Shown piece by piece: positions 1-64,000 of a DNA stretch of 64,000 bases; position 1 is the first letter of the stretch; every line of letters starts with the position of its first letter. Source of the stretch: Chitinophaga sp. LS1 (lineage in GTDB: Bacteria; Bacteroidota; Bacteroidia; Chitinophagales; Chitinophagaceae); assembly GCF_034274695.1 (NCBI RefSeq), contig NZ_CP128362.1:2170001-2234000 (forward strand), read 5' to 3'. The position numbers and the translations under genes are program-made. The notes under the pieces are model-generated. The model was given only the letters and a program-made list of their open reading frames with translations. It ran no database searches and had not been told where the DNA came from.

Positions 1-398
1 TAGGTTACCTGAAAGGTGGCTATGAAGCATGGGTTGCTGCTGGTCAAAAACTTGATATGATCATTAACGTAGAGCCTGATGAACTGGCAATGGACATTCC
101 TCATGACCCTAACCTGGTGATTGTGGATGTACGCAAACCAGCTGAGTACGCAGACGGTCACATCAAGGATGCCATTAACCTGACCCTGAGTGATATGACA
201 GATCCGGGCACCCTGGGTGATTTCGATGAATTACATAACCTGTATGTTCATTGCCAGGGTGGTTACAGAAGTATCATTGCCTGCTCCATTCTGAAGAGAG
301 AAGGTATTCACAACCTGCGCAATGTGGAAGGTGGTTTCAACAACATGAAAGGCATGCAAGGGCTGGAAGTGGTGAAAGAAAATAACGTATTGAATTAA
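1..398 (+). CDS. Tandem rhodanese-domain protein, C-terminal part (partial)
   Basis: The reading frame is open from base 3, so the gene starts outside the window. The first visible residues (GYLKGGYEAWVAAG) match the closing strand and helix of one rhodanese domain, and a second complete rhodanese domain follows. The second domain has the active-site loop HCQGGYRS with the persulfide-carrying Cys, and the DVRKPAEYADGHI motif typical of the family. Two rhodanese domains at a C terminus are common in MBL-fold hydrolases of the persulfide dioxygenase type, so the missing N terminus may be a metallo-beta-lactamase fold; that part is inference. A terminator follows the stop. Confidence 0.85.
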   Translation, partial: GYLKGGYEAWVAAGQKLDMIINVEPDELAMDIPHDPNLVIVDVRKPAEYADGHIKDAINLTLSDMTDPGTLGDFDELHNLYVHCQGGYRSIIACSILKREGIHNLRNVEGGFNNMKGMQGLEVVKENNVLN

Positions 399-420
399 TA
401 CACTTATTACCAAATAGTTA

Positions 421-453
421 AAAAAGGATCGTGCCAGGTGCACGGTCCTTTTT
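421..453 (+). terminator. Intrinsic terminator after rhodanese gene
   Basis: Inverted repeat AAAAAGGA..CGTGC / GCACG..TCCTTTTT with a three-to-five base loop, followed by a T-run. It lies 23 bases after the stop of the rhodanese gene and is nearly symmetric, so it could work in both directions. Confidence 0.75.
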
Positions 454-509
454 GATTTTGCGGGAGGTATGCTTTTTGACAAACAATGTGGAAAATAGTA
501 TTTTCTATG

Positions 510-1316
510 GGCAAACAATTACGAGGACAGATTGCACTGGTCACCGGTAGTAGTACGGGTATCGGAGCCGCTATAGCACTGGCAATGGCCGAAGCAGGCG
601 CTGCCGTGATCATTAACTTTCACAGTGACAAGAGCAGGCCAGATGCGGAGAAAATCCTGGACGATATTAAATCTGCCGGTGGGGATGGTTTCGTACATCA
701 ATGTGACATCAGTCAGGAAGCGGAGGTGCTGACCATGTATTCAGCCATCTTATCCCGTTATGGTACGCTTGATATAGCAGTGACCAATGCAGGCATTCAG
801 CAGGATGCGCCATTCCTTGAAATGACCCTGGACCAGTGGAATGCGGTAATTGGGACCAATCTTACAGGACAATTTCTATGTGCCCGTGAAGCCGCAAAGG
901 AATTCAAAAGAAGGGGGGTACAGCCCTCCCGCTCCAAAGCCGCCGGGAAAATAATTTGTATGAGTAGTGTGCACGAAGTAATACCCTGGGCCGGCCATGT
1001 GAATTATGCAGCCAGCAAGGGTGGGGTGAAATTACTCATGCAATCTATGGCACAGGAATTGGCTCCATATAAGATAAGAGTAAACAGTCTGGGGCCTGGT
1101 GCAATCAAAACACGCATTAACAAAGATGCATGGGATACGCCAGCGGATGAGCAGAAATTATTGGAACTGATACCATATGGCAGGGTCGGGGTTCCTGAAG
1201 ATATCGCGAAAGCTGCCGTGTGGCTGGCGAGTGATGAGAGTGATTATGTCACAGGTACTACTTTGTTTATTGATGGAGGAATGACCCTTTATCCCGGCTT
1301 TGCCGACAATGGATAG
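510..1316 (+). CDS. SDR family oxidoreductase (glucose 1-dehydrogenase-like)
   Basis: Classical short-chain dehydrogenase of 268 residues with the NAD(P)-binding TGSSTGIG motif at residues 13-20, NAG at 94-96, a catalytic Ser near 154 and the YAASK motif with Tyr167 and Lys171. The C terminus ends in the usual FIDGGM signature. An upstream in-frame ATG at 486 would add seven residues; ATG 510 was chosen because MGKQLRGQ starts just before the first Rossmann strand. The sequence resembles proteins annotated as glucose 1-dehydrogenase, but the substrate cannot be read from sequence. It stands between two terminators' worth of spacing and probably shares a transcript with the BON lipoprotein 28 bases downstream. 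Confidence 0.85.
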   Translation, partial: GKQLRGQIALVTGSSTGIGAAIALAMAEAGAAVIINFHSDKSRPDAEKILDDIKSAGGDGFVHQCDISQEAEVLTMYSAILSRYGTLDIAVTNAGIQQDAPFLEMTLDQWNAVIGTNLTGQFLCAREAAKEFKRRGVQPSRSKAAGKIICMSSVHEVIPWAGHVNYAASKGGVKLLMQSMAQELAPYKIRVNSLGPGAIKTRINKDAWDTPADEQKLLELIPYGRVGVPEDIAKAAVWLASDESDYVTGTTLFIDGGMTLYPGFADNG

Positions 1317-1344
1317 AGCATTATAGGATTTTAAAATTTTAACC

Positions 1345-1656
1345 ATGGATTGCAAATCTTTATTGATGGCCGCCAGCACACTGGTGGTTACCAGCCTGTA
1401 CTCGTGCCAGCCCGGAGATGATACTCTAAAGTTGGCCGTAATTGATAAATTGAATAATTCCCCCGGCATCACTGCCGAGGTGAAAGATGGAATAGTAGAC
1501 CTAAATGGGGAGGTCCCTAATGACAGTGCGAAAGTAGCAGCAGAAGATGCAGTAAAGAATATAAATGGAGTGAAAGCTGTCAACAATAATATCATGGTGG
1601 AACCAGTAATTCCACCGCTACCGCCAATGCCGGAAGATACTGTCAATCAGCAATAA
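1345..1656 (+). CDS. BON-domain lipoprotein
   Basis: A 103-residue protein with an N-terminal hydrophobic signal and a lipobox ending at Cys21 (SLYSC), so it is probably a lipid-anchored envelope protein. Residues about 28-88 fit a single BON domain (hydrophobic-charged pattern ending VKAVNNNIMVEP), a fold thought to bind phospholipid or to help maintain the envelope under osmotic stress. The tail is Pro-rich and polar. It follows the SDR gene closely and is followed at once by a strong terminator. Confidence 0.8.
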   Translation: MDCKSLLMAASTLVVTSLYSCQPGDDTLKLAVIDKLNNSPGITAEVKDGIVDLNGEVPNDSAKVAAEDAVKNINGVKAVNNNIMVEPVIPPLPPMPEDTVNQQ

Positions 1657-1659
1657 AAA

Positions 1660-1684
1660 AAGAGGACCATTGGTCCTCTTTTCT
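1660..1684 (+). terminator. Intrinsic terminator after BON lipoprotein
   Basis: Stem AAGAGGACC / GGTCCTCTT with a three-base loop, preceded by A-run and followed by TTTCTTT. It starts four bases after the stop codon. Confidence 0.85.
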
Positions 1685-1879
1685 TTGAAAATAGTTCGTC
1701 CAGGCCATAATTTGATATGACTCTATAGGATTAAAATTTTCTTTTCGTGCTTATAGCAACAATCGTTTGTACTTAGAGTCTTAAATCAGTTTTTTCTACA
1801 GGCTGAAAAAGCACCAATAAAAGGTCGATTTTTGTAACTTAGTAATCTTATTGAGATGGGGGTAATGCCTCAAGCTCGC

Positions 1880-1914
1880 GCAGGCGTCTGAGATAATTAT
1901 TTATCTGCGCCTGC
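1880..1914 (-). other. Hairpin over the transposase stop codon
   Basis: GCAGGCG / CGCCTGC and AGATAA / TTATCT form a two-part stem with an internal loop; the transposase stop codon (1901-1903) lies in the inner stem. No T-run follows on the minus strand. It could be part of an IS-encoded RNA or a translation-coupled structure; function not shown. Confidence 0.4.
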
Positions 1915-3074
1915 TTTCTTTTTTTAGCCACTCCTGATTATCAGGTTCCATATATGGCACTCTATTTTTGAGTATAAAATAAGCGGCAATTAGGATTTTG
2001 TGTGAAATTGCAATAAGTGCTCGTTTTTTGCCTCTTCGTATACTCAAAGTATAATATTTTCTTTTCAGATAAGTATCTTTCGTATGTGCTGCAGCCCATG
2101 CTGCTTCCACGAGTGCGGTTTTAAGGGATCTGTTGCCATGATTGATTCTTTCACTTTTCTTTTTCCGGCACTTTCATTATTACCAGGACATAAACCACAC
2201 CAACTAGCCAAATGATGCTGATTAGGGAACGCATGCATATCTGTACCTATTTCGGCTAAGATGGCGGTAGCTGTTTGTTTTTGTACTCCGGGAATAGTCT
2301 GAAGTAATTTTACTTCTTCCTCCCATTTTTTTAAGTACTGATCTATACGGTTATCCACCTGACCAAGTAGGTCATTTAGCTGTAAAATAACAGTTTTAGA
2401 CAGGCTGAGCATAAAACGGTGATGCTCATTAAGATGGCCTTCTAATGCAAGAATAAGCTCTTGTTTTTTGATTTTGAGCCTACCTTTTGCCAAATTGGCC
2501 AATATCATAGGATCCTGTTCTCCTTCAATAATGGCAGTGATCATTGACCAGCCACTTACACCGAATACATCACTGACTACAGTGCTCAATTTGATATTGG
2601 CTGTCTCTAAAATGTTCTGTAACCGGTTATATTCACTGGACCGCTGTCCTATTACTTTACGTTTGTATCGGTACAATTCCCGTAATTCGCGAGTGTATTG
2701 CGGTGGAATAAAACTTCCCTTTAGTAGCCCGCTTAGCAATAATTTTGCAATCCAGGCACTGTCATTGCGATCGGTCTTATGCCCCGGCACATATTTAATA
2801 TGCCGGGCATTGACCAGAATAAGTTCAAAGTGAGGTTCCAGTATATTAAAAACAGGCTTCCAGTAAACCCCGTGCTCTCCATTGCGACATGTGTAATGCC
2901 GGATTCTTCAAGCCAAGCTACCAGGTCCCTAAGTGAACTTGTGAAAGTGCTAAAAGTGCGGGTTTGTTCTTCCAACCCATTTCCTCTGATGGTGGCTACT
3001 ACATTCTCCTGGTGAACATCGAGGCCACAGCCGCGACTCACAACCTGTTCAAAACTGATATGTGATTGTTCCAT
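1901..3074 (-). pseudogene. IS110-family transposase, two frameshifts
   Basis: Conceptual joining of three frames gives a DEDD recombinase of about 390 residues. The N-terminal RuvC-like part shows GLDVHQ, MESTG and DRNDSAW; the C-terminal part shows GLCPGNNESAGKRK with the serine expected to act in strand exchange. The first break is at 2868-2871, where the G-run after MEST is one base short: adding a G restores GVYWKPVFNILEP. The second is at about 2155-2158 in an A-run: adding one A restores KSERINHGNRSLKTALVEAAWAAA. Both losses are in homopolymers, so true decay and assembly error are both possible. As written the gene is inactive. Confidence 0.85.
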
Positions 3075-3195
3075 GGTAGTACTTTTGTCGAAGGTACCAC
3101 CATTTTCATAGTCGTTTGTGAACCCGGTTCATGAGGGTTTTTTCTGAAAACAGGGTTCATTCCCGTTGGTAAATTTCCTCTTTTCATGAATGGTT

Positions 3196-4056
3196 TTATT
3201 GCTGATTATAGCGATGTTTCCACCTTCTGTGGCTCCATACCCACACATCTGGCTGTTCCAATATATTGTTCTCAAGATATCGTACAAAAGTTTCTGTGAC
3301 CTTGCCTTCCGGTTCCTGCCGGGGATGTTCAAATGCCAGCTTTAGCTTAGCATCGTAGTAGCCTCTCTTTACTTTTCGTATGTCTACAAATACTACAGGT
3401 GTATCATTCCTTCTGGCGCTCATTTCCGGTCCTTTATAGAAAGCAGTCATTCTGTTCAGGAAAGGGAACCAGTAGCTACGCCGTGGATTGCCAGGATTCT
3501 GATCTGCCACCAGTGCAATGAGGTGTTGTTTATGCTGCCAGGGTGCCATCGCCTCCCTGATATCATTCGCAGGGATCAGTACTGTGCCTGATTTCTCACG
3601 AAAGTGACGGAAGAAGCGATCAGCAGATTTGTTGGTGAGCGGCATGTATACTACCAGGAAAGGGAAGCCGACTCTCTGCATGCAAAATACATTGGCCCAT
3701 TCCCAGTTGAAATTATGGCCTAAATGCAACTGACAACTTTTGCCCTGTGCATAGAGTTCATGTAATACTGTTAAATCACATTTAAAACGTTTTTCCAACG
3801 ACTTTTTGCTCATGGTCAGCAGTTTGGCTGTCTCCACGATCATATCCGTCAGATTGCGGTAATAACTCCTTGCCAGCCTGGTGATTTCAGCAGGAGATTT
3901 TTCCGGAAATGACTTGCGGAGATTGTCAAATACAATCTTTTTCCGGTAGCCTACCAGGTAGTAAATAATGAGGTATAACCCATCGCTGATGAGGTATAAC
4001 AGCCACAATGGCAATATTGAAATGGCGTATGTAAAAGCCAGAATTAAATAGTACAT
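3196..4056 (-). CDS. Lysophospholipid / lipid A acyltransferase (LpxL/HtrB family)
   Basis: 286 residues with an N-terminal membrane anchor (residues 3-35) followed by an acyltransferase domain. The HX4E catalytic motif is visible as His114-NFNW-Glu119 within LGHNFNWEW, and PVVFVDIRKVKRGYY and the WVWSHRRWK ending are typical of Kdo-lipid A late acyltransferases and of Bacteroidota homologues of this family. It probably transfers a secondary acyl chain to lipid A at the inner membrane. It is the last gene of a minus-strand run, 19 bases after nadB. The acyl donor and position cannot be told from sequence. Confidence 0.85.
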   Translation of the reverse strand: MYYLILAFTYAISILPLWLLYLISDGLYLIIYYLVGYRKKIVFDNLRKSFPEKSPAEITRLARSYYRNLTDMIVETAKLLTMSKKSLEKRFKCDLTVLHELYAQGKSCQLHLGHNFNWEWANVFCMQRVGFPFLVVYMPLTNKSADRFFRHFREKSGTVLIPANDIREAMAPWQHKQHLIALVADQNPGNPRRSYWFPFLNRMTAFYKGPEMSARRNDTPVVFVDIRKVKRGYYDAKLKLAFEHPRQEPEGKVTETFVRYLENNILEQPDVWVWSHRRWKHRYNQQ

Positions 4057-4075
4057 CTCTACTTAGCAACAAATT

Positions 4076-5674
4076 CTATAACACAATGTTTTGTACCAGT
4101 TCGCTCTTGTTTGGATAATCGGTATTGAAATGAAGACCTCTGCTTTCCTTGCGGAAGGAAGCGCTTTTTACGATCAAATAACCTACGGTGATCAGGTTGC
4201 GCAGCTCACACAATTGCGGAGAGACTTCTGTCTTCTCATAGAGGTTTTCTGTTTCTTCGTGCAGAATGTCCAGTCTGCGTATTGCTCTCTGGATACGTTC
4301 ATTGGTACGCACGATACCAAGATAATCACTCATAATCTGCTTCAGTTCCTTCAGGCTCTGGGTAATGAGGATCATTTCCTTGGGAGCCGTGGTTCCTGCT
4401 GCATTCCAGTCAGGTACGTTTCCTTTGAATGGAATTGCATCGATCCTGTTTACAGCCGTCTGGTAACAACGGTGTGCAAACACCATGGCTTCCAGCAGTG
4501 AATTGGACGCAAGGCGGTTGGCGCCGTGTAATCCTGTGCTGGAGCACTCGCCGCATGCATACAGGTTCTGAATGCTGGTACAACCATGTTCATTTACTTT
4601 GATACCTCCGCAGCTATAGTGAGCAGCCGGAGCTACCGGAATCATGTCCTTCTTCACATCGATACCAGATGTCAGGCATTTCTCATAGATGTTGGGGAAG
4701 TGGTGAATGAACTTCTCCATATCCATATGCCGGCAATCGAGGTATACATGTTCTGTACCGGTGATCTTCATCTCACTGTCTATTGCTCTGGCCACGATAT
4801 CTCGGGGAGCGAGGGAGAGACGGGGATCGTATTTATGCATGAAGTCTTCGCCGTGTATATTGCGCAGAATACCACCATCGCCACGTACAGCTTCTGTAAT
4901 CAGGAAGGCGTTGTTCACACCCGGCTGATAGAGCGCGGTAGGGTGAAACTGGATGAATTCCATATTTTCAATTCTACCTTTGGCGCGGTACACCATAGCC
5001 ACACCATCGCCAGAGGCGATAGAAGGGTTAGTGGTGCTACGATACACCTGCCCATTGCCACCAGTGGCGATGAGGGTGATGCGGCTCAGTATCTTTTCTA
5101 TCTTGTTTGTGAGAAGGTTCAATACGTATACACCATAACATTCAATGTCAGGCGTGGATTTGGTTACCAGGTAACCCAGGTGGTGCTGGGTGATGAGGTC
5201 TACCACAAAGCAGTGAGTGACCAGTTCGATATTTGGATGCTGGCGAACGGCTGCCAGCAAGGCTCTTTCTATTTCATAACCCGTGATGTCTTTGTAGTGG
5301 ATCACCCTGAATTCCGAATGTCCGCCTTCTCTTCCAAGGGCAAAGTCTCCGTCAGGATTCTTATCAAAGTTGGCGCCCCATTCAATGATCTCATTTACCC
5401 GCTCGGGGCCTTCCTTTACCACGATCTCTACTATTTTCTCATTGCATAGGCCATCGCCGGCAATCAGGGTGTCTTCAATGTGCTTGGCAAAGCTGTCGTT
5501 CTCAAGATCATTCACTACGGCTACACCACCCTGTGCATACTTCGTATTCGTTTCGTCTTCCTGGGTCTTAGTGATGATGGTGATCTTTTTATCTGGACAG
5601 GCACCTGCTACTTTGAGCGCATAGGTTAATCCTGCGATGCCGGAACCAATCACTAAAAAATCTGTCTGTTGCAT
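4076..5674 (-). CDS. nadB: L-aspartate oxidase
   Basis: 532 residues, the normal length for the FAD enzyme that converts L-aspartate to iminoaspartate, first step of NAD synthesis. The Rossmann FAD motif GSGIAGL is at residues 10-16, followed by KYAQGGVA, the ALGREGGHSEFRVIHYKD segment, FHPTALY and the substrate-side SCGGIKVN and GLHGANRLASNSLLEA motifs. The C-terminal helical domain is complete. nadA and nadC, often neighbours, are not present here. It lies 34 bases after the membrane protein gene and is probably in the same transcript as the two-component genes upstream. Confidence 0.95.
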   Translation of the reverse strand: MQQTDFLVIGSGIAGLTYALKVAGACPDKKITIITKTQEDETNTKYAQGGVAVVNDLENDSFAKHIEDTLIAGDGLCNEKIVEIVVKEGPERVNEIIEWGANFDKNPDGDFALGREGGHSEFRVIHYKDITGYEIERALLAAVRQHPNIELVTHCFVVDLITQHHLGYLVTKSTPDIECYGVYVLNLLTNKIEKILSRITLIATGGNGQVYRSTTNPSIASGDGVAMVYRAKGRIENMEFIQFHPTALYQPGVNNAFLITEAVRGDGGILRNIHGEDFMHKYDPRLSLAPRDIVARAIDSEMKITGTEHVYLDCRHMDMEKFIHHFPNIYEKCLTSGIDVKKDMIPVAPAAHYSCGGIKVNEHGCTSIQNLYACGECSSTGLHGANRLASNSLLEAMVFAHRCYQTAVNRIDAIPFKGNVPDWNAAGTTAPKEMILITQSLKELKQIMSDYLGIVRTNERIQRAIRRLDILHEETENLYEKTEVSPQLCELRNLITVGYLIVKSASFRKESRGLHFNTDYPNKSELVQNIVL

Positions 5675-5708
5675 AATAACTCATCTAGCGAATCAAATGT
5701 ACGGTATA

Positions 5709-6338
5709 TTACCGGATTGCGTAGGGGATACCCTGCTTTTGCCATATATAACGGGTAGCACCGTAGACGAGGCCGTAATTGGCTAATGCGTAGCAGATCA
5801 AGCTGATAGTTGGTGGAAGTGCGCCACCGGCAATGAGGAGGGAGATGCCTGCCAGGCAATACCAGCCAGCTGGCTGATCACTGAGGCGAAAGGCATGCAT
5901 AACGGATTGGAGGGCTATAGAAGCAGTGAAAAGACAAAGGACCACAGGCCAGACCGTTTCCAGTGTAGGCAGGAAATAGAAGAAGATCGCCAGACCCAGC
6001 GCTTCTGTCAGAAAGATAAATGCCCACTTACAGGTAGGTAGTGGATAATTCGTATACCGGATCTTTAAAAAGAAAGCAATATAGACGATGTGAACCAGCG
6101 GTATAGAAGCACCGGCGAGAAGGTGGACTAAAGGTGGACTTGTAATAGCTAAGCCTATGATTAACAGCACTCTGATAAGTGTTGGTGTGTAGCGGGTGCC
6201 GGATATGAAAAATACGGCCGCATAAACAATTAAAAGAACCATTGACAGCTCCTTCAGCCATGCGGAATTCACAAAACAGCCCCAAAGCAGTATAGGCATT
6301 GTGCCCCAATAAAGACTGTTAAAGACAACCGGTTTCAT
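5709..6338 (-). CDS. Multi-pass membrane protein, possibly YhhN-like
   Basis: 209 residues with about seven or eight hydrophobic segments and very few charges. The last segment (ISLICYALANYGLVYGATRY) recalls the end of YhhN/TMEM86-type lysoplasmalogenases, but the conserved acidic residues of that family are not obvious, so the link is weak. It sits 17 bases after the histidine kinase and 34 bases before nadB. No function is claimed. Confidence 0.6.
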   Translation of the reverse strand: MKPVVFNSLYWGTMPILLWGCFVNSAWLKELSMVLLIVYAAVFFISGTRYTPTLIRVLLIIGLAITSPPLVHLLAGASIPLVHIVYIAFFLKIRYTNYPLPTCKWAFIFLTEALGLAIFFYFLPTLETVWPVVLCLFTASIALQSVMHAFRLSDQPAGWYCLAGISLLIAGGALPPTISLICYALANYGLVYGATRYIWQKQGIPYAIR

Positions 6339-6355
6339 GTTACTAAAATAAGGAT

Positions 6356-7693
6356 TTACACCGTAGCAAGGATCACTTTAAATGTAGTACCATTACTACT
6401 GGTACTATCTACTTTCAATTGCCCGCCATGCAGCTGGATGATTTGCTGAGAGAGGCTAAGACCGATACCGCTGCCTTTGCGCTTAGTGGTATAGAAAGGG
6501 ATAAAGATCTTATTGATTGCATCCGCATCTATACCCGGACCATTGTCGGCAATGGAGATGCAAACCTGGTTAGGCGTGGTTATCGTTGCGGTGAGTTTGA
6601 TTTCCGGGTGAGCGGTGTGTTCCAGTGCATCCATGGCATTTTTGACCAGGTTGATCAGCACCATCTGCAACTGGGCACTGTCTGCATGAATTTCTGCACC
6701 GGCAGAATCTACTTCAAACTGGTAATAGATGCCTGCCTGTTTAAGATCCGATTGCAACAGGTTACTCACTACTGTGATCAGTTCCTTGATATTAACATCC
6801 GTGAATTGTGGCTTGGGAAGAGCGGTATAATCCCTGTAGGCGTTGACGAAGTTCATGATGCCTTTACTCCGGCTTTTGATCGTTTCCAGCGCTTCTATCA
6901 GGTCGGTAATCGCCTCGGGCTGGTGGCTATCCGGTGCAATGTCCTGCTCTATAATATCCTGCATGGTGCTTATGAGGGATACGATCGGGGTGACAGAGTT
7001 CATGATTTCATGACGAAGGATCTTGGTCAGGTTCTGCCAGGCTTCCAGCTCTTTTTGTTGCAGCTCTGCATGAATGTTTTGCAGGGAGATCAATTTGACC
7101 AGGCGGCCCTGTAAACGTACAGTTGCTGCCTGAATCGAGAGTTGTTGTTCAGTACGGGTACGATACAGGATCTTATTGCCGGAGTGCACCTGTAGCAATA
7201 ATTCAGGCAGATCGGGGTGAGCTGATTTTAACTCTGCTATGTTGCGTAGGCGATAGATGCCCAGTAACTTGAAAGCTGCAGGGTTGATGAGTTCTATTCT
7301 ACCCTCCGCATCAAAAGACAGTACGCCGATGCTGATATGCTGTACGATCGTATCGATGTATTTCAGGTTCGCTTCCTTTTCGGCCCTGGTTTGCCGGAAG
7401 GCTTCCAGTACTTCGTTGAACTGGTAATTGAGTGCTTGAAAGCTTTTCCCCATTTTATTATCGGCGCTGAACCGGATGGAAAAGTCTTCGTAACGGATGG
7501 ACTCCAAAAAAAGTGTGAGCTTTCTGTTAATCCTGTTCATGTAGTAATACATTCCATAGATCTGCAGGCAGATCAGGGCGGCGATAGCTAACCCGGGAAT
7601 CGGCCCCAGTATCCTCCATACTTCTACGCCGGCAATGGTACTGGCGGTGAGCAGGAGTATGCGCAGGAATATATTGACGCTGAACCGGTTCAT
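6356..7693 (-). CDS. Sensor histidine kinase (NtrB-like, PAS)
   Basis: 445 residues. Two membrane helices (about 8-25 and 32-52) are followed by a linker, a PAS domain (about 112-215) and a kinase core with the phosphoacceptor His228 in LRHEIMNSVTP. The ATPase domain has the N box INLVKNAMDAL, G1 ADNGPGID and G2 GSGIGLSLS. The start ATG directly abuts the stop of the sigma-54 regulator gene, so the pair is translationally linked and very likely cognate. With almost no periplasmic loop between the two helices, the signal is probably sensed in the membrane or in the cytosolic PAS domain. Confidence 0.9.
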   Translation of the reverse strand: MNRFSVNIFLRILLLTASTIAGVEVWRILGPIPGLAIAALICLQIYGMYYYMNRINRKLTLFLESIRYEDFSIRFSADNKMGKSFQALNYQFNEVLEAFRQTRAEKEANLKYIDTIVQHISIGVLSFDAEGRIELINPAAFKLLGIYRLRNIAELKSAHPDLPELLLQVHSGNKILYRTRTEQQLSIQAATVRLQGRLVKLISLQNIHAELQQKELEAWQNLTKILRHEIMNSVTPIVSLISTMQDIIEQDIAPDSHQPEAITDLIEALETIKSRSKGIMNFVNAYRDYTALPKPQFTDVNIKELITVVSNLLQSDLKQAGIYYQFEVDSAGAEIHADSAQLQMVLINLVKNAMDALEHTAHPEIKLTATITTPNQVCISIADNGPGIDADAINKIFIPFYTTKRKGSGIGLSLSQQIIQLHGGQLKVDSTSSNGTTFKVILATV

Positions 7694-9049
7694 TTAGATA
7701 TTATATTTTTCCAGTCTTCTATAGAGTGCTGCTCTGCTGAGGCCCAGTTCCCTGGCGGCTTCAGTGATGTTGCCATTACATTTCTTCATGGCCTGGGTGA
7801 TGATGTTGCGCTCCATTTCTTCCAGGTTATAGCCGGTATTCAGCTGGGTTTCCTGTACAGGGTTTTTCACAAATACATCTTTAGCCTGCAATACCTTGCC
7901 CTGGGAGAGAATGACCGCTCTCTCCATAGCGTGTTGCAGTTCACGGATATTCCCTGGCCAGTCATATTGTAGCAACTGCTGTACGAGTGATTCGTGCAGA
8001 CTATTCACCGGGCGTTTATATTTACTGCTATACAATTGGAGGAAATGTTCTGCCAGGGCTATGATGTCTTCCTGTCTTTCTCTGAGAGGAGGAAGGTGTA
8101 TTTCAATTGTATTGATCCGGTAGAGTAAATCCTGGCGAAACAGGTATTGTGCCGCCATCTGCTGAATGTTGCGGTTAGTGGCGCAGATAAGACGTACATC
8201 TACAGGATGGGCTTTGTTACTACCTACTTTGGTCACCGACCTGTTTTGCAATACGGTGAGCAGTTTTGCCTGTAACGGAAGGGAAATGTTTCCCAGTTCA
8301 TCGAGGAAGATGGTGCCTTTGTTGGCTTCTTCAAACCGACCGATCCTGTCTTCGCGGGCATCTGTAAAGGCGCCTTTCACATGGCCAAACAGTTCACTTT
8401 CAAACAGACTTTCACTGATGGCCCCAAGGTCTACGCTCACAAAAGGGTGGGAGGTACGATGGGAGAGCTGGTGAATATGTCTGGCCAGCATATCCTTGCC
8501 AGTGCCATTTTCACCTAGAATGAGTACGTTGGCATCTGTGCCGGCTACCCTTTCAGCTGTATCCAATACTGCCATCATGGACGGACTATTGCCAATGATT
8601 GAACTATTATTGTTAGTCGCTGGGGTAGGTGGGGCTACCTTGTCCTTGTGTTGGTGTTTTTTGTTGTAAGCTCCCTGCATAGTGGCCAGGAGCTTTTCAT
8701 TTTCCCAGGGTTTCAGCACAAAATCAGCTGCTCCTGCTTTGATGGCCCTTACTGCCATTTCCACGTCGCCATAGGCCGTGAACATAACTACTGCTGCAGT
8801 GGGTTGAATGTCCAGTATCCTGTCCAGCCATTCAAATCCTTCCTTACCACTGCTCAGGTCACGGGTAAAGTTCATGTCCAGCAGGATCACGTCGTATTCA
8901 AAATTAGATACCAGGTAAGGGATCTTCTGGGGATTGCGCTCAAAGTCTACCTGGCCAAAATGGCGTTTCAACAGGAGGCGTGCTGCGCGCAATACGTCCA
9001 TATCATCATCTACTATCAGTATTTTACCAGGCAGTGTAATCGTAGTCAT
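7694..9049 (-). CDS. Sigma-54-dependent response regulator (NtrC family)
   Basis: 451 residues from ATG 9049; an upstream ATG (9121) would add a 24-residue tail without receiver similarity. Receiver domain at 8-130 with acidic pocket DDD14-16, phosphoacceptor Asp58 and Lys113. AAA+ domain with Walker A GENGTGKD (179-186) and FLDELGN as Walker B. The sigma-54 contact loop reads GAFTDA (226-231) instead of GAFTGA. A Fis-type helix-turn-helix (NITEAARELGLSRAALYRRLEK) closes the protein. It is divergent from the export locus at 9340, whose spacer holds matching sigma-54 and enhancer-like sites, so that locus is the likely target. Confidence 0.92.
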   Translation of the reverse strand: MTTITLPGKILIVDDDMDVLRAARLLLKRHFGQVDFERNPQKIPYLVSNFEYDVILLDMNFTRDLSSGKEGFEWLDRILDIQPTAAVVMFTAYGDVEMAVRAIKAGAADFVLKPWENEKLLATMQGAYNKKHQHKDKVAPPTPATNNNSSIIGNSPSMMAVLDTAERVAGTDANVLILGENGTGKDMLARHIHQLSHRTSHPFVSVDLGAISESLFESELFGHVKGAFTDAREDRIGRFEEANKGTIFLDELGNISLPLQAKLLTVLQNRSVTKVGSNKAHPVDVRLICATNRNIQQMAAQYLFRQDLLYRINTIEIHLPPLRERQEDIIALAEHFLQLYSSKYKRPVNSLHESLVQQLLQYDWPGNIRELQHAMERAVILSQGKVLQAKDVFVKNPVQETQLNTGYNLEEMERNIITQAMKKCNGNITEAARELGLSRAALYRRLEKYNI

Positions 9050-9199
9050 AACCAATTCAAATAAATATATTGTTGATAGAGCACCGCAAACAATGTTCCC
9101 GACAATGATTGACCTGGGCAAACGAATGCGGATGTGGCCACTGGCAATATTATAAAAAGATTTCGGTTTTTGGCAGTACTGGCAACGGATTGGGGGAAA

Positions 9200-9238
9200 G
9201 TGTCCGGAATTGGACGTACAGTGTGCGGTACAGGACGT
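9200..9238 (+). promoter_or_regulatory. Tandem enhancer-like sites for the sigma-54 regulator
   Basis: Two 18-base direct repeats, GTGTCCGGAATTGGACGT (9200-9217) and GTGTGCGGTACAGGACGT (9221-9238), agree at 13 or more positions, and begin exactly 21 bases apart, two helical turns. The first contains the inverted repeat GTCC/GGAC. They sit about 55 to 90 bases upstream of the sigma-54-like promoter, the usual place for NtrC-type activator binding. Confidence 0.6.
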
Positions 9239-9290
9239 TTTGAAAGGATGCTGTGCTTTGAAATGCTTTACTGGTAAAGGATTCCCGGCT

Positions 9291-9307
9291 TTGGCATGCC
9301 GGTTGTC
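9291..9307 (+). promoter_or_regulatory. Sigma-54-like promoter of the export locus
   Basis: TTGGCATGCCGGTTGTC matches the -24/-12 consensus (TTGGCAC-N5-TTGC) with the correct 10-base distance between GG and the downstream G. The -12 element has GT in place of GC and the -24 has T for C at the end. The predicted start near 9318 is about 20 bases before the ATG at 9340. Confidence 0.65.
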
Positions 9308-9339
9308 TTATCCGGTATGCAAGTTTAGCACATTCACCT

Positions 9340-10587
9340 ATGGATAGAAAAATAGAAAAGAAATACTGGTCAAAGAAAAGGATCACCCTGGTAAGTGGAG
9401 GCGCAGTCGTAGCACTGTTGCTGATCTATAACCTGATCTTTGCCGATCACCGCTCGAAATTAAATGTAGAGAAGGACAAGATTACTATTTCTAAAGTTAC
9501 CCGGGGTACTTTCGATACATATATTGCTGTTACAGCAGTCGTATTACCTTTGAAGACCATACGCCTCGATGCAATCGTAGGTGGGTACGTGAGTCAGAAA
9601 TACCTGGAAGGAGGTAGTATGGTGAAAAGGGGAGATAGTATTCTCCGCCTGCAAAACCAGAATATGGAAATGGAGTTTGTGAACCATGAAACTGAAATAT
9701 ATCGCCTGATCAATGAGCTGCAGAATACCCGGCAGACCCTGAAACAGAACCGGTTTACTATGCAGCAGACACTCAATGAACTGGACTTCCAGATAGATCA
9801 GGCCAAGGATCTGTATGACAGAAATAAGCAGCTGGTAGATGAAAAAATCGTGGCCCGCCAGGATTATATTAAGTATAAACTTGATTACGAAAGGCTGGTG
9901 AAACAAAAGCAGATTGAAATTGAAAGCCAGAAATTTCAGGAAGAGAATGCCAAAATCCAGATTGAAAGATTGGAATCTACAATCTCCCGCACCCAGCGTA
10001 ATCTTCAGCTGATGAAAGATAATATGAACAACCTGGTATTGAAAGCACCGATTGACGGACAGTTATCCTCAGTAGATGCTGAAGTAGGGGGTAGCATACA
10101 AGCTGGCCAGAACATCGGGCAGATTGACGATCTGAATGGTTTCAAAATGAGAGCCGAGGTCGATGAACACTATATTTCAAGGGTATTCCCTGGTCTGAAA
10201 GCCAGCTTTGAATTTAATAGCAAGAACTATGAACTTGTTATCATCAAAGTATATCCTGAGGTAAAAAACGGCCGATTCAATGTAGACATGAAATTTGACA
10301 AAGAAACTCCCGATGGCATCCGCAGGGGACAATCCTCTCCTATCCGCCTCGAATTAGGTAAATCTTCTGCAGCCCTGTTGCTGCCTGTAGGTGGTTTCTT
10401 CTCTGACACTGGTGGTAACTGGGTGTACGTTGTGGATAAAAGCGGTAAACGTGCTGTAAAGCGCAATATCTCCCTGGGTCAGAAAAATCCGCAGTTCTTT
10501 GAAATTCTCGAAGGATTGGAGGAAGGCGAACAGGTGATCACTTCATCCTATGAGAATTTTGGAGACAAAGAAGTATTAGTATTTTAA
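9340..10587 (+). CDS. Periplasmic adaptor subunit (HlyD/MacA-like)
   Basis: 415 residues. One N-terminal membrane helix (about 17-34), a lipoyl/barrel-sandwich hybrid half, a long alpha-helical hairpin of coiled-coil character (about 95-225, rich in Q, E, K, L) and the returning barrel half with LKAPIDGQLSSVDAEVGGSIQAGQ, then beta-barrel and membrane-proximal domains. It links an inner-membrane MacB-like ABC transporter to a TolC channel. It is the first gene of the export locus, preceded by the sigma-54-like promoter, and is followed 19 bases later by the ATPase. Confidence 0.9.
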   Translation: MDRKIEKKYWSKKRITLVSGGAVVALLLIYNLIFADHRSKLNVEKDKITISKVTRGTFDTYIAVTAVVLPLKTIRLDAIVGGYVSQKYLEGGSMVKRGDSILRLQNQNMEMEFVNHETEIYRLINELQNTRQTLKQNRFTMQQTLNELDFQIDQAKDLYDRNKQLVDEKIVARQDYIKYKLDYERLVKQKQIEIESQKFQEENAKIQIERLESTISRTQRNLQLMKDNMNNLVLKAPIDGQLSSVDAEVGGSIQAGQNIGQIDDLNGFKMRAEVDEHYISRVFPGLKASFEFNSKNYELVIIKVYPEVKNGRFNVDMKFDKETPDGIRRGQSSPIRLELGKSSAALLLPVGGFFSDTGGNWVYVVDKSGKRAVKRNISLGQKNPQFFEILEGLEEGEQVITSSYENFGDKEVLVF

Positions 10588-10606
10588 TATAATCAAAATA
10601 ACATCA

Positions 10607-11296
10607 ATGATACGTACCGTTAATCTGCAAAAAATATTTACCACTGAAGAGATCGAAACTTCTGCGCTCAATGGAATCAACATGGAAGTAAAAGACGGTG
10701 AGTTTGTAGCTATTATGGGTCCATCAGGTTGTGGTAAATCTACATTATTGAATATCCTGGGGCTGCTGGATAATCCATCCGGTGGAGAGTACCACTTCTG
10801 GGATCATGAAGTAGCAAGAATGAGTGAAAGACAACGTGCCCAGTTGAGAAAAGGGTCTATTGGATTCGTATTTCAGAGCTTTAACCTCATCGACGAGCTG
10901 ACTGTTTTTGAAAATGTGGAATTGCCACTCCTATACCTGAAAGTACCTGCCAGCGATCGTAAAAAGAAAGTGGAAGAAGTACTGGAACGTATGAACATCA
11001 TGCACCGCCGTAACCACTTTCCGCAGCAGTTATCAGGTGGTCAGCAACAGCGTGTGGCGATAGCGCGTGCCGTAGTGGCAAAGCCCAAAATGATATTGGC
11101 GGATGAGCCTACCGGTAACCTCGATTCTACAAATGGTGAAGAGGTCATGAAACTATTGCAGGAATTGAATGATGGGGGTACTACCATGATCATGGTAACG
11201 CACAGCCCTTATGATGCCGGATTTGCACATCGCGTGGTTAACCTGTTTGATGGTAAGGTAGTGACTGAAAACATCAAGGAGCAGTTTCACGTATAA
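10607..11296 (+). CDS. ABC transporter ATP-binding protein (MacB/LolD type)
   Basis: 229 residues. Walker [10 protein letters not shown] at 38-46, Q-loop in [13 protein letters not shown], signature [14 protein letters not shown] and Walker [10 protein letters not shown] followed by the D-loop NLDS. These are the features of the LolD/FtsE/MacB ATPase class, which drives mechanotransmission through FtsX-type permeases rather than substrate passage through the membrane. It lies between the adaptor and the first permease, with short gaps, and is likely their energy subunit. Confidence 0.93.
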
Positions 11297-11311
11297 TAAA
11301 CCATAATTGCC

Positions 11312-13714
11312 ATGCTTAAACATTATTTCAGAATAGCACTCCGCCATCTCAGGCGGCAACAGATCATCACTGTGATTAACATACTGGGATTGGCGATTGG
11401 GATGGCATGTTGTATGTTGATTGTATTGTTTGTCAGGAACGAATACGGGTTTGATAATTTTCATCCTGATGGGAAGAATATTTATCGGGTGACCAACAGC
11501 TTTACAAAAGCAGGGGAAACCGACTATGGGGGTAATACCCAGTGGCCTGTTGGACCATATCTGAAAAATGAAGTAAGCGATATAAAAGAGTCAGTACGTA
11601 TGATGAACGCTGGCACTGCATTGTATACTTTTCAGGATAAGCAATATGTAGATCCTTTAGCATATGCAGATGCCGGTTTTTTCACTTTGTTTAACTTCCC
11701 ACTGGTAAAAGGTAATGCCAAAACAGCATTACAGGAGCCATATACTATGGTCGTTACTGAAAAAATTGCAAAGAAGTATTTCGGTAATGATGATCCTATA
11801 GGTAAAATACTGAAGGTAGATAACCAGTTTGATTGTAGAATAACTGCTGTGTCAAAAGATCTGCCTCTCAATACAGACATTGGAGGAGATATCATTTTAT
11901 CTTATAGCACGTTTGAACAGCTGGTGAAAAAGGATGGTGGTTCAATGGAGCAATGGTATAATTTTAATGATAACACCACGTTCGTACAATTGCCTGAAGG
12001 CGTAAGCCTGATTAAGATGGAATCTCAACTACTGGCATTTACAGACAGGCATGTCAAAGCGATTGCCAGTTCACTTGGAGAAGTATTTGGATTGCACCTG
12101 CAACCATTGGCCAATATACATTTGCATCCACAGGGGGATAAAAACAAGCAGGATAACACCCATTTACTCTATATCTATATTGCTATTGCCATCTTTATCA
12201 TAATGATCGCCTGCTTCAATTTTATGAACCTTATTACTGCCCGGGCCGATGAAAGAGCGGTTGAAGTAGGTGTAAGAAAAGTAATGGGTAGCGAGCGCCG
12301 TCAGCTGATTGTACAATTTATGTCAGAAGCGGTGTTGTTAACCACGATCTCATTTGTACTGGCTATCTTCCTTGCTCTGCTTTTCATGCCATGGTTTAAT
12401 AAAATCACGGGTAAGGAATTCCAGCTCTTTACATTGAGCAATCTTCCCTTCCTCGGATACCTTTTTACTATGTCAGTAGTAGTAGGATTGTTGTCTGGCA
12501 GTTATCCTGCGCTGTACCTTTCCGGTTTTCTGCCGGTGGCTGTACTGAAAGGAGGATTCAATACATCCGGTTCCCGGGTATGGATCAGAAAGGCATTGGT
12601 GATCGCACAGTTTTCAATCGCTATTATTTTGATTGTAGCTACGATTGTTGTATACAGTCAGTTGCGCTTCTGGCAGAACAAATACCTGGGGTTTGATAAG
12701 GATAGATTAGTGAATATAAATATTGCTTCGGAAAGTGCGAGAAAGAATATCAAAGTGATAAAAGAAGATTTACTAAGACTGCCAGGTGTTCAAAATGTAA
12801 CTGTTTCCAATACAGCCATGGGCCGGTATGTTGGTGCTGTGAACCCGGTAGTAAAGGATGGAGATAGTGAAGATAAATCAATCGTGACCAGTGTAATTAT
12901 CGGCGACTTTGATCTGCTGAAAACATTGGATATAAAATTGACAAAGGGACGTGACTTTTCTACAGGTTTTGCAACAGATAGTAATAATGCTTTTATTGTC
13001 AATGAATCAATGGTAAAGGCGATGAACCTGCATGACCCCATTGGCCAGCGTATCAAATGGCTTCCCGGGTTTACCGAACGAAAAGGAGAAATTATCGGTG
13101 TAGCAAAGGATTTTAATTACTCTAACCTTACGATTCCGGTATCGCCGGCTATTTATATCGTTAGGAAAGAGGGATTTAGTGTGATGAGTATCCGGTTGGC
13201 AAAAGGGGGAGATCTCACAAAGCAGGTAGCTGCTGTAGAAAAAGTGTGGAAGAAATATGTGCCTGACTACCCTTTAACTTATTCATTTGTAGCTGATGAT
13301 CTGGCGCATCAGTATATCAATCAGGACCGCCTGGCATCGCTCTTTGGTACATTCTCTATGCTCGCAATTATTATCGCTTGTATGGGCTTGTTTGGACTTA
13401 GCATTTTGATCGCGAGACAGCGTACCAAGGAAATTGGTATCCGAAAAGTACTGGGGGCTTCTACTGCAAATATTACCAGATTGCTCTCACAGGATTTTAT
13501 GCAGCTTGTACTGATATCCCTACTGGTCGCCGTCCCTATATCCTGGTTCCTGATGAACACATGGTTGCAGGACTTTGCCTATCGCATTCATGTAGAGTGG
13601 TGGATGTTTGTATTCGCAGGCGTCATGGCCATGATCATTTCATTGTTCACCATTAGTTTCCAGTCAGTAAGAGCGGCACTGACTAACCCCGTAAAATCAT
13701 TGAGAACTGAGTAA
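11312..13714 (+). CDS. ABC permease, FtsX/MacB type (1 of 4)
   Basis: 800 residues with a duplicated layout: N-terminal helix (about 18-40), periplasmic MacB-like domain, three helices of an FtsX domain (about 285-425) with EVGVRKVMGSERRQLIVQF, a further helix (near 430-450), a second periplasmic domain and a second FtsX domain (EIGIRKVLGASTANITRLL) at the C terminus. The repeated E-x-GIRKxxG motif is the coupling helix that contacts the ATPase. Eight membrane segments in total. The gene starts 16 bases after the ATPase. Substrate unknown; MacB relatives export peptides, drugs or lipids. Confidence 0.9.
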   Translation: MLKHYFRIALRHLRRQQIITVINILGLAIGMACCMLIVLFVRNEYGFDNFHPDGKNIYRVTNSFTKAGETDYGGNTQWPVGPYLKNEVSDIKESVRMMNAGTALYTFQDKQYVDPLAYADAGFFTLFNFPLVKGNAKTALQEPYTMVVTEKIAKKYFGNDDPIGKILKVDNQFDCRITAVSKDLPLNTDIGGDIILSYSTFEQLVKKDGGSMEQWYNFNDNTTFVQLPEGVSLIKMESQLLAFTDRHVKAIASSLGEVFGLHLQPLANIHLHPQGDKNKQDNTHLLYIYIAIAIFIIMIACFNFMNLITARADERAVEVGVRKVMGSERRQLIVQFMSEAVLLTTISFVLAIFLALLFMPWFNKITGKEFQLFTLSNLPFLGYLFTMSVVVGLLSGSYPALYLSGFLPVAVLKGGFNTSGSRVWIRKALVIAQFSIAIILIVATIVVYSQLRFWQNKYLGFDKDRLVNINIASESARKNIKVIKEDLLRLPGVQNVTVSNTAMGRYVGAVNPVVKDGDSEDKSIVTSVIIGDFDLLKTLDIKLTKGRDFSTGFATDSNNAFIVNESMVKAMNLHDPIGQRIKWLPGFTERKGEIIGVAKDFNYSNLTIPVSPAIYIVRKEGFSVMSIRLAKGGDLTKQVAAVEKVWKKYVPDYPLTYSFVADDLAHQYINQDRLASLFGTFSMLAIIIACMGLFGLSILIARQRTKEIGIRKVLGASTANITRLLSQDFMQLVLISLLVAVPISWFLMNTWLQDFAYRIHVEWWMFVFAGVMAMIISLFTISFQSVRAALTNPVKSLRTE

Positions 13715-13762
13715 AGATATTTAAGTTGTTACGTTTTAAAATGACAAGTTCAAAATGAAACC

Positions 13763-13792
13763 TGGGCCGGTATTGACCAGCCCTTCCTTTTT
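13763..13792 (+). terminator. Terminator-like hairpin inside the export locus
   Basis: GGGC-c-GGT / ACC-a-GCCC with loop ATTG, followed by TTCCTTTTT. It lies between permeases 1 and 2, so part of the transcripts may end here, giving more of the first four products than of the rest. Confidence 0.55.
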
Positions 13793-13813
13793 ACAAATTT
13801 TAAACCGTTTGTT

Positions 13814-16153
13814 ATGATTAGGAGTTACATCAGGATCGCGTTGCGCAACCTATGGCGTAATAAGTTATTCTCTGCGATCAACATTGGTGGGTTGGCAATT
13901 GGTATGGCGATTAGCTTTATGCTGATGCTTTATGTGCTCTTCCAGTTTAGTTTCGACCAATTTCATAAGAATGTAAATAATATATACCAGGTAGTGACTG
14001 AGGATGCAGGTGTATGGACTACACCAGTTCCGCTGGCGTCTACGCTGGAGAAAACAATACCCGGAATCAAAACAACCTCCCGTGCAAGTTATTTCTACGC
14101 TCACCTACTACAGGCAGGTGAAAACAGTATTAAGTTGACTGGCGGTTATGTTGATCCTCAATACCTGAATATTTTTAGTTTTCCTGTCATCAATGGAAAT
14201 GTAAAACCATTGAATGATAAGAATGAAATTGTAGTTACCACGAGTACCGCACATAAGTTATTCGGAGACACGAATCCCATTGGCCAGTTAGTAAAGCTGG
14301 ATGCGCAGGATCCTCTGGTAGTGAGTGCAGTAGTGAATGATCCCCCTGCAAATTCTTCTATTCAGTTTGACTATTTGTGTAGCTGGTCGTTGTATGCTGC
14401 AAAAGAACAATGGATTAAAGATAACACCTGGGGCAACTTTGGTATTATGACTTTTGTATTGCTGCAACCAAATGCATCGATCGCGACTGTTCAGGGCAAA
14501 GTAAAGCATGTGCTGCAAGATGCAGGTAACAATAATATTAATACGACCCTTATGCTGCATGCGGCAAAGGATTGGAAATTATATAATACGATCAAAGATG
14601 GGAAAATCATTGGTGGTAACATTGAAACAGTACGTCTGTTCTTATTGCTCGCACTGGGTATTTTGCTGATTGCCTGTGTGAATTTTATGAACCTGAGTAC
14701 CGCACAGGCAGAGCGTAGGGCTCGCGAAGTAGGGGTGCGGAAAGCGATTGGTGCTAACAGGAGATTACTGATCTTTCAGTTTTTCGGGGAGTCTTTAATA
14801 TTGGTGACACTGTCTACTGTATTGGCGTTATTGCTGTTGTGGATACTGCTGCCGGCATTCAATACTTTTGCAAATAGTGCGCTGAAATTAAGTAAAGCAC
14901 CCCTGGTCTTTTGGAGCTCACTGCCTTGTTTACTGCTGGTAACGGGATTACTGGCTGGTAGCTATCCGGCATTGTATCTTTCTTCCTTCAAACCGATCAA
15001 AGTATTGAAAGGTGGTGTTACCAAAATGAAAGGTAATTTCTTATCCAGACAGGCTTTAGTCGTATTCCAGTTTGGATTGGCAGTGGTACTCATTATTACG
15101 ACAATTGTCATTTATCGTCAGCTCTATTTTATCCAGCACAAACCTATTGGTTACGATCCCAAAGGGCTTGTGGATATAGAACTGGAAGGTAGATTATATG
15201 ACGGGTATGATGCTTTTAGAAATGCAGTGATTGCTTCAGGTGGTGCTGTAGAGGGCACTATTGTGAGTAACCAGATCACTAATGCAGGCAGTACAACCTG
15301 GGGCCTTAAATGGCCGGGACAGGAGGCAGGAGAAGATCAGCAATCATTTGGTGTGATTGCTACTGCTGCAAATTTTGCCAGTACATTTAGTATCCCTGTC
15401 TTACAGGGCAGAGACTTTTTATCCACTGCAGATTCTATGTCTATCATGGTGAATGAAACTGCATTGAAAGCAATGCATCTGAAGGACCCAATGGGACAGG
15501 TGATCACTTACAATGGACAGCGCCGTACGATTACGGGTGTAGTCAAAGATTTTGTATGGGAGACGTCTTATAAGCCTGCAACACCCATGATCTTCACATA
15601 TAATCCTGACTGGCGTGGTGTGATGACCTTTAAATTGAATCCAGCGCTTTCCGTAAAGGCATCTATGGACAGACTGGAAAAAGTGTATCATGAGATGAAT
15701 CCTGACTACCCTTTCAATTATACTTTTGTAGATGACAGTTACCAGAAGAAATATGATAATGAAAGATTCCTGAGCAGGGCGATCAACATCTTTGCTTCGC
15801 TGGCTGTCATCATCAGTTGTCTTGGGTTGTTAGGCTTGTCAGTATTTGCGGCGGAACAGCGTAAGAAAGAAATTGGTATTCGCAAGGTAATGGGAGCAGG
15901 CGTGCAGCAAGTGATGTTGCTGTTGTCAAAAGAGTTCCTGAAACCTGTATTAATCGCCATTCTCATCGCATCACCAATCTCAGCTTATATCATGAATAAC
16001 TGGCTACAGCATTACACTTACCGTGTTGACATTGAGTGGTGGATGTTTGGCATAGCTGGATTGCTCGCTGTATTGATTGCATTGGCGACAGTAAGTATAC
16101 AATCCTTCAGAGCTGCTAATATGAACCCTGTTAAAGCATTGAGAACAGAATGA
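13814..16153 (+). CDS. ABC permease, FtsX/MacB type (2 of 4)
   Basis: 779 residues with the same two-fold plan as its neighbours: first helix about 20-42, periplasmic domain, FtsX block with EVGVRKAIGANRRLLIFQF, second periplasmic domain and C-terminal FtsX block with EIGIRKVMGAGVQQVMLLL. The ending SFRAANMNPVKALRTE is nearly shared with permeases 1, 3 and 4, showing origin by tandem duplication. It overlaps the next permease by four bases (ATGA), so the two are translationally coupled. A 99-base gap with a terminator-like hairpin separates it from permease 1. Confidence 0.9.
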   Translation: MIRSYIRIALRNLWRNKLFSAINIGGLAIGMAISFMLMLYVLFQFSFDQFHKNVNNIYQVVTEDAGVWTTPVPLASTLEKTIPGIKTTSRASYFYAHLLQAGENSIKLTGGYVDPQYLNIFSFPVINGNVKPLNDKNEIVVTTSTAHKLFGDTNPIGQLVKLDAQDPLVVSAVVNDPPANSSIQFDYLCSWSLYAAKEQWIKDNTWGNFGIMTFVLLQPNASIATVQGKVKHVLQDAGNNNINTTLMLHAAKDWKLYNTIKDGKIIGGNIETVRLFLLLALGILLIACVNFMNLSTAQAERRAREVGVRKAIGANRRLLIFQFFGESLILVTLSTVLALLLLWILLPAFNTFANSALKLSKAPLVFWSSLPCLLLVTGLLAGSYPALYLSSFKPIKVLKGGVTKMKGNFLSRQALVVFQFGLAVVLIITTIVIYRQLYFIQHKPIGYDPKGLVDIELEGRLYDGYDAFRNAVIASGGAVEGTIVSNQITNAGSTTWGLKWPGQEAGEDQQSFGVIATAANFASTFSIPVLQGRDFLSTADSMSIMVNETALKAMHLKDPMGQVITYNGQRRTITGVVKDFVWETSYKPATPMIFTYNPDWRGVMTFKLNPALSVKASMDRLEKVYHEMNPDYPFNYTFVDDSYQKKYDNERFLSRAINIFASLAVIISCLGLLGLSVFAAEQRKKEIGIRKVMGAGVQQVMLLLSKEFLKPVLIAILIASPISAYIMNNWLQHYTYRVDIEWWMFGIAGLLAVLIALATVSIQSFRAANMNPVKALRTE

Positions 16154-18513
16154 GTACTTATTTCAAAATAGCATTCCGTAACCTGGTTCGTCATAAAACC
16201 TATGCAGGTATCAATATCGCTGGTCTGGCATTAGCTATGGCCGCATGTCTGCTTATTTACAGGATAGTGCATTTTGAAATGAGTTTTGACAAGTTTCATG
16301 CTGGTCAGGAGAGAATAAACAGAGTCGTATCTGTGACGCAGCAATCAAATGGAACGGAATATTTCATGGGTGTGCCTTTCCCTGTGCCGGGTGCATTGCG
16401 AAAAGATTTTCCGCAGTTGGAAAATATAGGCGCCATCCGTCAGACCGATGGGGTGATCATCGTAAATGATAAGAAATTCAGAGAGCGGGATCGGGTGTAT
16501 TATACCGAACCGTCTGTATTTGAAATATTAGGTTTCAAATGGCTGTATGGCAACCCTCGCGAGTCATTGTCAGCACCGGGTGCAGGTGTAATAACCAAAA
16601 GTATTGCGGTGAAATATTTTGGTAGCTGGGAAGCCGCAATTGGTAAAACCTTCAATCATAATAACGAGAGAATAATAAGAGTAACTGGCATTCTGGATGA
16701 TATGCCTGCAAATACAGATTTCCCATTTAGTGTGGCGATATCTTATGCCACTTTGCTGCCACAACTGAAACAGGATGATTGGCTGACGGTAAATGAAGCA
16801 CATAGCGTGTTGGTAAAACTGCCTGCCGGTATGGATATGGCACATGGTAACACCATGTTGTCCGATATGATCAATAGATATAAGCCGAAAGAAAACCGCA
16901 ATGAACAATTGCAGTTACAGCCATTGTCGACTGTACATACAGACACACGCTTTCGCAATTATAATGCTGTTTTTAGCCTGCGCATGATCAGTGGATTGAT
17001 GTTGGTGGGTCTGTTTTTATTGATTATAGGTAGTGTCAACTTTATAAATATTGCTACTGCACAGGCAGTGACCCGTTCGAGGGAAGTGGGTGTGCGCAAA
17101 GCATTGGGGGGTGGCAGAAAACAATTAATAGGACAATTTCTGGCAGAGACATTTGTCATTACTTTTTTTGCATTGTTGTTAGGATTGTTAATTGGTAAAT
17201 TATGTCTGCCTGAAGTATGCAGCATTATGCGGTTGCCAATGCTGGAATTATTTGATACAGATTTGTTCTTCTTTATTGTTGGGTTATTAATAGCAGTAAC
17301 GCTATTAGCAGGTGGTTATCCTGCATTCATCATGTCAGGATTTAATCCTGTCACCGCACTAAAAGGTATTAAAATATCTGGTAGTCTTTCTCTCAGAAGA
17401 GTATTAGTGGTGTTGCAGTTTGCAGTAGCACAGATACTGCTCATCTGTATGATGGTCGTGATGAGTCAGATGAGAAAGGTATTGCATGCGCCATTGGGGT
17501 TTGATCAGAAAGCAGTGGTAACGGTATCTATACCAAAGGATAGTGCTTCTGTACAGCAATTTGGGTTTATCCGCAATCAACTGTTGCAATCACAGGGAAT
17601 TAAAAATGTAAGCTTCAGTTTTACACCTGCATCCAGTTATGGTGGTTGGTTTGGCAGATTACGATTCGAGGGGCGTACGATGAATGATTTAAGTGTGGAT
17701 TTAAAATTTGCTGACCAGTCATACGTCAATACTTATGGTATGCAACTGATAGCAGGTAATAATTATACACCCGCAGATACGGCCAATGGTTTTGTCGTGA
17801 ACGAAACACTTGCTAAAACATTGGGATATCGTGAGCCTGCTGATATTGTTGGTAAGCGAATGGCATTCTTTGACGACCAGGTATCCGGGCTAATTATAGG
17901 AGTAGTAAAGGACTTCAGGGCAAATAGTCTGAAAGAACCAGTCTCCCCGTTAGTATTGATGAATAATACTTCCTGGTATCGAACACTGAGTGTAAAGATC
18001 GATCCGGATCAGATGCCGGAAGCGCTGGCAGCAATAGAAAAAACGTGTAAGACGGCATGGCCAACTTACCTGTATGAATATGAATTCATGGATGATCTGT
18101 TGAAAGACTTTTACCAGGAAGAGATACAGTTGTCTGCTTTGTATAAATTGTTTGCTTTTGTAGCGATGTTCATTTCATGTTTGGGTTTGTATGGACTGGT
18201 ATCTTTGATGGTGGTACAGCGTAGAAAGGAAGTAGGCATTCGCAAAGTATTAGGAGCTTCTGTAATGGATGTACTGGTATTATTATCTAAGGAATTCACG
18301 CTACTGGTGATCATTGGTTTTATCATTGCTGCACCGCTGGCCGCTTATTTCATGCAGGGGTGGTTAGCTACTTTCAATGTAAGGATCGCTTTACAGGCGA
18401 ATCTGTTTTTACTCACTATAGGAGGGGCTTTAGTCATTGCATGGATGACTGTGGGGATTCGCACTATCAAAGCAGCACTGGCCAATCCGGCAAAAGCTAT
18501 CAGAACTGAATAA
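16150..18513 (+). CDS. ABC permease, FtsX/MacB type (3 of 4)
   Basis: 787 residues. Start ATG overlaps the stop of permease 2. FtsX blocks carry EVGVRKALGGGRKQLIGQF and EVGIRKVLGASVMDVLVLL; the C terminus ends in AALANPAKAIRTE. The periplasmic domains are clearly diverged from those of the other three copies, while the membrane blocks and coupling motifs are kept, which suggests different partners or substrates but a common energy subunit. Confidence 0.9.
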   Translation: MSTYFKIAFRNLVRHKTYAGINIAGLALAMAACLLIYRIVHFEMSFDKFHAGQERINRVVSVTQQSNGTEYFMGVPFPVPGALRKDFPQLENIGAIRQTDGVIIVNDKKFRERDRVYYTEPSVFEILGFKWLYGNPRESLSAPGAGVITKSIAVKYFGSWEAAIGKTFNHNNERIIRVTGILDDMPANTDFPFSVAISYATLLPQLKQDDWLTVNEAHSVLVKLPAGMDMAHGNTMLSDMINRYKPKENRNEQLQLQPLSTVHTDTRFRNYNAVFSLRMISGLMLVGLFLLIIGSVNFINIATAQAVTRSREVGVRKALGGGRKQLIGQFLAETFVITFFALLLGLLIGKLCLPEVCSIMRLPMLELFDTDLFFFIVGLLIAVTLLAGGYPAFIMSGFNPVTALKGIKISGSLSLRRVLVVLQFAVAQILLICMMVVMSQMRKVLHAPLGFDQKAVVTVSIPKDSASVQQFGFIRNQLLQSQGIKNVSFSFTPASSYGGWFGRLRFEGRTMNDLSVDLKFADQSYVNTYGMQLIAGNNYTPADTANGFVVNETLAKTLGYREPADIVGKRMAFFDDQVSGLIIGVVKDFRANSLKEPVSPLVLMNNTSWYRTLSVKIDPDQMPEALAAIEKTCKTAWPTYLYEYEFMDDLLKDFYQEEIQLSALYKLFAFVAMFISCLGLYGLVSLMVVQRRKEVGIRKVLGASVMDVLVLLSKEFTLLVIIGFIIAAPLAAYFMQGWLATFNVRIALQANLFLLTIGGALVIAWMTVGIRTIKAALANPAKAIRTE

Positions 18514-18522
18514 AATATTGGT

Positions 18523-20937
18523 ATGTTCTATAACTATATAAAAATAGGATGGCGCAACCTGATGCGTCAGAAGGTTTTTTCCGTGATCAATATCACGGGA
18601 ATGACGGTGGCGTTTTGTGTTGCTTTCCTCCTGGGTATTGCGGCTTATTTTGAATGGTCTTACGATCAGTTTCATACAAATAAAAACAGCGTTTTACAGA
18701 TCTATACTGCTGAACGGATGGCGGATGGGAGTATACAGAACAACAGTAGCCAGGCCGCTCCATTTGGCCCTGCCATTGAGAAAGAATGTTCTGCTGTACA
18801 ATCGGCTACCCGTTTTGGATGGGACTATGAAGCAGTTTCTTATAAAGAAAGATCCCTGGACCTGCATGTTACTTTTGTAGATCCTTCTTTCCTGTCTATG
18901 TTTAGTTTTCCCCAGCTGGAAGGAGACAAAAATGCATTGCAGAAACCCAGTCAGATCCTTATTACGAAAAAGGCGGCAGACAAGTTGTTCCAGGGTGAAT
19001 CACCCATCGGTAAGCTGGTGCAGATCAACATGAATAATCATCTGAAGCCATTTACCATTGCCGGTGTGATGGCAGATGTACCACGAAACAGCAGCGTCGG
19101 TTTTGAAGTGCTTTGCAGTTTTCAGAATGTAATTGCAGGGCTGGATGATCCTGATACCTGGGACAATCAATCCTACCAGGTATTTGCGCAACTGCGTCCT
19201 CATGCTACACCTGCTATGCTGGAACAGCAAATGAAAGCAGTGATACATAAGTACAGGAACAATAAGCTGAGTAGCATGAAAGAGAATGGTGTAACACCTG
19301 GTCCTGATGGGGAAATGTTGACGATGCATACCTTTCTATTATCAGATATGCATTTCAGAGAAGAGGGTAATACGGGAGGAGACATTAACCCATTTTATCC
19401 CTGGATGTTACTGATCATGGCGCTGTTGATTGTAGCAACTGCCAGCATCAATTTTATCAACCTGAGTATGGGCAGATCCTTTACGAGGGCAGGGGAGATT
19501 GGTTTGAGAAAAGCATTGGGCGCTGTACGTACACAACTCATCATGCAGTTTTGGTGTGAAGCTCTGATCGTTTGCTTCATTGCTTTTATGGCCAGTCTTG
19601 CATTGGGCTTATTAGTTCTGCCATCTTTCAATCGTCTATTCAGCTATCATCTTGACTTCTCTATTTTACTAAATGTAAGATTGATTAGCTGGACCATTAT
19701 TACTTTCTTCTTTGTAACTATACTGGCAGGTGGTTATCCTGCCTGGTTAATAGCCCGCACCAACCTGATTGAAGTGCTGAAAGGCAAGATGAGTTTAGGT
19801 AAAAGTGGTTTTCTGAGAAATACACTCATCGTGGTTCAATTTGTAGTAGCGGTATTGCTCATTAGTTCTACCGCAGTGCTCTGGCAACAGCTGCATTACC
19901 TCCGTACCCGGCCTATGGGTTTTGATACAGAGCAGGTGATCAGTATCCCTATGACGGGCAATGTAGATGCTACGAAGGTGCTTGCGCGCATGCAACAGCA
20001 ATTAAATGGAGATCCACATGTTATTTCCAGCACGGCATCCTACATGAATCTGGGGGCCGGGTTGGCAGGTGGTGAATCTACATGGAAAGTTGGTTTTAAT
20101 TTCAAGGGGCATGATGCAAAGACGGTATGGGTACCCGTGGAGTATGATTATTTGCAAACGTTAGGCTTGCAACTGGTATCCGGAAGGGATTTCTCCAGGT
20201 CGTTTGGTGCTGACTCCAATACGGTTATTGTAAATGAAAAACTGGCGGCAGCATTGGGAGGAGGGAAAGATGTAGTTGGAGAGCACTTCGAATTTGACGG
20301 GCAACAAATACAGATCATCGGAATCATAAAAGATTTTAACTTTAAATCTCTGCGTCAGGGAATAGGACCATTGGCATTGAAACTAACGCCATCATTACAG
20401 GCAGCTGCTATATTTGTGAAGGTGAAACCCACAGACCTGCCTGGCGCTATGGCTGCCGTGGAAATGGGCTGGAAGGAGGTTGTGCCGCAAGGGGACTTTA
20501 AAGGCTCCTTCCTGAATGACAATGTAAACCGTATGTACGAGGCAGAAGCCAGGTTGGCTACTATCATTGTTTGTAGCGCCATATTGGCTATTCTCATCTC
20601 ATGTATGGGCCTGTTTGCAGTAGCGGTACTGGTAATAGGGCAGCGGAACAAGGAGATTGGTATCCGCAAAGTAATGGGGGCTTCCGTAGGCAGCATCGTT
20701 GCCCTGCTGTCAGGAGGATTTTTAAAACTGGTGGCTATAGCCATCATGATCGCCACACCCATGGCGTGGTATATAATGAGTACCTGGTTACAGCATTTTG
20801 CTTACCGCATTCAGATTCAATGGTGGTTATTTGCCCTCGTTGGAATGGCGGCACTCATTATTGCATTTTTTACTATCAGTATACAAACGATCAGAACAGC
20901 ATTCATGAATCCCGTAAAATCGATCAAAACAGTTTAA
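18523..20937 (+). CDS. ABC permease, FtsX/MacB type (4 of 4)
   Basis: 804 residues with the same two-fold architecture. Coupling motifs are EIGLRKALGAVRTQLIMQF and EIGIRKVMGASVGSIVALL, and the tail is AFMNPVKSIKTV. The gap from permease 3 is nine bases and to the next ATPase four bases, so all are on one transcript. The N-terminal helix (about 20-42) is followed by a large periplasmic domain with no recognised enzymatic motif. Confidence 0.9.
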   Translation: MFYNYIKIGWRNLMRQKVFSVINITGMTVAFCVAFLLGIAAYFEWSYDQFHTNKNSVLQIYTAERMADGSIQNNSSQAAPFGPAIEKECSAVQSATRFGWDYEAVSYKERSLDLHVTFVDPSFLSMFSFPQLEGDKNALQKPSQILITKKAADKLFQGESPIGKLVQINMNNHLKPFTIAGVMADVPRNSSVGFEVLCSFQNVIAGLDDPDTWDNQSYQVFAQLRPHATPAMLEQQMKAVIHKYRNNKLSSMKENGVTPGPDGEMLTMHTFLLSDMHFREEGNTGGDINPFYPWMLLIMALLIVATASINFINLSMGRSFTRAGEIGLRKALGAVRTQLIMQFWCEALIVCFIAFMASLALGLLVLPSFNRLFSYHLDFSILLNVRLISWTIITFFFVTILAGGYPAWLIARTNLIEVLKGKMSLGKSGFLRNTLIVVQFVVAVLLISSTAVLWQQLHYLRTRPMGFDTEQVISIPMTGNVDATKVLARMQQQLNGDPHVISSTASYMNLGAGLAGGESTWKVGFNFKGHDAKTVWVPVEYDYLQTLGLQLVSGRDFSRSFGADSNTVIVNEKLAAALGGGKDVVGEHFEFDGQQIQIIGIIKDFNFKSLRQGIGPLALKLTPSLQAAAIFVKVKPTDLPGAMAAVEMGWKEVVPQGDFKGSFLNDNVNRMYEAEARLATIIVCSAILAILISCMGLFAVAVLVIGQRNKEIGIRKVMGASVGSIVALLSGGFLKLVAIAIMIATPMAWYIMSTWLQHFAYRIQIQWWLFALVGMAALIIAFFTISIQTIRTAFMNPVKSIKTV

Positions 20938-20941
20938 AATA

Positions 20942-21604
20942 ATGATACAGCTAAAGCACATTTCAAAATATTATTCCGTAGGATTTGGCAAAAATGAAAT
21001 ATTGAAAGATATTGACCTCACAATATTTGAAGGAGAGTTTGTATCCATTATGGGGCCTTCTGGTTCAGGGAAGTCTACATTACTGCATATCCTGGGACTG
21101 TTGGAAGAGCCTTCACAGGGAGAATACCTATTCGAAGGAGAACCGGTACATAAGATGAATGAAAAGAAGCGTACCCAATTGCACCGGGGATCCATCGGGT
21201 TTGTGTTCCAGGCATATCACCTGATAGACGAATTGACCGTTTATGAAAACATAGAAACACCACTTTTATATAAAAATATTCCATCGGCAGAAAGGAAGAG
21301 CCGTGTAGCAGACGTACTTGACAGGTTTAATATTGTAGCGAAGAAGGATCTTTTCCCAAACCAGTTATCTGGAGGACAGCAACAACTGGTAGGTATTGCC
21401 CGCGCCATTGTAGCTGAACCCAGGGTAATACTGGCGGACGAACCAACCGGTAATTTGCATTCTGATCAGGCCAAAGAAATCATGGAACTCTTCAAACAAT
21501 TAAACCAAAGAGACAAGATCACCATTATACAGGTTACACACTCCGAGTTAAACGCAACCTACGGTCAGCGAATTATACAAATCCGCGACGGGAAAATCGC
21601 ATAA
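20942..21604 (+). CDS. ABC transporter ATP-binding protein (second copy)
   Basis: 220 residues, LolD/MacB class. Walker [11 protein letters not shown]-loop [13 protein letters not shown] and Walker [10 protein letters not shown] are intact. The signature reads [14 protein letters not shown], with Leu in place of the Arg normally following QQQ, and the D-loop reads NLHS instead of NLDS. The ATPase is probably active but differs from its sister at 10607 in these two places. It closes the permease block and may serve some of the four permeases. Confidence 0.9.
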
Positions 21605-21627
21605 TTGGGAGTTAATAATTTAATAAT

Positions 21628-21700
21628 CCGGTGTTTAAAGTCTCTTTGATTCAGCAGAATAGCCGTTTTGCCAGCTGCAGACTTTGAACGCCGGTTTTTT
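21628..21700 (+). terminator. Long-loop terminator after the second ATPase
   Basis: A 16-base stem (21628-21643 with 21679-21694), fully paired if two G-U wobbles are allowed, encloses a 35-base loop that can itself form CAGCAG/CTGC pairs, and is followed by TTTTTTG. The G-U positions look like preserved pairing. Confidence 0.65.
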
Positions 21701-21743
21701 GTACCGTAACGGGATCGTTTTTCAGGCTTTTATAAAGAAAATG

Positions 21744-21775
21744 TTTATGTTATCATTACAATTAGTATATTTTTG
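21744..21775 (+). promoter_or_regulatory. Possible promoter of the TolC-adaptor pair
   Basis: TATTTTTG (21768-21775) fits the Bacteroidota -7 box TAnnTTTG, with a TTTA about 20 bases upstream. It lies after a terminator and would start RNA almost at the ATG 21783, which is unusually close; the call is weak for that reason. Confidence 0.3.
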
Positions 21776-21782
21776 GAATGTC

Positions 21783-23240
21783 ATGAAATTATCCAAGTAC
21801 CCGGGATGTATCCTGGCAATTTGTTTATTCTTTGCTAACACTGTAGCAACTAAAGCACAGGATACCTGGAGCCTTCAGCGTTCCGTAGATTATGCCCTGG
21901 CTAATAACATAGATATCAGGCAGCAGGTCGTGCAGAAAAGACTGGCAGAACTGACGCTTCATCAAAGCAAGATGGCACAGATTCCTACGCTGAATGGATC
22001 GTTGAATGGCAGCTATGCCAACGGTCGTAATATTGACCCAAATACCAACACATTCATCACTTCAGCTGTTACTTCTTATAGCGGAGTTTTATCTGCAGGG
22101 GCTAACCTCTTTAATTTCTTCTACCAGCAGAATACAATTGCCGCTAATAAATATCAATATCAGGCACAGGATAAGTTGCTGGAGAAAGCAAGGAACGATG
22201 TCGCCTTTAATATTGCCACCTCATTTTTACAGATCCTGCTGAATACAGAGCAGGTACATATAAGTGAAGTACAGGTAAAACTCACCGTAGATCAGTTGGA
22301 GAATACCAAGAAACTGGTAATAGCGGGGTCCGTACCTGAAAGTAATCAGGCAGACCTTGAATCGCAGCTGGCTTCGGATAGTGTGACCTTGGTGAATGCC
22401 CAGAACCAGGTGATTCAATCTACCTTACAGATGAAGGCCCTGTTGAATCTGAGTTTTGATCAGTCATACGTACCACAGATACCGGATAATATTACTGAAA
22501 TTCCGCTACCAAGACTGGATGAAGTAGATCCGGAGATGGTGTATAGTGCCGCCACTTCCAATAACCCACAGATAAAGGCCGATCAGCTGCTGGTTAAATC
22601 TTATGAAAGATCCTATGCTGCTTACAGAGCACAGATGTATCCGACGTTATCTGCTTCAGGACAAGCTTATAGCAGCTATGCTAACAGTGCAAAGGATGGA
22701 GAAATTGTCTCAATTAAATCTGTTGAAGATGTGAATGTCGGTACGGTAGCGGTAAATGGAACAACTTATGACGTAACGACTAAGTCATACACCTATAATA
22801 CGAAATACACTACAATCCCATTGGGTACCCAGGTTAGCAATAACTTTAAGCAAACGATTGGCTTGTCTCTCAACATTCCTATTTTAAATGGATGGACCTA
22901 CCGCACTAATGCGCAGAAGGCAAGACTCAATATTGAAACGCAGAAACTGACCATGGAAAAGGATAACCAGAAACTTCGTCAGGATATCTACACTGCTCAT
23001 GCAAATGCTGTTACCTCTTTGCAGAAGTTCTATGCAGCATCCAGAGGAGTAGACGCATCCCAGAAGGCATTTGATTTTGCCACTAAACGATTTGATCTGG
23101 GTTTAATGAATACGATTGATTATATTACTACACAAAGCAAATTGTTCAATGCGCAGATCAACAAGGTATCCGCGCAGTATGACTATATATTTAAAATGAA
23201 GCTTCTGGAGTTTTACAGGGACCAAAAAATAACGCTGTAG
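21783..23240 (+). CDS. TolC family outer-membrane efflux protein
   Basis: 485 residues from ATG 21783, where MKLSKYPGCILAICLFFANTV gives a signal peptide cleaved near ATKAQ; earlier in-frame ATGs add unlikely sequence. Two tandem OEP repeats of long helices with the beta-strand insert around residues 200-380. DTWSLQRSVDYALANNIDIRQQ near the mature N terminus and FDLGLMNTIDYITTQSKLFNAQ near the C terminus are typical TolC signatures. It provides the outer-membrane exit duct for the MacA/MacB-like proteins of the locus. Confidence 0.9.
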   Translation: MKLSKYPGCILAICLFFANTVATKAQDTWSLQRSVDYALANNIDIRQQVVQKRLAELTLHQSKMAQIPTLNGSLNGSYANGRNIDPNTNTFITSAVTSYSGVLSAGANLFNFFYQQNTIAANKYQYQAQDKLLEKARNDVAFNIATSFLQILLNTEQVHISEVQVKLTVDQLENTKKLVIAGSVPESNQADLESQLASDSVTLVNAQNQVIQSTLQMKALLNLSFDQSYVPQIPDNITEIPLPRLDEVDPEMVYSAATSNNPQIKADQLLVKSYERSYAAYRAQMYPTLSASGQAYSSYANSAKDGEIVSIKSVEDVNVGTVAVNGTTYDVTTKSYTYNTKYTTIPLGTQVSNNFKQTIGLSLNIPILNGWTYRTNAQKARLNIETQKLTMEKDNQKLRQDIYTAHANAVTSLQKFYAASRGVDASQKAFDFATKRFDLGLMNTIDYITTQSKLFNAQINKVSAQYDYIFKMKLLEFYRDQKITL

Positions 23241-23272
23241 CAAGTCCAACTCCTTTTGAAATACACCGGCAT

Positions 23273-24583
23273 ATGAAGAAAAAAAGAAAGACACTTTACA
23301 GAGTGATCATACCTCTTATTGTACTTGTCATTATTATTTGGGTCCTGCTGGCAAGCAGAAGATCTGAAGGTATCAAAGTTGCAACAGAACAAGCTGGTTA
23401 TAAAGACATTATAGAAGTAGTGTCGGCCAGTGGCAAGATTTATCCAGAAACTGAAGTAAAGGTAAGCTCCGATGTATCCGGTGAAATTGTTGACCTGCCG
23501 GTCATAGAAGGAGACTCCGTTAGAAAAGGCCAGGTGCTGGTGAAGATCTATGCAGATGTATACGGCTCTATGAGGGACAAAGCGAATGCTGCCCTGAGTC
23601 AGGCGCAGGCGCAACAAGCCAATAGTGCTGCATCACTGGCTGCATACAAAGCCAAACTGGATCAGAACAAACTGGCTTATGATCGTAATAAAGAACTGTT
23701 GACACAGAAAGTAGTATCCCGCAGCGAGTTTGAAACTGCCGAAGGTACTTATCGCTCCGCCCTCGCAGATTACAATGCTGCTGTGGAGGCTGTAAATAGT
23801 AACCGCTTTGCGGTAGCCAGTGCCCGCGCTAGTTTGACAGAAGCAAATACCAACCTGAACAGAACTACGATCGTTGCTCCCATGAATGGTATCGTATCCC
23901 TGCTGCCAATGAAGAAAGGCGAGCGTGTGGTAGGTACCGCGCAGATGACGGGTACTGAAATCATGCGTATTGCAGATCTGAATACCATGGAAGTACAGGT
24001 AGATGTGGGAGAGAACGATATTCCCCGTGTAAAATATAATGATACAGCTATCATAGAAGTTGATGCCTATAATAACCGTAAGTTCAAAGGTATCGTAACC
24101 CAGATTGCCAGTTCCAGCAAAAATGCTGCGACCAGTACTGCTACCACCACATCCTCTGCTGACCAGGTGACGAATTATGTAGTACATATTCGCATCCTGC
24201 AGGAAAGTTACCAGGATCTGATTTCTGGTAAAAAGCCTTATCCTTTCCGCCCGGGTATGAGTGCTTCTGTAGATATTCAGACCCAGCGTAAAAATCATGT
24301 ATTGTCTGTACCTATCAATGCTGTGACGACAAGAGAAAAGGATAGTACCAGCAGGAATGATAATAGCGAAATTGTCTTCATGCTGAAACCTGATAAGACA
24401 GTAAAGCAGGTATCTGTAACAACCGGTGTACAGGATGATAGTTATATTGAAGTGCTGACAGGTATTAAACTGGGAGATACGGTTGTGACTGCCCCTTATT
24501 CAGCTATTTCGAAAGATTTGGCAAACGATAAGAAAGTGAAGGTGGTACAGAAGAAAGACCTGTTTGAAACGACAAATAAATAA
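23273..24583 (+). CDS. Periplasmic adaptor subunit (HlyD/MacA-like, second copy)
   Basis: 436 residues. N-terminal membrane helix about 10-26, barrel-sandwich hybrid (VSSDVSGEIVDLPVIEGDSVRKGQVLVKI), an Ala-rich helical hairpin about 105-195, TIVAPMNGIVSLLPMKKGERV and beta-barrel with DLNTMEVQVDVGENDI, then a flexible Ser/Thr/Ala-rich stretch (near 285-300). It starts 32 bases after the TolC gene and ends the export locus. It resembles the MacA branch more closely than the adaptor at 9340. Confidence 0.9.
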   Translation: MKKKRKTLYRVIIPLIVLVIIIWVLLASRRSEGIKVATEQAGYKDIIEVVSASGKIYPETEVKVSSDVSGEIVDLPVIEGDSVRKGQVLVKIYADVYGSMRDKANAALSQAQAQQANSAASLAAYKAKLDQNKLAYDRNKELLTQKVVSRSEFETAEGTYRSALADYNAAVEAVNSNRFAVASARASLTEANTNLNRTTIVAPMNGIVSLLPMKKGERVVGTAQMTGTEIMRIADLNTMEVQVDVGENDIPRVKYNDTAIIEVDAYNNRKFKGIVTQIASSSKNAATSTATTTSSADQVTNYVVHIRILQESYQDLISGKKPYPFRPGMSASVDIQTQRKNHVLSVPINAVTTREKDSTSRNDNSEIVFMLKPDKTVKQVSVTTGVQDDSYIEVLTGIKLGDTVVTAPYSAISKDLANDKKVKVVQKKDLFETTNK

Positions 24584-24607
24584 CTACCGATAACTCTTTT
24601 TACGTAA

Positions 24608-24640
24608 AACGCTTCTGCCCTTTGAGCAGAAGCGTTTTTG
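24608..24640 (+). terminator. Intrinsic terminator at the end of the export locus
   Basis: Perfect 11-base stem AACGCTTCTGC / GCAGAAGCGTT with a seven-base loop and a following TTTTGTTTT run, 25 bases after the adaptor stop. Confidence 0.9.
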
Positions 24641-24815
24641 TTTTATTAACAAATACTGGTCAGATCTTTGCATATTTGTTATAACATATAAATTATCTGA
24701 GCTTATCAGCGGAACTGTCAATATCATTGATGGTGGCTCATAGGTTATCTAATTATATTTTAGACGGAAACTACAACATTGGGCATATTCACTTGTTGGA
24801 TATGCCCATTTACAT

Positions 24816-24833
24816 TGAAGTTGTTTAGTCTTT
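24816..24833 (+). repeat. Inner inverted repeat of the IS5-type element, left
   Basis: TGAAGTTGTTTAGTCTTT; exact reverse complement at 25717-25734. Confidence 0.85.
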
Positions 24834-24879
24834 ATTGAATTGTCTTTATACAAACACGAAACCCAGGAATAGTTGATCT

Positions 24880-25725
24880 TTGTTTTGCGAACCAAAAGAT
24901 ACTACCCTGGGAATCATAAGCGAAGGTATAATAAGAAAATGGATATTGCCGCATTTAAGTATAGGAAAGCGAGGATATAAGTCAAAAGTGGATTTGGTGA
25001 AAGTAGTAAGCTTGATATTAAAACGGTTAAAAACGGGCTGTCAGTGGCGAGAATTAAGTATTAAAGAATATTTCCCCAATGGTGAAATTACGTGGCAAGG
25101 CGTGTATTACTACTTTAATAAATGGAGCAGCGATGGATCGTGGAAACTTATCTGGATAAATCTTTTAAAGGAAAATCGCCAAATCCTTGATTTGTCTTCG
25201 ATTCAATTAGATGGAAGTCATACACCATCGAAGCGAGGAGGCTATGCAGTAGGCTATCAGGGTCGAAAATCATGCAAAACGAGTAATAGTTTGTTTTTGA
25301 GTGACAATCAAGGCCAGATACTTAGTGTAAGCGAGCCACAATCCGGCAATCACAATGATCTTTATAATATTGTTTCAACTTTTGAAGAAATGCTAACCAC
25401 CCTCGAAGAGGCTACAATAAATACGAAAGGATTGTTCTTAAATGCAGATGCAGGATTTGATGGAGGAGAATTCAGAGAATACTGTATGGAAAAGGAATTG
25501 GAAGCTAATATCGCTACCAATTCCCGTAATAGCAAGCAAACCAGTGAGTCATATCAATACTTTGATGATCAATTATATAAAAGACGCTACAAGATCGAAC
25601 AAGCAAATGCCTGGATGGATAGCTTCAAAGCATTAATAATTAGATTTGAAACAAAAGCGGCTAACTGGAGAGCATTACAATGGATCGCAATCTTAGTCCT
25701 CTTTTGTAAAAAATTAAAAGACTAA
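24880..25725 (+). CDS. IS5-family transposase
   Basis: 281 residues. The N-terminal DUF4096-like region (WILPHLSIGKRGYKSKVDL, LKTGCQWRELS) is followed by a DDE catalytic domain with Asp111 (QLDGSHTP), Asp190 (NADAGFDG) and Glu240 (RYKIEQANAWMDSFK with the Y-(2)-R/K spacing). The only in-frame start before this domain is TTG at 24880, since TGA lies two codons upstream; no internal ATG exists early in the frame. The frame is intact, so the element may be mobile. AT content is higher than in neighbouring genes. Confidence 0.85.
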   Translation: MFCEPKDTTLGIISEGIIRKWILPHLSIGKRGYKSKVDLVKVVSLILKRLKTGCQWRELSIKEYFPNGEITWQGVYYYFNKWSSDGSWKLIWINLLKENRQILDLSSIQLDGSHTPSKRGGYAVGYQGRKSCKTSNSLFLSDNQGQILSVSEPQSGNHNDLYNIVSTFEEMLTTLEEATINTKGLFLNADAGFDGGEFREYCMEKELEANIATNSRNSKQTSESYQYFDDQLYKRRYKIEQANAWMDSFKALIIRFETKAANWRALQWIAILVLFCKKLKD

Positions 25726-25734
25726 ACAACTTCA
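25717..25734 (-). repeat. Inner inverted repeat of the IS5-type element, right
   Basis: Exact reverse complement of 24816-24833; it overlaps the last codons of the transposase gene. Confidence 0.85.
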
Positions 25735-25829
25735 TTATTAAGTGATGATATCATGAAAAACTTAACATTGCCCAATGTTAATTTAATATTAATTTTATGT
25801 TATCACATTAAGCAAATATTTAAGAGGTT

Positions 25830-26099
25830 ATGTCAAGTACCAAAACACCCAAAGCTGGTAAATCTACCAGCAAAGATGCCCGTCATGATATTGAGAAGAA
25901 GTTAGATCTACTGCTCATTGATTTAAAAAAAGACCTGGGAGACACAAAGTTCAAAAGTAGAATCAAGAAGGCTGCAAAGTTGTTGAGTAAAGGTGTTGAG
26001 AAAGCAAAGAAAAAGGCTATCACCGCTAAAAAGAAAACCAAGCCAGCAAAAGCTGTTAAGGCCAAAAAAGCGACAGCTGCCCCTGCAACAGCTGAATAA
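25830..26099 (+). CDS. Histone H1-like DNA-binding protein (HC1-like)
   Basis: 89 residues, about one quarter Lys, with an Ala/Lys/Pro-rich tail (AKKKAITAKKKTKPAKAVKAKK broken into short repeats) and an N-terminal helical part with DIEKKLDLLLIDLKKDL. Such small basic proteins resemble the C-terminal domain of eukaryotic H1 and chlamydial HC1, and probably coat DNA without sequence preference. The gene begins 50 bases after the IS5-type element, so the IS may have altered its promoter. A strong hairpin follows. Confidence 0.7.
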   Translation: MSSTKTPKAGKSTSKDARHDIEKKLDLLLIDLKKDLGDTKFKSRIKKAAKLLSKGVEKAKKKAITAKKKTKPAKAVKAKKATAAPATAE

Positions 26100-26118
26100 G
26101 TAACATTCATTTGTTACG

Positions 26119-26157
26119 ACGCCCACTTATACAGTACGGACTGGTATATGTGGGCGT
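26119..26157 (+). terminator. Long hairpin after the histone-like gene
   Basis: ACGCCCAC / GTGGGCGT closes an extended stem (TATACAGT / ACTGGTATA) with a four-base loop ACGG. Only a weak T/A-rich tail follows, so termination strength is uncertain. Confidence 0.5.
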
Positions 26158-26184
26158 TCTAGTATATATTTAGGCCTTTTAAGT

Positions 26185-28221
26185 ATGAAAAGGCTTGTCA
26201 TATATTTCTTAAGCCTCCTGCCGTTGGCGGCAGCAGGTCAGCAAAGCAGTCAGGTGAATGTATTCCTTGGCTCATCCGGAGACCACGGGCAAATGTCCCC
26301 CGCAGCATCCTATCCTTTTAGTATGCTTAGCATAGGTCCGGAAACCTATCCATCTACCCACACCGGGTATGAGTATCTCGCAAAAGAATTTCTGGGGTTT
26401 ACCCACAACCGTATGGAGGGCGTAGGCTGTCAGGGTTGTGGTGGTAACCTGCTGGTGCGCCCTTTCCTGGGTGATGCTCCTGCAAAAGCAGACCTGATTA
26501 AGGCTGCGGAAAAAGCATCGCCTGGGTATTATGCTGTGGCATTCAAAAATGGTATCGGTGCCTCATTTACCGTTTATAAAAATGCCGGCTTGCATCAGTA
26601 CCAGTTTCCGACAGGTAAAAAAGGGTTGTTCATTGATCTCGGTTTTGCCCACGTAGGCCGCTTTGTGGCTGAGCAGCATACCATCAATGGCAATGCTGTA
26701 AGTGGATGGATTGAATCCCGTACTACCTGTAGCGCAGGCGTCTATCGCATTTACTACTACCTGGAAACAGAACAGCGAGTAACCTGGGACTCTACCGGCA
26801 ATCACCAGTTGATCGCACGCGTGGGTAACGACACAAAGTTGCTCAATGTACGTGTGGCGCTTTCGGCCGTAGGCGAATCTTATGCAAAGGCATCGATCAA
26901 CAATGGAGACTTTGAAACCCTGAAAGCAGCCAGTGACAAAGACTGGAATGCCATGCTGGGACATATCAAAGTGAAAGGTGATGCTGCCCGTGAGAAACTC
27001 TTCTATTCTTTATTCTATCGTTCTATTCAATCTCCTTATATAGTATCAGAACCAGATGGCAGTTATGCAGCTACTGATGGTACTTTGCAGAAGACAACCA
27101 GCAAGATTTACAATGGCTGGGCAATCTGGGATAACTATCGTGCACAATTACCTTTGTTGTCTATCGCATTTCCAGGTGAGTACCAGGATATGATGACTTC
27201 TATTGCAGGCTTGTATGCACATGGTAAAAAAGATATGGCGACCCTGCATGAACCAAGCATCACGGTTCGTACCGAACATGCAGAAGTGGTGCTGCTGGAT
27301 GCATATCGCAAAGGCTATAAAGTAGACTTTAAAACCATCGCTGATTCACTGGAAAAAGAAGCGGCGAATTTGGATTTTGCACATCCGGATAAAGCGCTGG
27401 AATCTTCTTATGATCTCTGGGCGATGTCAGGCATCTTCAATGTGTTGAAGAACTCCCTGAAAGCAACTTCCTATCGTGAGCAGGCTGCTAATTACAAACA
27501 ATACTGGACGAAAGATTTTCAGGACCTGACCCGTCGCGATGTAGATCAGATGCAGGCGAGAGGTTTGTACCAGGGCACTATCTGGCAGTATCGCTGGTTT
27601 GTACCTTTTGATATCAAGGGATTGATTGAGTTATGTGGTGGCGAAGCAAATTACATTGCACAGCTGGATGAATTCTTTGGTCATGATTATTACAACCATA
27701 CCAATCAGCCGGATCTGCAGGCCCCTTTCCAGTACAATATGACTACACAGCCATGGAAGTCACAGGCACTTGTACATAAGATTGCCGTGGATACTATGAT
27801 CCAGCATTACTTCAATGATAATAGCAGAGGCATCGGATCTGAAATCGATGTGATTTACAAGAACCAGCCTGCGGCTTATGCAAGAACGATGGACGATGAT
27901 GCAGGAACAATGTCCAGCTGGTTTGTACTGGTATCTGCAGGTATTTTCCCGGCTTGTATTGGTGAACCAGTGTATTACCTGAATGTGCCTTTGTTCGAAT
28001 CAGTAGAGTGGGAATGGAATGGTGGAAAGAAATTCCATGTACAGGTAAAGAATTTTGGAGAGAAGAACGTGTACATCCAACAGGTGTTGCTAAATGGAAA
28101 GCAGATAGATCGAAACTGGATTACGCAGGAGGAGATCACAAAAGGAGGGGAGCTCACCATTGTAGCCGGTGATAAACCCAATGAGAAACAGGGAATCGCC
28201 AATATTTACCTCACGAAATAA
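26185..28221 (+). CDS. GH92 alpha-mannosidase family glycosidase
   Basis: 678 residues with a Sec signal peptide (cleavage near AAAGQQ). The protein matches glycoside hydrolase family 92: an N-terminal beta-sandwich (LGSSGDHGQMSPAASYPFSMLSIGPET, GCQGCGGNLLVRPF) and a C-terminal (alpha/alpha)6 barrel with YNGWAIWDNYRAQLPLL and the late MDDDAGTMSSWFVLVSAGIFP, which corresponds to the calcium and catalytic acid region. Family members are calcium-dependent exo-mannosidases, usually alpha-1,2 or alpha-1,3, acting on glycans in the periplasm or outside. It is slightly shorter than most. It stands alone, with no SusC/SusD genes nearby. Confidence 0.88.
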   Translation: MKRLVIYFLSLLPLAAAGQQSSQVNVFLGSSGDHGQMSPAASYPFSMLSIGPETYPSTHTGYEYLAKEFLGFTHNRMEGVGCQGCGGNLLVRPFLGDAPAKADLIKAAEKASPGYYAVAFKNGIGASFTVYKNAGLHQYQFPTGKKGLFIDLGFAHVGRFVAEQHTINGNAVSGWIESRTTCSAGVYRIYYYLETEQRVTWDSTGNHQLIARVGNDTKLLNVRVALSAVGESYAKASINNGDFETLKAASDKDWNAMLGHIKVKGDAAREKLFYSLFYRSIQSPYIVSEPDGSYAATDGTLQKTTSKIYNGWAIWDNYRAQLPLLSIAFPGEYQDMMTSIAGLYAHGKKDMATLHEPSITVRTEHAEVVLLDAYRKGYKVDFKTIADSLEKEAANLDFAHPDKALESSYDLWAMSGIFNVLKNSLKATSYREQAANYKQYWTKDFQDLTRRDVDQMQARGLYQGTIWQYRWFVPFDIKGLIELCGGEANYIAQLDEFFGHDYYNHTNQPDLQAPFQYNMTTQPWKSQALVHKIAVDTMIQHYFNDNSRGIGSEIDVIYKNQPAAYARTMDDDAGTMSSWFVLVSAGIFPACIGEPVYYLNVPLFESVEWEWNGGKKFHVQVKNFGEKNVYIQQVLLNGKQIDRNWITQEEITKGGELTIVAGDKPNEKQGIANIYLTK

Positions 28222-28227
28222 TGAATA

Positions 28228-28262
28228 AAAAACGCTTTTGCCACCTGCAAAAGCGTTTTTTT
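28228..28262 (+). terminator. Intrinsic terminator after the GH92 gene
   Basis: Perfect stem AAAAACGCTTTTG / CAAAAGCGTTTTT with a seven-base loop and T-run. Confidence 0.9.
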
Positions 28263-28317
28263 ATTGAAGTTCCTTTACTTTGCAGGATATTGGAGTACAG
28301 ACCAAAAAGATACAGGG

Positions 28318-29322
28318 ATGAAAGCAGGAATTATTGGTAGCGGCAGCTGGGCTACAGCCATGGCCAAAATATTAACGGACAATGGCAGACAGATCAACTG
28401 GTGGATCAGAAGTGAAGAGACGATCCGTTACATGCAGCAACGCCACCACAATAAACATTATCTCACATCTGTATACTTTGATACCAATCTGATACAGTTG
28501 AGCAATGACCTTGAAGCCGTAGTGGCGGCCAGCGATGTACTTGTACTGGCAGTACCTTCCGCCTTCCTGGAAGAAGTGCTTTTGCAATTACCGACGGATG
28601 CCCTGCAAGGGAAAAAGGTGATCAACGCTATCAAAGGTCTGGTGCCTGGCGCTAACCAACTCATCAACGAATACCTGGAAGATATCTTCAATCTTCCTTT
28701 AGATCAATACTTTACTATCACGGGTCCCTGCCATGCAGAAGAGGTTGCCAATGAAAAGCTTTCTTATCTTACCTTCTCTGGTCTGGAAGAAGATGCTGCT
28801 CAGCAAATGGCGGATCTTTTTACAAATAGTTATTTACAGACCATTGTCAACAAAGACGTGATTGGGGTACAATTGGCGGCTGTATTAAAGAATATCTATG
28901 CATTGGGTGCCGGTATTGCCCATGGCCTGGACTATGGAGACAACTTCCTCAGTGTATATATCACCAACTGCTTCAGAGAGATGCAGCAGTTCCTGGAAAC
29001 TTATAGTCAGGACCATACAGAACCTGTAACAGAGCATAACTACAATGCCAGCGCCTACCTGGGCGATCTGTTGGTGACCTGCTATAGCCTCCATAGCCGT
29101 AATCGTACCTTTGGCAATATGATTGGTAAAGGATATAGCGTGAAGTCTGCACAGCTGGAGCTGAACATGATTGCCGAAGGGTACTATGCCAGTAAGTGTC
29201 TGAAAGAAATGAATGAGCAGGTGGGGGCCTATATGCCTGTGGCACAGGCGGTATTTTCCATATTATGGCAGCACCAGAATGCTGCGGAAGCATTTCTGGC
29301 GCTGGAAAAAGGTTTTATTTAG
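28318..29322 (+). CDS. gpsA: NAD(P)-dependent glycerol-3-phosphate dehydrogenase
   Basis: 334 residues from ATG 28318, preceded by AGGG; MKAGIIGSGSWATAMAKIL gives the GxGxxA nucleotide motif right at the N terminus. Other marks are AIKGLVPG, TGPCHAEEV and the catalytic Lys segment VLKNIYALGAGIAHGLDYGDN. It reduces dihydroxyacetone phosphate to sn-glycerol 3-phosphate for phospholipid synthesis in the cytosol. The 3' end overlaps the end of the convergent helicase gene by eight bases. Confidence 0.93.
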   Translation: MKAGIIGSGSWATAMAKILTDNGRQINWWIRSEETIRYMQQRHHNKHYLTSVYFDTNLIQLSNDLEAVVAASDVLVLAVPSAFLEEVLLQLPTDALQGKKVINAIKGLVPGANQLINEYLEDIFNLPLDQYFTITGPCHAEEVANEKLSYLTFSGLEEDAAQQMADLFTNSYLQTIVNKDVIGVQLAAVLKNIYALGAGIAHGLDYGDNFLSVYITNCFREMQQFLETYSQDHTEPVTEHNYNASAYLGDLLVTCYSLHSRNRTFGNMIGKGYSVKSAQLELNMIAEGYYASKCLKEMNEQVGAYMPVAQAVFSILWQHQNAAEAFLALEKGFI

Positions 29323-30628
29323 CGATAGCTATTTTCACTTTCTTATTCTTGATCTTTTGATTTTGTATGAGGTTCAGTACATGACTGGCCTTGCTCTTTC
29401 GTACTGCTACAAAAGAATAGTAATCTTTCACTTCAATTAAGCCGATATCTTCTTTCTTCAGTTCACCCCTGTTGCTCAGGAAGCCTACGATATCTATCTT
29501 ATTCACCTTGTCCTTCTTGCCGGCGCCTATAAAAAAGGTCGTCCATTTTGGCTTTTCAGGAATTTCATAATCACCTTCTACAGAGATCAGTGTCACCTCT
29601 TCGGAGATATAATCCGGCAGGTGCTCATCAGGGCCGATGATCAGGATGGCGGTGCCACTGGCATCCATTCTGGCTGTACGACCGTTTCTGTGGGTAAAGA
29701 TCGCTTCTGTGGTAGGCAGGTGATAATGAATGATGTAACGGATGTTAGGAATATCCAATCCTCTTGCTGCCAGGTCGGTAGTGACGAGGAGGTTGGAGGA
29801 GCCATTTCTGAATTTGGCGAGCGCCGCTTCTCTTTCGTGCTGCTCCATGGCGCCATGGTAGAATACGCTTACCAGACCTTTATCCTTGAGCAGGGAGTTG
29901 GTACGTTCTACAGCATCACGGTGGTTACAGAAGATGATGGTAGAGCGGTTACCCAGTTTGCAGACAAGCTCGAACAGGGTGTCGAGTTTATCTTTTTCAG
30001 GGCTCTCCAGGTACTGAATAGCCAGGGCAGGAGCGGGTTCTCCACTCAGGAAATCCAGCGTTACCGGATTTTCCATGTTTACAAATTCAGGTATTTCTAC
30101 AGTGTCGGTAGCAGAGGTGAGCAGGCGCTTTTTCAGTCCGGTGAGTCCGGTGAGGATGAATTCCAGTTCATCTACAAAACCCAGTTCCAGCGACTTGTCA
30201 AACTCGTCCAGTACCAGCATTTTGATAGTCTCAGGTTTGATATTCTCCCTACGGATGTGGTCTCCCAGTCTGCCAGGGGTACCAACTATGAGGGCAGGTG
30301 CTTCCTGGAGGTTATTTTCTTCCGTCTCTCTCTTATGGCCACCATAGCAGCAGGTGATTTTTACACCTGTACGCATATTTTTCCACACATTTTCGATCTG
30401 AAGGGCCAGTTCTCTGGAAGGCACGACGATCAGGGCCTGGGTACCGGATACTGTTTTGTCCAGTGATTCCAGTATAGGTATTAAGAAGCCCAGGGTCTTA
30501 CCAGAGCCGGTGTCTGAGAGCAGGATGACATTGTCTGCTTCCTGATTTGCCTTGATAGATGCCTCTTGCATCTCATTTAGCGCATCGATCTGGAGCGCAG
30601 AGAGGATATTTTCGTATACATTTTGCAT
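29315..30628 (-). CDS. DEAD-box RNA helicase (DbpA-like)
   Basis: 437 residues from ATG 30628. Motifs in order: Q-motif region, I SDTGSGKT, Ia PSRELA, GG, TPGR, II DEFD (instead of DEAD), III SAT, VI HRNGRTARM. The C-terminal 75 residues (FFIGAGKKDKVNKIDIVGFLSN to the end) form a DbpA-type RNA-binding domain, which in E. coli DbpA binds hairpin 92 of 23S rRNA. A role in large-subunit assembly is therefore likely. An upstream ATG at 30658 adds ten residues without similarity. It is 33 bases downstream of a small conserved-looking gene. Confidence 0.9.
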   Translation of the reverse strand: MQNVYENILSALQIDALNEMQEASIKANQEADNVILLSDTGSGKTLGFLIPILESLDKTVSGTQALIVVPSRELALQIENVWKNMRTGVKITCCYGGHKRETEENNLQEAPALIVGTPGRLGDHIRRENIKPETIKMLVLDEFDKSLELGFVDELEFILTGLTGLKKRLLTSATDTVEIPEFVNMENPVTLDFLSGEPAPALAIQYLESPEKDKLDTLFELVCKLGNRSTIIFCNHRDAVERTNSLLKDKGLVSVFYHGAMEQHEREAALAKFRNGSSNLLVTTDLAARGLDIPNIRYIIHYHLPTTEAIFTHRNGRTARMDASGTAILIIGPDEHLPDYISEEVTLISVEGDYEIPEKPKWTTFFIGAGKKDKVNKIDIVGFLSNRGELKKEDIGLIEVKDYYSFVAVRKSKASHVLNLIQNQKIKNKKVKIAIAK

Positions 30629-30661
30629 TGCGGGGCAAAAGTACGGTAAGTTATTCAAACG

Positions 30662-30901
30662 CTATTGAGCGGAAGGCTCGGGGCCGAAATAGTTCCGGAT
30701 CATCCATTCAATATGTTCAGAAAGACCGGCCTCAGTAATAGCCGGACCCGCCGACTGAGAAAGTATATTGTCTTTGTCAAAGGTGTATTCCAGCACTTCT
30801 CCTTTCATAACTACAAGATATTTTTTCTCTTTGGCTTTTTTACGCAGGGATATTTTCCTGCTGACCCCGTTGACTGTAATACTACAAGCAAGCGTGCGCA
30901 T
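30662..30901 (-). CDS. Hypothetical small basic protein
   Basis: 79 residues, no signal peptide or membrane helix. The N-terminal half is basic with a beta-rich look (ACSITVNGVSRKISLRKKAKEKKYLVV); the C-terminal half is acidic-aromatic (HIEWMIRNYFG). It precedes the DbpA-like helicase on the same strand with a short gap and so is probably co-transcribed. I do not recognise the family. Confidence 0.6.
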   Translation of the reverse strand: MRTLACSITVNGVSRKISLRKKAKEKKYLVVMKGEVLEYTFDKDNILSQSAGPAITEAGLSEHIEWMIRNYFGPEPSAQ

Positions 30902-30964
30902 GTGAAGATTGAGGTTTTAGATGAATAAAGAATAGCGGTTTTCACAGAATAACTGATAGCGCTA

Positions 30965-30988
30965 GCCTGGCTATTATTTTAGCCAGGC
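30965..30988. repeat. Hairpin upstream of the small gene
   Basis: Perfect nine-base stem GCCTGGCTA / TAGCCAGGC with a six-base loop, no T-run on either side. It lies about 65 bases before the start of the minus-strand gene at 30901 and might be an operator or an RNA leader structure. Confidence 0.4.
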
Positions 30989-31203
30989 AGTCGCCTCAAG
31001 AACCTGTTAATAAAATGTATAATTAAATGATGATGAGCCTGCTCACAGGCAGCGTCTGAATTAGCTTTTCGTCGTCTGAGTCAAATGTAGCGTCTTGATC
31101 TCAGAATATTGTGAACGCCATGTTAATGAAAAAAAATAGTCGATCGCCTAAAAAGCCTGGTTGACTATAACCAAGCTATATCATAAACAGGTCATTATAA
31201 GGA

Positions 31204-31254
31204 CACCAAAAGGGCACCTCATTATCGCCGGGATAATGAGGTGCCCTTTTGGTG
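31204..31254. repeat. 23-bp perfect inverted repeat
   Basis: Arms 31204-31226 and 31232-31254 are exact complements with a five-base GC-rich loop. No T-run follows on either strand. AACAGG / CCTGTT lies further out on both sides. It is in the middle of a roughly 560-base stretch with no plus-strand gene and may be a mobile palindrome, a protein-binding site or an extruding cruciform. Confidence 0.7.
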
Positions 31255-31304
31255 CCCTGTTAGTACCCTTATCGTACTAATGATATGCTATAGGAATAGG
31301 CATA

Positions 31305-31338
31305 AAAAAGATTGTCCCGGGTTCGCACCCAGGACAAT
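31305..31338 (-). terminator. Minus-strand intrinsic terminator
   Basis: ATTGTCC-GGGT / ACCC-GGACAAT stem with a TCGC loop; read on the minus strand it is followed by CTTTTTTATG. It implies a minus-strand transcript from the 31340-31700 area, for which the small ORF at 31372-31527 is the only candidate. Confidence 0.65.
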
Positions 31339-31371
31339 AAACTAAAACAACAGCTATGAATGAAAAAAATG

Positions 31372-31527
31372 TTATGCTTCATAGATAACGGTTTCAATTA
31401 CCATACCACGGGGTCCAACCCTTGATTCCACACTTCTGCCCCGGGAATTGGGGTAACAGGGATCATGAATTGTGGAAATAATTCCACACATTTGTATAGA
31501 ATATCTTGCAGAAGCTGCCACAGGCAT
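31372..31527 (-). CDS. Possible small protein, 51 residues
   Basis: Reads MPVAASARYSIQMCGIISTI, then DPCYPNSRGRSVESRVGPRG and MVIETVIYEA. The composition is protein-like and the stop lies 33 bases before a good minus-strand terminator, the main reason to list it. The frame stays open upstream to 31707, so the start is uncertain (31527 or the internal ATG at 31491). No Shine-Dalgarno site is visible. Not recognised; two Cys residues and a positively charged middle. It would be divergent from the response regulator at 31714. Confidence 0.35.
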   Translation of the reverse strand: MPVAASARYSIQMCGIISTIHDPCYPNSRGRSVESRVGPRGMVIETVIYEA

Positions 31528-31669
31528 AATGGATTGATATTTGGAACTACTATACTGAAAAAGGAGCGGGAAATAGGTGAAGTGCGAGTTGAAGCCAAAG
31601 GATCCTCCTATTTTTTTGATAATCAATTTATTAATGGAACAAGTGTAAGCATGGTACAGCATATTAAAC

Positions 31670-31690
31670 CGGATGTGGGACCCACATCCG
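31670..31690. promoter_or_regulatory. 21-bp palindrome before the response regulator
   Basis: CGGATGTGGG-A-CCCACATCCG, perfect ten-base arms, ending 24 bases before the ATG at 31714. The position fits an operator or a 5' leader hairpin that could affect translation. A second shorter palindrome TGTGGAA/TTCCACA lies at 31471-31488. Confidence 0.5.
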
Positions 31691-31713
31691 ACACAGTATA
31701 TACGCACGAGGGG

Positions 31714-32079
31714 ATGAACAAGTCATTTATTCTGATTATTGACGATGAACCGGATATCTGTAAACTATTACAGTTGAGTCTTGTTAAACATGGATATAAT
31801 GTAAAATATGTGCATTCACTCACAGAGGGAACGCAGTATTTGCAGCAGCAACAACCGGATTTGCTCTTCCTGGATATCCATCTGCCAGATGGGTCGGGAT
31901 TGGAAGCATTACCTGGTATTAAGAAAAAATGTCCAGCCCTGCCAGTCGTTACCATTAGCGCTTATGATAATGGTATGGAAAAACAGAAAGCACTCAAGGC
32001 CGGCGCCAGTTACTTCCTCGCCAAGCCATTCAATGTAAAAAGCCTGGATGAGCTGATGCTTAACGTGTTAAGCAGATAA
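31714..32079 (+). CDS. Single-domain response regulator (receiver only)
   Basis: 122 residues, one CheY-like receiver domain: acidic pair in IIDDEPD (9-14), phosphoacceptor Asp54 in LFLDIHLPDG, TISAYD switch Thr/Ser and AKPFN Lys near 104. No output domain. ATG 31714 with upstream GAGGGG was chosen; the frame is open further upstream but codes no receiver sequence. It precedes the NtrC-type regulator by 70 bases and may act as its phosphate relay partner or sink. Confidence 0.85.
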   Translation: MNKSFILIIDDEPDICKLLQLSLVKHGYNVKYVHSLTEGTQYLQQQQPDLLFLDIHLPDGSGLEALPGIKKKCPALPVVTISAYDNGMEKQKALKAGASYFLAKPFNVKSLDELMLNVLSR

Positions 32080-32149
32080 TGCGTAGCAATGAAAGGTATT
32101 AATTAGTAAATTTAAAAAAGCTGTTGTTCTAACACCACATATAACTTTT

Positions 32150-33619
32150 ATGAGAAATATTCTGATTATAGACGATGAGATCAATATTTGTACACTGCTT
32201 AGTAAGTTTCTGGGCAAACACGGTTTCAAAGTAGATACTACTATGAGCGGTGCCACTGCGCTGAAAATGATGAAGGAGAAAGCATTTGATCTGGTGTTGT
32301 GTGACTATCGTTTAAAGGATACAGATGGTGCTCAGTTATTACAGGACATATTGCAAATCAATCCCCGTACAATCGTGATCATCATCACCGGTTATACCGA
32401 TGTAAGGGTCGCAGTAGATATGGTGAAGAATGGTGCTTATGATTACTTATCAAAACCATTGTATCCGGACGAAATCCTCAACCTTGTACATAAAGCCTTC
32501 GCGCACATGGATTCCGAACGCGAAAGGGAAAATTCTATGCCTGCCAGAACTTACAATGGCAGTGTAGGAGAAAGACCTGCCGCTGCTGCGCTTGCAGATG
32601 TACAAAATGGCGAGATGCTCGATAAGAGTAATAAATATGTATATGGAGAAAGTGCTGGTGCACGCGAACTAATCCGTCAGATTAAGCTCGTAGCACCTAC
32701 CGATTATAGTACTATCATATTTGGTGAAACAGGTACGGGTAAAGAATCTGTTGCCCACCTCATTCACCACCATAGTAAACGTCATTCCCAACCTTTTGTA
32801 GCACTGGACTGCGGAAGCCTTTCGAAAGAACTGGCTGCAAGTGAATTGTTCGGCCACGAAAAAGGAGCTTTCACCGGTGCGATCAATACCAAGATCGGCG
32901 CCTTTGAACAGGCACATGGCGGTACGCTCTTCCTTGATGAAGTGGCAAATCTTTCTTACGATATACAGGTAGCCCTGCTGCGTGTGATCCAGGAAAAAGT
33001 GATCCGTCGTGTAGGTAACCTGAAGGAAATTCCGATTGATGTGCGCATCATCGTAGCGAGCAACGAGAAGCTGTCTGAATCTGTACAGAAAGGCCGTTTC
33101 CGTGAAGACCTTTTCCATCGCTTCAATGAGTTCACCATTTATATTCCGCCATTGCGTGAGAGAGTAGAAGATCTGTCTTTATTTGTAGATGCTTTCATGC
33201 GTCAGGTAGAAAGAGAACTGCAAAAGAACTGTGGTAAGATTACTCATGAAGTATGGGATTGCTTCAACCGTTACAACTGGCCAGGTAATATCCGCGAACT
33301 GAAAAACGTGATTCGCCGCGCCTGCCTGTTAACACCGGAACATGAAGATATCACGCTGTCTACATTGCCGCTGGAAATGAAAGAATCATTCTCCCAACAA
33401 CCATCTTATGAAGAAGATCATCAGGTGAATATGTCAGGTGAACTGATTTCTATTACCAACGAAAATGATCTGAAAACAGTCGCATTGCAGGCTGAATACA
33501 ATAAGATCATCAATGTACTCAAAGAGGTAAAATACAATAAAACGAAGGCCGCGCAGCTGTTGAATATTGACAGGAAAACCCTGTACAACAAGCTCCGGTT
33601 ACTGAATATAAATTATTGA
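32150..33619 (+). CDS. Sigma-54-dependent response regulator (NtrC family)
   Basis: 489 residues. Receiver domain with DDE8-10, phosphoacceptor Asp52 and Lys102; AAA+ domain with Walker A GETGTGKE (192-199), canonical sigma-54 loop GAFTGA (239-244), Walker B LFLDEVAN and sensor residues in [24 protein letters not shown]-terminal Fis-type HTH ([24 protein letters not shown]). The linker at 120-160 is Ala-rich and poorly conserved. No histidine kinase lies directly beside it on the same strand. A strong terminator follows. Confidence 0.92.
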
Positions 33620-33649
33620 TCAATATAGTGTTTGTTTATAGTTTATTGT

Positions 33650-33676
33650 GGGGCGCTTTATAGCGCCCCTTTTTTG
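33650..33676 (+). terminator. Intrinsic terminator after the NtrC-type gene
   Basis: GGGGCGCT / AGCGCCCC stem with a four-base loop, then TTTTTTGTTTTTT. Confidence 0.92.
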
Positions 33677-33726
33677 TTTTTTCAACAGGTATATTATTTG
33701 CCTTACTAAAGTACAAATACAACATC

Positions 33727-34188
33727 ATGAAAGCGCAACAAGGGAATGGAGATTTTTTTGAGAAATTTTCAAGCAAAGTCAGTCATATCACAGGTTCGCC
33801 GGGAGCGTTCTTCCTGGCCCTGTTAGCAATAGTTATCTGGGGAATTACGGGACCGGTATTTCATTATTCCGATACATGGCAGCTGGTCATCAATACGGGT
33901 ACTACTATCATCACATTTCTAATGGTGTTCGTAATACAAAAGTCACAGAATAAAGATTCCAAATCATTACAGTTAAAACTGAATGAATTAATTGCAGCCA
34001 ATAAAATGGCGAGTAATCGCCTTATTGTGGTCGAAGATTTATCAGAAGAAGAACTGGATACCCTGCATAAATATTATTGTAAGCTGGCGGAGGAAACGAA
34101 GAAGAAGATGTCGATGAAAGAGTCACACTCTGTAGAAGAGGCAATCGAAAATGCAGATGAAAAGATAGACGTGGAAGAAAAAAAATAA
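33727..34188 (+). CDS. Low-affinity iron permease family protein
   Basis: 153 residues with two membrane helices (about 27-48 and 55-76): SPGAFFLALLAIVIWGITGPVF and TGTTIITFLMVFVIQKSQNKDSKSLQLKLNELI. This pair plus the QKSQNKDxKALQLKL motif marks the family named after fungal Fet4-type low-affinity iron permeases, though bacterial members are only about one third as long and their transport role is unproven. The C-terminal tail is strongly charged. It is a single-gene unit between two terminators. Confidence 0.85.
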   Translation: MKAQQGNGDFFEKFSSKVSHITGSPGAFFLALLAIVIWGITGPVFHYSDTWQLVINTGTTIITFLMVFVIQKSQNKDSKSLQLKLNELIAANKMASNRLIVVEDLSEEELDTLHKYYCKLAEETKKKMSMKESHSVEEAIENADEKIDVEEKK

Positions 34189-34220
34189 GGCCGGATCACT
34201 ATAAAGTCTCCGGCCTTTTT
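34189..34220. terminator. Bidirectional terminator
   Basis: GGCCGGA / TCCGGCC with a 13-base loop; TTTTT follows on the plus strand and a long A-run precedes it, giving T-rich tails on both strands between convergent genes. Confidence 0.8.
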
Positions 34221-34226
34221 ATGTGA

Positions 34227-35660
34227 TTAGTTAGCGGGCAAAACGACCGTAAATACACTGCCTTTATCAATCTCACTTTCTACATGTACGGTTCCTTTAT
34301 GGTTCATTATAATATTTTGTGTACTTGTTAACCCCAGGCCGGTACCTTTCGGTTTGTTAGTAAAGAAGGGGTCAAACAGCCTCATTTTCGTCTCTTCAGG
34401 TATGCCTGGACCATTATCACTGATCATGATAATCGCCTTGTCTTTCAGGCGCTCTGTATTAATTGTGAGTACGCCCTTACCTGGTGTCATCGCCTCAATA
34501 GCATTAATGATGATGTTGAGTAATGCAATGATTACTTTTTCTTCATCAGCAGGAACCATGATGTCGGGGTAAATGTATTCCTTATTGACTTTTATTTCAT
34601 TCAGTTGCAACCTGTCTTTCGCCAGCAGCAATGCTTTTTCTGTTAGTTCATTTGCACCATGTGCATGGATGTTCAGCTCTATCATACGGGTAGAACTGAG
34701 CAGTTCGGTAATAAGCTGATTGATGCGGGTACAGTTGCGCTCAATGATATCTACATATACCTGGCTTTCTTCCACACTCACCGGTTCACCTTTGAACTGG
34801 CTTACGGCAAGCAGGATATTGGTGAGCGGATTTCTTACCTCATGAGCAATCACGCGGGCAATACGGCCGGTGACGATGAACTTCTGTTGCTGCTGCTTTT
34901 CAAGTTCTTCTCTTTTTCGCTCGGTGATATCCTGTGCAATACAGAGGAAGATCTGTTCTGCTTCGTCCAGCATCACTGCGCTGACCATTACATCCAGTTT
35001 TTTACCTTCCTTGGTCACGAAGTTATACTCTGTTTGCAGACTACTGTCTTCTCCACAGATTTGGTCGAAGAAGTGGCGGCTTTGTTCTTCCTGGAAAAAT
35101 AGTTTTTTCAAATTCATCTGCAGGAATTCTTCCTTGCTATACAGCAGGGTCCTGATGGCTGCGGGGTTTGCATCGATGACGTTCTTGTCACAATCTGCGA
35201 GTATGATGAGGTCGTGTGCTTTTTCAAACACACTAAAGTATTTTTTTTCTTTTTCCTCGATGGTGCGCAGGTGGCGGGCCTCATCCAGGGCATAGCGGAT
35301 GGAGCGTTCCAGGAGGTCAGCACTGATTTCTCCTTTTACGAGGTAGTCAGAGGCACCTGCCTGCATCGCCTCCTTATCTATACTGTAATCCCCTTTACCC
35401 GTGAGCATAATCACAGGTGCCTTGTATTGCAGCTGTTGGAAGTGATGGAGGATGTCGATACCTGTATATGGTCCCAGGCGATAATCTACGAGGTAGATAT
35501 CATGCTTTTTCCGCTCTACTTCCTCTACTGCTTTTGAGTAAGTAGGTGCCCAGGCCAGATCGTACTGACCCGGAGAGATGTCCTGCAATAACTGGCTTAC
35601 CAGATAAAAGTCATCTTCGTCATCATCGATCATCAATATGTGAACAGGTTGATCAGTCAT
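34227..35660 (-). CDS. Hybrid receiver-PAS-histidine kinase
   Basis: 477 residues from ATG 35660; the alternative start 12 codons earlier overlaps the upstream gene. N-terminal receiver (MIDDDEDD, Asp59 in YLVDYR), a PAS domain (about 125-245), a HisKA dimerisation helix with VIAHEVRNPLTN and an HATPase domain (IALLNIIINAIEAM, SDNGPGIP, GTGLGLTSTQ). No membrane helix, so it is cytosolic. The receiver at the N terminus means it is itself controlled by phosphorylation, probably from the CHASE3 kinase two genes upstream. Two bases separate it from the preceding stop. Confidence 0.9.
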   Translation of the reverse strand: MTDQPVHILMIDDDEDDFYLVSQLLQDISPGQYDLAWAPTYSKAVEEVERKKHDIYLVDYRLGPYTGIDILHHFQQLQYKAPVIMLTGKGDYSIDKEAMQAGASDYLVKGEISADLLERSIRYALDEARHLRTIEEKEKKYFSVFEKAHDLIILADCDKNVIDANPAAIRTLLYSKEEFLQMNLKKLFFQEEQSRHFFDQICGEDSSLQTEYNFVTKEGKKLDVMVSAVMLDEAEQIFLCIAQDITERKREELEKQQQQKFIVTGRIARVIAHEVRNPLTNILLAVSQFKGEPVSVEESQVYVDIIERNCTRINQLITELLSSTRMIELNIHAHGANELTEKALLLAKDRLQLNEIKVNKEYIYPDIMVPADEEKVIIALLNIIINAIEAMTPGKGVLTINTERLKDKAIIMISDNGPGIPEETKMRLFDPFFTNKPKGTGLGLTSTQNIIMNHKGTVHVESEIDKGSVFTVVLPAN

Positions 35661-35662
35661 TC

Positions 35663-36118
35663 TTAAATGTTTGGCAGTTCTGCAATTTCGAACCAATATT
35701 TACTTAATATACTGGTAAATTCTACGAGACCTGAAAAAGTTACCGGTTTGATGATATAACTATTTACACCCAGCTCGTAGCTCTTAGCAATATCCTTTTC
35801 TTCCATGGAGGTAGTAAGAATGATAACAGGTATACATTTTAATAAGGGATCAGCCTTTACCTCTTTTAATGCCTCACGACCATCCTTCTTGGGCATATTG
35901 AGGTCCAGCAGTATGATGTGTGGAAGTGGGTGTAGCGTTTCATCCGCATACCGCCCACTCCGCTTCAGGTAGAGCAACAGCTCTTCCCCGTTTTCCACGA
36001 AGCTAATCTGATGATCTGTACTGTTTTCTTCAAAAGCGGCCTTGATCAGTTCCCGGTCGTCTGCATCATCATCAGCAATAAGGATGCTAATTTTTCCGGC
36101 AGGCTTAATACTGCTCAT
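35663..36118 (-). CDS. Response regulator (Rcp1-like receiver)
   Basis: 151 residues, a single receiver domain with IADDDADDRE, phosphoacceptor Asp in ILLDLNMPKKDG (near 72), TTSMEEKD and IIKPVTF. The acidic DDDADD cluster and the extended alpha4 region are typical of receivers paired with phytochrome-like or CHASE kinases. It overlaps the CHASE3 kinase gene by 14 bases and lies two bases before the hybrid kinase gene, so it probably carries phosphate between them. Confidence 0.88.
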   Translation of the reverse strand: MSSIKPAGKISILIADDDADDRELIKAAFEENSTDHQISFVENGEELLLYLKRSGRYADETLHPLPHIILLDLNMPKKDGREALKEVKADPLLKCIPVIILTTSMEEKDIAKSYELGVNSYIIKPVTFSGLVEFTSILSKYWFEIAELPNI

Positions 36119-37544
36119 CCTGATGGGTTTGGGTAAGTGGTAATATAACTATAAACCTGGCGCCCTTGCCTGCTTCTCCATAAGCTTTGATGTAACCATG
36201 ATGACTGTCTGTGATTTTTTTACAGATAGCCAGGCCAATACCAGTCCCTGAGTATTCGCTCATGCCATGTAACCGCTGAAAAAGCAAAAAGATGCGCTCG
36301 GCATAGGCCGGTTCAAATCCTATACCATTATCTTCAAATGAAAGGCGGCAGAAGGTATCTTCCAGTTGATTTTCTCTTATGGGGACGTCCAGTGCAGCAC
36401 CTTTTAGGAGCTGATAACGGATATTGATTGCCAGTTGCCGCTCTGGGCTGGCGAACTTAATTGCATTTGTCAGAATGTTCTGAATAAGCTGTTGCAAAGA
36501 GGTGGGGTTGCCTTCTATTGCAGGCAGCACTTCTGAATGAATAGTCCCTTTCTTTTCCTGGAGGCTTTCTTCCAGGTCACTGCTTACCTGTTGAAGCAGG
36601 GTATTCAGGTCTGTTTTTACAATATTCTCAGGGGTAATGCGGCCTGCTCTTGAAAAAAGCAGCAGGTCATTGATCAATACCCGCATCCGGGCCACAGCGC
36701 CTCCCATTCGTTCCAATAGCTCATTGGCTTCAGTGGGGAGTTGAGAGCCGTATTTCATTTGCAACCGGTCGCTGAAGGTAGAGATCTTGCGCAAAGGTTC
36801 CTGCAGGTCATGACTGGCTACATAGGCGAATTGTTCCAGTTCTTCGTTGGATTTATTTAACAGACTGATGTTTTGTTGCAGGTCCCGCTGGTAAGATTTT
36901 AATCTTGATTCAATGTGTAATTGCAAGCGATATTCCCGTGTAAGGGTCAAATAGGAATAGATACCTATGAAGATGGCAATGAGTGAAGAAATAAATATAG
37001 CAGGCACCCATATCATAGAATAGAATCGCTGCATCTCTGATTTTTCGGGCAGGTGTTGTTCTTCGATCTTCATCATATCCTGTACTTTCCGGTCTATCTT
37101 ATCCATTGATTTTTCACCTTCCTGTACAGAGGAAGTGTCTTTCCGGAAAGAACGCCATTTGGTTTCGCCGGCGGCGAGTTGTTTGTATTTATTATCCAGG
37201 AGTTGTTTCAGGGTATCAAGGTGTAGCTGTTGTTGCGGCGAACCTTTTGTCACCTGGCGCAGATGCAGGTATTCTTCTTCAATCTTGATGCTACGTTCCT
37301 GCATACTGGGACGCAGGAAGGCAGTGTCCCTGGTGATGCTAAAACCGCGGATTGCAGCTTCCGCATCTTTTACCTGCTTGGTGATTACTTCCAGCCTTTT
37401 GGATACTTCAATGGTGTGGTTCATCCATCTAGCATTATCAAGCAGGTTCTTAGTAACAATATAAGAGCAAACAGAAGCAATGATCATTACAGTAGCAGCT
37501 ATAAAAAATCCTGCTCGTAGCTTTTTCTGAACCGGGATATGCAT
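36105..37544 (-). CDS. CHASE3-domain sensor histidine kinase
   Basis: 479 residues. N-terminal helix (about 10-30), periplasmic CHASE3 domain (about 35-175, with the VKDAEAAIRGFSITRDTAFL stretch), second helix (about 178-200), coiled coil, HisKA with ASHDLQEPLRKISTFSDRL and HATPase domain (LIQNILTNAIKFA, FEDNGIGFE, GTGIGLAICKK). It is the first gene of a three-gene signalling operon on the minus strand. The ligand of CHASE3 domains is unknown. Confidence 0.9.
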   Translation of the reverse strand: MHIPVQKKLRAGFFIAATVMIIASVCSYIVTKNLLDNARWMNHTIEVSKRLEVITKQVKDAEAAIRGFSITRDTAFLRPSMQERSIKIEEEYLHLRQVTKGSPQQQLHLDTLKQLLDNKYKQLAAGETKWRSFRKDTSSVQEGEKSMDKIDRKVQDMMKIEEQHLPEKSEMQRFYSMIWVPAIFISSLIAIFIGIYSYLTLTREYRLQLHIESRLKSYQRDLQQNISLLNKSNEELEQFAYVASHDLQEPLRKISTFSDRLQMKYGSQLPTEANELLERMGGAVARMRVLINDLLLFSRAGRITPENIVKTDLNTLLQQVSSDLEESLQEKKGTIHSEVLPAIEGNPTSLQQLIQNILTNAIKFASPERQLAINIRYQLLKGAALDVPIRENQLEDTFCRLSFEDNGIGFEPAYAERIFLLFQRLHGMSEYSGTGIGLAICKKITDSHHGYIKAYGEAGKGARFIVILPLTQTHQDEQY

Positions 37545-37615
37545 AGTAGTTTATTCGACAGCATTCGAATGTACTAAAAAGTTCCGGGTTACGAAGCGGA
37601 AACAAATTCTACAAT

Positions 37616-37687
37616 ATGAAATCACTTGTCTACACCATGTGCAGCCGTGGCTGCTGTATGAAAAAATATAGCTGTGAACGTTGGTGA
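37616..37687 (+). CDS. Possible Cys-rich micropeptide, 23 residues
   Basis: An ATG-to-TGA frame with four Cys (CSRGCC then C five residues on) and basic residues, in the 260-base gap between two genes. The DNA contains a GCAGCC/GGCTGC hairpin at the CC codons. No Shine-Dalgarno site or promoter is evident; it may be chance. Confidence 0.15.
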   Translation: MKSLVYTMCSRGCCMKKYSCERW

Positions 37688-37804
37688 TATGCCTATGAAA
37701 CTATTTGTGGTGAAGGATTATGGGTAAATCAGTATTGAGTTTTATGCATCAAAATCTGGCACCGGGAATGAACTTTGTTTTTATTTCTGTAAAAACTGAT
37801 CATC

Positions 37805-38014
37805 ATGATACACGATACAATATTCGCAGGTGATCTGCCTCCTGGAGGCGTACCTGAAAAACAACCCATACAAACACCTCCAACGAACCCAAACCCCGCT
37901 CCTGGTCCGGAGATCACACCTCCGCCATCACCCCAGGGGCCAGAAAGAAATCCGGTTCCGAACGAGGTGCCTGATCATGACACACATCGTACTCCACCTA
38001 ATCCTAAAGCATAA
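37805..38014 (+). CDS. Proline-rich hypothetical protein
   Basis: 69 residues, about 30 percent Pro, with Asn, Glu and Thr, and no hydrophobic segment: probably disordered. It precedes the YciF-like gene by 14 bases and shares its strand, so it is likely part of the same stress-related transcript. A frame shifted by one base is also open but shows no protein-like features. Family not recognised. Confidence 0.55.
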   Translation: MIHDTIFAGDLPPGGVPEKQPIQTPPTNPNPAPGPEITPPPSPQGPERNPVPNEVPDHDTHRTPPNPKA

Positions 38015-38028
38015 AACTCTAAAAAGTT

Positions 38029-38568
38029 ATGGCAACGACTACCAAAAAAAAGGCAGCATCAAAAAGCGCCATGCCTGAATCAAAATTCCATAAGCTCTTC
38101 ATGGATGAGCTGAAAGATATTTATTGGGCTGAAAAAAATCTTGTAAAGGCACTGGGCAAAATGGCTAAAGCAGCCACTTCCCAGGAACTGATCAATGCTA
38201 TTATTGATCACCAGGAGCAAACTAAAGGACATGTCGAAAGACTGGAACAGGTATTCGAAATGCTCGGACAAGCACCAAGAGCCAAGAAATGCGAAGCCAT
38301 GGAAGGCCTGATCGCAGAAGGTCAGGAAGTAGTAGAAGATACAGAAGAAGATACAGCAGTAAGAGATGCAGGTATCATCATCTGTTCCCAGAAAATTGAA
38401 CACTACGAAATCTCAGCTTATGGTAGCCTGCGTACACTCGCACATATCATGGGACATGATGATGTAGCATCTGTGCTGGAGCAGACACTGGGCGAAGAAA
38501 AAGAAGCAGACAGTCTGCTCACACAAATAGCAGAATCTTCTATCAATGAAGAAGCTGCAGCAGAATAG
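38029..38568 (+). CDS. Ferritin-like YciE/YciF (DUF892) family protein
   Basis: 179 residues. After a Lys/Ala-rich start, residues 20-165 form the four-helix bundle: KLFMDELKDIYWAEKNLVKAL, INAIIDHQEQTKGHVERLEQVFEM, CSQKIEHYEISAYGSLRTLAH and ASVLEQTLGEEKEADSLLTQIA, with regularly placed Glu/His that can bind a diiron site. Members are general-stress proteins in enterobacteria; their reaction is not established. Neighbours are topoisomerase IB and Ku, also stress or repair genes. Confidence 0.88.
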   Translation: MATTTKKKAASKSAMPESKFHKLFMDELKDIYWAEKNLVKALGKMAKAATSQELINAIIDHQEQTKGHVERLEQVFEMLGQAPRAKKCEAMEGLIAEGQEVVEDTEEDTAVRDAGIIICSQKIEHYEISAYGSLRTLAHIMGHDDVASVLEQTLGEEKEADSLLTQIAESSINEEAAAE

Positions 38569-38596
38569 TTTTTCTTACTAATCATTGAAAACCCTC

Positions 38597-38632
38597 AGGC
38601 TCCTGCATTGTAAAATGTATGGAGCCTTTTTA
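38597..38632 (+). terminator. Intrinsic terminator after the YciF-like gene
   Basis: GGCTCC-TGCATT / AATGTA-GGAGCC stem with a TTTTT tail. Confidence 0.8.
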
Positions 38633-38644
38633 AAAGGTTAAATT

Positions 38645-39694
38645 ATGGATGTAGTAGCAGAAGCAATGGCTACCGCAAAAGCAGTGAAATTGAGATATGT
38701 AAGATCTGGTACCGCCGGTTATTCCCGTGTAAAAACAAGAAGTGGTTTTTACTACCAGGATCAGTATGGTGCGAAAATTACTGATGATGATATATTGCAT
38801 CGCATCAGGGGATTAGTAATTCCACCCGCCTGGCAGGAAGTATGGATCTCTCCTTATCCGAATGGTCACTTGCAGGCTACTGGCATCGATGCCATGGGCA
38901 GAAGACAATACCGCTATCATTCTACCTGGGCTAAGGTGCGCAACGAAACCAAGTACGACCGCCTGCTACATTTTGGGGAGAAACTACCGCAATTGCGCCA
39001 CCATATGGATGAGGCACTGAAAAAGAAAACACTCGACAAGGGAAAAGTGATCGCCATTGCCCTCAGTGTTATGCAGGAAACACTGATCCGTGTAGGCAAT
39101 GTAGCTTATGAAAAATTGTATGGCTCCTATGGCCTGACCACATTGCGTGATCAACATGTGAAAATAAGTGGCGGAACGGCTTTCTTCAAGTTTAAAGGCA
39201 AAAAAGGTGTAATGCATCAGATCACACTTAAGCATCGCCAACTTGCCAGATTGCTGCAGAAAGTAAGAGATATTCCCGGCCAGGAATTGTTTCAATACTA
39301 TGAAGCAGGAGAACATAAATCCCTCGACTCCGGCGATATTAACGAATACCTGAAGCTCTGGACAGGAGAAGACTTTACCTGCAAGGATTTTCGTACCTGG
39401 TCAGGTACCCTGCATGCATTAAACCTCCTGGCAGATCTGACGCCTTTTGAGTCGCAACATGAGTGCAAACAAAACCTGGTGAGTATTATCGATAGTGTAG
39501 CGGGAAAACTGGGGAATACCAGGGCCGTGTGTAAGAAATATTACATCCATCCACGTCTTGCAGAAGCTTATGAACAATGTAAGCTTCGTCCGTATCTGGA
39601 TGCCTTGAAAGCCGGCCGGGAAAAGGTTCCTAAAGATGGGTTACACAATGATGAGAGAGTGCTGTTGAAATTTATGAAAGACGGACGATCGTAA
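38645..39694 (+). CDS. DNA topoisomerase IB
   Basis: 349 residues, the size of the compact poxvirus-like bacterial enzymes. N-terminal DNA-clamp region (RYVRSGTAGYSRVKTRSGF, IPPAWQEVWISPYPNGHLQATG) and a C-terminal catalytic domain with Arg in QETLIRVGN, the Lys loop FKGKKG, DFRTWSGT and the nucleophilic Tyr in CKKYYIHP. It relaxes positive and negative supercoils via a 3'-phosphotyrosyl link. It follows the YciF-like gene after a terminator. Confidence 0.93.
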   Translation: MDVVAEAMATAKAVKLRYVRSGTAGYSRVKTRSGFYYQDQYGAKITDDDILHRIRGLVIPPAWQEVWISPYPNGHLQATGIDAMGRRQYRYHSTWAKVRNETKYDRLLHFGEKLPQLRHHMDEALKKKTLDKGKVIAIALSVMQETLIRVGNVAYEKLYGSYGLTTLRDQHVKISGGTAFFKFKGKKGVMHQITLKHRQLARLLQKVRDIPGQELFQYYEAGEHKSLDSGDINEYLKLWTGEDFTCKDFRTWSGTLHALNLLADLTPFESQHECKQNLVSIIDSVAGKLGNTRAVCKKYYIHPRLAEAYEQCKLRPYLDALKAGREKVPKDGLHNDERVLLKFMKDGRS

Positions 39695-39708
39695 ATAACA
39701 ATCGTCCG
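39682..39708. terminator. Hairpin at the end of topoisomerase IB
   Basis: CGGACGAT / ATCGTCCG with an 11-base loop that contains the TAA stop. T-runs are weak on both strands; it may end both convergent transcripts. Confidence 0.45.
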
Positions 39709-39737
39709 CCAGTCAATAAGTTTTAGTAGTTATTAAT

Positions 39738-40067
39738 TTAAGCAAAGATCATTTGATCTTCTCTGTCCTCTACCGGTATTTTCTGGATAAATTCATCAAA
39801 CCCTGATTCTTCGTGCGTACTATAAGCCCCATAAGCATCCAGAACATACCCAATTTCTCCTTCCTTGTCTTCTATGAGATACAATACCGACATATCACCG
39901 GGATCTGACTCCCCTTCAAATCGGTAGGTTTTTATGATCTTCAACTCATCAGGGTTGTAGATCTTTTGTTTTTCTTTATTCTGCAAGCGGCCATGGTCAC
40001 TCATTACCAACTCATGATCCAGACCCTTAGTGTGCAATTTTTCTAACACTCTGGTAAGTGTTGTCAT
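39738..40067 (-). CDS. Small conserved Bacteroidota protein
   Basis: 109 residues from ATG 40067, preceded by CAGGTGAA; the frame extends eight codons further up but that start lacks a ribosome site. It begins TTLTRVLEKLHTKGLDHEL and contains IYNPDELKIIKTYRFEGESDP, YLIEDKEGEIGYVLDAYG. Short proteins with this KTYRFEGESDPxD and DAYG pattern are common in Bacteroidota, sometimes mislabelled as phosphoribosylpyrophosphate synthetase. Function unknown. It is divergent from ku with about 100 bases between. Confidence 0.75.
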   Translation of the reverse strand: MTTLTRVLEKLHTKGLDHELVMSDHGRLQNKEKQKIYNPDELKIIKTYRFEGESDPGDMSVLYLIEDKEGEIGYVLDAYGAYSTHEESGFDEFIQKIPVEDREDQMIFA

Positions 40068-40170
40068 TTCACCTGGCTTTTCCATAAACAAAGGTTTTTA
40101 TAGATTAAAAATCCAAAAGCCGTGCCATGGCATATCCTTTGGATGCCAATACAAGTATAAATCAATTATT

Positions 40171-40944
40171 ATGAGAGCAATATGGTCAGGAACTATCGGC
40201 TTCGGGCTGGTCAATATTCCGGTGAAACTGTACAGCGCAGTCAAAGACAGCAGGCTCGACCTTGATATGCTTGACAAGCGTGATCAGGCACACATAAAAT
40301 TTCACCGGGTAAATGAAGACACAGGTAAAGAAGTACCATGGGACAAAATAGTAAAAGGATACCTGTACAATGATGAATACATTATACTGGAAGATGAAGA
40401 TTTCGAGGCGGCAAGTCCTGAAAAAACAAAGATGATCACCATTGAATCTTTTGTAGAGGAAACTGAGATTGATGATATTTATTTCGAGACACCCTACTTT
40501 ATAGAACCGGAAAAATCAGGTACGAAAGCATATGCATTATTGCTGAAAACGCTGGAACAAACAGGAAAAGCCGGTATCGGCAGATTTGTGTTGCGCACCA
40601 GTGAGCATATTGTAGTGATCCGCCCACGGGATAATTATTTACTATTGCATCAACTCCGTTTCCAGGAAGAAATTCGCACACCTGAGGAGCTGACATTACC
40701 TGCTACCAGGATTCAGAAGAAAGAGCTGGATATGGCTGTAAAGCTGGTTGAAAGTTATACGACAGAATTTGACATCAGTCAGTTCAAAGACGAATACCAT
40801 GCAGAGCTGCTGAAAATTATCAAACAAAAAGCGAGTGGTAAGAAGCGTGCGGTGAAGAAAATGAAAGTGGTGCATACAAAGAGTACAGACCTGTTTAGTC
40901 AGCTGAAAGCCAGTCTGGGTAGTGGAGGTAAGCGGGCATCATGA
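40171..40944 (+). CDS. ku: Ku protein (non-homologous end joining)
   Basis: 257 residues from ATG 40171, where MRAIWSGTIGFGLVNIPVKLYSAV gives the invariant N terminus. The Ku beta-barrel core continues through HIKFHRVNEDTGKEV, KGYLYNDEYIILEDEDFEAA, YALLLKTLEQTGKAGIGRFVLRTSEH and ends in a Lys-rich tail. The homodimer binds DNA ends and recruits LigD. No LigD gene lies within the window. Confidence 0.93.
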   Translation: MRAIWSGTIGFGLVNIPVKLYSAVKDSRLDLDMLDKRDQAHIKFHRVNEDTGKEVPWDKIVKGYLYNDEYIILEDEDFEAASPEKTKMITIESFVEETEIDDIYFETPYFIEPEKSGTKAYALLLKTLEQTGKAGIGRFVLRTSEHIVVIRPRDNYLLLHQLRFQEEIRTPEELTLPATRIQKKELDMAVKLVESYTTEFDISQFKDEYHAELLKIIKQKASGKKRAVKKMKVVHTKSTDLFSQLKASLGSGGKRAS

Positions 40945-40951
40945 TGATTGA

Positions 40952-42145
40952 TTACAGTAACCAACCCAGTACCAGACAGGCAAGTACGATAAATGGAGAG
41001 GGGAGACGTGAGAATGCCAATATTGCCAGTGTGCTCAGGGCGATCGCAATATTGTACCATGTGTGCGGTATGGCCATAAATAACATGAAGGTCGCAGCCC
41101 ACATGATACCTACCACAGCGGCATTGATACCTTCCAATGCACGATAGATGACTACATATTTCTTCAGATTGGTCCAGATTGGAAAGAAGAATAAAACCAG
41201 CAGCAAGCTGGGTAAAAAGATAGCGATTGGCGCCAGCATACATCCCAGCAACTGATACCCCGGTCCCAGGTTGCGCATTACCATTCCCCCCACATAAGCA
41301 GTGATAGAGAATGTAGGTCCTGGCAAGGCCCGCATAATACCTGCACCTGTCAGTAACTCCTCAGCACTCATAAATGCCGATTTTGCACGGGTTACATATT
41401 GTTCCAGCATCATTGCAATCAATATATCGCCACCACCAAATACAAGGCTGCCGAAACGATAAAAGTTTTCAAACAGGTTGAACGGACGACGGGTAATCCA
41501 GTTGTGCGTACGGGCCACTTCAGAGAATAGACCTGCGAGTATAAAGAGAGTGGCAAACAACCAGATATTGGTCCATTGGATTTTTTTAGGCTGGTCAGGA
41601 ATATCAGGAATACGCTTGTTACTGAAGTTAGAGACAATACCACCAAGGATGATCAGTGCGGGGAATGTCCATGGAGACTTCAGGTAGATGGCCGTGAGTA
41701 AGGCTACCACCATGATGATGAAAGTAGCCAGGTTACGGATACTGATACTGAAAGCCCGGAAACTGCCATAAATGAGGAAGCCTACCGCCATGGGTTGTAC
41801 ATACTTAAAAATGTCTGTATGCAGGGCTTTCTGATCAAAGTATTGTAAGAGGAAACTAAGAGATCCCATCAGGAAACAGGCTGGTGCAATCCATATGAGC
41901 AGGGTGACGACTGCCAGTGGTACCCCTCCACGTTTGTAGCCGATGAGGGTGAGGGTCTGGGAAGAAGAAGCTCCGGGGAGCAGCTGACAGAACGCATTAT
42001 ATTCCATCAACTCCTGCTCTGTCACATCTTTTCTTTGCTGCACGAATGTCTTCAACATCATAGCCAGGTGACCTTGCGGGCCACCATAGGCTGTTAAACT
42101 GTGTAAAAAAACAGCCCGCAGGAACGGAATATGACGAAGAAACAC
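40952..42145 (-). CDS. chrA: Chromate transporter
   Basis: 397 residues, the long-chain form with two CHR domains. First domain: [18 protein letters not shown] and [20 protein letters not shown]; second domain: [22 protein letters not shown] and [20 protein letters not shown]. About ten to twelve membrane helices. It is expected to export chromate, driven by the membrane potential. The ChrA 3' end lies eight bases from the convergent ku stop. Confidence 0.9.
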
Positions 42146-42249
42146 TATGCGGGAAATTACGGCTGCCCGAATTTCATTAAAATATTGAAGATATCAAACA
42201 TTTATGCGACAAAAGGTTGATTTTGTGGGTTAACTATGATAATTATCAT

Positions 42250-42284
42250 AAATAAAGCCGGCCAGAGGTGGTCGGCTTATTTAA
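42250..42284 (-). terminator. Terminator of the oxygenase gene
   Basis: AAGCCG-CCA / TGG-CGGCTT stem with one mismatch; TTTATTTATG follows on the minus strand. Confidence 0.65.
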
Positions 42285-42292
42285 AAAGGGAA

Positions 42293-43249
42293 TTATTTCT
42301 TCAATCCTATTTCTCTCAATCGTTCATCCAGGTACTCACCGGCGGTAATTGGTTCATACTCCCTGGGATGCGCTGCATCTATTGTGCTTTCAAGACAATT
42401 CAGCGGCATCTCTGACTTAGGATGCAGGAAGAATGGAATAGAGAACCTGCTGGTACCCCACAATTCACGAGGTGGATTTACTACGCGGTGTGTAGTAGAC
42501 TTTAATTTATTGTTCGTCAATCTTTGCAGCATATCGCCCACATTTACTACGATTTGCTCAGGCAGTGAAGTCACCGGCACCCAGTTATTCTGTTTATCCA
42601 GGATCTGCAGACCATCCGCAGAAGCTCCTACCAGCAGGGTGATCAGGTTGATATCCTCATGCTGTTCTGCGCGGATGGCAGACTTAGGTTCATCTTTAAT
42701 AGGAGGGTAATGGATCGCTCTCAGGATAGAATTACCATTATGAACAAACTGATCGAAGTAATGCTCATCCAGACCCAGGTACAGTGCAATAGCCTGTAAT
42801 AGAGATATACCTGAAGTTTCAAAAGCTTTATAAGCAGCTGTGCAGGTAGGGGTGAAAGCAGGCAATTCCTTAACTGCTACGTTATCCGGATATTCTTTGC
42901 CAATCGGATCACCATCTGTTACAGTTTGTCCAAACTGGAAAAACTCTTTCAGATCAGGCGCGTCAAATCCTTTTGCATGTTCTTTACCAAATGAAGTATA
43001 ACCACGCTGGCCTGCCAGTTCGGGAATTTCGTAACTGCGCTTTACATCAGCTGGTAGTGCGAAGAACTGTTGTACATACTTATACAGGTCTTCAATCAGC
43101 TTGTCGGGAATACCGTGATTTTTTACTGCTACAAATCCTACTTCCTCATAAGCTTTACCCAGCTGCTGCACAAAGGCTGCTTTGCTGGTGTCGTCGCCCT
43201 TTGTAAAGGCGGCGAGGTCTACAACAGGGATGGAATGTGTCGTTGCCAT
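42293..43249 (-). CDS. 2-oxoglutarate-Fe(II) oxygenase (isopenicillin N synthase family)
   Basis: 318 residues. N-terminal DIOX_N region (IPVVDLAAFTKGDD, GFVAVKNHGIP) and a C-terminal 2OG-Fe(II) domain with iron ligands in EQHEDINLITLLV (HxD) and STHRVVNP, and the RFSIPFF Arg-x-Ser that binds 2-oxoglutarate. The layout resembles plant-type and isopenicillin N synthase-like enzymes, which hydroxylate or desaturate small molecules; the substrate is not apparent. It stands alone with its own terminator. Confidence 0.88.
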   Translation of the reverse strand: MATTHSIPVVDLAAFTKGDDTSKAAFVQQLGKAYEEVGFVAVKNHGIPDKLIEDLYKYVQQFFALPADVKRSYEIPELAGQRGYTSFGKEHAKGFDAPDLKEFFQFGQTVTDGDPIGKEYPDNVAVKELPAFTPTCTAAYKAFETSGISLLQAIALYLGLDEHYFDQFVHNGNSILRAIHYPPIKDEPKSAIRAEQHEDINLITLLVGASADGLQILDKQNNWVPVTSLPEQIVVNVGDMLQRLTNNKLKSTTHRVVNPPRELWGTSRFSIPFFLHPKSEMPLNCLESTIDAAHPREYEPITAGEYLDERLREIGLKK

Positions 43250-43287
43250 AGTTAATGCGATTTACATCACTAAGGTATAGAAAATGA

Positions 43288-43794
43288 CTATTTCAGTAAT
43301 GCTTTTTCTTCGTCCGTAATGTCTACCATGGCATAACGGTCTACGCGGTTGATGAGCATTTCGTCCATGATATCTACTACATTTTTATAGTTGGCGTCGT
43401 TGTTGGCTTTGATCAGTACCATCAGTTTATTGTCCCCGGTTCTCTTCATGATCTCTTCTTTCTTTTTGATGATTGCATCCCTGATATCCGCATAGGTAAT
43501 GGTTTTTACGTCTTCGGGATGATACATGCCTTCATAATATTTTACAGTATTGTTGGCGCCAAGCAATACGGTCATAGCATTACTTTCGGCCAGTGGCTGT
43601 GGTTTACCGTCGTCACGGGGCATGATCAGGTCCATGGTTTTTGGTTGCAGGAGGGTAGTGGTCAACATAAAAAAAGTGATCAACAGGAATCCCAGGTCTA
43701 CCATAGGGGTCATATCTACCCGGGTACTCAGTTTCTTAGCGCGCTGGCCACCTCTTTGTTTGCCAGGGTGGGATTGGGTGTTCATTTCAGCCAT
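43288..43794 (-). CDS. ExbD/TolR family protein
   Basis: 168 residues from ATG 43794. A basic cytosolic tail is followed by one membrane helix, VDMTPMVDLGFLLITFFML, with the conserved Asp that carries protons in ExbD/TolR, and a periplasmic domain of about 110 residues. No ExbB or TonB gene is beside it, so it must borrow partners encoded elsewhere. The start was placed at the first ATG just ahead of the basic tail; earlier sequence overlaps the asnS terminator. Confidence 0.85.
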   Translation of the reverse strand: MAEMNTQSHPGKQRGGQRAKKLSTRVDMTPMVDLGFLLITFFMLTTTLLQPKTMDLIMPRDDGKPQPLAESNAMTVLLGANNTVKYYEGMYHPEDVKTITYADIRDAIIKKKEEIMKRTGDNKLMVLIKANNDANYKNVVDIMDEMLINRVDRYAMVDITDEEKALLK

Positions 43795-43837
43795 AACAAA
43801 AGATTTATAATATAGACGCGGGCGTAACAATATTCCA

Positions 43838-43872
43838 TAAAAAAATGGCTCCGGATTTTCACCCGGAGCCAT
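43838..43872 (-). terminator. Terminator of asnS
   Basis: Perfect ten-base stem ATGGCTCCGG / CCGGAGCCAT with an eight-base loop; read on the minus strand it is followed by TTTTTTTATGG. Confidence 0.9.
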
Positions 43873-43896
43873 TTTAAATATTGTGTATATTAAAAA

Positions 43897-45336
43897 TTAA
43901 AACTCTGCACTCTTTGGTGTTCTTGGGAAAGGAATCACGTCCCTGATATTTCCCATACCTGTTACAAACAGTACCAGTCTTTCAAAACCTAAGCCGAAAC
44001 CTGCATGCGGAGCACTACCATAGCGTCTTGTATCCAGGTACCAGCTCATTTCTTCTACTGGCAGTTTCATTTCTTCCATACGTCTTACCAGCTTGTCGTA
44101 GTTTTCTTCACGCTGAGAGCCACCTACGATTTCGCCGATACCCGGGAAGAGAATATCCATTGCTCTAACGGTTTTGCCGTCATCGTTCTGCTTCATGTAG
44201 AAAGCCTTGATAGCCGCAGGATAATCTGTGAGTATCACAGGTTTCTTAAAGTGTTTTTCTACCAGGTAACGTTCGTGCTCACTCTGCAGATCTGCACCCC
44301 ATTCTTCGATCAGGTAGTTGAACTTCTTTGATTTATTTGGCTTACTGTTTTTCAGAATGTCAATTGCTTCTGTGTAAGTGAGACGCTGGAATTCATTGTT
44401 CAGTACAAACTCCAGTTTTTCGATCAGTCCCATTTCACTTCTTTCCTGCTGTGGTTTCTGTTTTTCTTCCTCAGCAAGGCGTGCAGCCAGGAATTCCAGG
44501 TCTTCCCTGTTATTTTCCAGCACATAGCCAATTACGGATTTGATGAAAGCCTCTGCCAGGTTCATGTTGTCTTCCAGGTCATAGAAAGCCATTTCTGGTT
44601 CGATCATCCAGAACTCAGCAAGGTGGCGGGCTGTATTGGAATTCTCTGCACGGAAGGTAGGGCCAAAGGTGTAGATATCACCGAATGCCATTGCTCCCAG
44701 TTCGCCTTCCAGCTGACCAGATACGGTCAGATTGGTCGCTCTGCCAAAGAAGTCTTCTTTATAATCAATGTTACCATCTTCAGTCAGTGGTGGATTTTTA
44801 GGATCCAGGGTACTTACGTGAAACATTTCGCCGGCACCTTCAGCGTCAGATGCAGTGATGATAGGCGTGTGCAGGTATACAAAGCCTTTTTCGTTAAAGA
44901 ATTTGTGGACAGCAAAAGCCAATGCATGACGCAGGCGGAATACAGACCCGAAAGTGTTGGTGCGGAAACGCAGGTGTGCAATTTCACGCAGGTATTCCAG
45001 GCTCGGGCGGTTTTTCAGCTGCAGGGGATATTTCTCACCATCACAGTCACCCAGAATTTCCAGTTCTACAGCTTTGATCTCTACGCGCTGGCCTTTACCC
45101 AGAGATGGAATTACAGTACCTGATACGCTGATGGCAGCACCTGTGGTCAGGCGCTTGATTAGTTCAGCAGAAACAGAATTCTGATCCAATACAATCTGGA
45201 TATTATTATTGGTAGAGCCATCGTTCAAAGCTATAAACTGATTGTTACGGAAAGACCGTATCCAGCCTTTTACCACTACGTTGTAGTCTGTTTTGTCGTC
45301 AAGCAGGATTTGCTTAACCTTCGTTCTTTGGCTCAT
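43897..45336 (-). CDS. asnS: Asparagine--tRNA ligase
   Basis: 479 residues, class II synthetase. N-terminal OB fold ([22 protein letters not shown]) and catalytic core with motif 1 near [19 protein letters not shown], motif 2 [25 protein letters not shown] and motif 3 [29 protein letters not shown]. The insertion with [22 protein letters not shown] is within the normal range for Bacteroidota AsnRS. A -7-like box lies just upstream. Confidence 0.95.
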
Positions 45337-45358
45337 ATTAATGTAAATTTTAGGATTG

Positions 45359-45366
45359 CAAATTTA
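45359..45366 (-). promoter_or_regulatory. Possible -7 box of asnS
   Basis: TAAATTTG on the minus strand, exact match to the Bacteroidota -7 box TAnnTTTG, 23 bases before the start codon. No good -33 element is seen at the right distance. Confidence 0.4.
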
Positions 45367-45430
45367 AGTGATAAGGGTGATTCTGCGCCCTTTTCCAAAT
45401 AAAATGTTAAATGTGGAAAAATACTGTTAT

Positions 45431-45572
45431 CCCCGATTTGGCAGGAAAGTTGCGGGCAATAAGTGGGACCATATCCGAAGACAGGCTGTGGGCCGGTGTT
45501 TTCCTCCCTGAAACTGCTCTCCAAGGGGCCTCAGGGCCGGATTACAGGCATTTTGGAACCTGCTTTTTTTTT
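45431..45572 (+). ncRNA. Candidate structured small RNA upstream of rho
   Basis: A GC-rich block inside an otherwise AT-rich 450-base gap between asnS and rho. GGCAGG (45440-45445) can pair with CCTGCT (45559-45564), closing about 125 bases; inside, CCCTGA (45506-45511) pairs with TCAGGG (45531-45536). Nine consecutive T follow at 45564-45572 on the plus strand, as in an intrinsic terminator. The size and the closing stem recall 6S-like RNAs, but no specific family was recognised. The remaining gap (45573-45787) holds only AT-rich leader sequence of rho. Confidence 0.4.
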
Positions 45573-45787
45573 GGATAATAGCGAAAGTTGTTTTAATCTT
45601 GCGTTACAATCTGTCTGATTAAGTTCAAATTCACATCTTCATCAGCAGTCCTAAACTCAACATTCCCTATCAGATTTAATAACCAGATTAAATTTATTGG
45701 ACTCAAAAAACAATTATTTTGTAATTGGTGTATGTTGGTATGTAGTGGTACCCACCTTGCAACACTTCTAAAATTTGACAACACACG

Positions 45788-47533
<1,746 letters not shown>

Positions 47534-47552
47534 GTAACTCCCAACCATAAAT

Positions 47553-47584
47553 AAAAAAGCATCCCAACCGGGATGCTTTTTTAT
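47553..47584. terminator. Bidirectional terminator rho / LytTR regulator
   Basis: Perfect stem AAAAAAGCATCCC / GGGATGCTTTTTT with a four-base loop, between convergent genes. Confidence 0.9.
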
Positions 47585-48336
47585 TTATACTGTTTTAAGT
47601 GTAAGAGTAGATCTTTTTTTCGTCGTTCTGCTACTTCCAGTGTCACACCATTTCTCATCATTACATTTCCACCTTCTGTACTTACATGGCTGATCTGACT
47701 CATCTGCGCTATCTGTAGATTATTGACCTGGTAAAATCGTAAGGTGCTGAATAGATCTGCATAGTATCGGAATGGCCTGTTGGCCTGCACCTGGTGATGA
47801 TCATCCAGGTAAAACAATGTCTTATCGCCTAGTGCTTCCAGGTAAGTAATGGCAGATAAAGCGATGGTGGTATCATCTCCTTCCGACTGTGGCAATACCA
47901 GTTCCAGACTTGTATTCCGGCCCTTGTTAAAATTAGCCAGCAGTACTTTGTATCTGTCTTTACTTTTGCCAGCTGCCAGTCGTGCACCGATAATAGCGAT
48001 GGCTGTAGTGAGACTTTCCCGATCTATTGGTTTTAAAATAATTTCCACTTCGCTGAAACGGATCGTATGCAGGAATTTTTTTTCAAATGCAGTGACAAAC
48101 ACCGCTTCAAACAGTGGTACGTTCTGTGTGCCCAGTAATACATCAAACCCGGTTCCATCAGGCATTTCAAGGTCGAGAAAAACCAGCTCGGGCTGGAATT
48201 CCCGGATGGTAGCTATACCATCAGCACAGTCAGAAGCAGTAGCAACAATTTCTACCTGAGGACAATACTTTTCCAGCATCAGGGAAATGATGTCCCGGCT
48301 ATTGCGCTCGTCATCTATAATTACGGCCTTTATCAT
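47581..48336 (-). CDS. LytTR-family response regulator
   Basis: 251 residues. Receiver domain 1-120 with IIDDERNS, phosphoacceptor Asp in LVFLDLEMPDG (near 55) and ILKPIDRES; C-terminal LytTR DNA-binding domain (about 145-250) including YLEALGDKTLFYLDDHHQVQANRP-like beta sheet and RFYQVNNLQIAQMSQI. It starts 24 bases after the 7TM kinase gene and is surely its partner. Its stop lies inside the shared terminator. Confidence 0.9.
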   Translation of the reverse strand: MIKAVIIDDERNSRDIISLMLEKYCPQVEIVATASDCADGIATIREFQPELVFLDLEMPDGTGFDVLLGTQNVPLFEAVFVTAFEKKFLHTIRFSEVEIILKPIDRESLTTAIAIIGARLAAGKSKDRYKVLLANFNKGRNTSLELVLPQSEGDDTTIALSAITYLEALGDKTLFYLDDHHQVQANRPFRYYADLFSTLRFYQVNNLQIAQMSQISHVSTEGGNVMMRNGVTLEVAERRKKDLLLHLKQYK

Positions 48337-48360
48337 AAAGTCTAAAGCGTAGTAGTTGGC

Positions 48361-50436
48361 CTACAATTGGGGAATAAGTATCCGCACAATAGTACCACTT
48401 TCCAAAGAATTTTTATCCGATTTATCAATGATGTCTATGTGAATTCCCGTGTTGTACATCTTGTTGAGCAACTCTGCACGGTTAGAGCTGATCTCCATGC
48501 CGGAGGACTGATGATGCTTCGGCAATGTACGCATGGACTTAGACCTGTTTATACCAATACCGTTGTCATCAATCAGGCATTCCAGCATGTCCGGCGCTAC
48601 CTGATTAAACTGTATCAATAAGTGTCCGATATGGTCACGGGAATTTGTCATCCCATATTTTACCGCATTTTCTACATACGGCTGTAGCAGCATAGCCGGT
48701 ATTTCCAGTTCTGCTGTGGCGATGAGCGGATCTACCTGCAGCTCATATTCCATCTTATTTTCAAACCGCATCTTTTCAAGACCCAGGTAGGTATTCAGAT
48801 ACGCAATTTCATCTGCTAATGATATGAAATTGCGTCTTGAAAAATCTAATGTTTTCCTGATCAGGTAAGAAAAATCAGACAAATACTTCTGTGCATATTC
48901 ATAATCCCGCTGCATGACAAACAGCTGTATGGAATTGAGACAATTGAAAATAAAGTGTGGATTGATCTGCGCGCGGATGGCCTTCAGTTCTATCTCCGTC
49001 AGTTTTTTATCGTACTCAGTTTCCAGGTGTATTTTCCGTTGTTCTTCCAGCTCCTGTTTCTTACGGAGAATTTCTGTCGTCTGTTCTTTTACCAGTTCTT
49101 CCAGTTGCTCATTCAGCTTATGCTGAAGTTCTTTGTTTTTATTCAGCTGTTTGATCAGCAGCTCCTGTGTACGGGTTCTTTCATGGTGCACCAGTTTATT
49201 GCGATAACTGAGGCCTGCCAGGAAGAACATAGATTGCAGCAATACCCCTACAATGATGAGCAGCGAAGGGGCAGACAGTTCCCCCAGTGCACTGAGCAGT
49301 CCCAGAGGACGTATCAGCATGAGGAAGGAGCCAAAGCTGGCCATATAAAAACAGAGGGATCCAAAGAGGAAAAACCGTACCAATGGATGATGGCGGGAGC
49401 GCTTGGCCAGTGCTGCGAATACCGCCAGCAAGGGGAGGAGAGTGGCTAGATATATATAGCTGTAGATCATGCCAGGCACCTGGTACAATCTCCTGGCGAT
49501 ACAGTAAAAACAAATGATAATAATACCTCCAATACAGGAGGCAAATATATTGAACAACCTTTCCATAAAGGGATACCGCTCCTGCAGGTTGAGGAAGGAT
49601 TTTCCAAAGGCCAGGTACATGAGATAAAAACAGAATAATAGCGCCGGCACATCCCAGTAATATTTCAACATGGGCCAGCTGTAAAATACGGATAGCTGAT
49701 AGGGTTTACTATCCAGCCGCAGGGCAAAAAATAAAATTAACCCCAGCATGTATGCAGCAAAATACAGATACGAGCGATCCGGTAATTGAATATAATTGAT
49801 GATCGCAATGGTAAGACATACCAGCAACATGCCCAGCAGCATAAAGATCATGGCTGCTTCTTTATGGAAGTGTGCCACAGTAGCGTTCCGGAAGTTATTG
49901 TATTGCATAGCGTCGTACAATACAGGCATGAGTGGGTTCTCGTTAAAGAACTGGTTGTTGATATGTAAATAGAAAGTACGTGTTTGCCCGGGGGGCACAT
50001 TCACAGGAAAAGCATAATGTTCCCAGCGGCGAATGTTGTCTTTGTCCAGCATCATACCGGTCTGAACCAGCAATTTTAGTTGCTGGCCTTCCTGTACGTA
50101 CCAGTACATATGATCATGCCACCCTGCAAAGAGGGCCAATACAGAATCTTCACTACCGGTATTTTTTACGGATAGCCGAAGCCAGCAATCGTGACCTTTT
50201 CCATTGTTCTTTTTTGAGTCGTGGAAAAGAGAAACGTTGTGGTTGAAATGCAAATTAGGTATCTGTTGTGGTGTTACCTGCTCCCCCACATCTTCCATGC
50301 TCAGCAACCAGGGCCGCAGATCCAGAGCTGGCGGAAGATTATCAAAATCTGCTGCCAGTGTGTCTTTTGCTGTTAAACTGCCCAGGGCTTTATTGGAGTA
50401 ACAAAACAACAGTAATAAGAAAAAGATCCGAATCAC
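48361..50436 (-). CDS. 7TM-DISM sensor histidine kinase (LytS-like)
   Basis: 691 residues. Signal peptide (1-20), a periplasmic 7TMR-DISMED2-like beta domain (about 40-190), seven membrane helices (about 195-420), a coiled coil of about 60 residues rich in Gln/Glu/Lys, and a His_kinase/HATPase pair with IRAQINPHFIFNCLNSIQLFVM and NAVKYGM, DDNGIGINRS. The protein lacks the classical HisKA and belongs to the LytS class. The extracellular domain likely binds a carbohydrate or other small ligand. Forms an operon with the LytTR regulator. Confidence 0.9.
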   Translation of the reverse strand: MIRIFFLLLLFCYSNKALGSLTAKDTLAADFDNLPPALDLRPWLLSMEDVGEQVTPQQIPNLHFNHNVSLFHDSKKNNGKGHDCWLRLSVKNTGSEDSVLALFAGWHDHMYWYVQEGQQLKLLVQTGMMLDKDNIRRWEHYAFPVNVPPGQTRTFYLHINNQFFNENPLMPVLYDAMQYNNFRNATVAHFHKEAAMIFMLLGMLLVCLTIAIINYIQLPDRSYLYFAAYMLGLILFFALRLDSKPYQLSVFYSWPMLKYYWDVPALLFCFYLMYLAFGKSFLNLQERYPFMERLFNIFASCIGGIIIICFYCIARRLYQVPGMIYSYIYLATLLPLLAVFAALAKRSRHHPLVRFFLFGSLCFYMASFGSFLMLIRPLGLLSALGELSAPSLLIIVGVLLQSMFFLAGLSYRNKLVHHERTRTQELLIKQLNKNKELQHKLNEQLEELVKEQTTEILRKKQELEEQRKIHLETEYDKKLTEIELKAIRAQINPHFIFNCLNSIQLFVMQRDYEYAQKYLSDFSYLIRKTLDFSRRNFISLADEIAYLNTYLGLEKMRFENKMEYELQVDPLIATAELEIPAMLLQPYVENAVKYGMTNSRDHIGHLLIQFNQVAPDMLECLIDDNGIGINRSKSMRTLPKHHQSSGMEISSNRAELLNKMYNTGIHIDIIDKSDKNSLESGTIVRILIPQL

Positions 50437-50452
50437 TGTTTAAGTATAAAAT

Positions 50453-50683
50453 TTATAGGCAACCATCAATAGCTTTTGCCAGCGCATGGTCTTTGTCGGT
50501 GACGGTGTCTCCGGCATCATGCGTGCTCAGATAAATCTCCACCTTATTATAGACATTGTTCCAATTGGGGTGATGATCCATTTTTTCAGCTATCAGTGCC
50601 ACTTTTGTCATAAATGAGAATGCTTCTGTAAAGTCTTTGAATGTAAAGGCACGATATAATTGATTGTTTTTCTCTTGCCACAT
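50453..50683 (-). CDS. phhB: 4a-hydroxytetrahydrobiopterin dehydratase
   Basis: 76 residues, slightly shorter than the usual 95. The signature [46 protein letters not shown] (split here by family motifs) includes the active-site His-His-Pro and Trp, and the later His and Asp. It dehydrates the pterin carbinolamine formed by aromatic amino acid hydroxylases. No phenylalanine hydroxylase is nearby. It lies 16 bases upstream of the 7TM kinase gene on the same strand. Confidence 0.9.
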
Positions 50684-50763
50684 AACAAAAAGATTTTAAT
50701 CATGAAACAATTAAAGTGTTCATGCAATAGTGTGATTCGGTGAGGAAACCCGGTAATTTCCGG

Positions 50764-51207
50764 TTAAAAGATGAGGTTCATCTTATTTTCGAGCTTTCTA
50801 ATATCCAATAAAGATACTAATTGTACTGGCTCTACATGACGTAATTGTCCGATTAATTTTTTGACATCCTGCAGCTGGTAGTAATCTCCTTTAATCAACC
50901 AGAGATAATCTACATTTTTTAGCTCAGGGAGCAGGAATTCAGCCTGGCAGTGATTATTATAAAAATAATGTGCCGCCGATTTGGTCGGTTCTTCAAATTC
51001 AAACACACTGAAGTAAAACGACCGCTGATTTTTAGTCAGGTTGATCTCCAGAGAATTGTTAACTCTGAAGTCGTAGTGCAGATCCCGATTTACCTGCCAG
51101 CACACCTGATAATCCCGCGCAGAAGACACGATGCCAATCAGATGGGTCGACTCGAAGAAATCTTCCACTAATTGGTCCTGATCCAGTTTTAATTTGAGTA
51201 CTGACAT
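50764..51207 (-). CDS. IPExxxVDY family protein
   Basis: 147 residues from ATG 51207 (MSVLKLKLD). The family motif is visible as LLPELKNVDYLWLIKG near the C-terminal third. It is acidic-aromatic, soluble and found only in Bacteroidota; function unknown. Upstream in-frame ATGs up to 51294 add sequence without similarity. The next gene upstream on this strand ends 159 bases away with its own terminator. Confidence 0.8.
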   Translation of the reverse strand: MSVLKLKLDQDQLVEDFFESTHLIGIVSSARDYQVCWQVNRDLHYDFRVNNSLEINLTKNQRSFYFSVFEFEEPTKSAAHYFYNNHCQAEFLLPELKNVDYLWLIKGDYYQLQDVKKLIGQLRHVEPVQLVSLLDIRKLENKMNLIF

Positions 51208-51343
51208 GCTAGTAGGTTGACTAGTAGAAGGTTGATGTTCAACAGCGTCTCTCATTGTTATAAACCATTTTTCCCGGCGGACGCCAATGTACACCTTTTA
51301 AGGTTACGGATTTGTCACACTTATCGGGCACTTTCCGTGCCAA

Positions 51344-51378
51344 TAAAAGAAAAAGACTGTCGAGGTCAGCCTTTTTCT
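51344..51378 (-). terminator. Terminator of the trmB-DUF5522 transcript
   Basis: Short stem AG-CTG / CAG-CT read on the minus strand as AAAGGCTGACC...AGTCTTTTTCTTTT, overlapping the DUF5522 stop codon. Confidence 0.55.
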
Positions 51379-51569
51379 TCATTATTTAACTTCCGGGCAG
51401 CGAGCAGATCATTTCTGCGGGGTTCCGGTACTTTTTCGTAATCGTATGGGCAGTGTCTGCATCCATTGCCGCAGCAATATCCTCTTTTTAGGAGGAAAGC
51501 GGCTGTAAGTACTACATACCCATCTTCATTATAGTAAAAATCAATTCCCTCCTTCAGCTGGGGTTGCAT
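51366..51569 (-). CDS. DUF5522 family protein
   Basis: 67 residues with the conserved EGIDFYYNEDGYVVLTAAFLLKRG start and a Cys cluster GYCCGNGCRHCPYDY, probably a metal or iron-sulphur site. Its start overlaps the 3' end of trmB by 29 bases in another frame, so the two are expressed together. Small size and pairing with trmB suggest a link to RNA modification, but this is inference. Confidence 0.8.
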   Translation of the reverse strand: MQPQLKEGIDFYYNEDGYVVLTAAFLLKRGYCCGNGCRHCPYDYEKVPEPRRNDLLAARKLNNEEKG

Positions 51570-52248
51570 CAGATGGTAATTTTATAGACTTCCAGTCCAT
51601 CGGTTGTTCCGGTAGTCTGAATTTGAGATAGCGGATGGTTCTGCCGTTCTCCAGGTGCATTTTTTCGTAATACGTCTGAATTTGTAAAAGGGCAGGTACT
51701 TCACCTAAAGAATAAATATCGGGAATGTCTTCTATTAAAGTACAGCCACTATGTTCGATCACTTCCTGGGTAAAGGCGTACAGCTCCGGGGAGTCTGTTT
51801 TCAGATTGATGGTGCCACCTGGCGCCAGGAGTGGTTGATATAATTGTAAAAACTTAGGATGGGTCAGTCTTTTCTTTGATTTGGACTGACGAAGAAATGG
51901 ATCAGGGAAGGTGATCCAGATTTCACTGATTTCTCCCGGCACGAAATAATTGTTGAGCTTATCGATCTGGGTACGGAGGAAGGCGGTGTTATTGATATTC
52001 TCATCAATAGCAGTCTTGGCACCTCTCCATATGCGGTTACCTTTCAGGTCTACCCCCAGGAAGTTTCTTTCCGGGAAGCGTCTGGCGAGCCCAATAGTAT
52101 AATCTCCCTTGCCACAGGCAAGTTCCAGTGTCAGGGGATTGGTATTCTTATAGAATGACTGCCACTGGCCCGGCATGCCTTCCGGATAGATCAGTACATT
52201 CGGGAATGTCTCAATTTCGGCGAAACGTTGTAATTTTTTTTGTCCCAT
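51541..52248 (-). CDS. trmB: tRNA (guanosine(46)-N7)-methyltransferase
   Basis: 235 residues from ATG 52248; further upstream frame runs into the tRNA-like gene and its terminator. SAM-binding motif ELACGKGDYTIGLA, then NFLGVDLKGNRIWRGAK, the catalytic ITFPDPFLRQSKSKKRL (usually FPDPWxKxxHxKRR) and TDSPELYAF. It makes m7G at position 46 in the tRNA variable loop. An unusual tRNA-like gene with a giant variable arm lies 140 bases upstream on the same strand. Confidence 0.92.
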   Translation of the reverse strand: MGQKKLQRFAEIETFPNVLIYPEGMPGQWQSFYKNTNPLTLELACGKGDYTIGLARRFPERNFLGVDLKGNRIWRGAKTAIDENINNTAFLRTQIDKLNNYFVPGEISEIWITFPDPFLRQSKSKKRLTHPKFLQLYQPLLAPGGTINLKTDSPELYAFTQEVIEHSGCTLIEDIPDIYSLGEVPALLQIQTYYEKMHLENGRTIRYLKFRLPEQPMDWKSIKLPSDATPAEGGN

Positions 52249-52344
52249 TTGGGTGCAAAAATAATAGATTAACTGTATCTGCCTTCGGCAGAAGATATAA
52301 AAAGGAGTAGAAAGGCCAGCGGCTGGCTCTAAAGGGCCTAAAAA

Positions 52345-52378
52345 CAAAAAAGCTGTCCCGCGTGAACGGAACAGCTTT
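52345..52378 (-). terminator. Terminator of the tRNA-like gene
   Basis: Stem AAAGCTGT-CCG / CGG-ACAGCTTT with one mismatch and a six-base loop; on the minus strand TTTTTTGTTTTTA follows. It starts ten bases after the tRNA-like 3' end. Confidence 0.8.
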
Positions 52379-52387
52379 AAACCAAGG

Positions 52388-52530
52388 CTGTAGGGGGAGG
52401 GCTCGAACCTCCACTGGGCAGTTAGCCGCAGCACAAATAAGATTAGTGGTCAACCCATTATGCTGTGTTTATCCTGGACTCCCAACCCCCGAGACAAGAG
52501 GGCATGTCTGCCAAATTTCATCACCCCACA
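52388..52530 (-). tRNA. tRNA-like gene, apparent GUC anticodon, 73-nt variable region
   Basis: Read on the minus strand, 143 nt fold as a cloverleaf. Acceptor TGTGGGG (52530-52524) pairs with CCCTACA (52395-52389, one G-U), discriminator G at 52388, CCA not encoded. D-arm: ATG/CAT stem with GG in the loop. Anticodon arm CCCTC-TTGTCTC-GGGGG (52502-52486), which gives GUC with U33 but an unusual U37. T-arm GGAGG-TTCGAGC-CCTCC (52412-52396). Between anticodon and T arms lie 73 nt (52413-52485) that form an extended arm: TGGG-AGT/ACT-CCCA, CAGCA/TGCTG and TAGTGG/CCATTA. Ordinary long variable arms have at most about 23 nt. Leu/Ser-like D-loop and G73 hint at a serine-type or decoy tRNA. It has its own terminator. 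Confidence 0.7.
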
Positions 52531-52663
52531 ATATTTAAGAACTTCTCACTCTCTTTTTTTCAATTCCGGCCCCGTTTATTTGACGTCGGCGTTGTTTTGA
52601 ATGATTATTATGATGCAAATCTAAAGACATAACGGTTTTCTTGCAAATTTTTTAAGAAAAATT

Positions 52664-52693
52664 TTTGAAAATTCGATATTTTTCAAATATTTG
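52664..52693 (+). promoter_or_regulatory. Possible promoter of the Lrp-type gene
   Basis: TTTG (52664-52667), 18-base spacer, AATATTTG (52686-52693), one mismatch from TAnnTTTG. The spacer region is AT-rich with GAAAAATTTTT-type symmetry that could bind an autoregulator. Confidence 0.35.
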
Positions 52694-52730
52694 CATGTAA
52701 TTTTAATGCATTCAAAAACAAATTGTAAAA

Positions 52731-53198
52731 ATGAGCCACAATTTGAATATTGACAAACTCGATTTGCAGATCATCAGTGAAATGATGCATAATGCAGAAA
52801 TCTCCTACGCTGACCTCGGAAAGAAGCTTTTCGTTTCCGGTGGCACGATCCACGTTAGAATGAAGAAGCTACAAGAACTGGGTATCGTTAAAGGTACAAA
52901 ATTACACGTAGATTTAAAAATGATCGGCTACGACGTAATTGCTTTTATCGGTATTTACCTTGAAAAAAGCTCCATGTACGACACTGTGGCCAAGGAATTG
53001 CGTAAGATACCTGAAATGGTACGCTTGAACTATACAACTGGTAGCTATAGCATGTTTGCAGAGATAATCTGTAAAGACATTACACAACTTCGCCGCATAC
53101 TCCATGATGAATTACAGAAGATCAAAGGCATTGAACGCACCGAGACATTAATTTCTCTGGAAGAAAGCTTTTATAGAACGATCAACGTTGTGGAATAG
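52731..53198 (+). CDS. Lrp/AsnC family transcriptional regulator
   Basis: 155 residues. N-terminal winged HTH (LDLQIISEMMHNAEISYADLGKKLFVSGGTIHVRMKKL) and C-terminal RAM/AsnC ligand domain (GYDVIAFIGIYLEKSSMYDTVAKEL to ERTETLISLEE). Family members sense amino acids. It precedes the tryptophan 2,3-dioxygenase gene by 78 bases on the same strand, so it may control tryptophan breakdown. Confidence 0.9.
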   Translation: MSHNLNIDKLDLQIISEMMHNAEISYADLGKKLFVSGGTIHVRMKKLQELGIVKGTKLHVDLKMIGYDVIAFIGIYLEKSSMYDTVAKELRKIPEMVRLNYTTGSYSMFAEIICKDITQLRRILHDELQKIKGIERTETLISLEESFYRTINVVE

Positions 53199-53275
53199 GC
53201 AGCCCCATGATATTTTCCCCTTCCCGTCAGCTGTAAAAGGCAGGGGAGGGGACTTCTAAATTCATATACATATTT

Positions 53276-54196
53276 ATGGTTACAACAGAAATTACTGACA
53301 AGATCAAGCGTCTTGAAGAGAAGTATGCTGCTATGGGCCAGGACCTGTCTTCCTATCTGGATGGGCTGCTCTATGCAGATTACCTCACCTATTGGGATTA
53401 TATCCAGCTCGACGTTCTACTTAACCTTCAGCATCCCCGTACCCCCATCCCGGATGAGAACATCTTTATCATTTATCACCAGATCACTGAACTGTATTTT
53501 AAACTCGCGCTCCAGGCTATTGAGCAAATCAGCTTTGCACCAACGCTGACTGTAGCAGGCTTTCAAACACAACTCAAAAGGATCAACAATTACTTCCGTA
53601 ACCTGATCAACTCTTTTGAGATCATGGTAGATGGTATGGACAAAGATCAGTTCCTGCAGTTCCGAATGGCCCTGTTACCGGCTTCCGGCTTCCAGAGTGG
53701 CCAATTCAGGAAAATTGAGATCTGCTCCACAAACCTGGTCAACCTGGTCTATCAACCACAGCGCGCGGACCTAAAAGAAACTGAGTTGGATCAGGTACTG
53801 GAAAAGATCTACTGGCGAAGTGGGGCTACTGAATTGTCTACAGGTAAGAAAACCCTTACCCTCAGGCAGTTTGAGTTGAAATACATGAACGAGTTCCTGC
53901 AACTGGCCACTCGTTACAAGGATAATAACATACAGGCACAGTATCGCCGGTTGTCTCCGGAAGACCAGCAGGAGCTCATACCGCTGTTGAAGGAGTATGA
54001 TACGAATATCAATGTTCGCTGGCCACTCATGCACTATAAATCAGCTGTGCGCTACCTGAACCGCAAGCCGGAAGATATAGCTGCTACTGGTGGAACTAAC
54101 TGGCAGAAATACCTGCCTCCCCGCAATAAACGTATTGTTTTCTTCCCGGAATTATGGACAGAAGAAGAAATGGACAACTGGGGAAAGGAATTATAA
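53276..54196 (+). CDS. Tryptophan 2,3-dioxygenase family protein
   Basis: 306 residues, all-alpha. LSSYLDGLLYADYLTYWDYIQLD, then ENIFIIYHQITELYFKLAL with the active-site His68, GFQTQLKRINNYFRNLINSFEIM, RMALLPASGFQSGQFRKIE and the C-terminal RYLNRKPEDIAATGGTNWQKYLPP that closes over the substrate. These are the family marks of the heme enzyme that opens the tryptophan indole ring, first step of the kynurenine route. His in WPLMHYKSA near 255 is the likely heme ligand. The sequence is diverged, so the substrate should be regarded as probable only. Confidence 0.85.
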   Translation: MVTTEITDKIKRLEEKYAAMGQDLSSYLDGLLYADYLTYWDYIQLDVLLNLQHPRTPIPDENIFIIYHQITELYFKLALQAIEQISFAPTLTVAGFQTQLKRINNYFRNLINSFEIMVDGMDKDQFLQFRMALLPASGFQSGQFRKIEICSTNLVNLVYQPQRADLKETELDQVLEKIYWRSGATELSTGKKTLTLRQFELKYMNEFLQLATRYKDNNIQAQYRRLSPEDQQELIPLLKEYDTNINVRWPLMHYKSAVRYLNRKPEDIAATGGTNWQKYLPPRNKRIVFFPELWTEEEMDNWGKEL

Positions 54197-54232
54197 AAAA
54201 AGGCCGCAACTTATAATTGCGGCCTTTTTTTA
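54195..54232. terminator. Bidirectional terminator dioxygenase / SDR
   Basis: AAAAAAGGCCGCAA / TTGCGGCCTTTTTT with a seven-base loop between convergent genes. Confidence 0.92.
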
Positions 54233-54982
54233 TCGTGCGAGATAACCGCCATCCACCGGATAATAAGATCCGGTCACGAATGAAGCGGCCGGGCTGCTCA
54301 GGAACAGCACCAGTTCCGCAACTTCTTCAGGTTGACCTAACCGGCCTACAGGGTGTAAAGCTGCCAGCTGATCGATTGCTTCCTGTGTCATGTTTTTGCC
54401 TAAAAGCGGCGTATGAATGAAAGCTGGGCCTACAGCATTGACACGAATGTTTTGCTGTGCATACTCGATCGCTGCATTCTGTGTCAGACCTACTACTCCA
54501 TGTTTAGCGGCTACATAAGCAGACGACTGGGCAAAGCCTACAGCGCCCAGAATAGAAGCTATGTTCACGATTACGCCACCACCATTTTCCAGCATTGCCT
54601 GAATTTGCGATCGCATACCATAAAATACCCCATTCAGGTTCACACCAATCACTTTTTCCCATTCTGCAATGTCATACTCGCCTACCGGAGCGGGTTTGCC
54701 ACCAATTCCGGCATTGTTGCAGGCAATGTCCAGCTTGCCATAATGAGATTTGATCTGTTTAATCAGATCGTTCCACTGTTCCGCATTTCCTGCGTCTGCT
54801 TTAATAAAGATGGCATCTCCGCCATTTTTTTTGATGGTATCCACTACTTCATTTCCACCCTTTTCATTTAAATCCGAAACGACGACCTTAGCTCCTTCCC
54901 TGGCATAAACGATCGCGATTGCTTCGCCAATGCCTGATCCTGCGCCTGTTACAAGCGCAACTTTGTTGTTCAGTGCTCCCAT
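54230..54982 (-). CDS. SDR family oxidoreductase
   Basis: 250 residues from ATG 54982. TGAGSGIG cofactor motif at residues 13-20, NNAGIGG, catalytic Ser in [17 protein letters not shown] with Tyr and Lys, and the closing [11 protein letters not shown]. Typical FabG-like classical SDR of unknown substrate; NAD(H) preference is suggested by Asp in VVVSDLN after the second strand. Earlier in-frame starts add non-homologous residues. Confidence 0.88.
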
Positions 54983-55334
54983 AAAATATAATTTTTGAAG
55001 AATACGTGTTGTAACAACAAATTTAAGGCCCGGATGTTGAAGTAATATTGAAGTTGGGAAAGATTTAACATCGGGATTGGCAGGGCCCGGTGTTTCTATA
55101 CAAAACGTTAAACTAATTCTCAACGAAACTCTCAGCTATCGTACAATTAAACTATTTTTCATAAGTTTGCATAGAACGGTTTGCTTTCACATGAAAAAAG
55201 CCATCCCGGCTTTAGCCAGAGCCCAGGGTACAAAAATTAAAAATGTTCTCCTTTAGCACTTTTGCATTTGTGAATGCGCAAAGCACAAACTTACCTTTCA
55301 AGCAAGACTACATTAGTATTTTTTAAATTGTGAT
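54983..55334. other. Intergenic region with promoter-like box
   Basis: No convincing gene. TAAGTTTG at 55162-55169 fits the -7 box on the plus strand, without a clear -33 element. AAAGCC-ATCCC-GGCTTT (55197-55213) is a small hairpin followed by a T-run on the minus strand. A 21-codon ATG frame begins at 55191 just past the box and overlaps that hairpin. GCATT/AATGC lies near 55262. These may form the leader of the DUF4290-murA operon. Confidence 0.4.
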
Positions 55335-56057
55335 ATGGAATACAATACCACCCGTAACCATTTGATTATGAAGGAGTATGGACGTAACATCCAAAAGATG
55401 ATAGAGTACGTTCTGAACATACAAGACCCAGATCACCGCCAGGCCAATGCAATGGCGCTTATCGAGCTTATGGGCACGCTCAACCCCCACCTCCGCAATG
55501 TTGAAGACTTCCGGCATAAGTTATGGGATCACCTGTTTCTTATCTCCGATTTCAGATTAGAAGTAGAATCACCTTACCCCATTCCTACGCGCGAAACCCT
55601 GAAAGCAAGACCAGAAAGACTGCCTTACCCTAAAAAGTATCCCCGCAATCGTCACTTTGGTAAAAATCTGGAGATGGTCATTGATAAGGCCATCGCCGAA
55701 GACAATCAGGAAAAGAAGGATGGGTTTACACAATGTATTGGTAACTACATGAAACTGGCCTATAGCAACTGGCATAAGGAAAGTGTCCATGACGATGCTA
55801 TCAAAGCGGAGCTCACTGGTATCACTAACGGTCAGCTGGAGTTTCACCCAGGTTTCAATACTGCGGCACATGCGAGTGCAGTCATCGCTGCAACGAGTCC
55901 GAACTTTAATACTAATGCTGAATTTGTTCGTACTTCCAGCAATAATGCAGGCAGTAGTAACAAGAAACGCAATTTCTCGCAGCAGAATAACTTCAAAGGC
56001 GGAAAAACTAAAAACAACAACAATAAGAACCAAAAATATAAAAACAGGAACAAGTGA
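55335..56057 (+). CDS. DUF4290 family protein
   Basis: 240 residues. The conserved part (1-175) is alpha-helical and begins MEYNTTRNHLIMKEYGRNIQKM, with LIELMGTLNPHLRNVEDFRHKLWDHLF and GNYMKLAYSNWHKESVHDD. The C-terminal 65 residues are disordered and end in a Lys/Asn-rich basic tail. The family is Bacteroidota-specific and always found just before murA, as here where the GTG start of murA overlaps the stop (GTGA). Role unknown; context suggests cell-wall synthesis. Confidence 0.88.
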   Translation: MEYNTTRNHLIMKEYGRNIQKMIEYVLNIQDPDHRQANAMALIELMGTLNPHLRNVEDFRHKLWDHLFLISDFRLEVESPYPIPTRETLKARPERLPYPKKYPRNRHFGKNLEMVIDKAIAEDNQEKKDGFTQCIGNYMKLAYSNWHKESVHDDAIKAELTGITNGQLEFHPGFNTAAHASAVIAATSPNFNTNAEFVRTSSNNAGSSNKKRNFSQQNNFKGGKTKNNNNKNQKYKNRNK

Positions 56058-57367
56058 GTAGTGCTTTTGAAGTAAGAGGTGGCAACCGACTGAAGGGGGA
56101 AATTGTGCCCCAGGGTGCCAAAAACGAAGCTTTACAGATTGTCAGTGCTGTTTTACTAACTCCCGAAAAGGTGACTATCAGCAATATCCCGGACATCCTG
56201 GATGTAAACCTTCTGATCGAGTTGTTGGGTGATATGGGGGTGAAAATTAACAGGATTAGCCGTGACACCTGCGAATTTCAGGCTGATCAGATCAACCTTC
56301 CTTATCTGGAAAGTGCGGAATTCAAAAAGAAATCAGGACGACTGAGAGGTTCTGTCATGATAGCTGGTCCATTACTGGCCCGCTTTGGCAAAGCCTATAT
56401 CCCTAAACCCGGAGGTGATAAAATAGGTCGCCGCCGTCTCGATACCCATATTATTGGGTTCGAAAAACTGGGTGCTCAGTTCGTATATGATAATGATGAT
56501 AATTACTTCAGACTTGAAGCTGGCGATAGTGGCCTGAAAGGTACATACATGCTCCTGGACGAGCCTTCAGTAACAGGTACAGCCAATATCGTAATGGCAG
56601 CTGTGATGGCAAATGGTACAACCACCATCTATAATGCTGCCTGCGAACCTTACCTGCAACAGCTATCAAAAATGCTGAACAGCATGGGTGCTAAGATCAG
56701 TGGAGTAGGATCTAACCTCCTTACCATCGAAGGGGTCACTTCTCTCAAAGGCTGCAGCCATCGTATGCTGCCTGATATGATTGAGATCGGTTCCTTCATT
56801 GGTCTGGCAGCAATGACCCAAAGCGAAATCACGATCAAAGGTGCCGGTGTGCAGCACCTGGGTATTATTCCTGAAAAGTTCCGTCAACTGGGTATTCAGC
56901 TGGAGATCCAGGGTGATGATATCTATATTCCTGCACAGGACAAATATGAAATCCAGACTTTCCTGGATGGATCTATCCTCACTATCTCTGACCACCCATG
57001 GCCAGGCTTTACGCCAGACCTGCTGAGTATCGTACTCGTGGTTGCCACACAGGCATCAGGGAGTGTGATGATCCATCAGAAGATGTTTGAAAGCCGTTTG
57101 TTCTTTGTGGACAAGCTGATCGATATGGGTGCACAGATCGTACTTTGTGATCCTCACCGTGCAGTGGTGATAGGCCTGGGCCGTCAGCATAAACTGAGAG
57201 GTATTACCATGTCATCACCTGATATCAGGGCGGGTGTATCTCTGCTTATAGCTGCACTAAGTGCAGAAGGTAAGAGTACTATCCAGAATATTGAGCAGAT
57301 CGATCGCGGATATCAGTACATCGATGAGCGCCTGCGTAAGCTGGGGGCAGATATCAAGAGAGTATAA
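56054..57367 (+). CDS. murA: UDP-N-acetylglucosamine 1-carboxyvinyltransferase
   Basis: 437 residues, GTG start overlapping the DUF4290 stop. EPSP synthase-type fold with Lys23 in QGAKNEAL, RGSVMIAGPLLARFGKAYIPKPGGDKIGRRRLD and the GYQYIDERLRKLGADI ending. Position 122, where E. coli MurA has the fosfomycin-sensitive Cys115, is Asp (PGGDKIG). The enzyme adds enolpyruvate from PEP to UDP-GlcNAc, the first committed step of peptidoglycan synthesis, and with Asp should resist fosfomycin. Confidence 0.95.
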   Translation: MSSAFEVRGGNRLKGEIVPQGAKNEALQIVSAVLLTPEKVTISNIPDILDVNLLIELLGDMGVKINRISRDTCEFQADQINLPYLESAEFKKKSGRLRGSVMIAGPLLARFGKAYIPKPGGDKIGRRRLDTHIIGFEKLGAQFVYDNDDNYFRLEAGDSGLKGTYMLLDEPSVTGTANIVMAAVMANGTTTIYNAACEPYLQQLSKMLNSMGAKISGVGSNLLTIEGVTSLKGCSHRMLPDMIEIGSFIGLAAMTQSEITIKGAGVQHLGIIPEKFRQLGIQLEIQGDDIYIPAQDKYEIQTFLDGSILTISDHPWPGFTPDLLSIVLVVATQASGSVMIHQKMFESRLFFVDKLIDMGAQIVLCDPHRAVVIGLGRQHKLRGITMSSPDIRAGVSLLIAALSAEGKSTIQNIEQIDRGYQYIDERLRKLGADIKRV

Positions 57368-57395
57368 GTACAATTAGCTGTACGCAGAATATTTA

Positions 57396-57445
57396 TAAGC
57401 CATAAGCTTCAAGAGACCAACTCCTGCTGCTTATGGCTTAATTTT
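57396..57445 (+). terminator. Hairpin between murA and gmk
   Basis: TAAGCCATAAGC / GCTTATGGCTTA, perfect 12-base stem, 21-base loop, followed by ATTTTAAT. Possibly a weak terminator or processing site. Confidence 0.55.
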
Positions 57446-57462
57446 AATCAGGAAACTATATT

Positions 57463-58026
57463 ATGGCTAATAAGATCATTATTATCACCGCCCCTTCCGG
57501 AGCAGGAAAAACCACCATCGTTAAGCAACTGTTATCAGAGATGCCGCAGCTGGCATTTTCCATTTCTGCAACTACACGTATAGCGAGAGAGCAGGAAGTG
57601 AATGGAAAAGATTATTATTTCCTGACACAGGAAGATTTTCATGATAAGATAGAGGCACATGCATTTGCCGAGTATGAAATGGTGTATGCCGGTAAGTATT
57701 ACGGCACATTGAAGTCAGAGCTGGAACGCATCTGGCACAATGGGCAGACTCCAATGGTAGACATTGATGTAAAGGGAGCCCTGAGTATCAAGGAACATTA
57801 CCAGGAAGCAGCGTTGACTATCTTTATTCAACCCCCTACACTCGATGCCCTCCGGGTTCGCCTGAGTGAGCGTGGTACAGAAACCCAGGCTTCGCTGGAG
57901 GAAAGATTAGGTAAAGCCCGTTATGAGCTTTCTTTCTCGCATCAGTTTGATGAAATTGTGATCAATGATAAATTGCCGATCGCTTATGCAGAAGTAAAAG
58001 CGCTGGTAGAGGCCTTTTTAAAATAA
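57463..58026 (+). CDS. gmk: Guanylate kinase
   Basis: 187 residues. P-loop APSGAGKTT at 9-17, GMP-binding ISATTRIAREQEVNGKDYYF, the EYEMVYAGKYYGT segment and DIDVKGALSIKEHY. It phosphorylates GMP to GDP in the cytosol. Standard length, no oddities. It lies 95 bases after murA with a hairpin between. Confidence 0.95.
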   Translation: MANKIIIITAPSGAGKTTIVKQLLSEMPQLAFSISATTRIAREQEVNGKDYYFLTQEDFHDKIEAHAFAEYEMVYAGKYYGTLKSELERIWHNGQTPMVDIDVKGALSIKEHYQEAALTIFIQPPTLDALRVRLSERGTETQASLEERLGKARYELSFSHQFDEIVINDKLPIAYAEVKALVEAFLK

Positions 58027-58036
58027 TTGTATTGTT

Positions 58037-58058
58037 GGGGGCCGCAAGGCCCCTTTCC
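58037..58058 (+). terminator. Terminator-like hairpin after gmk
   Basis: GGGGCC-GCAA-GGCCCC with a short TTTCCC tail; GNRA-like tetraloop. Confidence 0.5.
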
Positions 58059-58109
58059 CAAATTATCTGCATACTATTTGCAGTCAGGAATTCTTTATTT
58101 TTGTTACAT

Positions 58110-59378
58110 ATGGATACTTATACACTCCCGATACTGGCATTCCTGGTATTGCTGGCAGGTTTCTTCGCAGGGCTGGAAACAGCCTTCGCCAATGTGAATA
58201 AACTTAGCATTGAGCTCAAGAAGAAACAAGGCCGCGCTACCGGAAAGATCCTTGCCAGTTTTAATGATAACCCCTCCCGTTTCCTGGCTACCAGCCTGCT
58301 GGGCCTTACGATTACGATCGTTATCTATGGCATTCTGTTCGCCGGATTCTTTCAGCCCCTTTGGAACAAAGTGCTCTCCCCACAGGAAAGTACCAGCTAT
58401 CAGCCCTTGTTACTATTAATGGAAGTGCTCCTGGCGACCCTGATATTACTTACATTCGGTTTCTTCCTGCCTCGTGCTATATTCCGCTCCCGGCCGGAAG
58501 GACTGCTCAGTTTCTTTGCCCTGCCTATATCAGTGATTTCAAAACCACTGTTTGTAGTAGGTAGTCTGCTCGTATCAGTATCTGAATGGATACTGAAATA
58601 TCTTTTTAACGTCAGAATTATAGAAACCGCTACCTCTTTCCCTCGTGTAGATGTGGAACATTTTATACGCCAGTCGCAACAACATGTGACCGAAAACCAG
58701 GAGCTGAATACCGAGTTGTTCGAAAATGCCCTGTCTCTCGCACATGTCAAGATCCGTGGTTGTCTCATTCCCCGCAAGGAAATAGAGGCCCTGGAAATAA
58801 ATAGTCCTATTGCACAGGCACAGCGCAAGTTTATGGACACCAAGCTGTCTAAGGTCATCATTTACGAAAACACCATCGATAATATACTCGGTTATATTCA
58901 CCAGTTGGATATGTTCAAAGGCCCTGCTGATATACAGGCCATCCTGCACCCGATCCTGGCTGTACCTGAGACGATGAGTGCCATCGACCTGTTGGGCAAG
59001 TTCAATAAAGAGCGCAAAAGCATTGCCTGGGTAGTAGATGAATTTGGAGGTACCGCTGGTATTGTGACCATCGAAGATGTACTCGAGGAAATATTCGGGG
59101 AAATCAAGGATGAACACGATGAGGAAGAGTTTGTAGACAAACAGATTGCAGAAAAAGAATACATTTTCTCCGGTCGTCTGGAACTCGACTATCTCAACGA
59201 AAAATATGGATTTGATTTTCCTGAAGATGAAAGTGAGACCCTGTCAGGTTATATCATTAATCATCACGAGACAATTCCGCGTCAAAAAGAACGCATTATT
59301 ATCAACGATTATGAGTTCGAAATAATTAATGTAACTGAGACACGCATCGAAATGATTAAGATGAAGGTACTCGGTTAA
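58110..59378 (+). CDS. CNNM/CorC-type transporter-associated protein (hemolysin family)
   Basis: 422 residues from ATG 58110. N-terminal DUF21 domain with four membrane helices (about 6-170), a CBS pair (about 205-330, including GCLIPRKEIEALE and IAWVVDEFGGTAGIVTIEDVLEEIFGEIKDEHDEEE) and a C-terminal CorC_HlyC domain (330-422). Family members take part in Mg2+/Co2+ homeostasis; the name hemolysin is historical. The upstream frame (from 58032) overlaps the gmk terminator and is not used. Confidence 0.9.
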   Translation: MDTYTLPILAFLVLLAGFFAGLETAFANVNKLSIELKKKQGRATGKILASFNDNPSRFLATSLLGLTITIVIYGILFAGFFQPLWNKVLSPQESTSYQPLLLLMEVLLATLILLTFGFFLPRAIFRSRPEGLLSFFALPISVISKPLFVVGSLLVSVSEWILKYLFNVRIIETATSFPRVDVEHFIRQSQQHVTENQELNTELFENALSLAHVKIRGCLIPRKEIEALEINSPIAQAQRKFMDTKLSKVIIYENTIDNILGYIHQLDMFKGPADIQAILHPILAVPETMSAIDLLGKFNKERKSIAWVVDEFGGTAGIVTIEDVLEEIFGEIKDEHDEEEFVDKQIAEKEYIFSGRLELDYLNEKYGFDFPEDESETLSGYIINHHETIPRQKERIIINDYEFEIINVTETRIEMIKMKVLG

Positions 59379-59538
59379 GTATAGAGGATCATATACTTAT
59401 CCACATTTGGATAAAATGACGGCTTTTTTTGAAAAGAACTTCATTTTTAGTTGCTTATTTGTCAGGTATTTAGGAGAACTTACTAGTTTTTTATAAAAGA
59501 AAAGAAATCAGGTATTGATATTGTGATATTTTTTTTAA

Positions 59539-59546
59539 TATATTTG
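59539..59546 (+). promoter_or_regulatory. Promoter-like -7 box 1
   Basis: TATATTTG, exact TAnnTTTG, with TTG about 16 bases upstream, in the long gap before tatC. Confidence 0.35.
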
Positions 59547-59615
59547 CATAGTCATTAAGCATCTGACCTGCTAAAACGATTTAAAAAAAGTAGTAGGGAA
59601 TTAACACGAATTTTA

Positions 59616-59623
59616 TACATTTG
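59616..59623 (+). promoter_or_regulatory. Promoter-like -7 box 2
   Basis: TACATTTG, exact TAnnTTTG; no clear -33 element. Confidence 0.35.
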
Positions 59624-59688
59624 CTACAGATGATGTAACACAATGATTTGATTTTTGTTAAAAGGATGTAAAAAAAATTGTTACAACA

Positions 59689-59719
59689 TTGATAATAACA
59701 TAATTCTTTACTATTTTTG
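59689..59719 (+). promoter_or_regulatory. Promoter of the candidate small RNA
   Basis: TTG (59689-59691), 20-base spacer and TATTTTTG (59712-59719), exact fit to the Bacteroidota -33/-7 layout. Predicted start near 59727. Confidence 0.55.
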
Positions 59720-59726
59720 TAATAGA

Positions 59727-59893
59727 AATTTAAAAGTGACCAGAAACACGGACTATTTTGAAAGCTTGCCATCAATCGAATAGGAAGTGACACTGGAAAC
59801 TAAAGACATTCTCGAATTCAACTTTTTTGGGGTTAACAAACAATGGATGAAAGGCCGGCTCTTGATTCTTCTCGGGCTGGCTCTCTTTTTTTA
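59727..59893 (+). ncRNA. Candidate small RNA (or 35-codon small gene)
   Basis: About 165 nt between a good promoter and a terminator: stem GGCCGGCTC / GGGCTGGCT (59853-59861 with 59874-59882, including G-U pairs) and seven T at 59886-59892. The same stretch holds a GTG-started frame (59787-59894, preceded by AGGAA) of 35 codons that starts VTLETKDILEFNFFGVNKQW and ends with the hydrophobic MKGRLLILLGLALFF. The hydrophobic end is coded by the hairpin and T-run, so RNA gene and membrane microprotein readings compete. Confidence 0.45.
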
Positions 59894-60040
59894 AGTACTT
59901 TTTCCTCTTGTACTGCTAAATCGTTAACCTAATATCAACTTCCCTGCCAGACTATACCTTATTAATTATCACTTATCCACTCCTGCATTTAAATCACATT
60001 AAAACCATCTGTATTACTCTGTTTTCTTCCAGGCAACAGC

Positions 60041-60048
60041 TATATTTG
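60041..60048 (+). promoter_or_regulatory. -7 box of tatC
   Basis: TATATTTG, exact TAnnTTTG, 43 bases before the tatC start; TTTTC about 20 bases upstream may be the -33 part. The remaining gap 59894-60040 shows nothing else. Confidence 0.5.
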
Positions 60049-60090
60049 TGCTCCTTAGGAAATAATGTTTAACTCAGCCTGATAACAGAT

Positions 60091-60948
60091 ATGTTCAAGA
60101 AACTTTTTGCAAATAACAATGAGAAAGCGGAGATGACTTTCTTTGACCACCTGGATGAACTAAGAGGGCATCTGTTCCGCGCTGCTGTAGCAATTGTGGT
60201 GTGTGGTATCATCGGTTGGGTATATACAAATGAAATACTGGATAGAATTGTTTTTGGGCCTACCAATAAAGATTTTCCTTCCTATATCGCACTGTGTAAA
60301 ATTAGCCACGCAACCGGGCTGGGAGATAAGCTCTGTATTACCCCGGTGGATATAGTATTTCAGAACCATATCCTGACGGGGCAGATCATGCTCCAGTTCA
60401 AGCTGGCGTTTATTGTCGGCCTGGTATTAGGCTTCCCTTATATCTTCTGGGAATTCTGGCGCTTTGTAAAACCGGCGCTTAAAGAAAGAGAAGTGAAAGG
60501 AGCAAAAGGTATTATCTTCTGGGTATCCTTCCAGTTCTTCTTAGGGATCTGCTTCAGTTATTTCCTGATGGCGCCTTTTACGATTAACTTCCTGGCTGGC
60601 TATACCGTAACGACCAAAGCTGTCAATCAGTTTTTCATAGATGACTACTTCGATTTGATGACCCAGATCGTAATTGGTATGGGTGTATTATTTGAATTGC
60701 CTGTACTCATCTTCTTCCTTACCAAGATCGGGTTGATTACACCTACTTTCCTGCGCACCTACCGTCGTCACGCTATCGTGGTAATACTGGTACTGGCAGC
60801 GGTGATCACTCCTCCTGACGTAATTGACCAGCTGATCGTATTTACACCTTTATATTTGCTGTATGAAATCAGTATCTATATATCTGTTAGAGCACTGAAA
60901 GGTATGGACGATAAAGAAAAAGAACCGGAAATAGAAGAGTGGTCCTGA
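60091..60948 (+). CDS. tatC: Sec-independent translocase subunit TatC
   Basis: 285 residues with six membrane helices. FFDHLDELRGHLFRAAVAIV gives the conserved N-terminal FxxHLxELRxR motif (His-Leu-Glu with Asp in between), FQFFLGICFSYFL, FELPVLIFFLTKIGLI and TPPDVIDQLIVFTPLYLLYEISI mark later helices. It recognises twin-arginine signal peptides with TatA/B partners, which lie elsewhere. A 50-residue loop between the first two helices (with Cys at IALCKI and KLCI) is longer than in E. coli. It is followed by rpiB after 36 bases. Confidence 0.93.
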   Translation: MFKKLFANNNEKAEMTFFDHLDELRGHLFRAAVAIVVCGIIGWVYTNEILDRIVFGPTNKDFPSYIALCKISHATGLGDKLCITPVDIVFQNHILTGQIMLQFKLAFIVGLVLGFPYIFWEFWRFVKPALKEREVKGAKGIIFWVSFQFFLGICFSYFLMAPFTINFLAGYTVTTKAVNQFFIDDYFDLMTQIVIGMGVLFELPVLIFFLTKIGLITPTFLRTYRRHAIVVILVLAAVITPPDVIDQLIVFTPLYLLYEISIYISVRALKGMDDKEKEPEIEEWS

Positions 60949-60984
60949 TAAAGCGTAACGGTTTCACTGTTTAAAAGTTTTTTT

Positions 60985-61446
60985 ATGTCACAACAAACAA
61001 CATTCAATTTGTCATTGCCAATAGCCATCGGCTCTGATCACGCTGGCTTCGACTACAAGGAAGAAATTATTTCATACCTGGAAGCAAAAGGTTTACAGGT
61101 AAAGGATGTCGGTGCATTCTCGAGTGAATCAGCCGATTATCCCGACTTCGCTCATCCCGTAGCGACACTGGTAGAAAGAGAGCAGGCAGCGTTTGGTATA
61201 CTTGTGTGTGGTAGTGGTAATGGCGTAGCAATTACAGCTAATAAGCACCAGGGTATTCGTGCAGCGATCTGTTGGGGCGAAGAACTGTCCCGCCTGTCCC
61301 GCTGTCATAACAATGCAAATGTGTTGTGCGTACCTGCCCGCTTTGTAGATGATGCAGTGGCAAAACAAATGGTAGACGTATTCATTAACACCCCATTTGA
61401 AGGTGGCAGACATGAAACCAGAGTTAGAAAAATCGCCTGCTTATAA
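60985..61446 (+). CDS. rpiB: Ribose 5-phosphate isomerase B
   Basis: 153 residues. IAIGSDHAGFDYKEEI start, SADYPDFAHPVA, catalytic Cys in CGSGNGVAITANK and RCHNNANVLCVPARF. Converts ribulose 5-phosphate and ribose 5-phosphate. Normal length; ends before a perfect terminator and so forms a unit with tatC. Confidence 0.93.
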   Translation: MSQQTTFNLSLPIAIGSDHAGFDYKEEIISYLEAKGLQVKDVGAFSSESADYPDFAHPVATLVEREQAAFGILVCGSGNGVAITANKHQGIRAAICWGEELSRLSRCHNNANVLCVPARFVDDAVAKQMVDVFINTPFEGGRHETRVRKIACL

Positions 61447-61462
61447 CAGGTGCTTGATGAAT

Positions 61463-61504
61463 AAAAGAAAGGCGCTGTTGCATATGCAACAGCGCCTTTC
61501 TTTT
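61463..61504. terminator. Perfect palindromic terminator after rpiB
   Basis: 42-base perfect palindrome: arms of 21 bases meet at CATATG with AAAAG at one end and CTTTT at the other. It can end transcription from either side. Confidence 0.92.
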
Positions 61505-62054
61505 ATTGCAATCGAAGGCAGAAAGTAATACCCCAAAAACGTAAATAACAACCTCATTCTGAGCATATAATTATTTTGGCAATAATAAATTGTTTTGTTA
61601 AATTGTGTTAAGAGTCAGTCACTTGAGTGTCATTTTATATTAGAATCCAATCTGTACATAGCGTGCTTTAGTAAATACCTACGACTACTCCATACTATCG
61701 AGAACAAGCATTGTCACGTCCGGTATTTAACATCGCACAAGGAATTATTTTTAGACAAGAGTATTGCAAACCAAAACCCCCATAATTAGTCACCAGTAAA
61801 ATTTTACCACCATGGAAACACCTGCTACTATTATTGTACGCCGGCGCCTAACCACTATTATTCGTCGTAATAGCGCAACGACATCATTTGTGAATTGCGG
61901 GGATACATGATCTGAATAAAATGTGATGCAACCCCATCCGGATTTAGAGTAAGCAGCGATATTCACTTTATCCCATACTGGTAATATGTGTTTTCCTTCA
62001 ATCCGGTTTATCAGCTGAAACAACATTTTTTTCAGATGCTTAAACTTCACAAAT
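61505..62054. other. Intergenic region before the ECF sigma gene
   Basis: AT-rich, no clear gene. A 32-codon ATG frame (61812-61910) codes for a basic peptide with RRRLTTIIRRN; it contains two copies of ACTATTATT and the inverted repeat CTATTA/TAATAG, so it may equally be a regulatory sequence. No strong promoter is visible. Confidence 0.4.
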
Positions 62055-62555
62055 ATGTCTTCGACAGAATTTAACGCACTTTTACTCGGAAATGCCGATT
62101 TCCTGAGACCGTATGCTGTTACCCTCACTAAGGATTCCGAATCAGCAAAAGACCTTTACCAGGAAACACTTTTCCGCGCACTCGCCAATCGCGATAAATA
62201 CCTTGCAGGTACCAATATCCGCGCCTGGCTCTACACTATCATGCGCAATATCTTTATCAACAATTATCGTCGTGGCAATAGACAGTTTCGTCTGCTTGAC
62301 AATTCCGCAGGTGAGTTCCTCATGCATCAGCAGATTCCTACCATTGGTAATGCTGCCGAAACAAACCTGCGTATCAAGGATGTTCACTCAGCAGTGTACA
62401 ATCTGCCTGTAATATTCAAACAACCATTCATGCTTTACTTCGAAGGTTATAAGTATTATGAAATTGCAGCCATGCTCAATGAACCATTGGGTACCGTGAA
62501 AAGCCGCATCCACTTTGCCAGAAAAATGCTGAAGTCAAGGATCGTACGCTTCTAA
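62055..62555 (+). CDS. RNA polymerase sigma factor, ECF type
   Basis: 166 residues. Sigma region 2 (LRPYAVTLTKDSESAKDLYQETLFRALANRDKYLAGTNIRAWLYTIMRNIFINNYRR) and region 4 (AVYNLPVIFKQPFMLYFEGYKYYEIAAMLNEPLGTVKSRIHFARKML). No anti-sigma gene follows directly, only a 28-codon frame for a small membrane peptide. Regulation is therefore open; candidates for an anti-sigma lie elsewhere. Confidence 0.92.
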   Translation: MSSTEFNALLLGNADFLRPYAVTLTKDSESAKDLYQETLFRALANRDKYLAGTNIRAWLYTIMRNIFINNYRRGNRQFRLLDNSAGEFLMHQQIPTIGNAAETNLRIKDVHSAVYNLPVIFKQPFMLYFEGYKYYEIAAMLNEPLGTVKSRIHFARKMLKSRIVRF

Positions 62556-62567
62556 TCTTTTTATTAC

Positions 62568-62654
62568 ATGAAATTGGGACAATTCGTTATCGCAGATTTT
62601 GCCATCTGCGTGGGCATTATTTCTCTTTACCTTAACAAATTAAAAATACCCTAA
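62568..62654 (+). CDS. Possible small membrane peptide, 28 residues
   Basis: ATG frame 12 bases after the sigma factor stop: MKLGQFVIADFAICVGIISL then YLNKLKIP. One membrane helix bounded by Lys residues. Same strand and tight spacing suggest co-transcription with the sigma factor; no family recognised and the short length makes chance likely enough. Confidence 0.3.
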   Translation: MKLGQFVIADFAICVGIISLYLNKLKIP

Positions 62655-62781
62655 AACCTGCATCCCGCACCGCTTTCCACATTCAGCGATGGGTACATGA
62701 ATTTAATTCGTATTTTTACGGCTTCCCTTTAAATTTTTACCCATCAGTTCCTGATGGTAATGTGGATTTTTAATATACATA

Positions 62782-64000
62782 ATGAAGGCTAATTACTTAG
62801 ACGAACTGAATGAGCGGCAGCGCGAAGCAGTTGAGCATATCAAAGGCCCGCTGATGATCGTAGCGGGTGCTGGTTCCGGTAAGACGAAAGTACTTACCAC
62901 CCGTATCGCCCACCTGCTCCACAATGGTGTAGATGCTTTTAATATTCTCTCACTGACCTTTACCAACAAGGCAGCTAAAGAGATGAAGGAACGTGTGGAA
63001 AAAATTCTCGGCGGTACCGAAGCCAGGAACCTCTACATCGGTACCTTCCACTCCGTATTTGCCCGTTTGTTAAGGGCCGAAGCACATCGCCTCGGTTACC
63101 CCAACGACTTTACTATTTATGATGCTGACGATGCGAAAAGCGTACTGAAAACAATCATAAACGAGCAAAATCTGGACGATAAACATTATAAACCTAATAT
63201 GGTCTATAACCGCATATCCTCCGCCAAAAATAACCTCGTAGGCCCTGAAGAATACCAGCACGATTACGCCATCCAGCAGGAAGATATGAGGGCCAACCGC
63301 CCCATGACCGGCAAGCTGTATGAAATGTATGCCAAACGCTGCTTCAAAAACGGCGCAATGGACTTCGATGACCTGCTCTTCAAAATGTACCAACTCCTGA
63401 AGAACTTCCCCGAAGTACTGCACAAATACCAGCACAAATTCAAATATATCATGATCGATGAGTACCAGGATACCAACCCTGCTCAGTACGAAATCATCAA
63501 ACTGCTGGGCGCTGCACATGAAAATATCTGTGTGGTGGGAGACGATGCACAAAGTATCTACTCCTTCCGTGGTGCTACCATCCAGAACATCCTCCAGTTC
63601 GAGAAGGATTACAACGATGCCAGGGTGGTAAAACTGGAACAGAACTATCGTAGTACCAAATCCATTCTCCAGGTTGCCAACGATGTGATCGCTAACAACA
63701 AAGGACAGATCGAAAAGAACCTGTGGACAGACAATCCAAATGGTGAAAAGATAAAACTGGTGCGCACCATGACCGACAATGAAGAAGGCAAATTCGTAGC
63801 CGAAACCATTGCCGAACAAAAACTGCGCAACCACTACGCAAACAGGGATTTTGCTATCCTGTACCGTACCAATGCACAAAGCCGTGCATTTGAAGAAAAC
63901 CTGCGCCGCAAAGCTGTACCGTACCGTATCTATGGTGGTATCTCATTCTATCAGCGTAAGGAAATCAAAGACTTCGTGGCTTACCTGCGCATCGTGATGA
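62782..64000 (+). CDS. UvrD/PcrA-type ATP-dependent helicase (partial)
   Basis: The first 406 residues; the frame is open at the window end. Superfamily 1A motifs: Q-motif LNERQREAVEH, I VAGAGSGKTKV, Ia LTFTNKAAKEMKER, II IMIDEYQDTNPAQ, III VVGDDAQSIYSFRGA and IV ILYRTNAQSR. It unwinds DNA 3' to 5' in nucleotide excision and mismatch repair or replication restart. The missing part should carry motifs V and VI. Upstream 62655-62781 shows no gene. Confidence 0.93.
   Translation, partial: MKANYLDELNERQREAVEHIKGPLMIVAGAGSGKTKVLTTRIAHLLHNGVDAFNILSLTFTNKAAKEMKERVEKILGGTEARNLYIGTFHSVFARLLRAEAHRLGYPNDFTIYDADDAKSVLKTIINEQNLDDKHYKPNMVYNRISSAKNNLVGPEEYQHDYAIQQEDMRANRPMTGKLYEMYAKRCFKNGAMDFDDLLFKMYQLLKNFPEVLHKYQHKFKYIMIDEYQDTNPAQYEIIKLLGAAHENICVVGDDAQSIYSFRGATIQNILQFEKDYNDARVVKLEQNYRSTKSILQVANDVIANNKGQIEKNLWTDNPNGEKIKLVRTMTDNEEGKFVAETIAEQKLRNHYANRDFAILYRTNAQSRAFEENLRRKAVPYRIYGGISFYQRKEIKDFVAYLRIVM

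Follow-up and report, generated by a model that had tools for sequence, protein, structure and literature searches.

What is the task of a gene that has the arms of a tRNA, an anticodon for aspartate and, between anticodon arm and T arm, a variable region of 73 nt? Such a gene lies on the minus strand of the window, by which we mean the whole 64,000-nt stretch of Chitinophaga sp. LS1 DNA analysed here. An earlier note had described it as a tRNA-like cloverleaf of 143 nt (52530-52388), and when the coordinates were rechecked every arm was found where it had been placed, as was the 73-nt gap (52485-52413). We give a probability of roughly three in four to the reading that this is a non-decoding RNA, which would be charged by aspartyl-tRNA synthetase (AspRS) and amidated by GatCAB and would serve asparagine synthesis under the control of AsnC. 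This asparagine-carrier reading appears to be the best explanation: it fits most of the facts and passed its main test, that of GatB. There is good support for the family and its structure, for a probably non-decoding character and for the link to GatCAB (scored by GatB).

An RNA gene missed by gene finders

ARAGORN made no call on the window, and its calls overlapped none of the 222 extracted copies of the RNA family. No curated Rfam covariance model matched the window copy in permissive mode, and a search of the window genome with RF00005 listed 64 places, the RNA not among them. At the element in eight further loci, seven gave no Rfam match; the eighth, L296, which lacks the long variable (V) arm, matched tRNA and was the only RF00005 match among the element copies of these loci. 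No description of the family was found among the papers listed by searches of an open-access collection (no preprints and few subscription papers). The family is large and hitherto unrecognised. Our own covariance model, R1, returns the RNA as the sole match in the window (149.1 bits, E 1.3e-37), and the window genome holds a single copy.

Two other places in this genome also gave odd tRNA matches. One is a 111-nt match with an enlarged anticodon-arm region and no ARAGORN call, unlike the RNA family (G000:C1:7672862-7672972, L215), and the other a cluster of three odd low-scoring matches, possibly degenerate (G000:C1:6404651-6404880, L216).

Judged by its sequence context, the gene seems to be organised as a tRNA gene in most copies, with promoter-like and terminator-like flanks and a tRNA-style 3' end. 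The T arm of the window copy, with TTCGAGC, is followed by G73, C74 and a 13-pair terminator-like stem, in line with the claim of the earlier note that the gene has its own terminator (Table 1). The motif TAnnTTTG, which we take to be a promoter element of Bacteroidota, precedes 121 of 195 distinct copies at up to 120 nt (15.4 after shuffling), and in 74 it is joined by an upstream TTG (1.3 after shuffling); a terminator-like hairpin stands 3' of 126 of the 195, as against 8-21 in shuffled sequence. The 3' end is G73-C74 in all 110 distinct model-found copies; most native tRNA genes of the window genome likewise end in N73-C74, with CA not encoded. As base -1 is mostly a pyrimidine, we also weighed an 8-bp acceptor with -1 paired to G73; it was dropped because the native tRNA genes, inspected by eye, mostly have a pyrimidine at -1 and the same N73-C74 end.

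Table 1. Features of the RNA gene and its neighbourhood, in window coordinates.
Feature	Position	Strand	Details and support
tRNA-like RNA	52387..52530	-	nucleotide 1 = 52530, G73 = 52388, encoded C74 = 52387
Acceptor 5' strand TGTGGGG	52524..52530	-	pairs with 52395-52389; U1:A72, G2:C71, U3:A70
Acceptor 3' strand CCCTACA	52389..52395	-	support from both structure alignments
D arm, 3-bp stem, tRNA-Leu-like	52504..52521	-	stem covariation; by-eye comparison with native tRNA-Leu
Anticodon arm CCCTC-TTGTCTC-GGGGG, loop TTGTCTC	52486..52502	-	
'Anticodon' GTC	52495-52493	-	position 37 = 52492, C38 = 52491
73-nt variable region, anticodon arm to T arm	52413..52485	-	helices 4-6 in both alignments
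V stem 1, 5' strand TGGG	52481..52484	-	pairs with CCCA 52418-52415
V stem 2, 5' strand CAG	52474..52476	-	pairs with CTG 52421-52419
Internal loop GATAAA	52468..52473	-	faces CTAA 52425-52422
Apical loop GGTTGACCA	52447..52455	-	pattern GG[AGT]NGACCA
Putative Bacteroidota-type promoter	52616..52646	-	TTG 52646-52644, 20 nt, TAGATTTG 52623-52616
Putative intrinsic terminator	52341..52378	-	13-pair stem 52378-52349 and T run
Divergent AsnC-type regulator, 155 aa	52731..53198	+	Pfam AsnC ligand-binding domain
trmB-like methyltransferase gene, downstream of the RNA	51541..52248	-	Pfam Methyltransf_4, 106.9 bits
asnS (asparaginyl-tRNA synthetase)	43900..45321	-	TIGR00457, 586 bits, asparagine--tRNA ligase equivalog; G000:C1:2213900-2215321

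Distribution of the family

The earlier note had proposed a check of conservation in relatives, and non-conservation was not seen: the RNA is present in 59 of 59 same-genus genomes and 193 of 298 genomes of the order (E <= 1e-15), with covarying helices. A BLASTN search with a 161-nt query found it in 70 of 99 genomes, namely the own genome, all 59 congeners and 10 of 39 further members of the order; the copy of [Flexibacter] sp. ATCC 35208 (L183) reads the same as that of the window. A draw across the phylum gave 42 carriers among 392 genomes, at a limit of 90 bits and with strict filters that may lose weak copies. A conserved 30-nt pattern matched at least 120 stretches in a named genome collection, where the titles among the matches listed are Bacteroidota lineages, unresolved bacterial MAGs and one Ignavibacteriales MAG, and it also matched 10 viral contigs. 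From all these, 222 complete copies were extracted, of which 195 are distinct, besides four incomplete hits; they measure 110-212 nt, position -1 and C74 counted in. The covariance model lists the family copies at 91-158 bits; the next match is L296 at 68 bits, and ordinary tRNAs reach at most 64. The model thus splits the RNA family from ordinary class II tRNAs.

Copies are not always single. Five tandem pattern hits lie about 150 nt apart in Phaeodactylibacter, and arrays of at least three copies occur in L133 (spacing about 150 nt), L044, L252, L318 and L093. Some genomes of the window's genus have diverged second copies (L036-L041) with no adjacent AsnC neighbour and a mostly changed apical loop (CTAACCA). 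The sequence at L296:1038-1115 is a 78-nt relative with U1:A72, G73, the loop CTATCTC (anticodon AUC) and no long V arm, and shares its genus with two long-armed carriers. One copy (L305:1216-1433) has a stretch of about 100 N inside the anticodon loop, from masking or an assembly gap.

Phage copies were found at LR756504.1:133312-133456 and on the IMG/VR contigs L193-L202, several of them inside tRNA arrays. A tRNA lies within 1 kb of 5 of the 10 copies from the viral collection, compared with 0 of 184 other loci in the flanking DNA analysed; in a 636-kb phage the RNA sits in a tRNA cluster, and one phage copy (L197) has G3:C70 in place of U3:A70.

Structure and covariation

The fold of the single sequence is not unusually stable (z -0.62) and is uninformative, so that the support for the structure is comparative. 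Across 64 diverse sequences a 35-pair structure is 94.8% paired, against 81.6% in shuffled and 47-57% in slid alignments, and 23 pairs are changed on both sides; across 112 distinct model-found rows, in an alignment fitted to the model, the values are 96.6% and 27 pairs. The two sets have different biases. The pattern behind the 195 distinct sequences fixed G34-U35-C36 and its flanks, so that for loop conservation we count only the model-found copies (110 distinct, with L296 and a 59-nt fragment, L299, dropped; 109 for loop counts, with one masked-loop copy left out), found by a covariance model that was itself built from pattern-selected sequences. The acceptor and T helices are biased upward in alignment A1 because extraction of the 195 scored their pairing, whereas the V-arm helices are unbiased. 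The anticodon stem is near-invariant in the first set because the pattern fixed it; among model-found copies four of its five pairs are changed on both sides. Acceptor pair 4:69 covaries AU/GC/GU/UA in both alignments, and the D stem covaries AU/GC/UA and UA/CG in the model-found one. The acceptor/T branch has 7 acceptor and 5 T pairs, not 8/4 or 9/3.

The earlier note took the V region for one long hairpin, but it has three stems: the first of 4 bp, the second of 3 bp and then, beyond an internal loop, a third that is closed by an apical loop. V stem 1 is 100% paired in both alignments with three of its four pairs changed on both sides (GAGG/CCTC, GGGG/CCCC, GGAG/CTCC and GAAG/CTTC besides TGGG/CCCA of the window), and in V stem 2 all three pairs are changed on both sides in both alignments. 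The internal loop recurs as GAYAAA..CTAA in 208 of 297 distinct sequences. The region ranges from about 40 to over 120 nt across the family: the apical-loop pattern occurs in 170 of 228 long versions and in 0 of 69 short ones, which retain V stems 1 and 2 and usually the internal loop. Since the region holds conserved, covarying structure, it is unlikely that the 73 nt are spliced out as an intron, for which no support was found. It is possible that the apical GGUNGACCA loop pairs with the anticodon GUC, or that the loops dimerise; the short versions are without a loop of this type. Two other classes of RNA were considered and set aside: a Y-RNA-like RNA, at which we took the motif GUUGACC to hint (no Rfam match), and a tmRNA-like RNA (no ORF by eye, no Rfam match).

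Identity bases and decoding features

The conserved bases of the acceptor and anticodon loop are those of aspartylation and amidation. U1:A72, G2:C71, U3:A70 and G73 are each found in 110 of 110 distinct model-found copies, U35, C36 and C38 in 109 of 109, and G34 in 106 of 109. According to the available part of PMC9976931, G73, G34, U35, C36 and C38 are strong determinants of Asp identity, and G2:C71 and G10 add to it in E. coli, as the accessible text of PMC6523644 has it. The AspRS set G34, U35, C36, C38, G73 and G2:C71 is thus present in the family; G10 is a minority base (G10:C25 in 13 of 110 copies). The G1-C72 of AspRS substrates is not found in the RNA, where U1:A72, the first-pair signal for GatCAB, stands in all 110 copies. 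The same part of PMC9976931 describes G1-C72 as strictly conserved in bacterial tRNA-Asp, where it is credited with placing the acceptor end in AspRS; it also states that U1-A72 confers amidation of Asp-tRNA(Asn), which G1-C72 and U20a prevent in tRNA-Asp. The D loop of the RNA is long and Leu-like, and position 20a would be A, on a numbering from sequence only. The native tRNA-Asn of the window genome also begins with U1:A72.

These bases lend no support to the suggestion of the earlier note that the RNA might accept serine: they match the set read by AspRS and the signal of GatCAB. The D arm, for its part, looks like that of native tRNA-Leu. A serine-accepting allo-tRNA was rejected on the 7/5 acceptor together with the conserved Asp and GatCAB bases.

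The note had also remarked that the anticodon would read Asp codons. Position 33 is T, C, A or G in 89, 11, 7 and 2 of 109 distinct model-found copies, a purine is found at 37 in only 5 of 109, and U33 and a purine at 37 occur together in 5; for 49 native tRNA calls, U33 is present in 47 and a purine at 37 in all 49. The U37 that had been called unusual is so indeed; 104 of the 109 copies have a pyrimidine there. Because position 33 is variable and position 37 a pyrimidine in nearly all copies, the RNA is probably not a decoding tRNA. Ordinary tRNA-Asp genes exist in the window genome.

Neighbouring genes

The divergent neighbour of the RNA gene encodes a regulator of the AsnC type. Its best NCBIfam model is AsnC (E 3.8e-46, under the model cut-off; next model 1e-17), with the Lrp model at E 2.6e-13, and the closest among solved structures is 'regulatory protein AsnC' 2cg4 (E 1.8e-32; next 5.9e-19), presumably the E. 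coli protein. AsnC responds to asparagine. A divergent AsnC-type gene of about 155 aa stands at 133 of 194 loci, at a distance of 117-225 nt in 130 of them: 49 of 49 in the window's genus, 78 of 118 among the named-collection matches listed (one Ignavibacteriales MAG included), 6 of 17 others and 0 of 10 in phages. The remaining 61 loci have no AsnC neighbour. Among 17 members of the window's family that are negative for the RNA, 12 are also without an AsnC orthologue, and three (G604, G655, G660) have the orthologue without the RNA; in G544 a contig end cuts the element, and in G596 the contig begins within its apparent first bases.

A search of the shared intergenic region for an AsnC operator palindrome gave a mean best score of 7.3 over 87 loci, against 6.2 for shuffled sequence, which is suggestive only. 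A tree of the AsnC proteins shows clustering of the linked label, with none of 500 shuffles as low, yet the label needs four changes, so that the linked proteins are not one clade. One row of the tree (L361), extracted wrongly, sits on an absurd branch, and we therefore rely on identities to the window protein, which are 47-82% for linked proteins and 22-30% for paralogs. Directly downstream of the AsnC-type gene lies a tryptophan 2,3-dioxygenase-like gene (53276-54196), and between convergent genes at 54134-54276 a strong two-sided terminator-like hairpin that draws sub-threshold Rfam leader matches on both strands.

The earlier note had pointed to trmB on the other side. This neighbour is real, but the adjacency is local (68 of 194 loci) and the AsnC-type gene is the wider one. 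The loci with a trmB-like gene are 47 in the window's genus and 21 among the named-collection matches listed, titled mostly Chitinophagaceae; with this limited range, trmB was rejected as a partner. Besides these two, no gene family is an immediate neighbour in more than 5 of the 194 loci, and the other neighbours differ between the loci inspected.

Co-occurrence with GatB and the asparagine enzymes

The carrier reading was put to a test set beforehand, the presence of GatB, in 69 genomes picked before any GatB search. Of these, 33 are carriers of the RNA, taken from the 42 of the phylum-wide draw (30 in the window's class, 3 outside); 31 are non-carriers of the same class, namely 15 family members without the RNA (all of the 17 but G544 and G596) and 16 others; and 5 are non-carriers of other classes. 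Names of Pfam and NCBIfam models and of structures are as printed by the tools. GatB was found in all 30 carriers of the window's class and in none of its 31 non-carriers (Fisher p 4e-18). The joint difference recurs in several lineages, as contrasts within smaller groups show: 12 of 12 carriers versus 0 of 15 non-carriers in the window's family, 4 of 4 versus 0 of 3 in family f23, and, within genus g37, both RNA and GatB in G187 and neither in G604 and G660. Outside the class every genome sampled has GatB, 3 carriers and 5 non-carriers alike; G117, of another class, has GatB, AsnRS and GlnRS, yet no RNA. All 33 carriers sampled thus have GatB.

AsnRS was over the cut-off in 33 of 33 carriers (67 of the 69 genomes overall). 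GlnRS passed its cut-off in 28 of the 33, and among the same-class non-carriers in all 31. Our prediction of GlnRS in carriers therefore missed for five of the 33; in the other 28, with AsnRS and GlnRS both present, GatCAB has no evident decoding job.

We also compared the enzymes that make asparagine directly. True AsnB was defined as a two-piece match to TIGR01536 in frames of 555-594 aa; three of the 16 found were profiled and all are AsnB equivalogs, and for the one that was compared with solved structures the best match is asparagine synthetase B 1ct9, which we take to be the E. coli protein. True AsnB occurs in 0 of 33 carriers and in 16 of 31 same-class non-carriers, AsnA in 2 of 33 and 10 of 31, and one or the other in 2 of 33 (2 of 30 within the class) and 21 of 31. 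The three genomes that have AsnC without the RNA have AsnB (G604, G655) or AsnA (G660), and GatB in none. We had predicted AsnA for the 15 same-class non-carriers without true AsnB and for no carrier; this held in 5 of the 15, and AsnA is found in two of the 33 carriers. Ten members of the window's family, with no RNA, GatB, AsnA or true AsnB, would be unexplained unless they are auxotrophs. An AsnB-family protein over the TIGR01536 cut-off, mostly of a long form, is present in 28 of 33 carriers. None of three that were profiled is an AsnB equivalog: two match best, below cut-off, to an exopolysaccharide amidotransferase model and the third to the general model only; a long form could nevertheless make asparagine in carriers. 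In the window genome GatB and AsnRS are present, AsnA is absent and no protein of the AsnB family passes the cut-off; its best AsnB-like protein has a lasso-peptide cyclase as top model, below cut-off.

A model for the role of the RNA

The following scheme, each step of which we infer from sequence comparison, would connect these results. The RNA would be transcribed from its own promoter, opposite the AsnC-type regulator, which presumably senses asparagine, and would be matured as a tRNA. Because it carries G34-U35-C36, C38, G73 and G2:C71, we propose that the ordinary aspartyl-tRNA synthetase charges it with aspartate. GatCAB would then recognise U1:A72, which is missing in tRNA-Asp, and convert the aspartate to asparagine on the RNA. 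On the ribosome such an Asn-RNA would place asparagine at Asp codons; the lost U33, the lost purine 37 and the large V-arm domain would exclude it. Finally the asparagine would be released and used by asparaginyl-tRNA synthetase. We consider it probable also that the wider picture holds, in which a tRNA descendant outside translation is a reusable carrier on which Bacteroidota make asparagine, with feedback through AsnC, carried by phages as well and perhaps acting through its V arm as a scaffold for AspRS and GatCAB.

Several other explanations must be weighed against this asparagine-carrier reading. A decoding tRNA with odd features, such as an Asp or Ser isoacceptor of the allo-tRNA kind, would account for the full cloverleaf, G18G19, the T-loop and the tRNA-style 3' end, and for the phages that hold the RNA in tRNA arrays, but the four bases at position 33, the pyrimidine 37 in 104 of 109 copies, an acceptor branch of 7/5 rather than 8/4 or 9/3 and the ordinary tRNA-Asp genes make it very improbable. 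We regard as quite unlikely a regulatory RNA or decoy that binds AspRS or GatCAB, or senses charging, and regulates asparagine metabolism with AsnC and with no carrier role. The replacement of G1-C72 may weaken catalysis more than binding, and the recurrent V-arm loops resemble a protein or RNA binding site, both as a regulator would have it; against this, U1:A72 is precisely the pair that signals amidation, conservation is complete at G73-C74 and in the first acceptor pairs, and RNA and GatB are never apart in the sampled same-class genomes, although a mere regulator need not follow GatB so closely. The 'regulatory RNA evolved from tRNA' of the earlier note was thus close in spirit, but the evidence favours a metabolic carrier.

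The identity bases and the co-occurrence with GatB fit equally well with an RNA that is charged with aspartate and amidated by GatCAB, but whose Asn or Asp goes elsewhere than the free asparagine pool, for example to a peptide, a lipid or a wall precursor, much as the non-decoding tRNAs of Staphylococcus supply cell-wall synthesis. The AsnC-type linkage and the shortage of AsnA and AsnB in carriers indicate asparagine itself, all three genomes that keep AsnC without the RNA have AsnA or AsnB, and beyond the AsnC-type and trmB-like genes no family recurs next to the RNA in more than 5 of 194 loci; such a different acceptor has, in our estimate, a low probability. There is also the native tRNA-Asn: GatCAB could amidate it, given a non-discriminating AspRS, and as it too has U1:A72 a route of the Bdellovibrio type has to be reckoned with, in which the RNA would co-occur for some other reason, for example by boosting or scaffolding a transamidosome. 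The Bacteroidetes are among the clades with AsnRS, GlnRS and GatCAB and no AsnA or AsnB in the part of PMC4206432 available to us, as this would lead one to expect. The contrast of 30 of 30 versus 0 of 31 for GatB would, however, require a second explanation, and the RNA bears the anticodon that a discriminating AspRS reads; we judge this route unlikely.

Relation to known systems

The RNA shares a Leu-like D arm, a T arm and a long V arm with the class II tRNAs for leucine and serine, and G73 with tRNA-Ser. It differs from them in the size of its V region, about 40 to over 120 nt, and in the internal loop that recurs there, in U1:A72, in its Asp anticodon and in having G73 rather than the A73 of tRNA-Leu. 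A functional parallel would be the non-proteogenic tRNA-Gly of Staphylococcus, which supplies glycine for the cell wall: both would be reserved for a metabolic task instead of translation, but tRNA-Gly is of normal size and is not amidated. The nev-tRNAs of nematodes, eukaryotic RNAs that are reportedly misacylated with leucine in vitro, have in common with the RNA a V arm and a body mismatched to the anticodon. Allo-tRNAs and selC*-tRNAs are likewise odd tRNA-like genes with long V arms and an anticodon unlike the body, GUC being found among the allo-tRNAs, and several allo-tRNAs translate in E. coli, according to the accessible portion of PMC7609411; unlike them, the RNA has a 7/5 acceptor, not 8/4 or 9/3, and occurs in other phyla.

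A biochemical precedent is tRNA-dependent asparagine synthesis on tRNA-Asn. The text of PMC4206432, as far as it was available, names Deinococcus, Thermus and Bdellovibrio for this route, the last missing both asparagine synthetases, and counts 18 genera with AsnRS, GlnRS and GatCAB and no AsnA or AsnB, Bacteroidetes among their clades. As there, an RNA with U1:A72 would receive aspartate, which GatCAB would amidate, in bacteria with both AsnRS and GlnRS. The described route has a relaxed or second AspRS that mischarges the decoding tRNA-Asn, whereas here the substrate is apparently a separate RNA with an Asp anticodon.

If the asparagine-carrier reading is correct, the task of this RNA is to make an amino acid, not to decode with it, and tRNA-dependent asparagine synthesis has a second solution, in which the RNA was altered rather than the synthetase. 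It would also explain why GatCAB is kept in Bacteroidota although most of those sampled have AsnRS and GlnRS, and how some Bacteroidota without AsnA or AsnB are supplied with asparagine. Since ARAGORN and Rfam miss the gene, both genome annotation and predictions of auxotrophy would be affected.

The anticodon itself is of the Glu type in three distinct model-found copies, CUC in two from f29 (L284:1071-1187, L285:1031-1147) and UUC in one (L251:1501-1612, G413), and the two f29 genomes have no GlnRS over the cut-off. Together with the AUC of L296, this variation stays inside the Asp/Glu codon box, which may point to a glutamine-making, Glu-to-Gln version of the RNA in some lineages.
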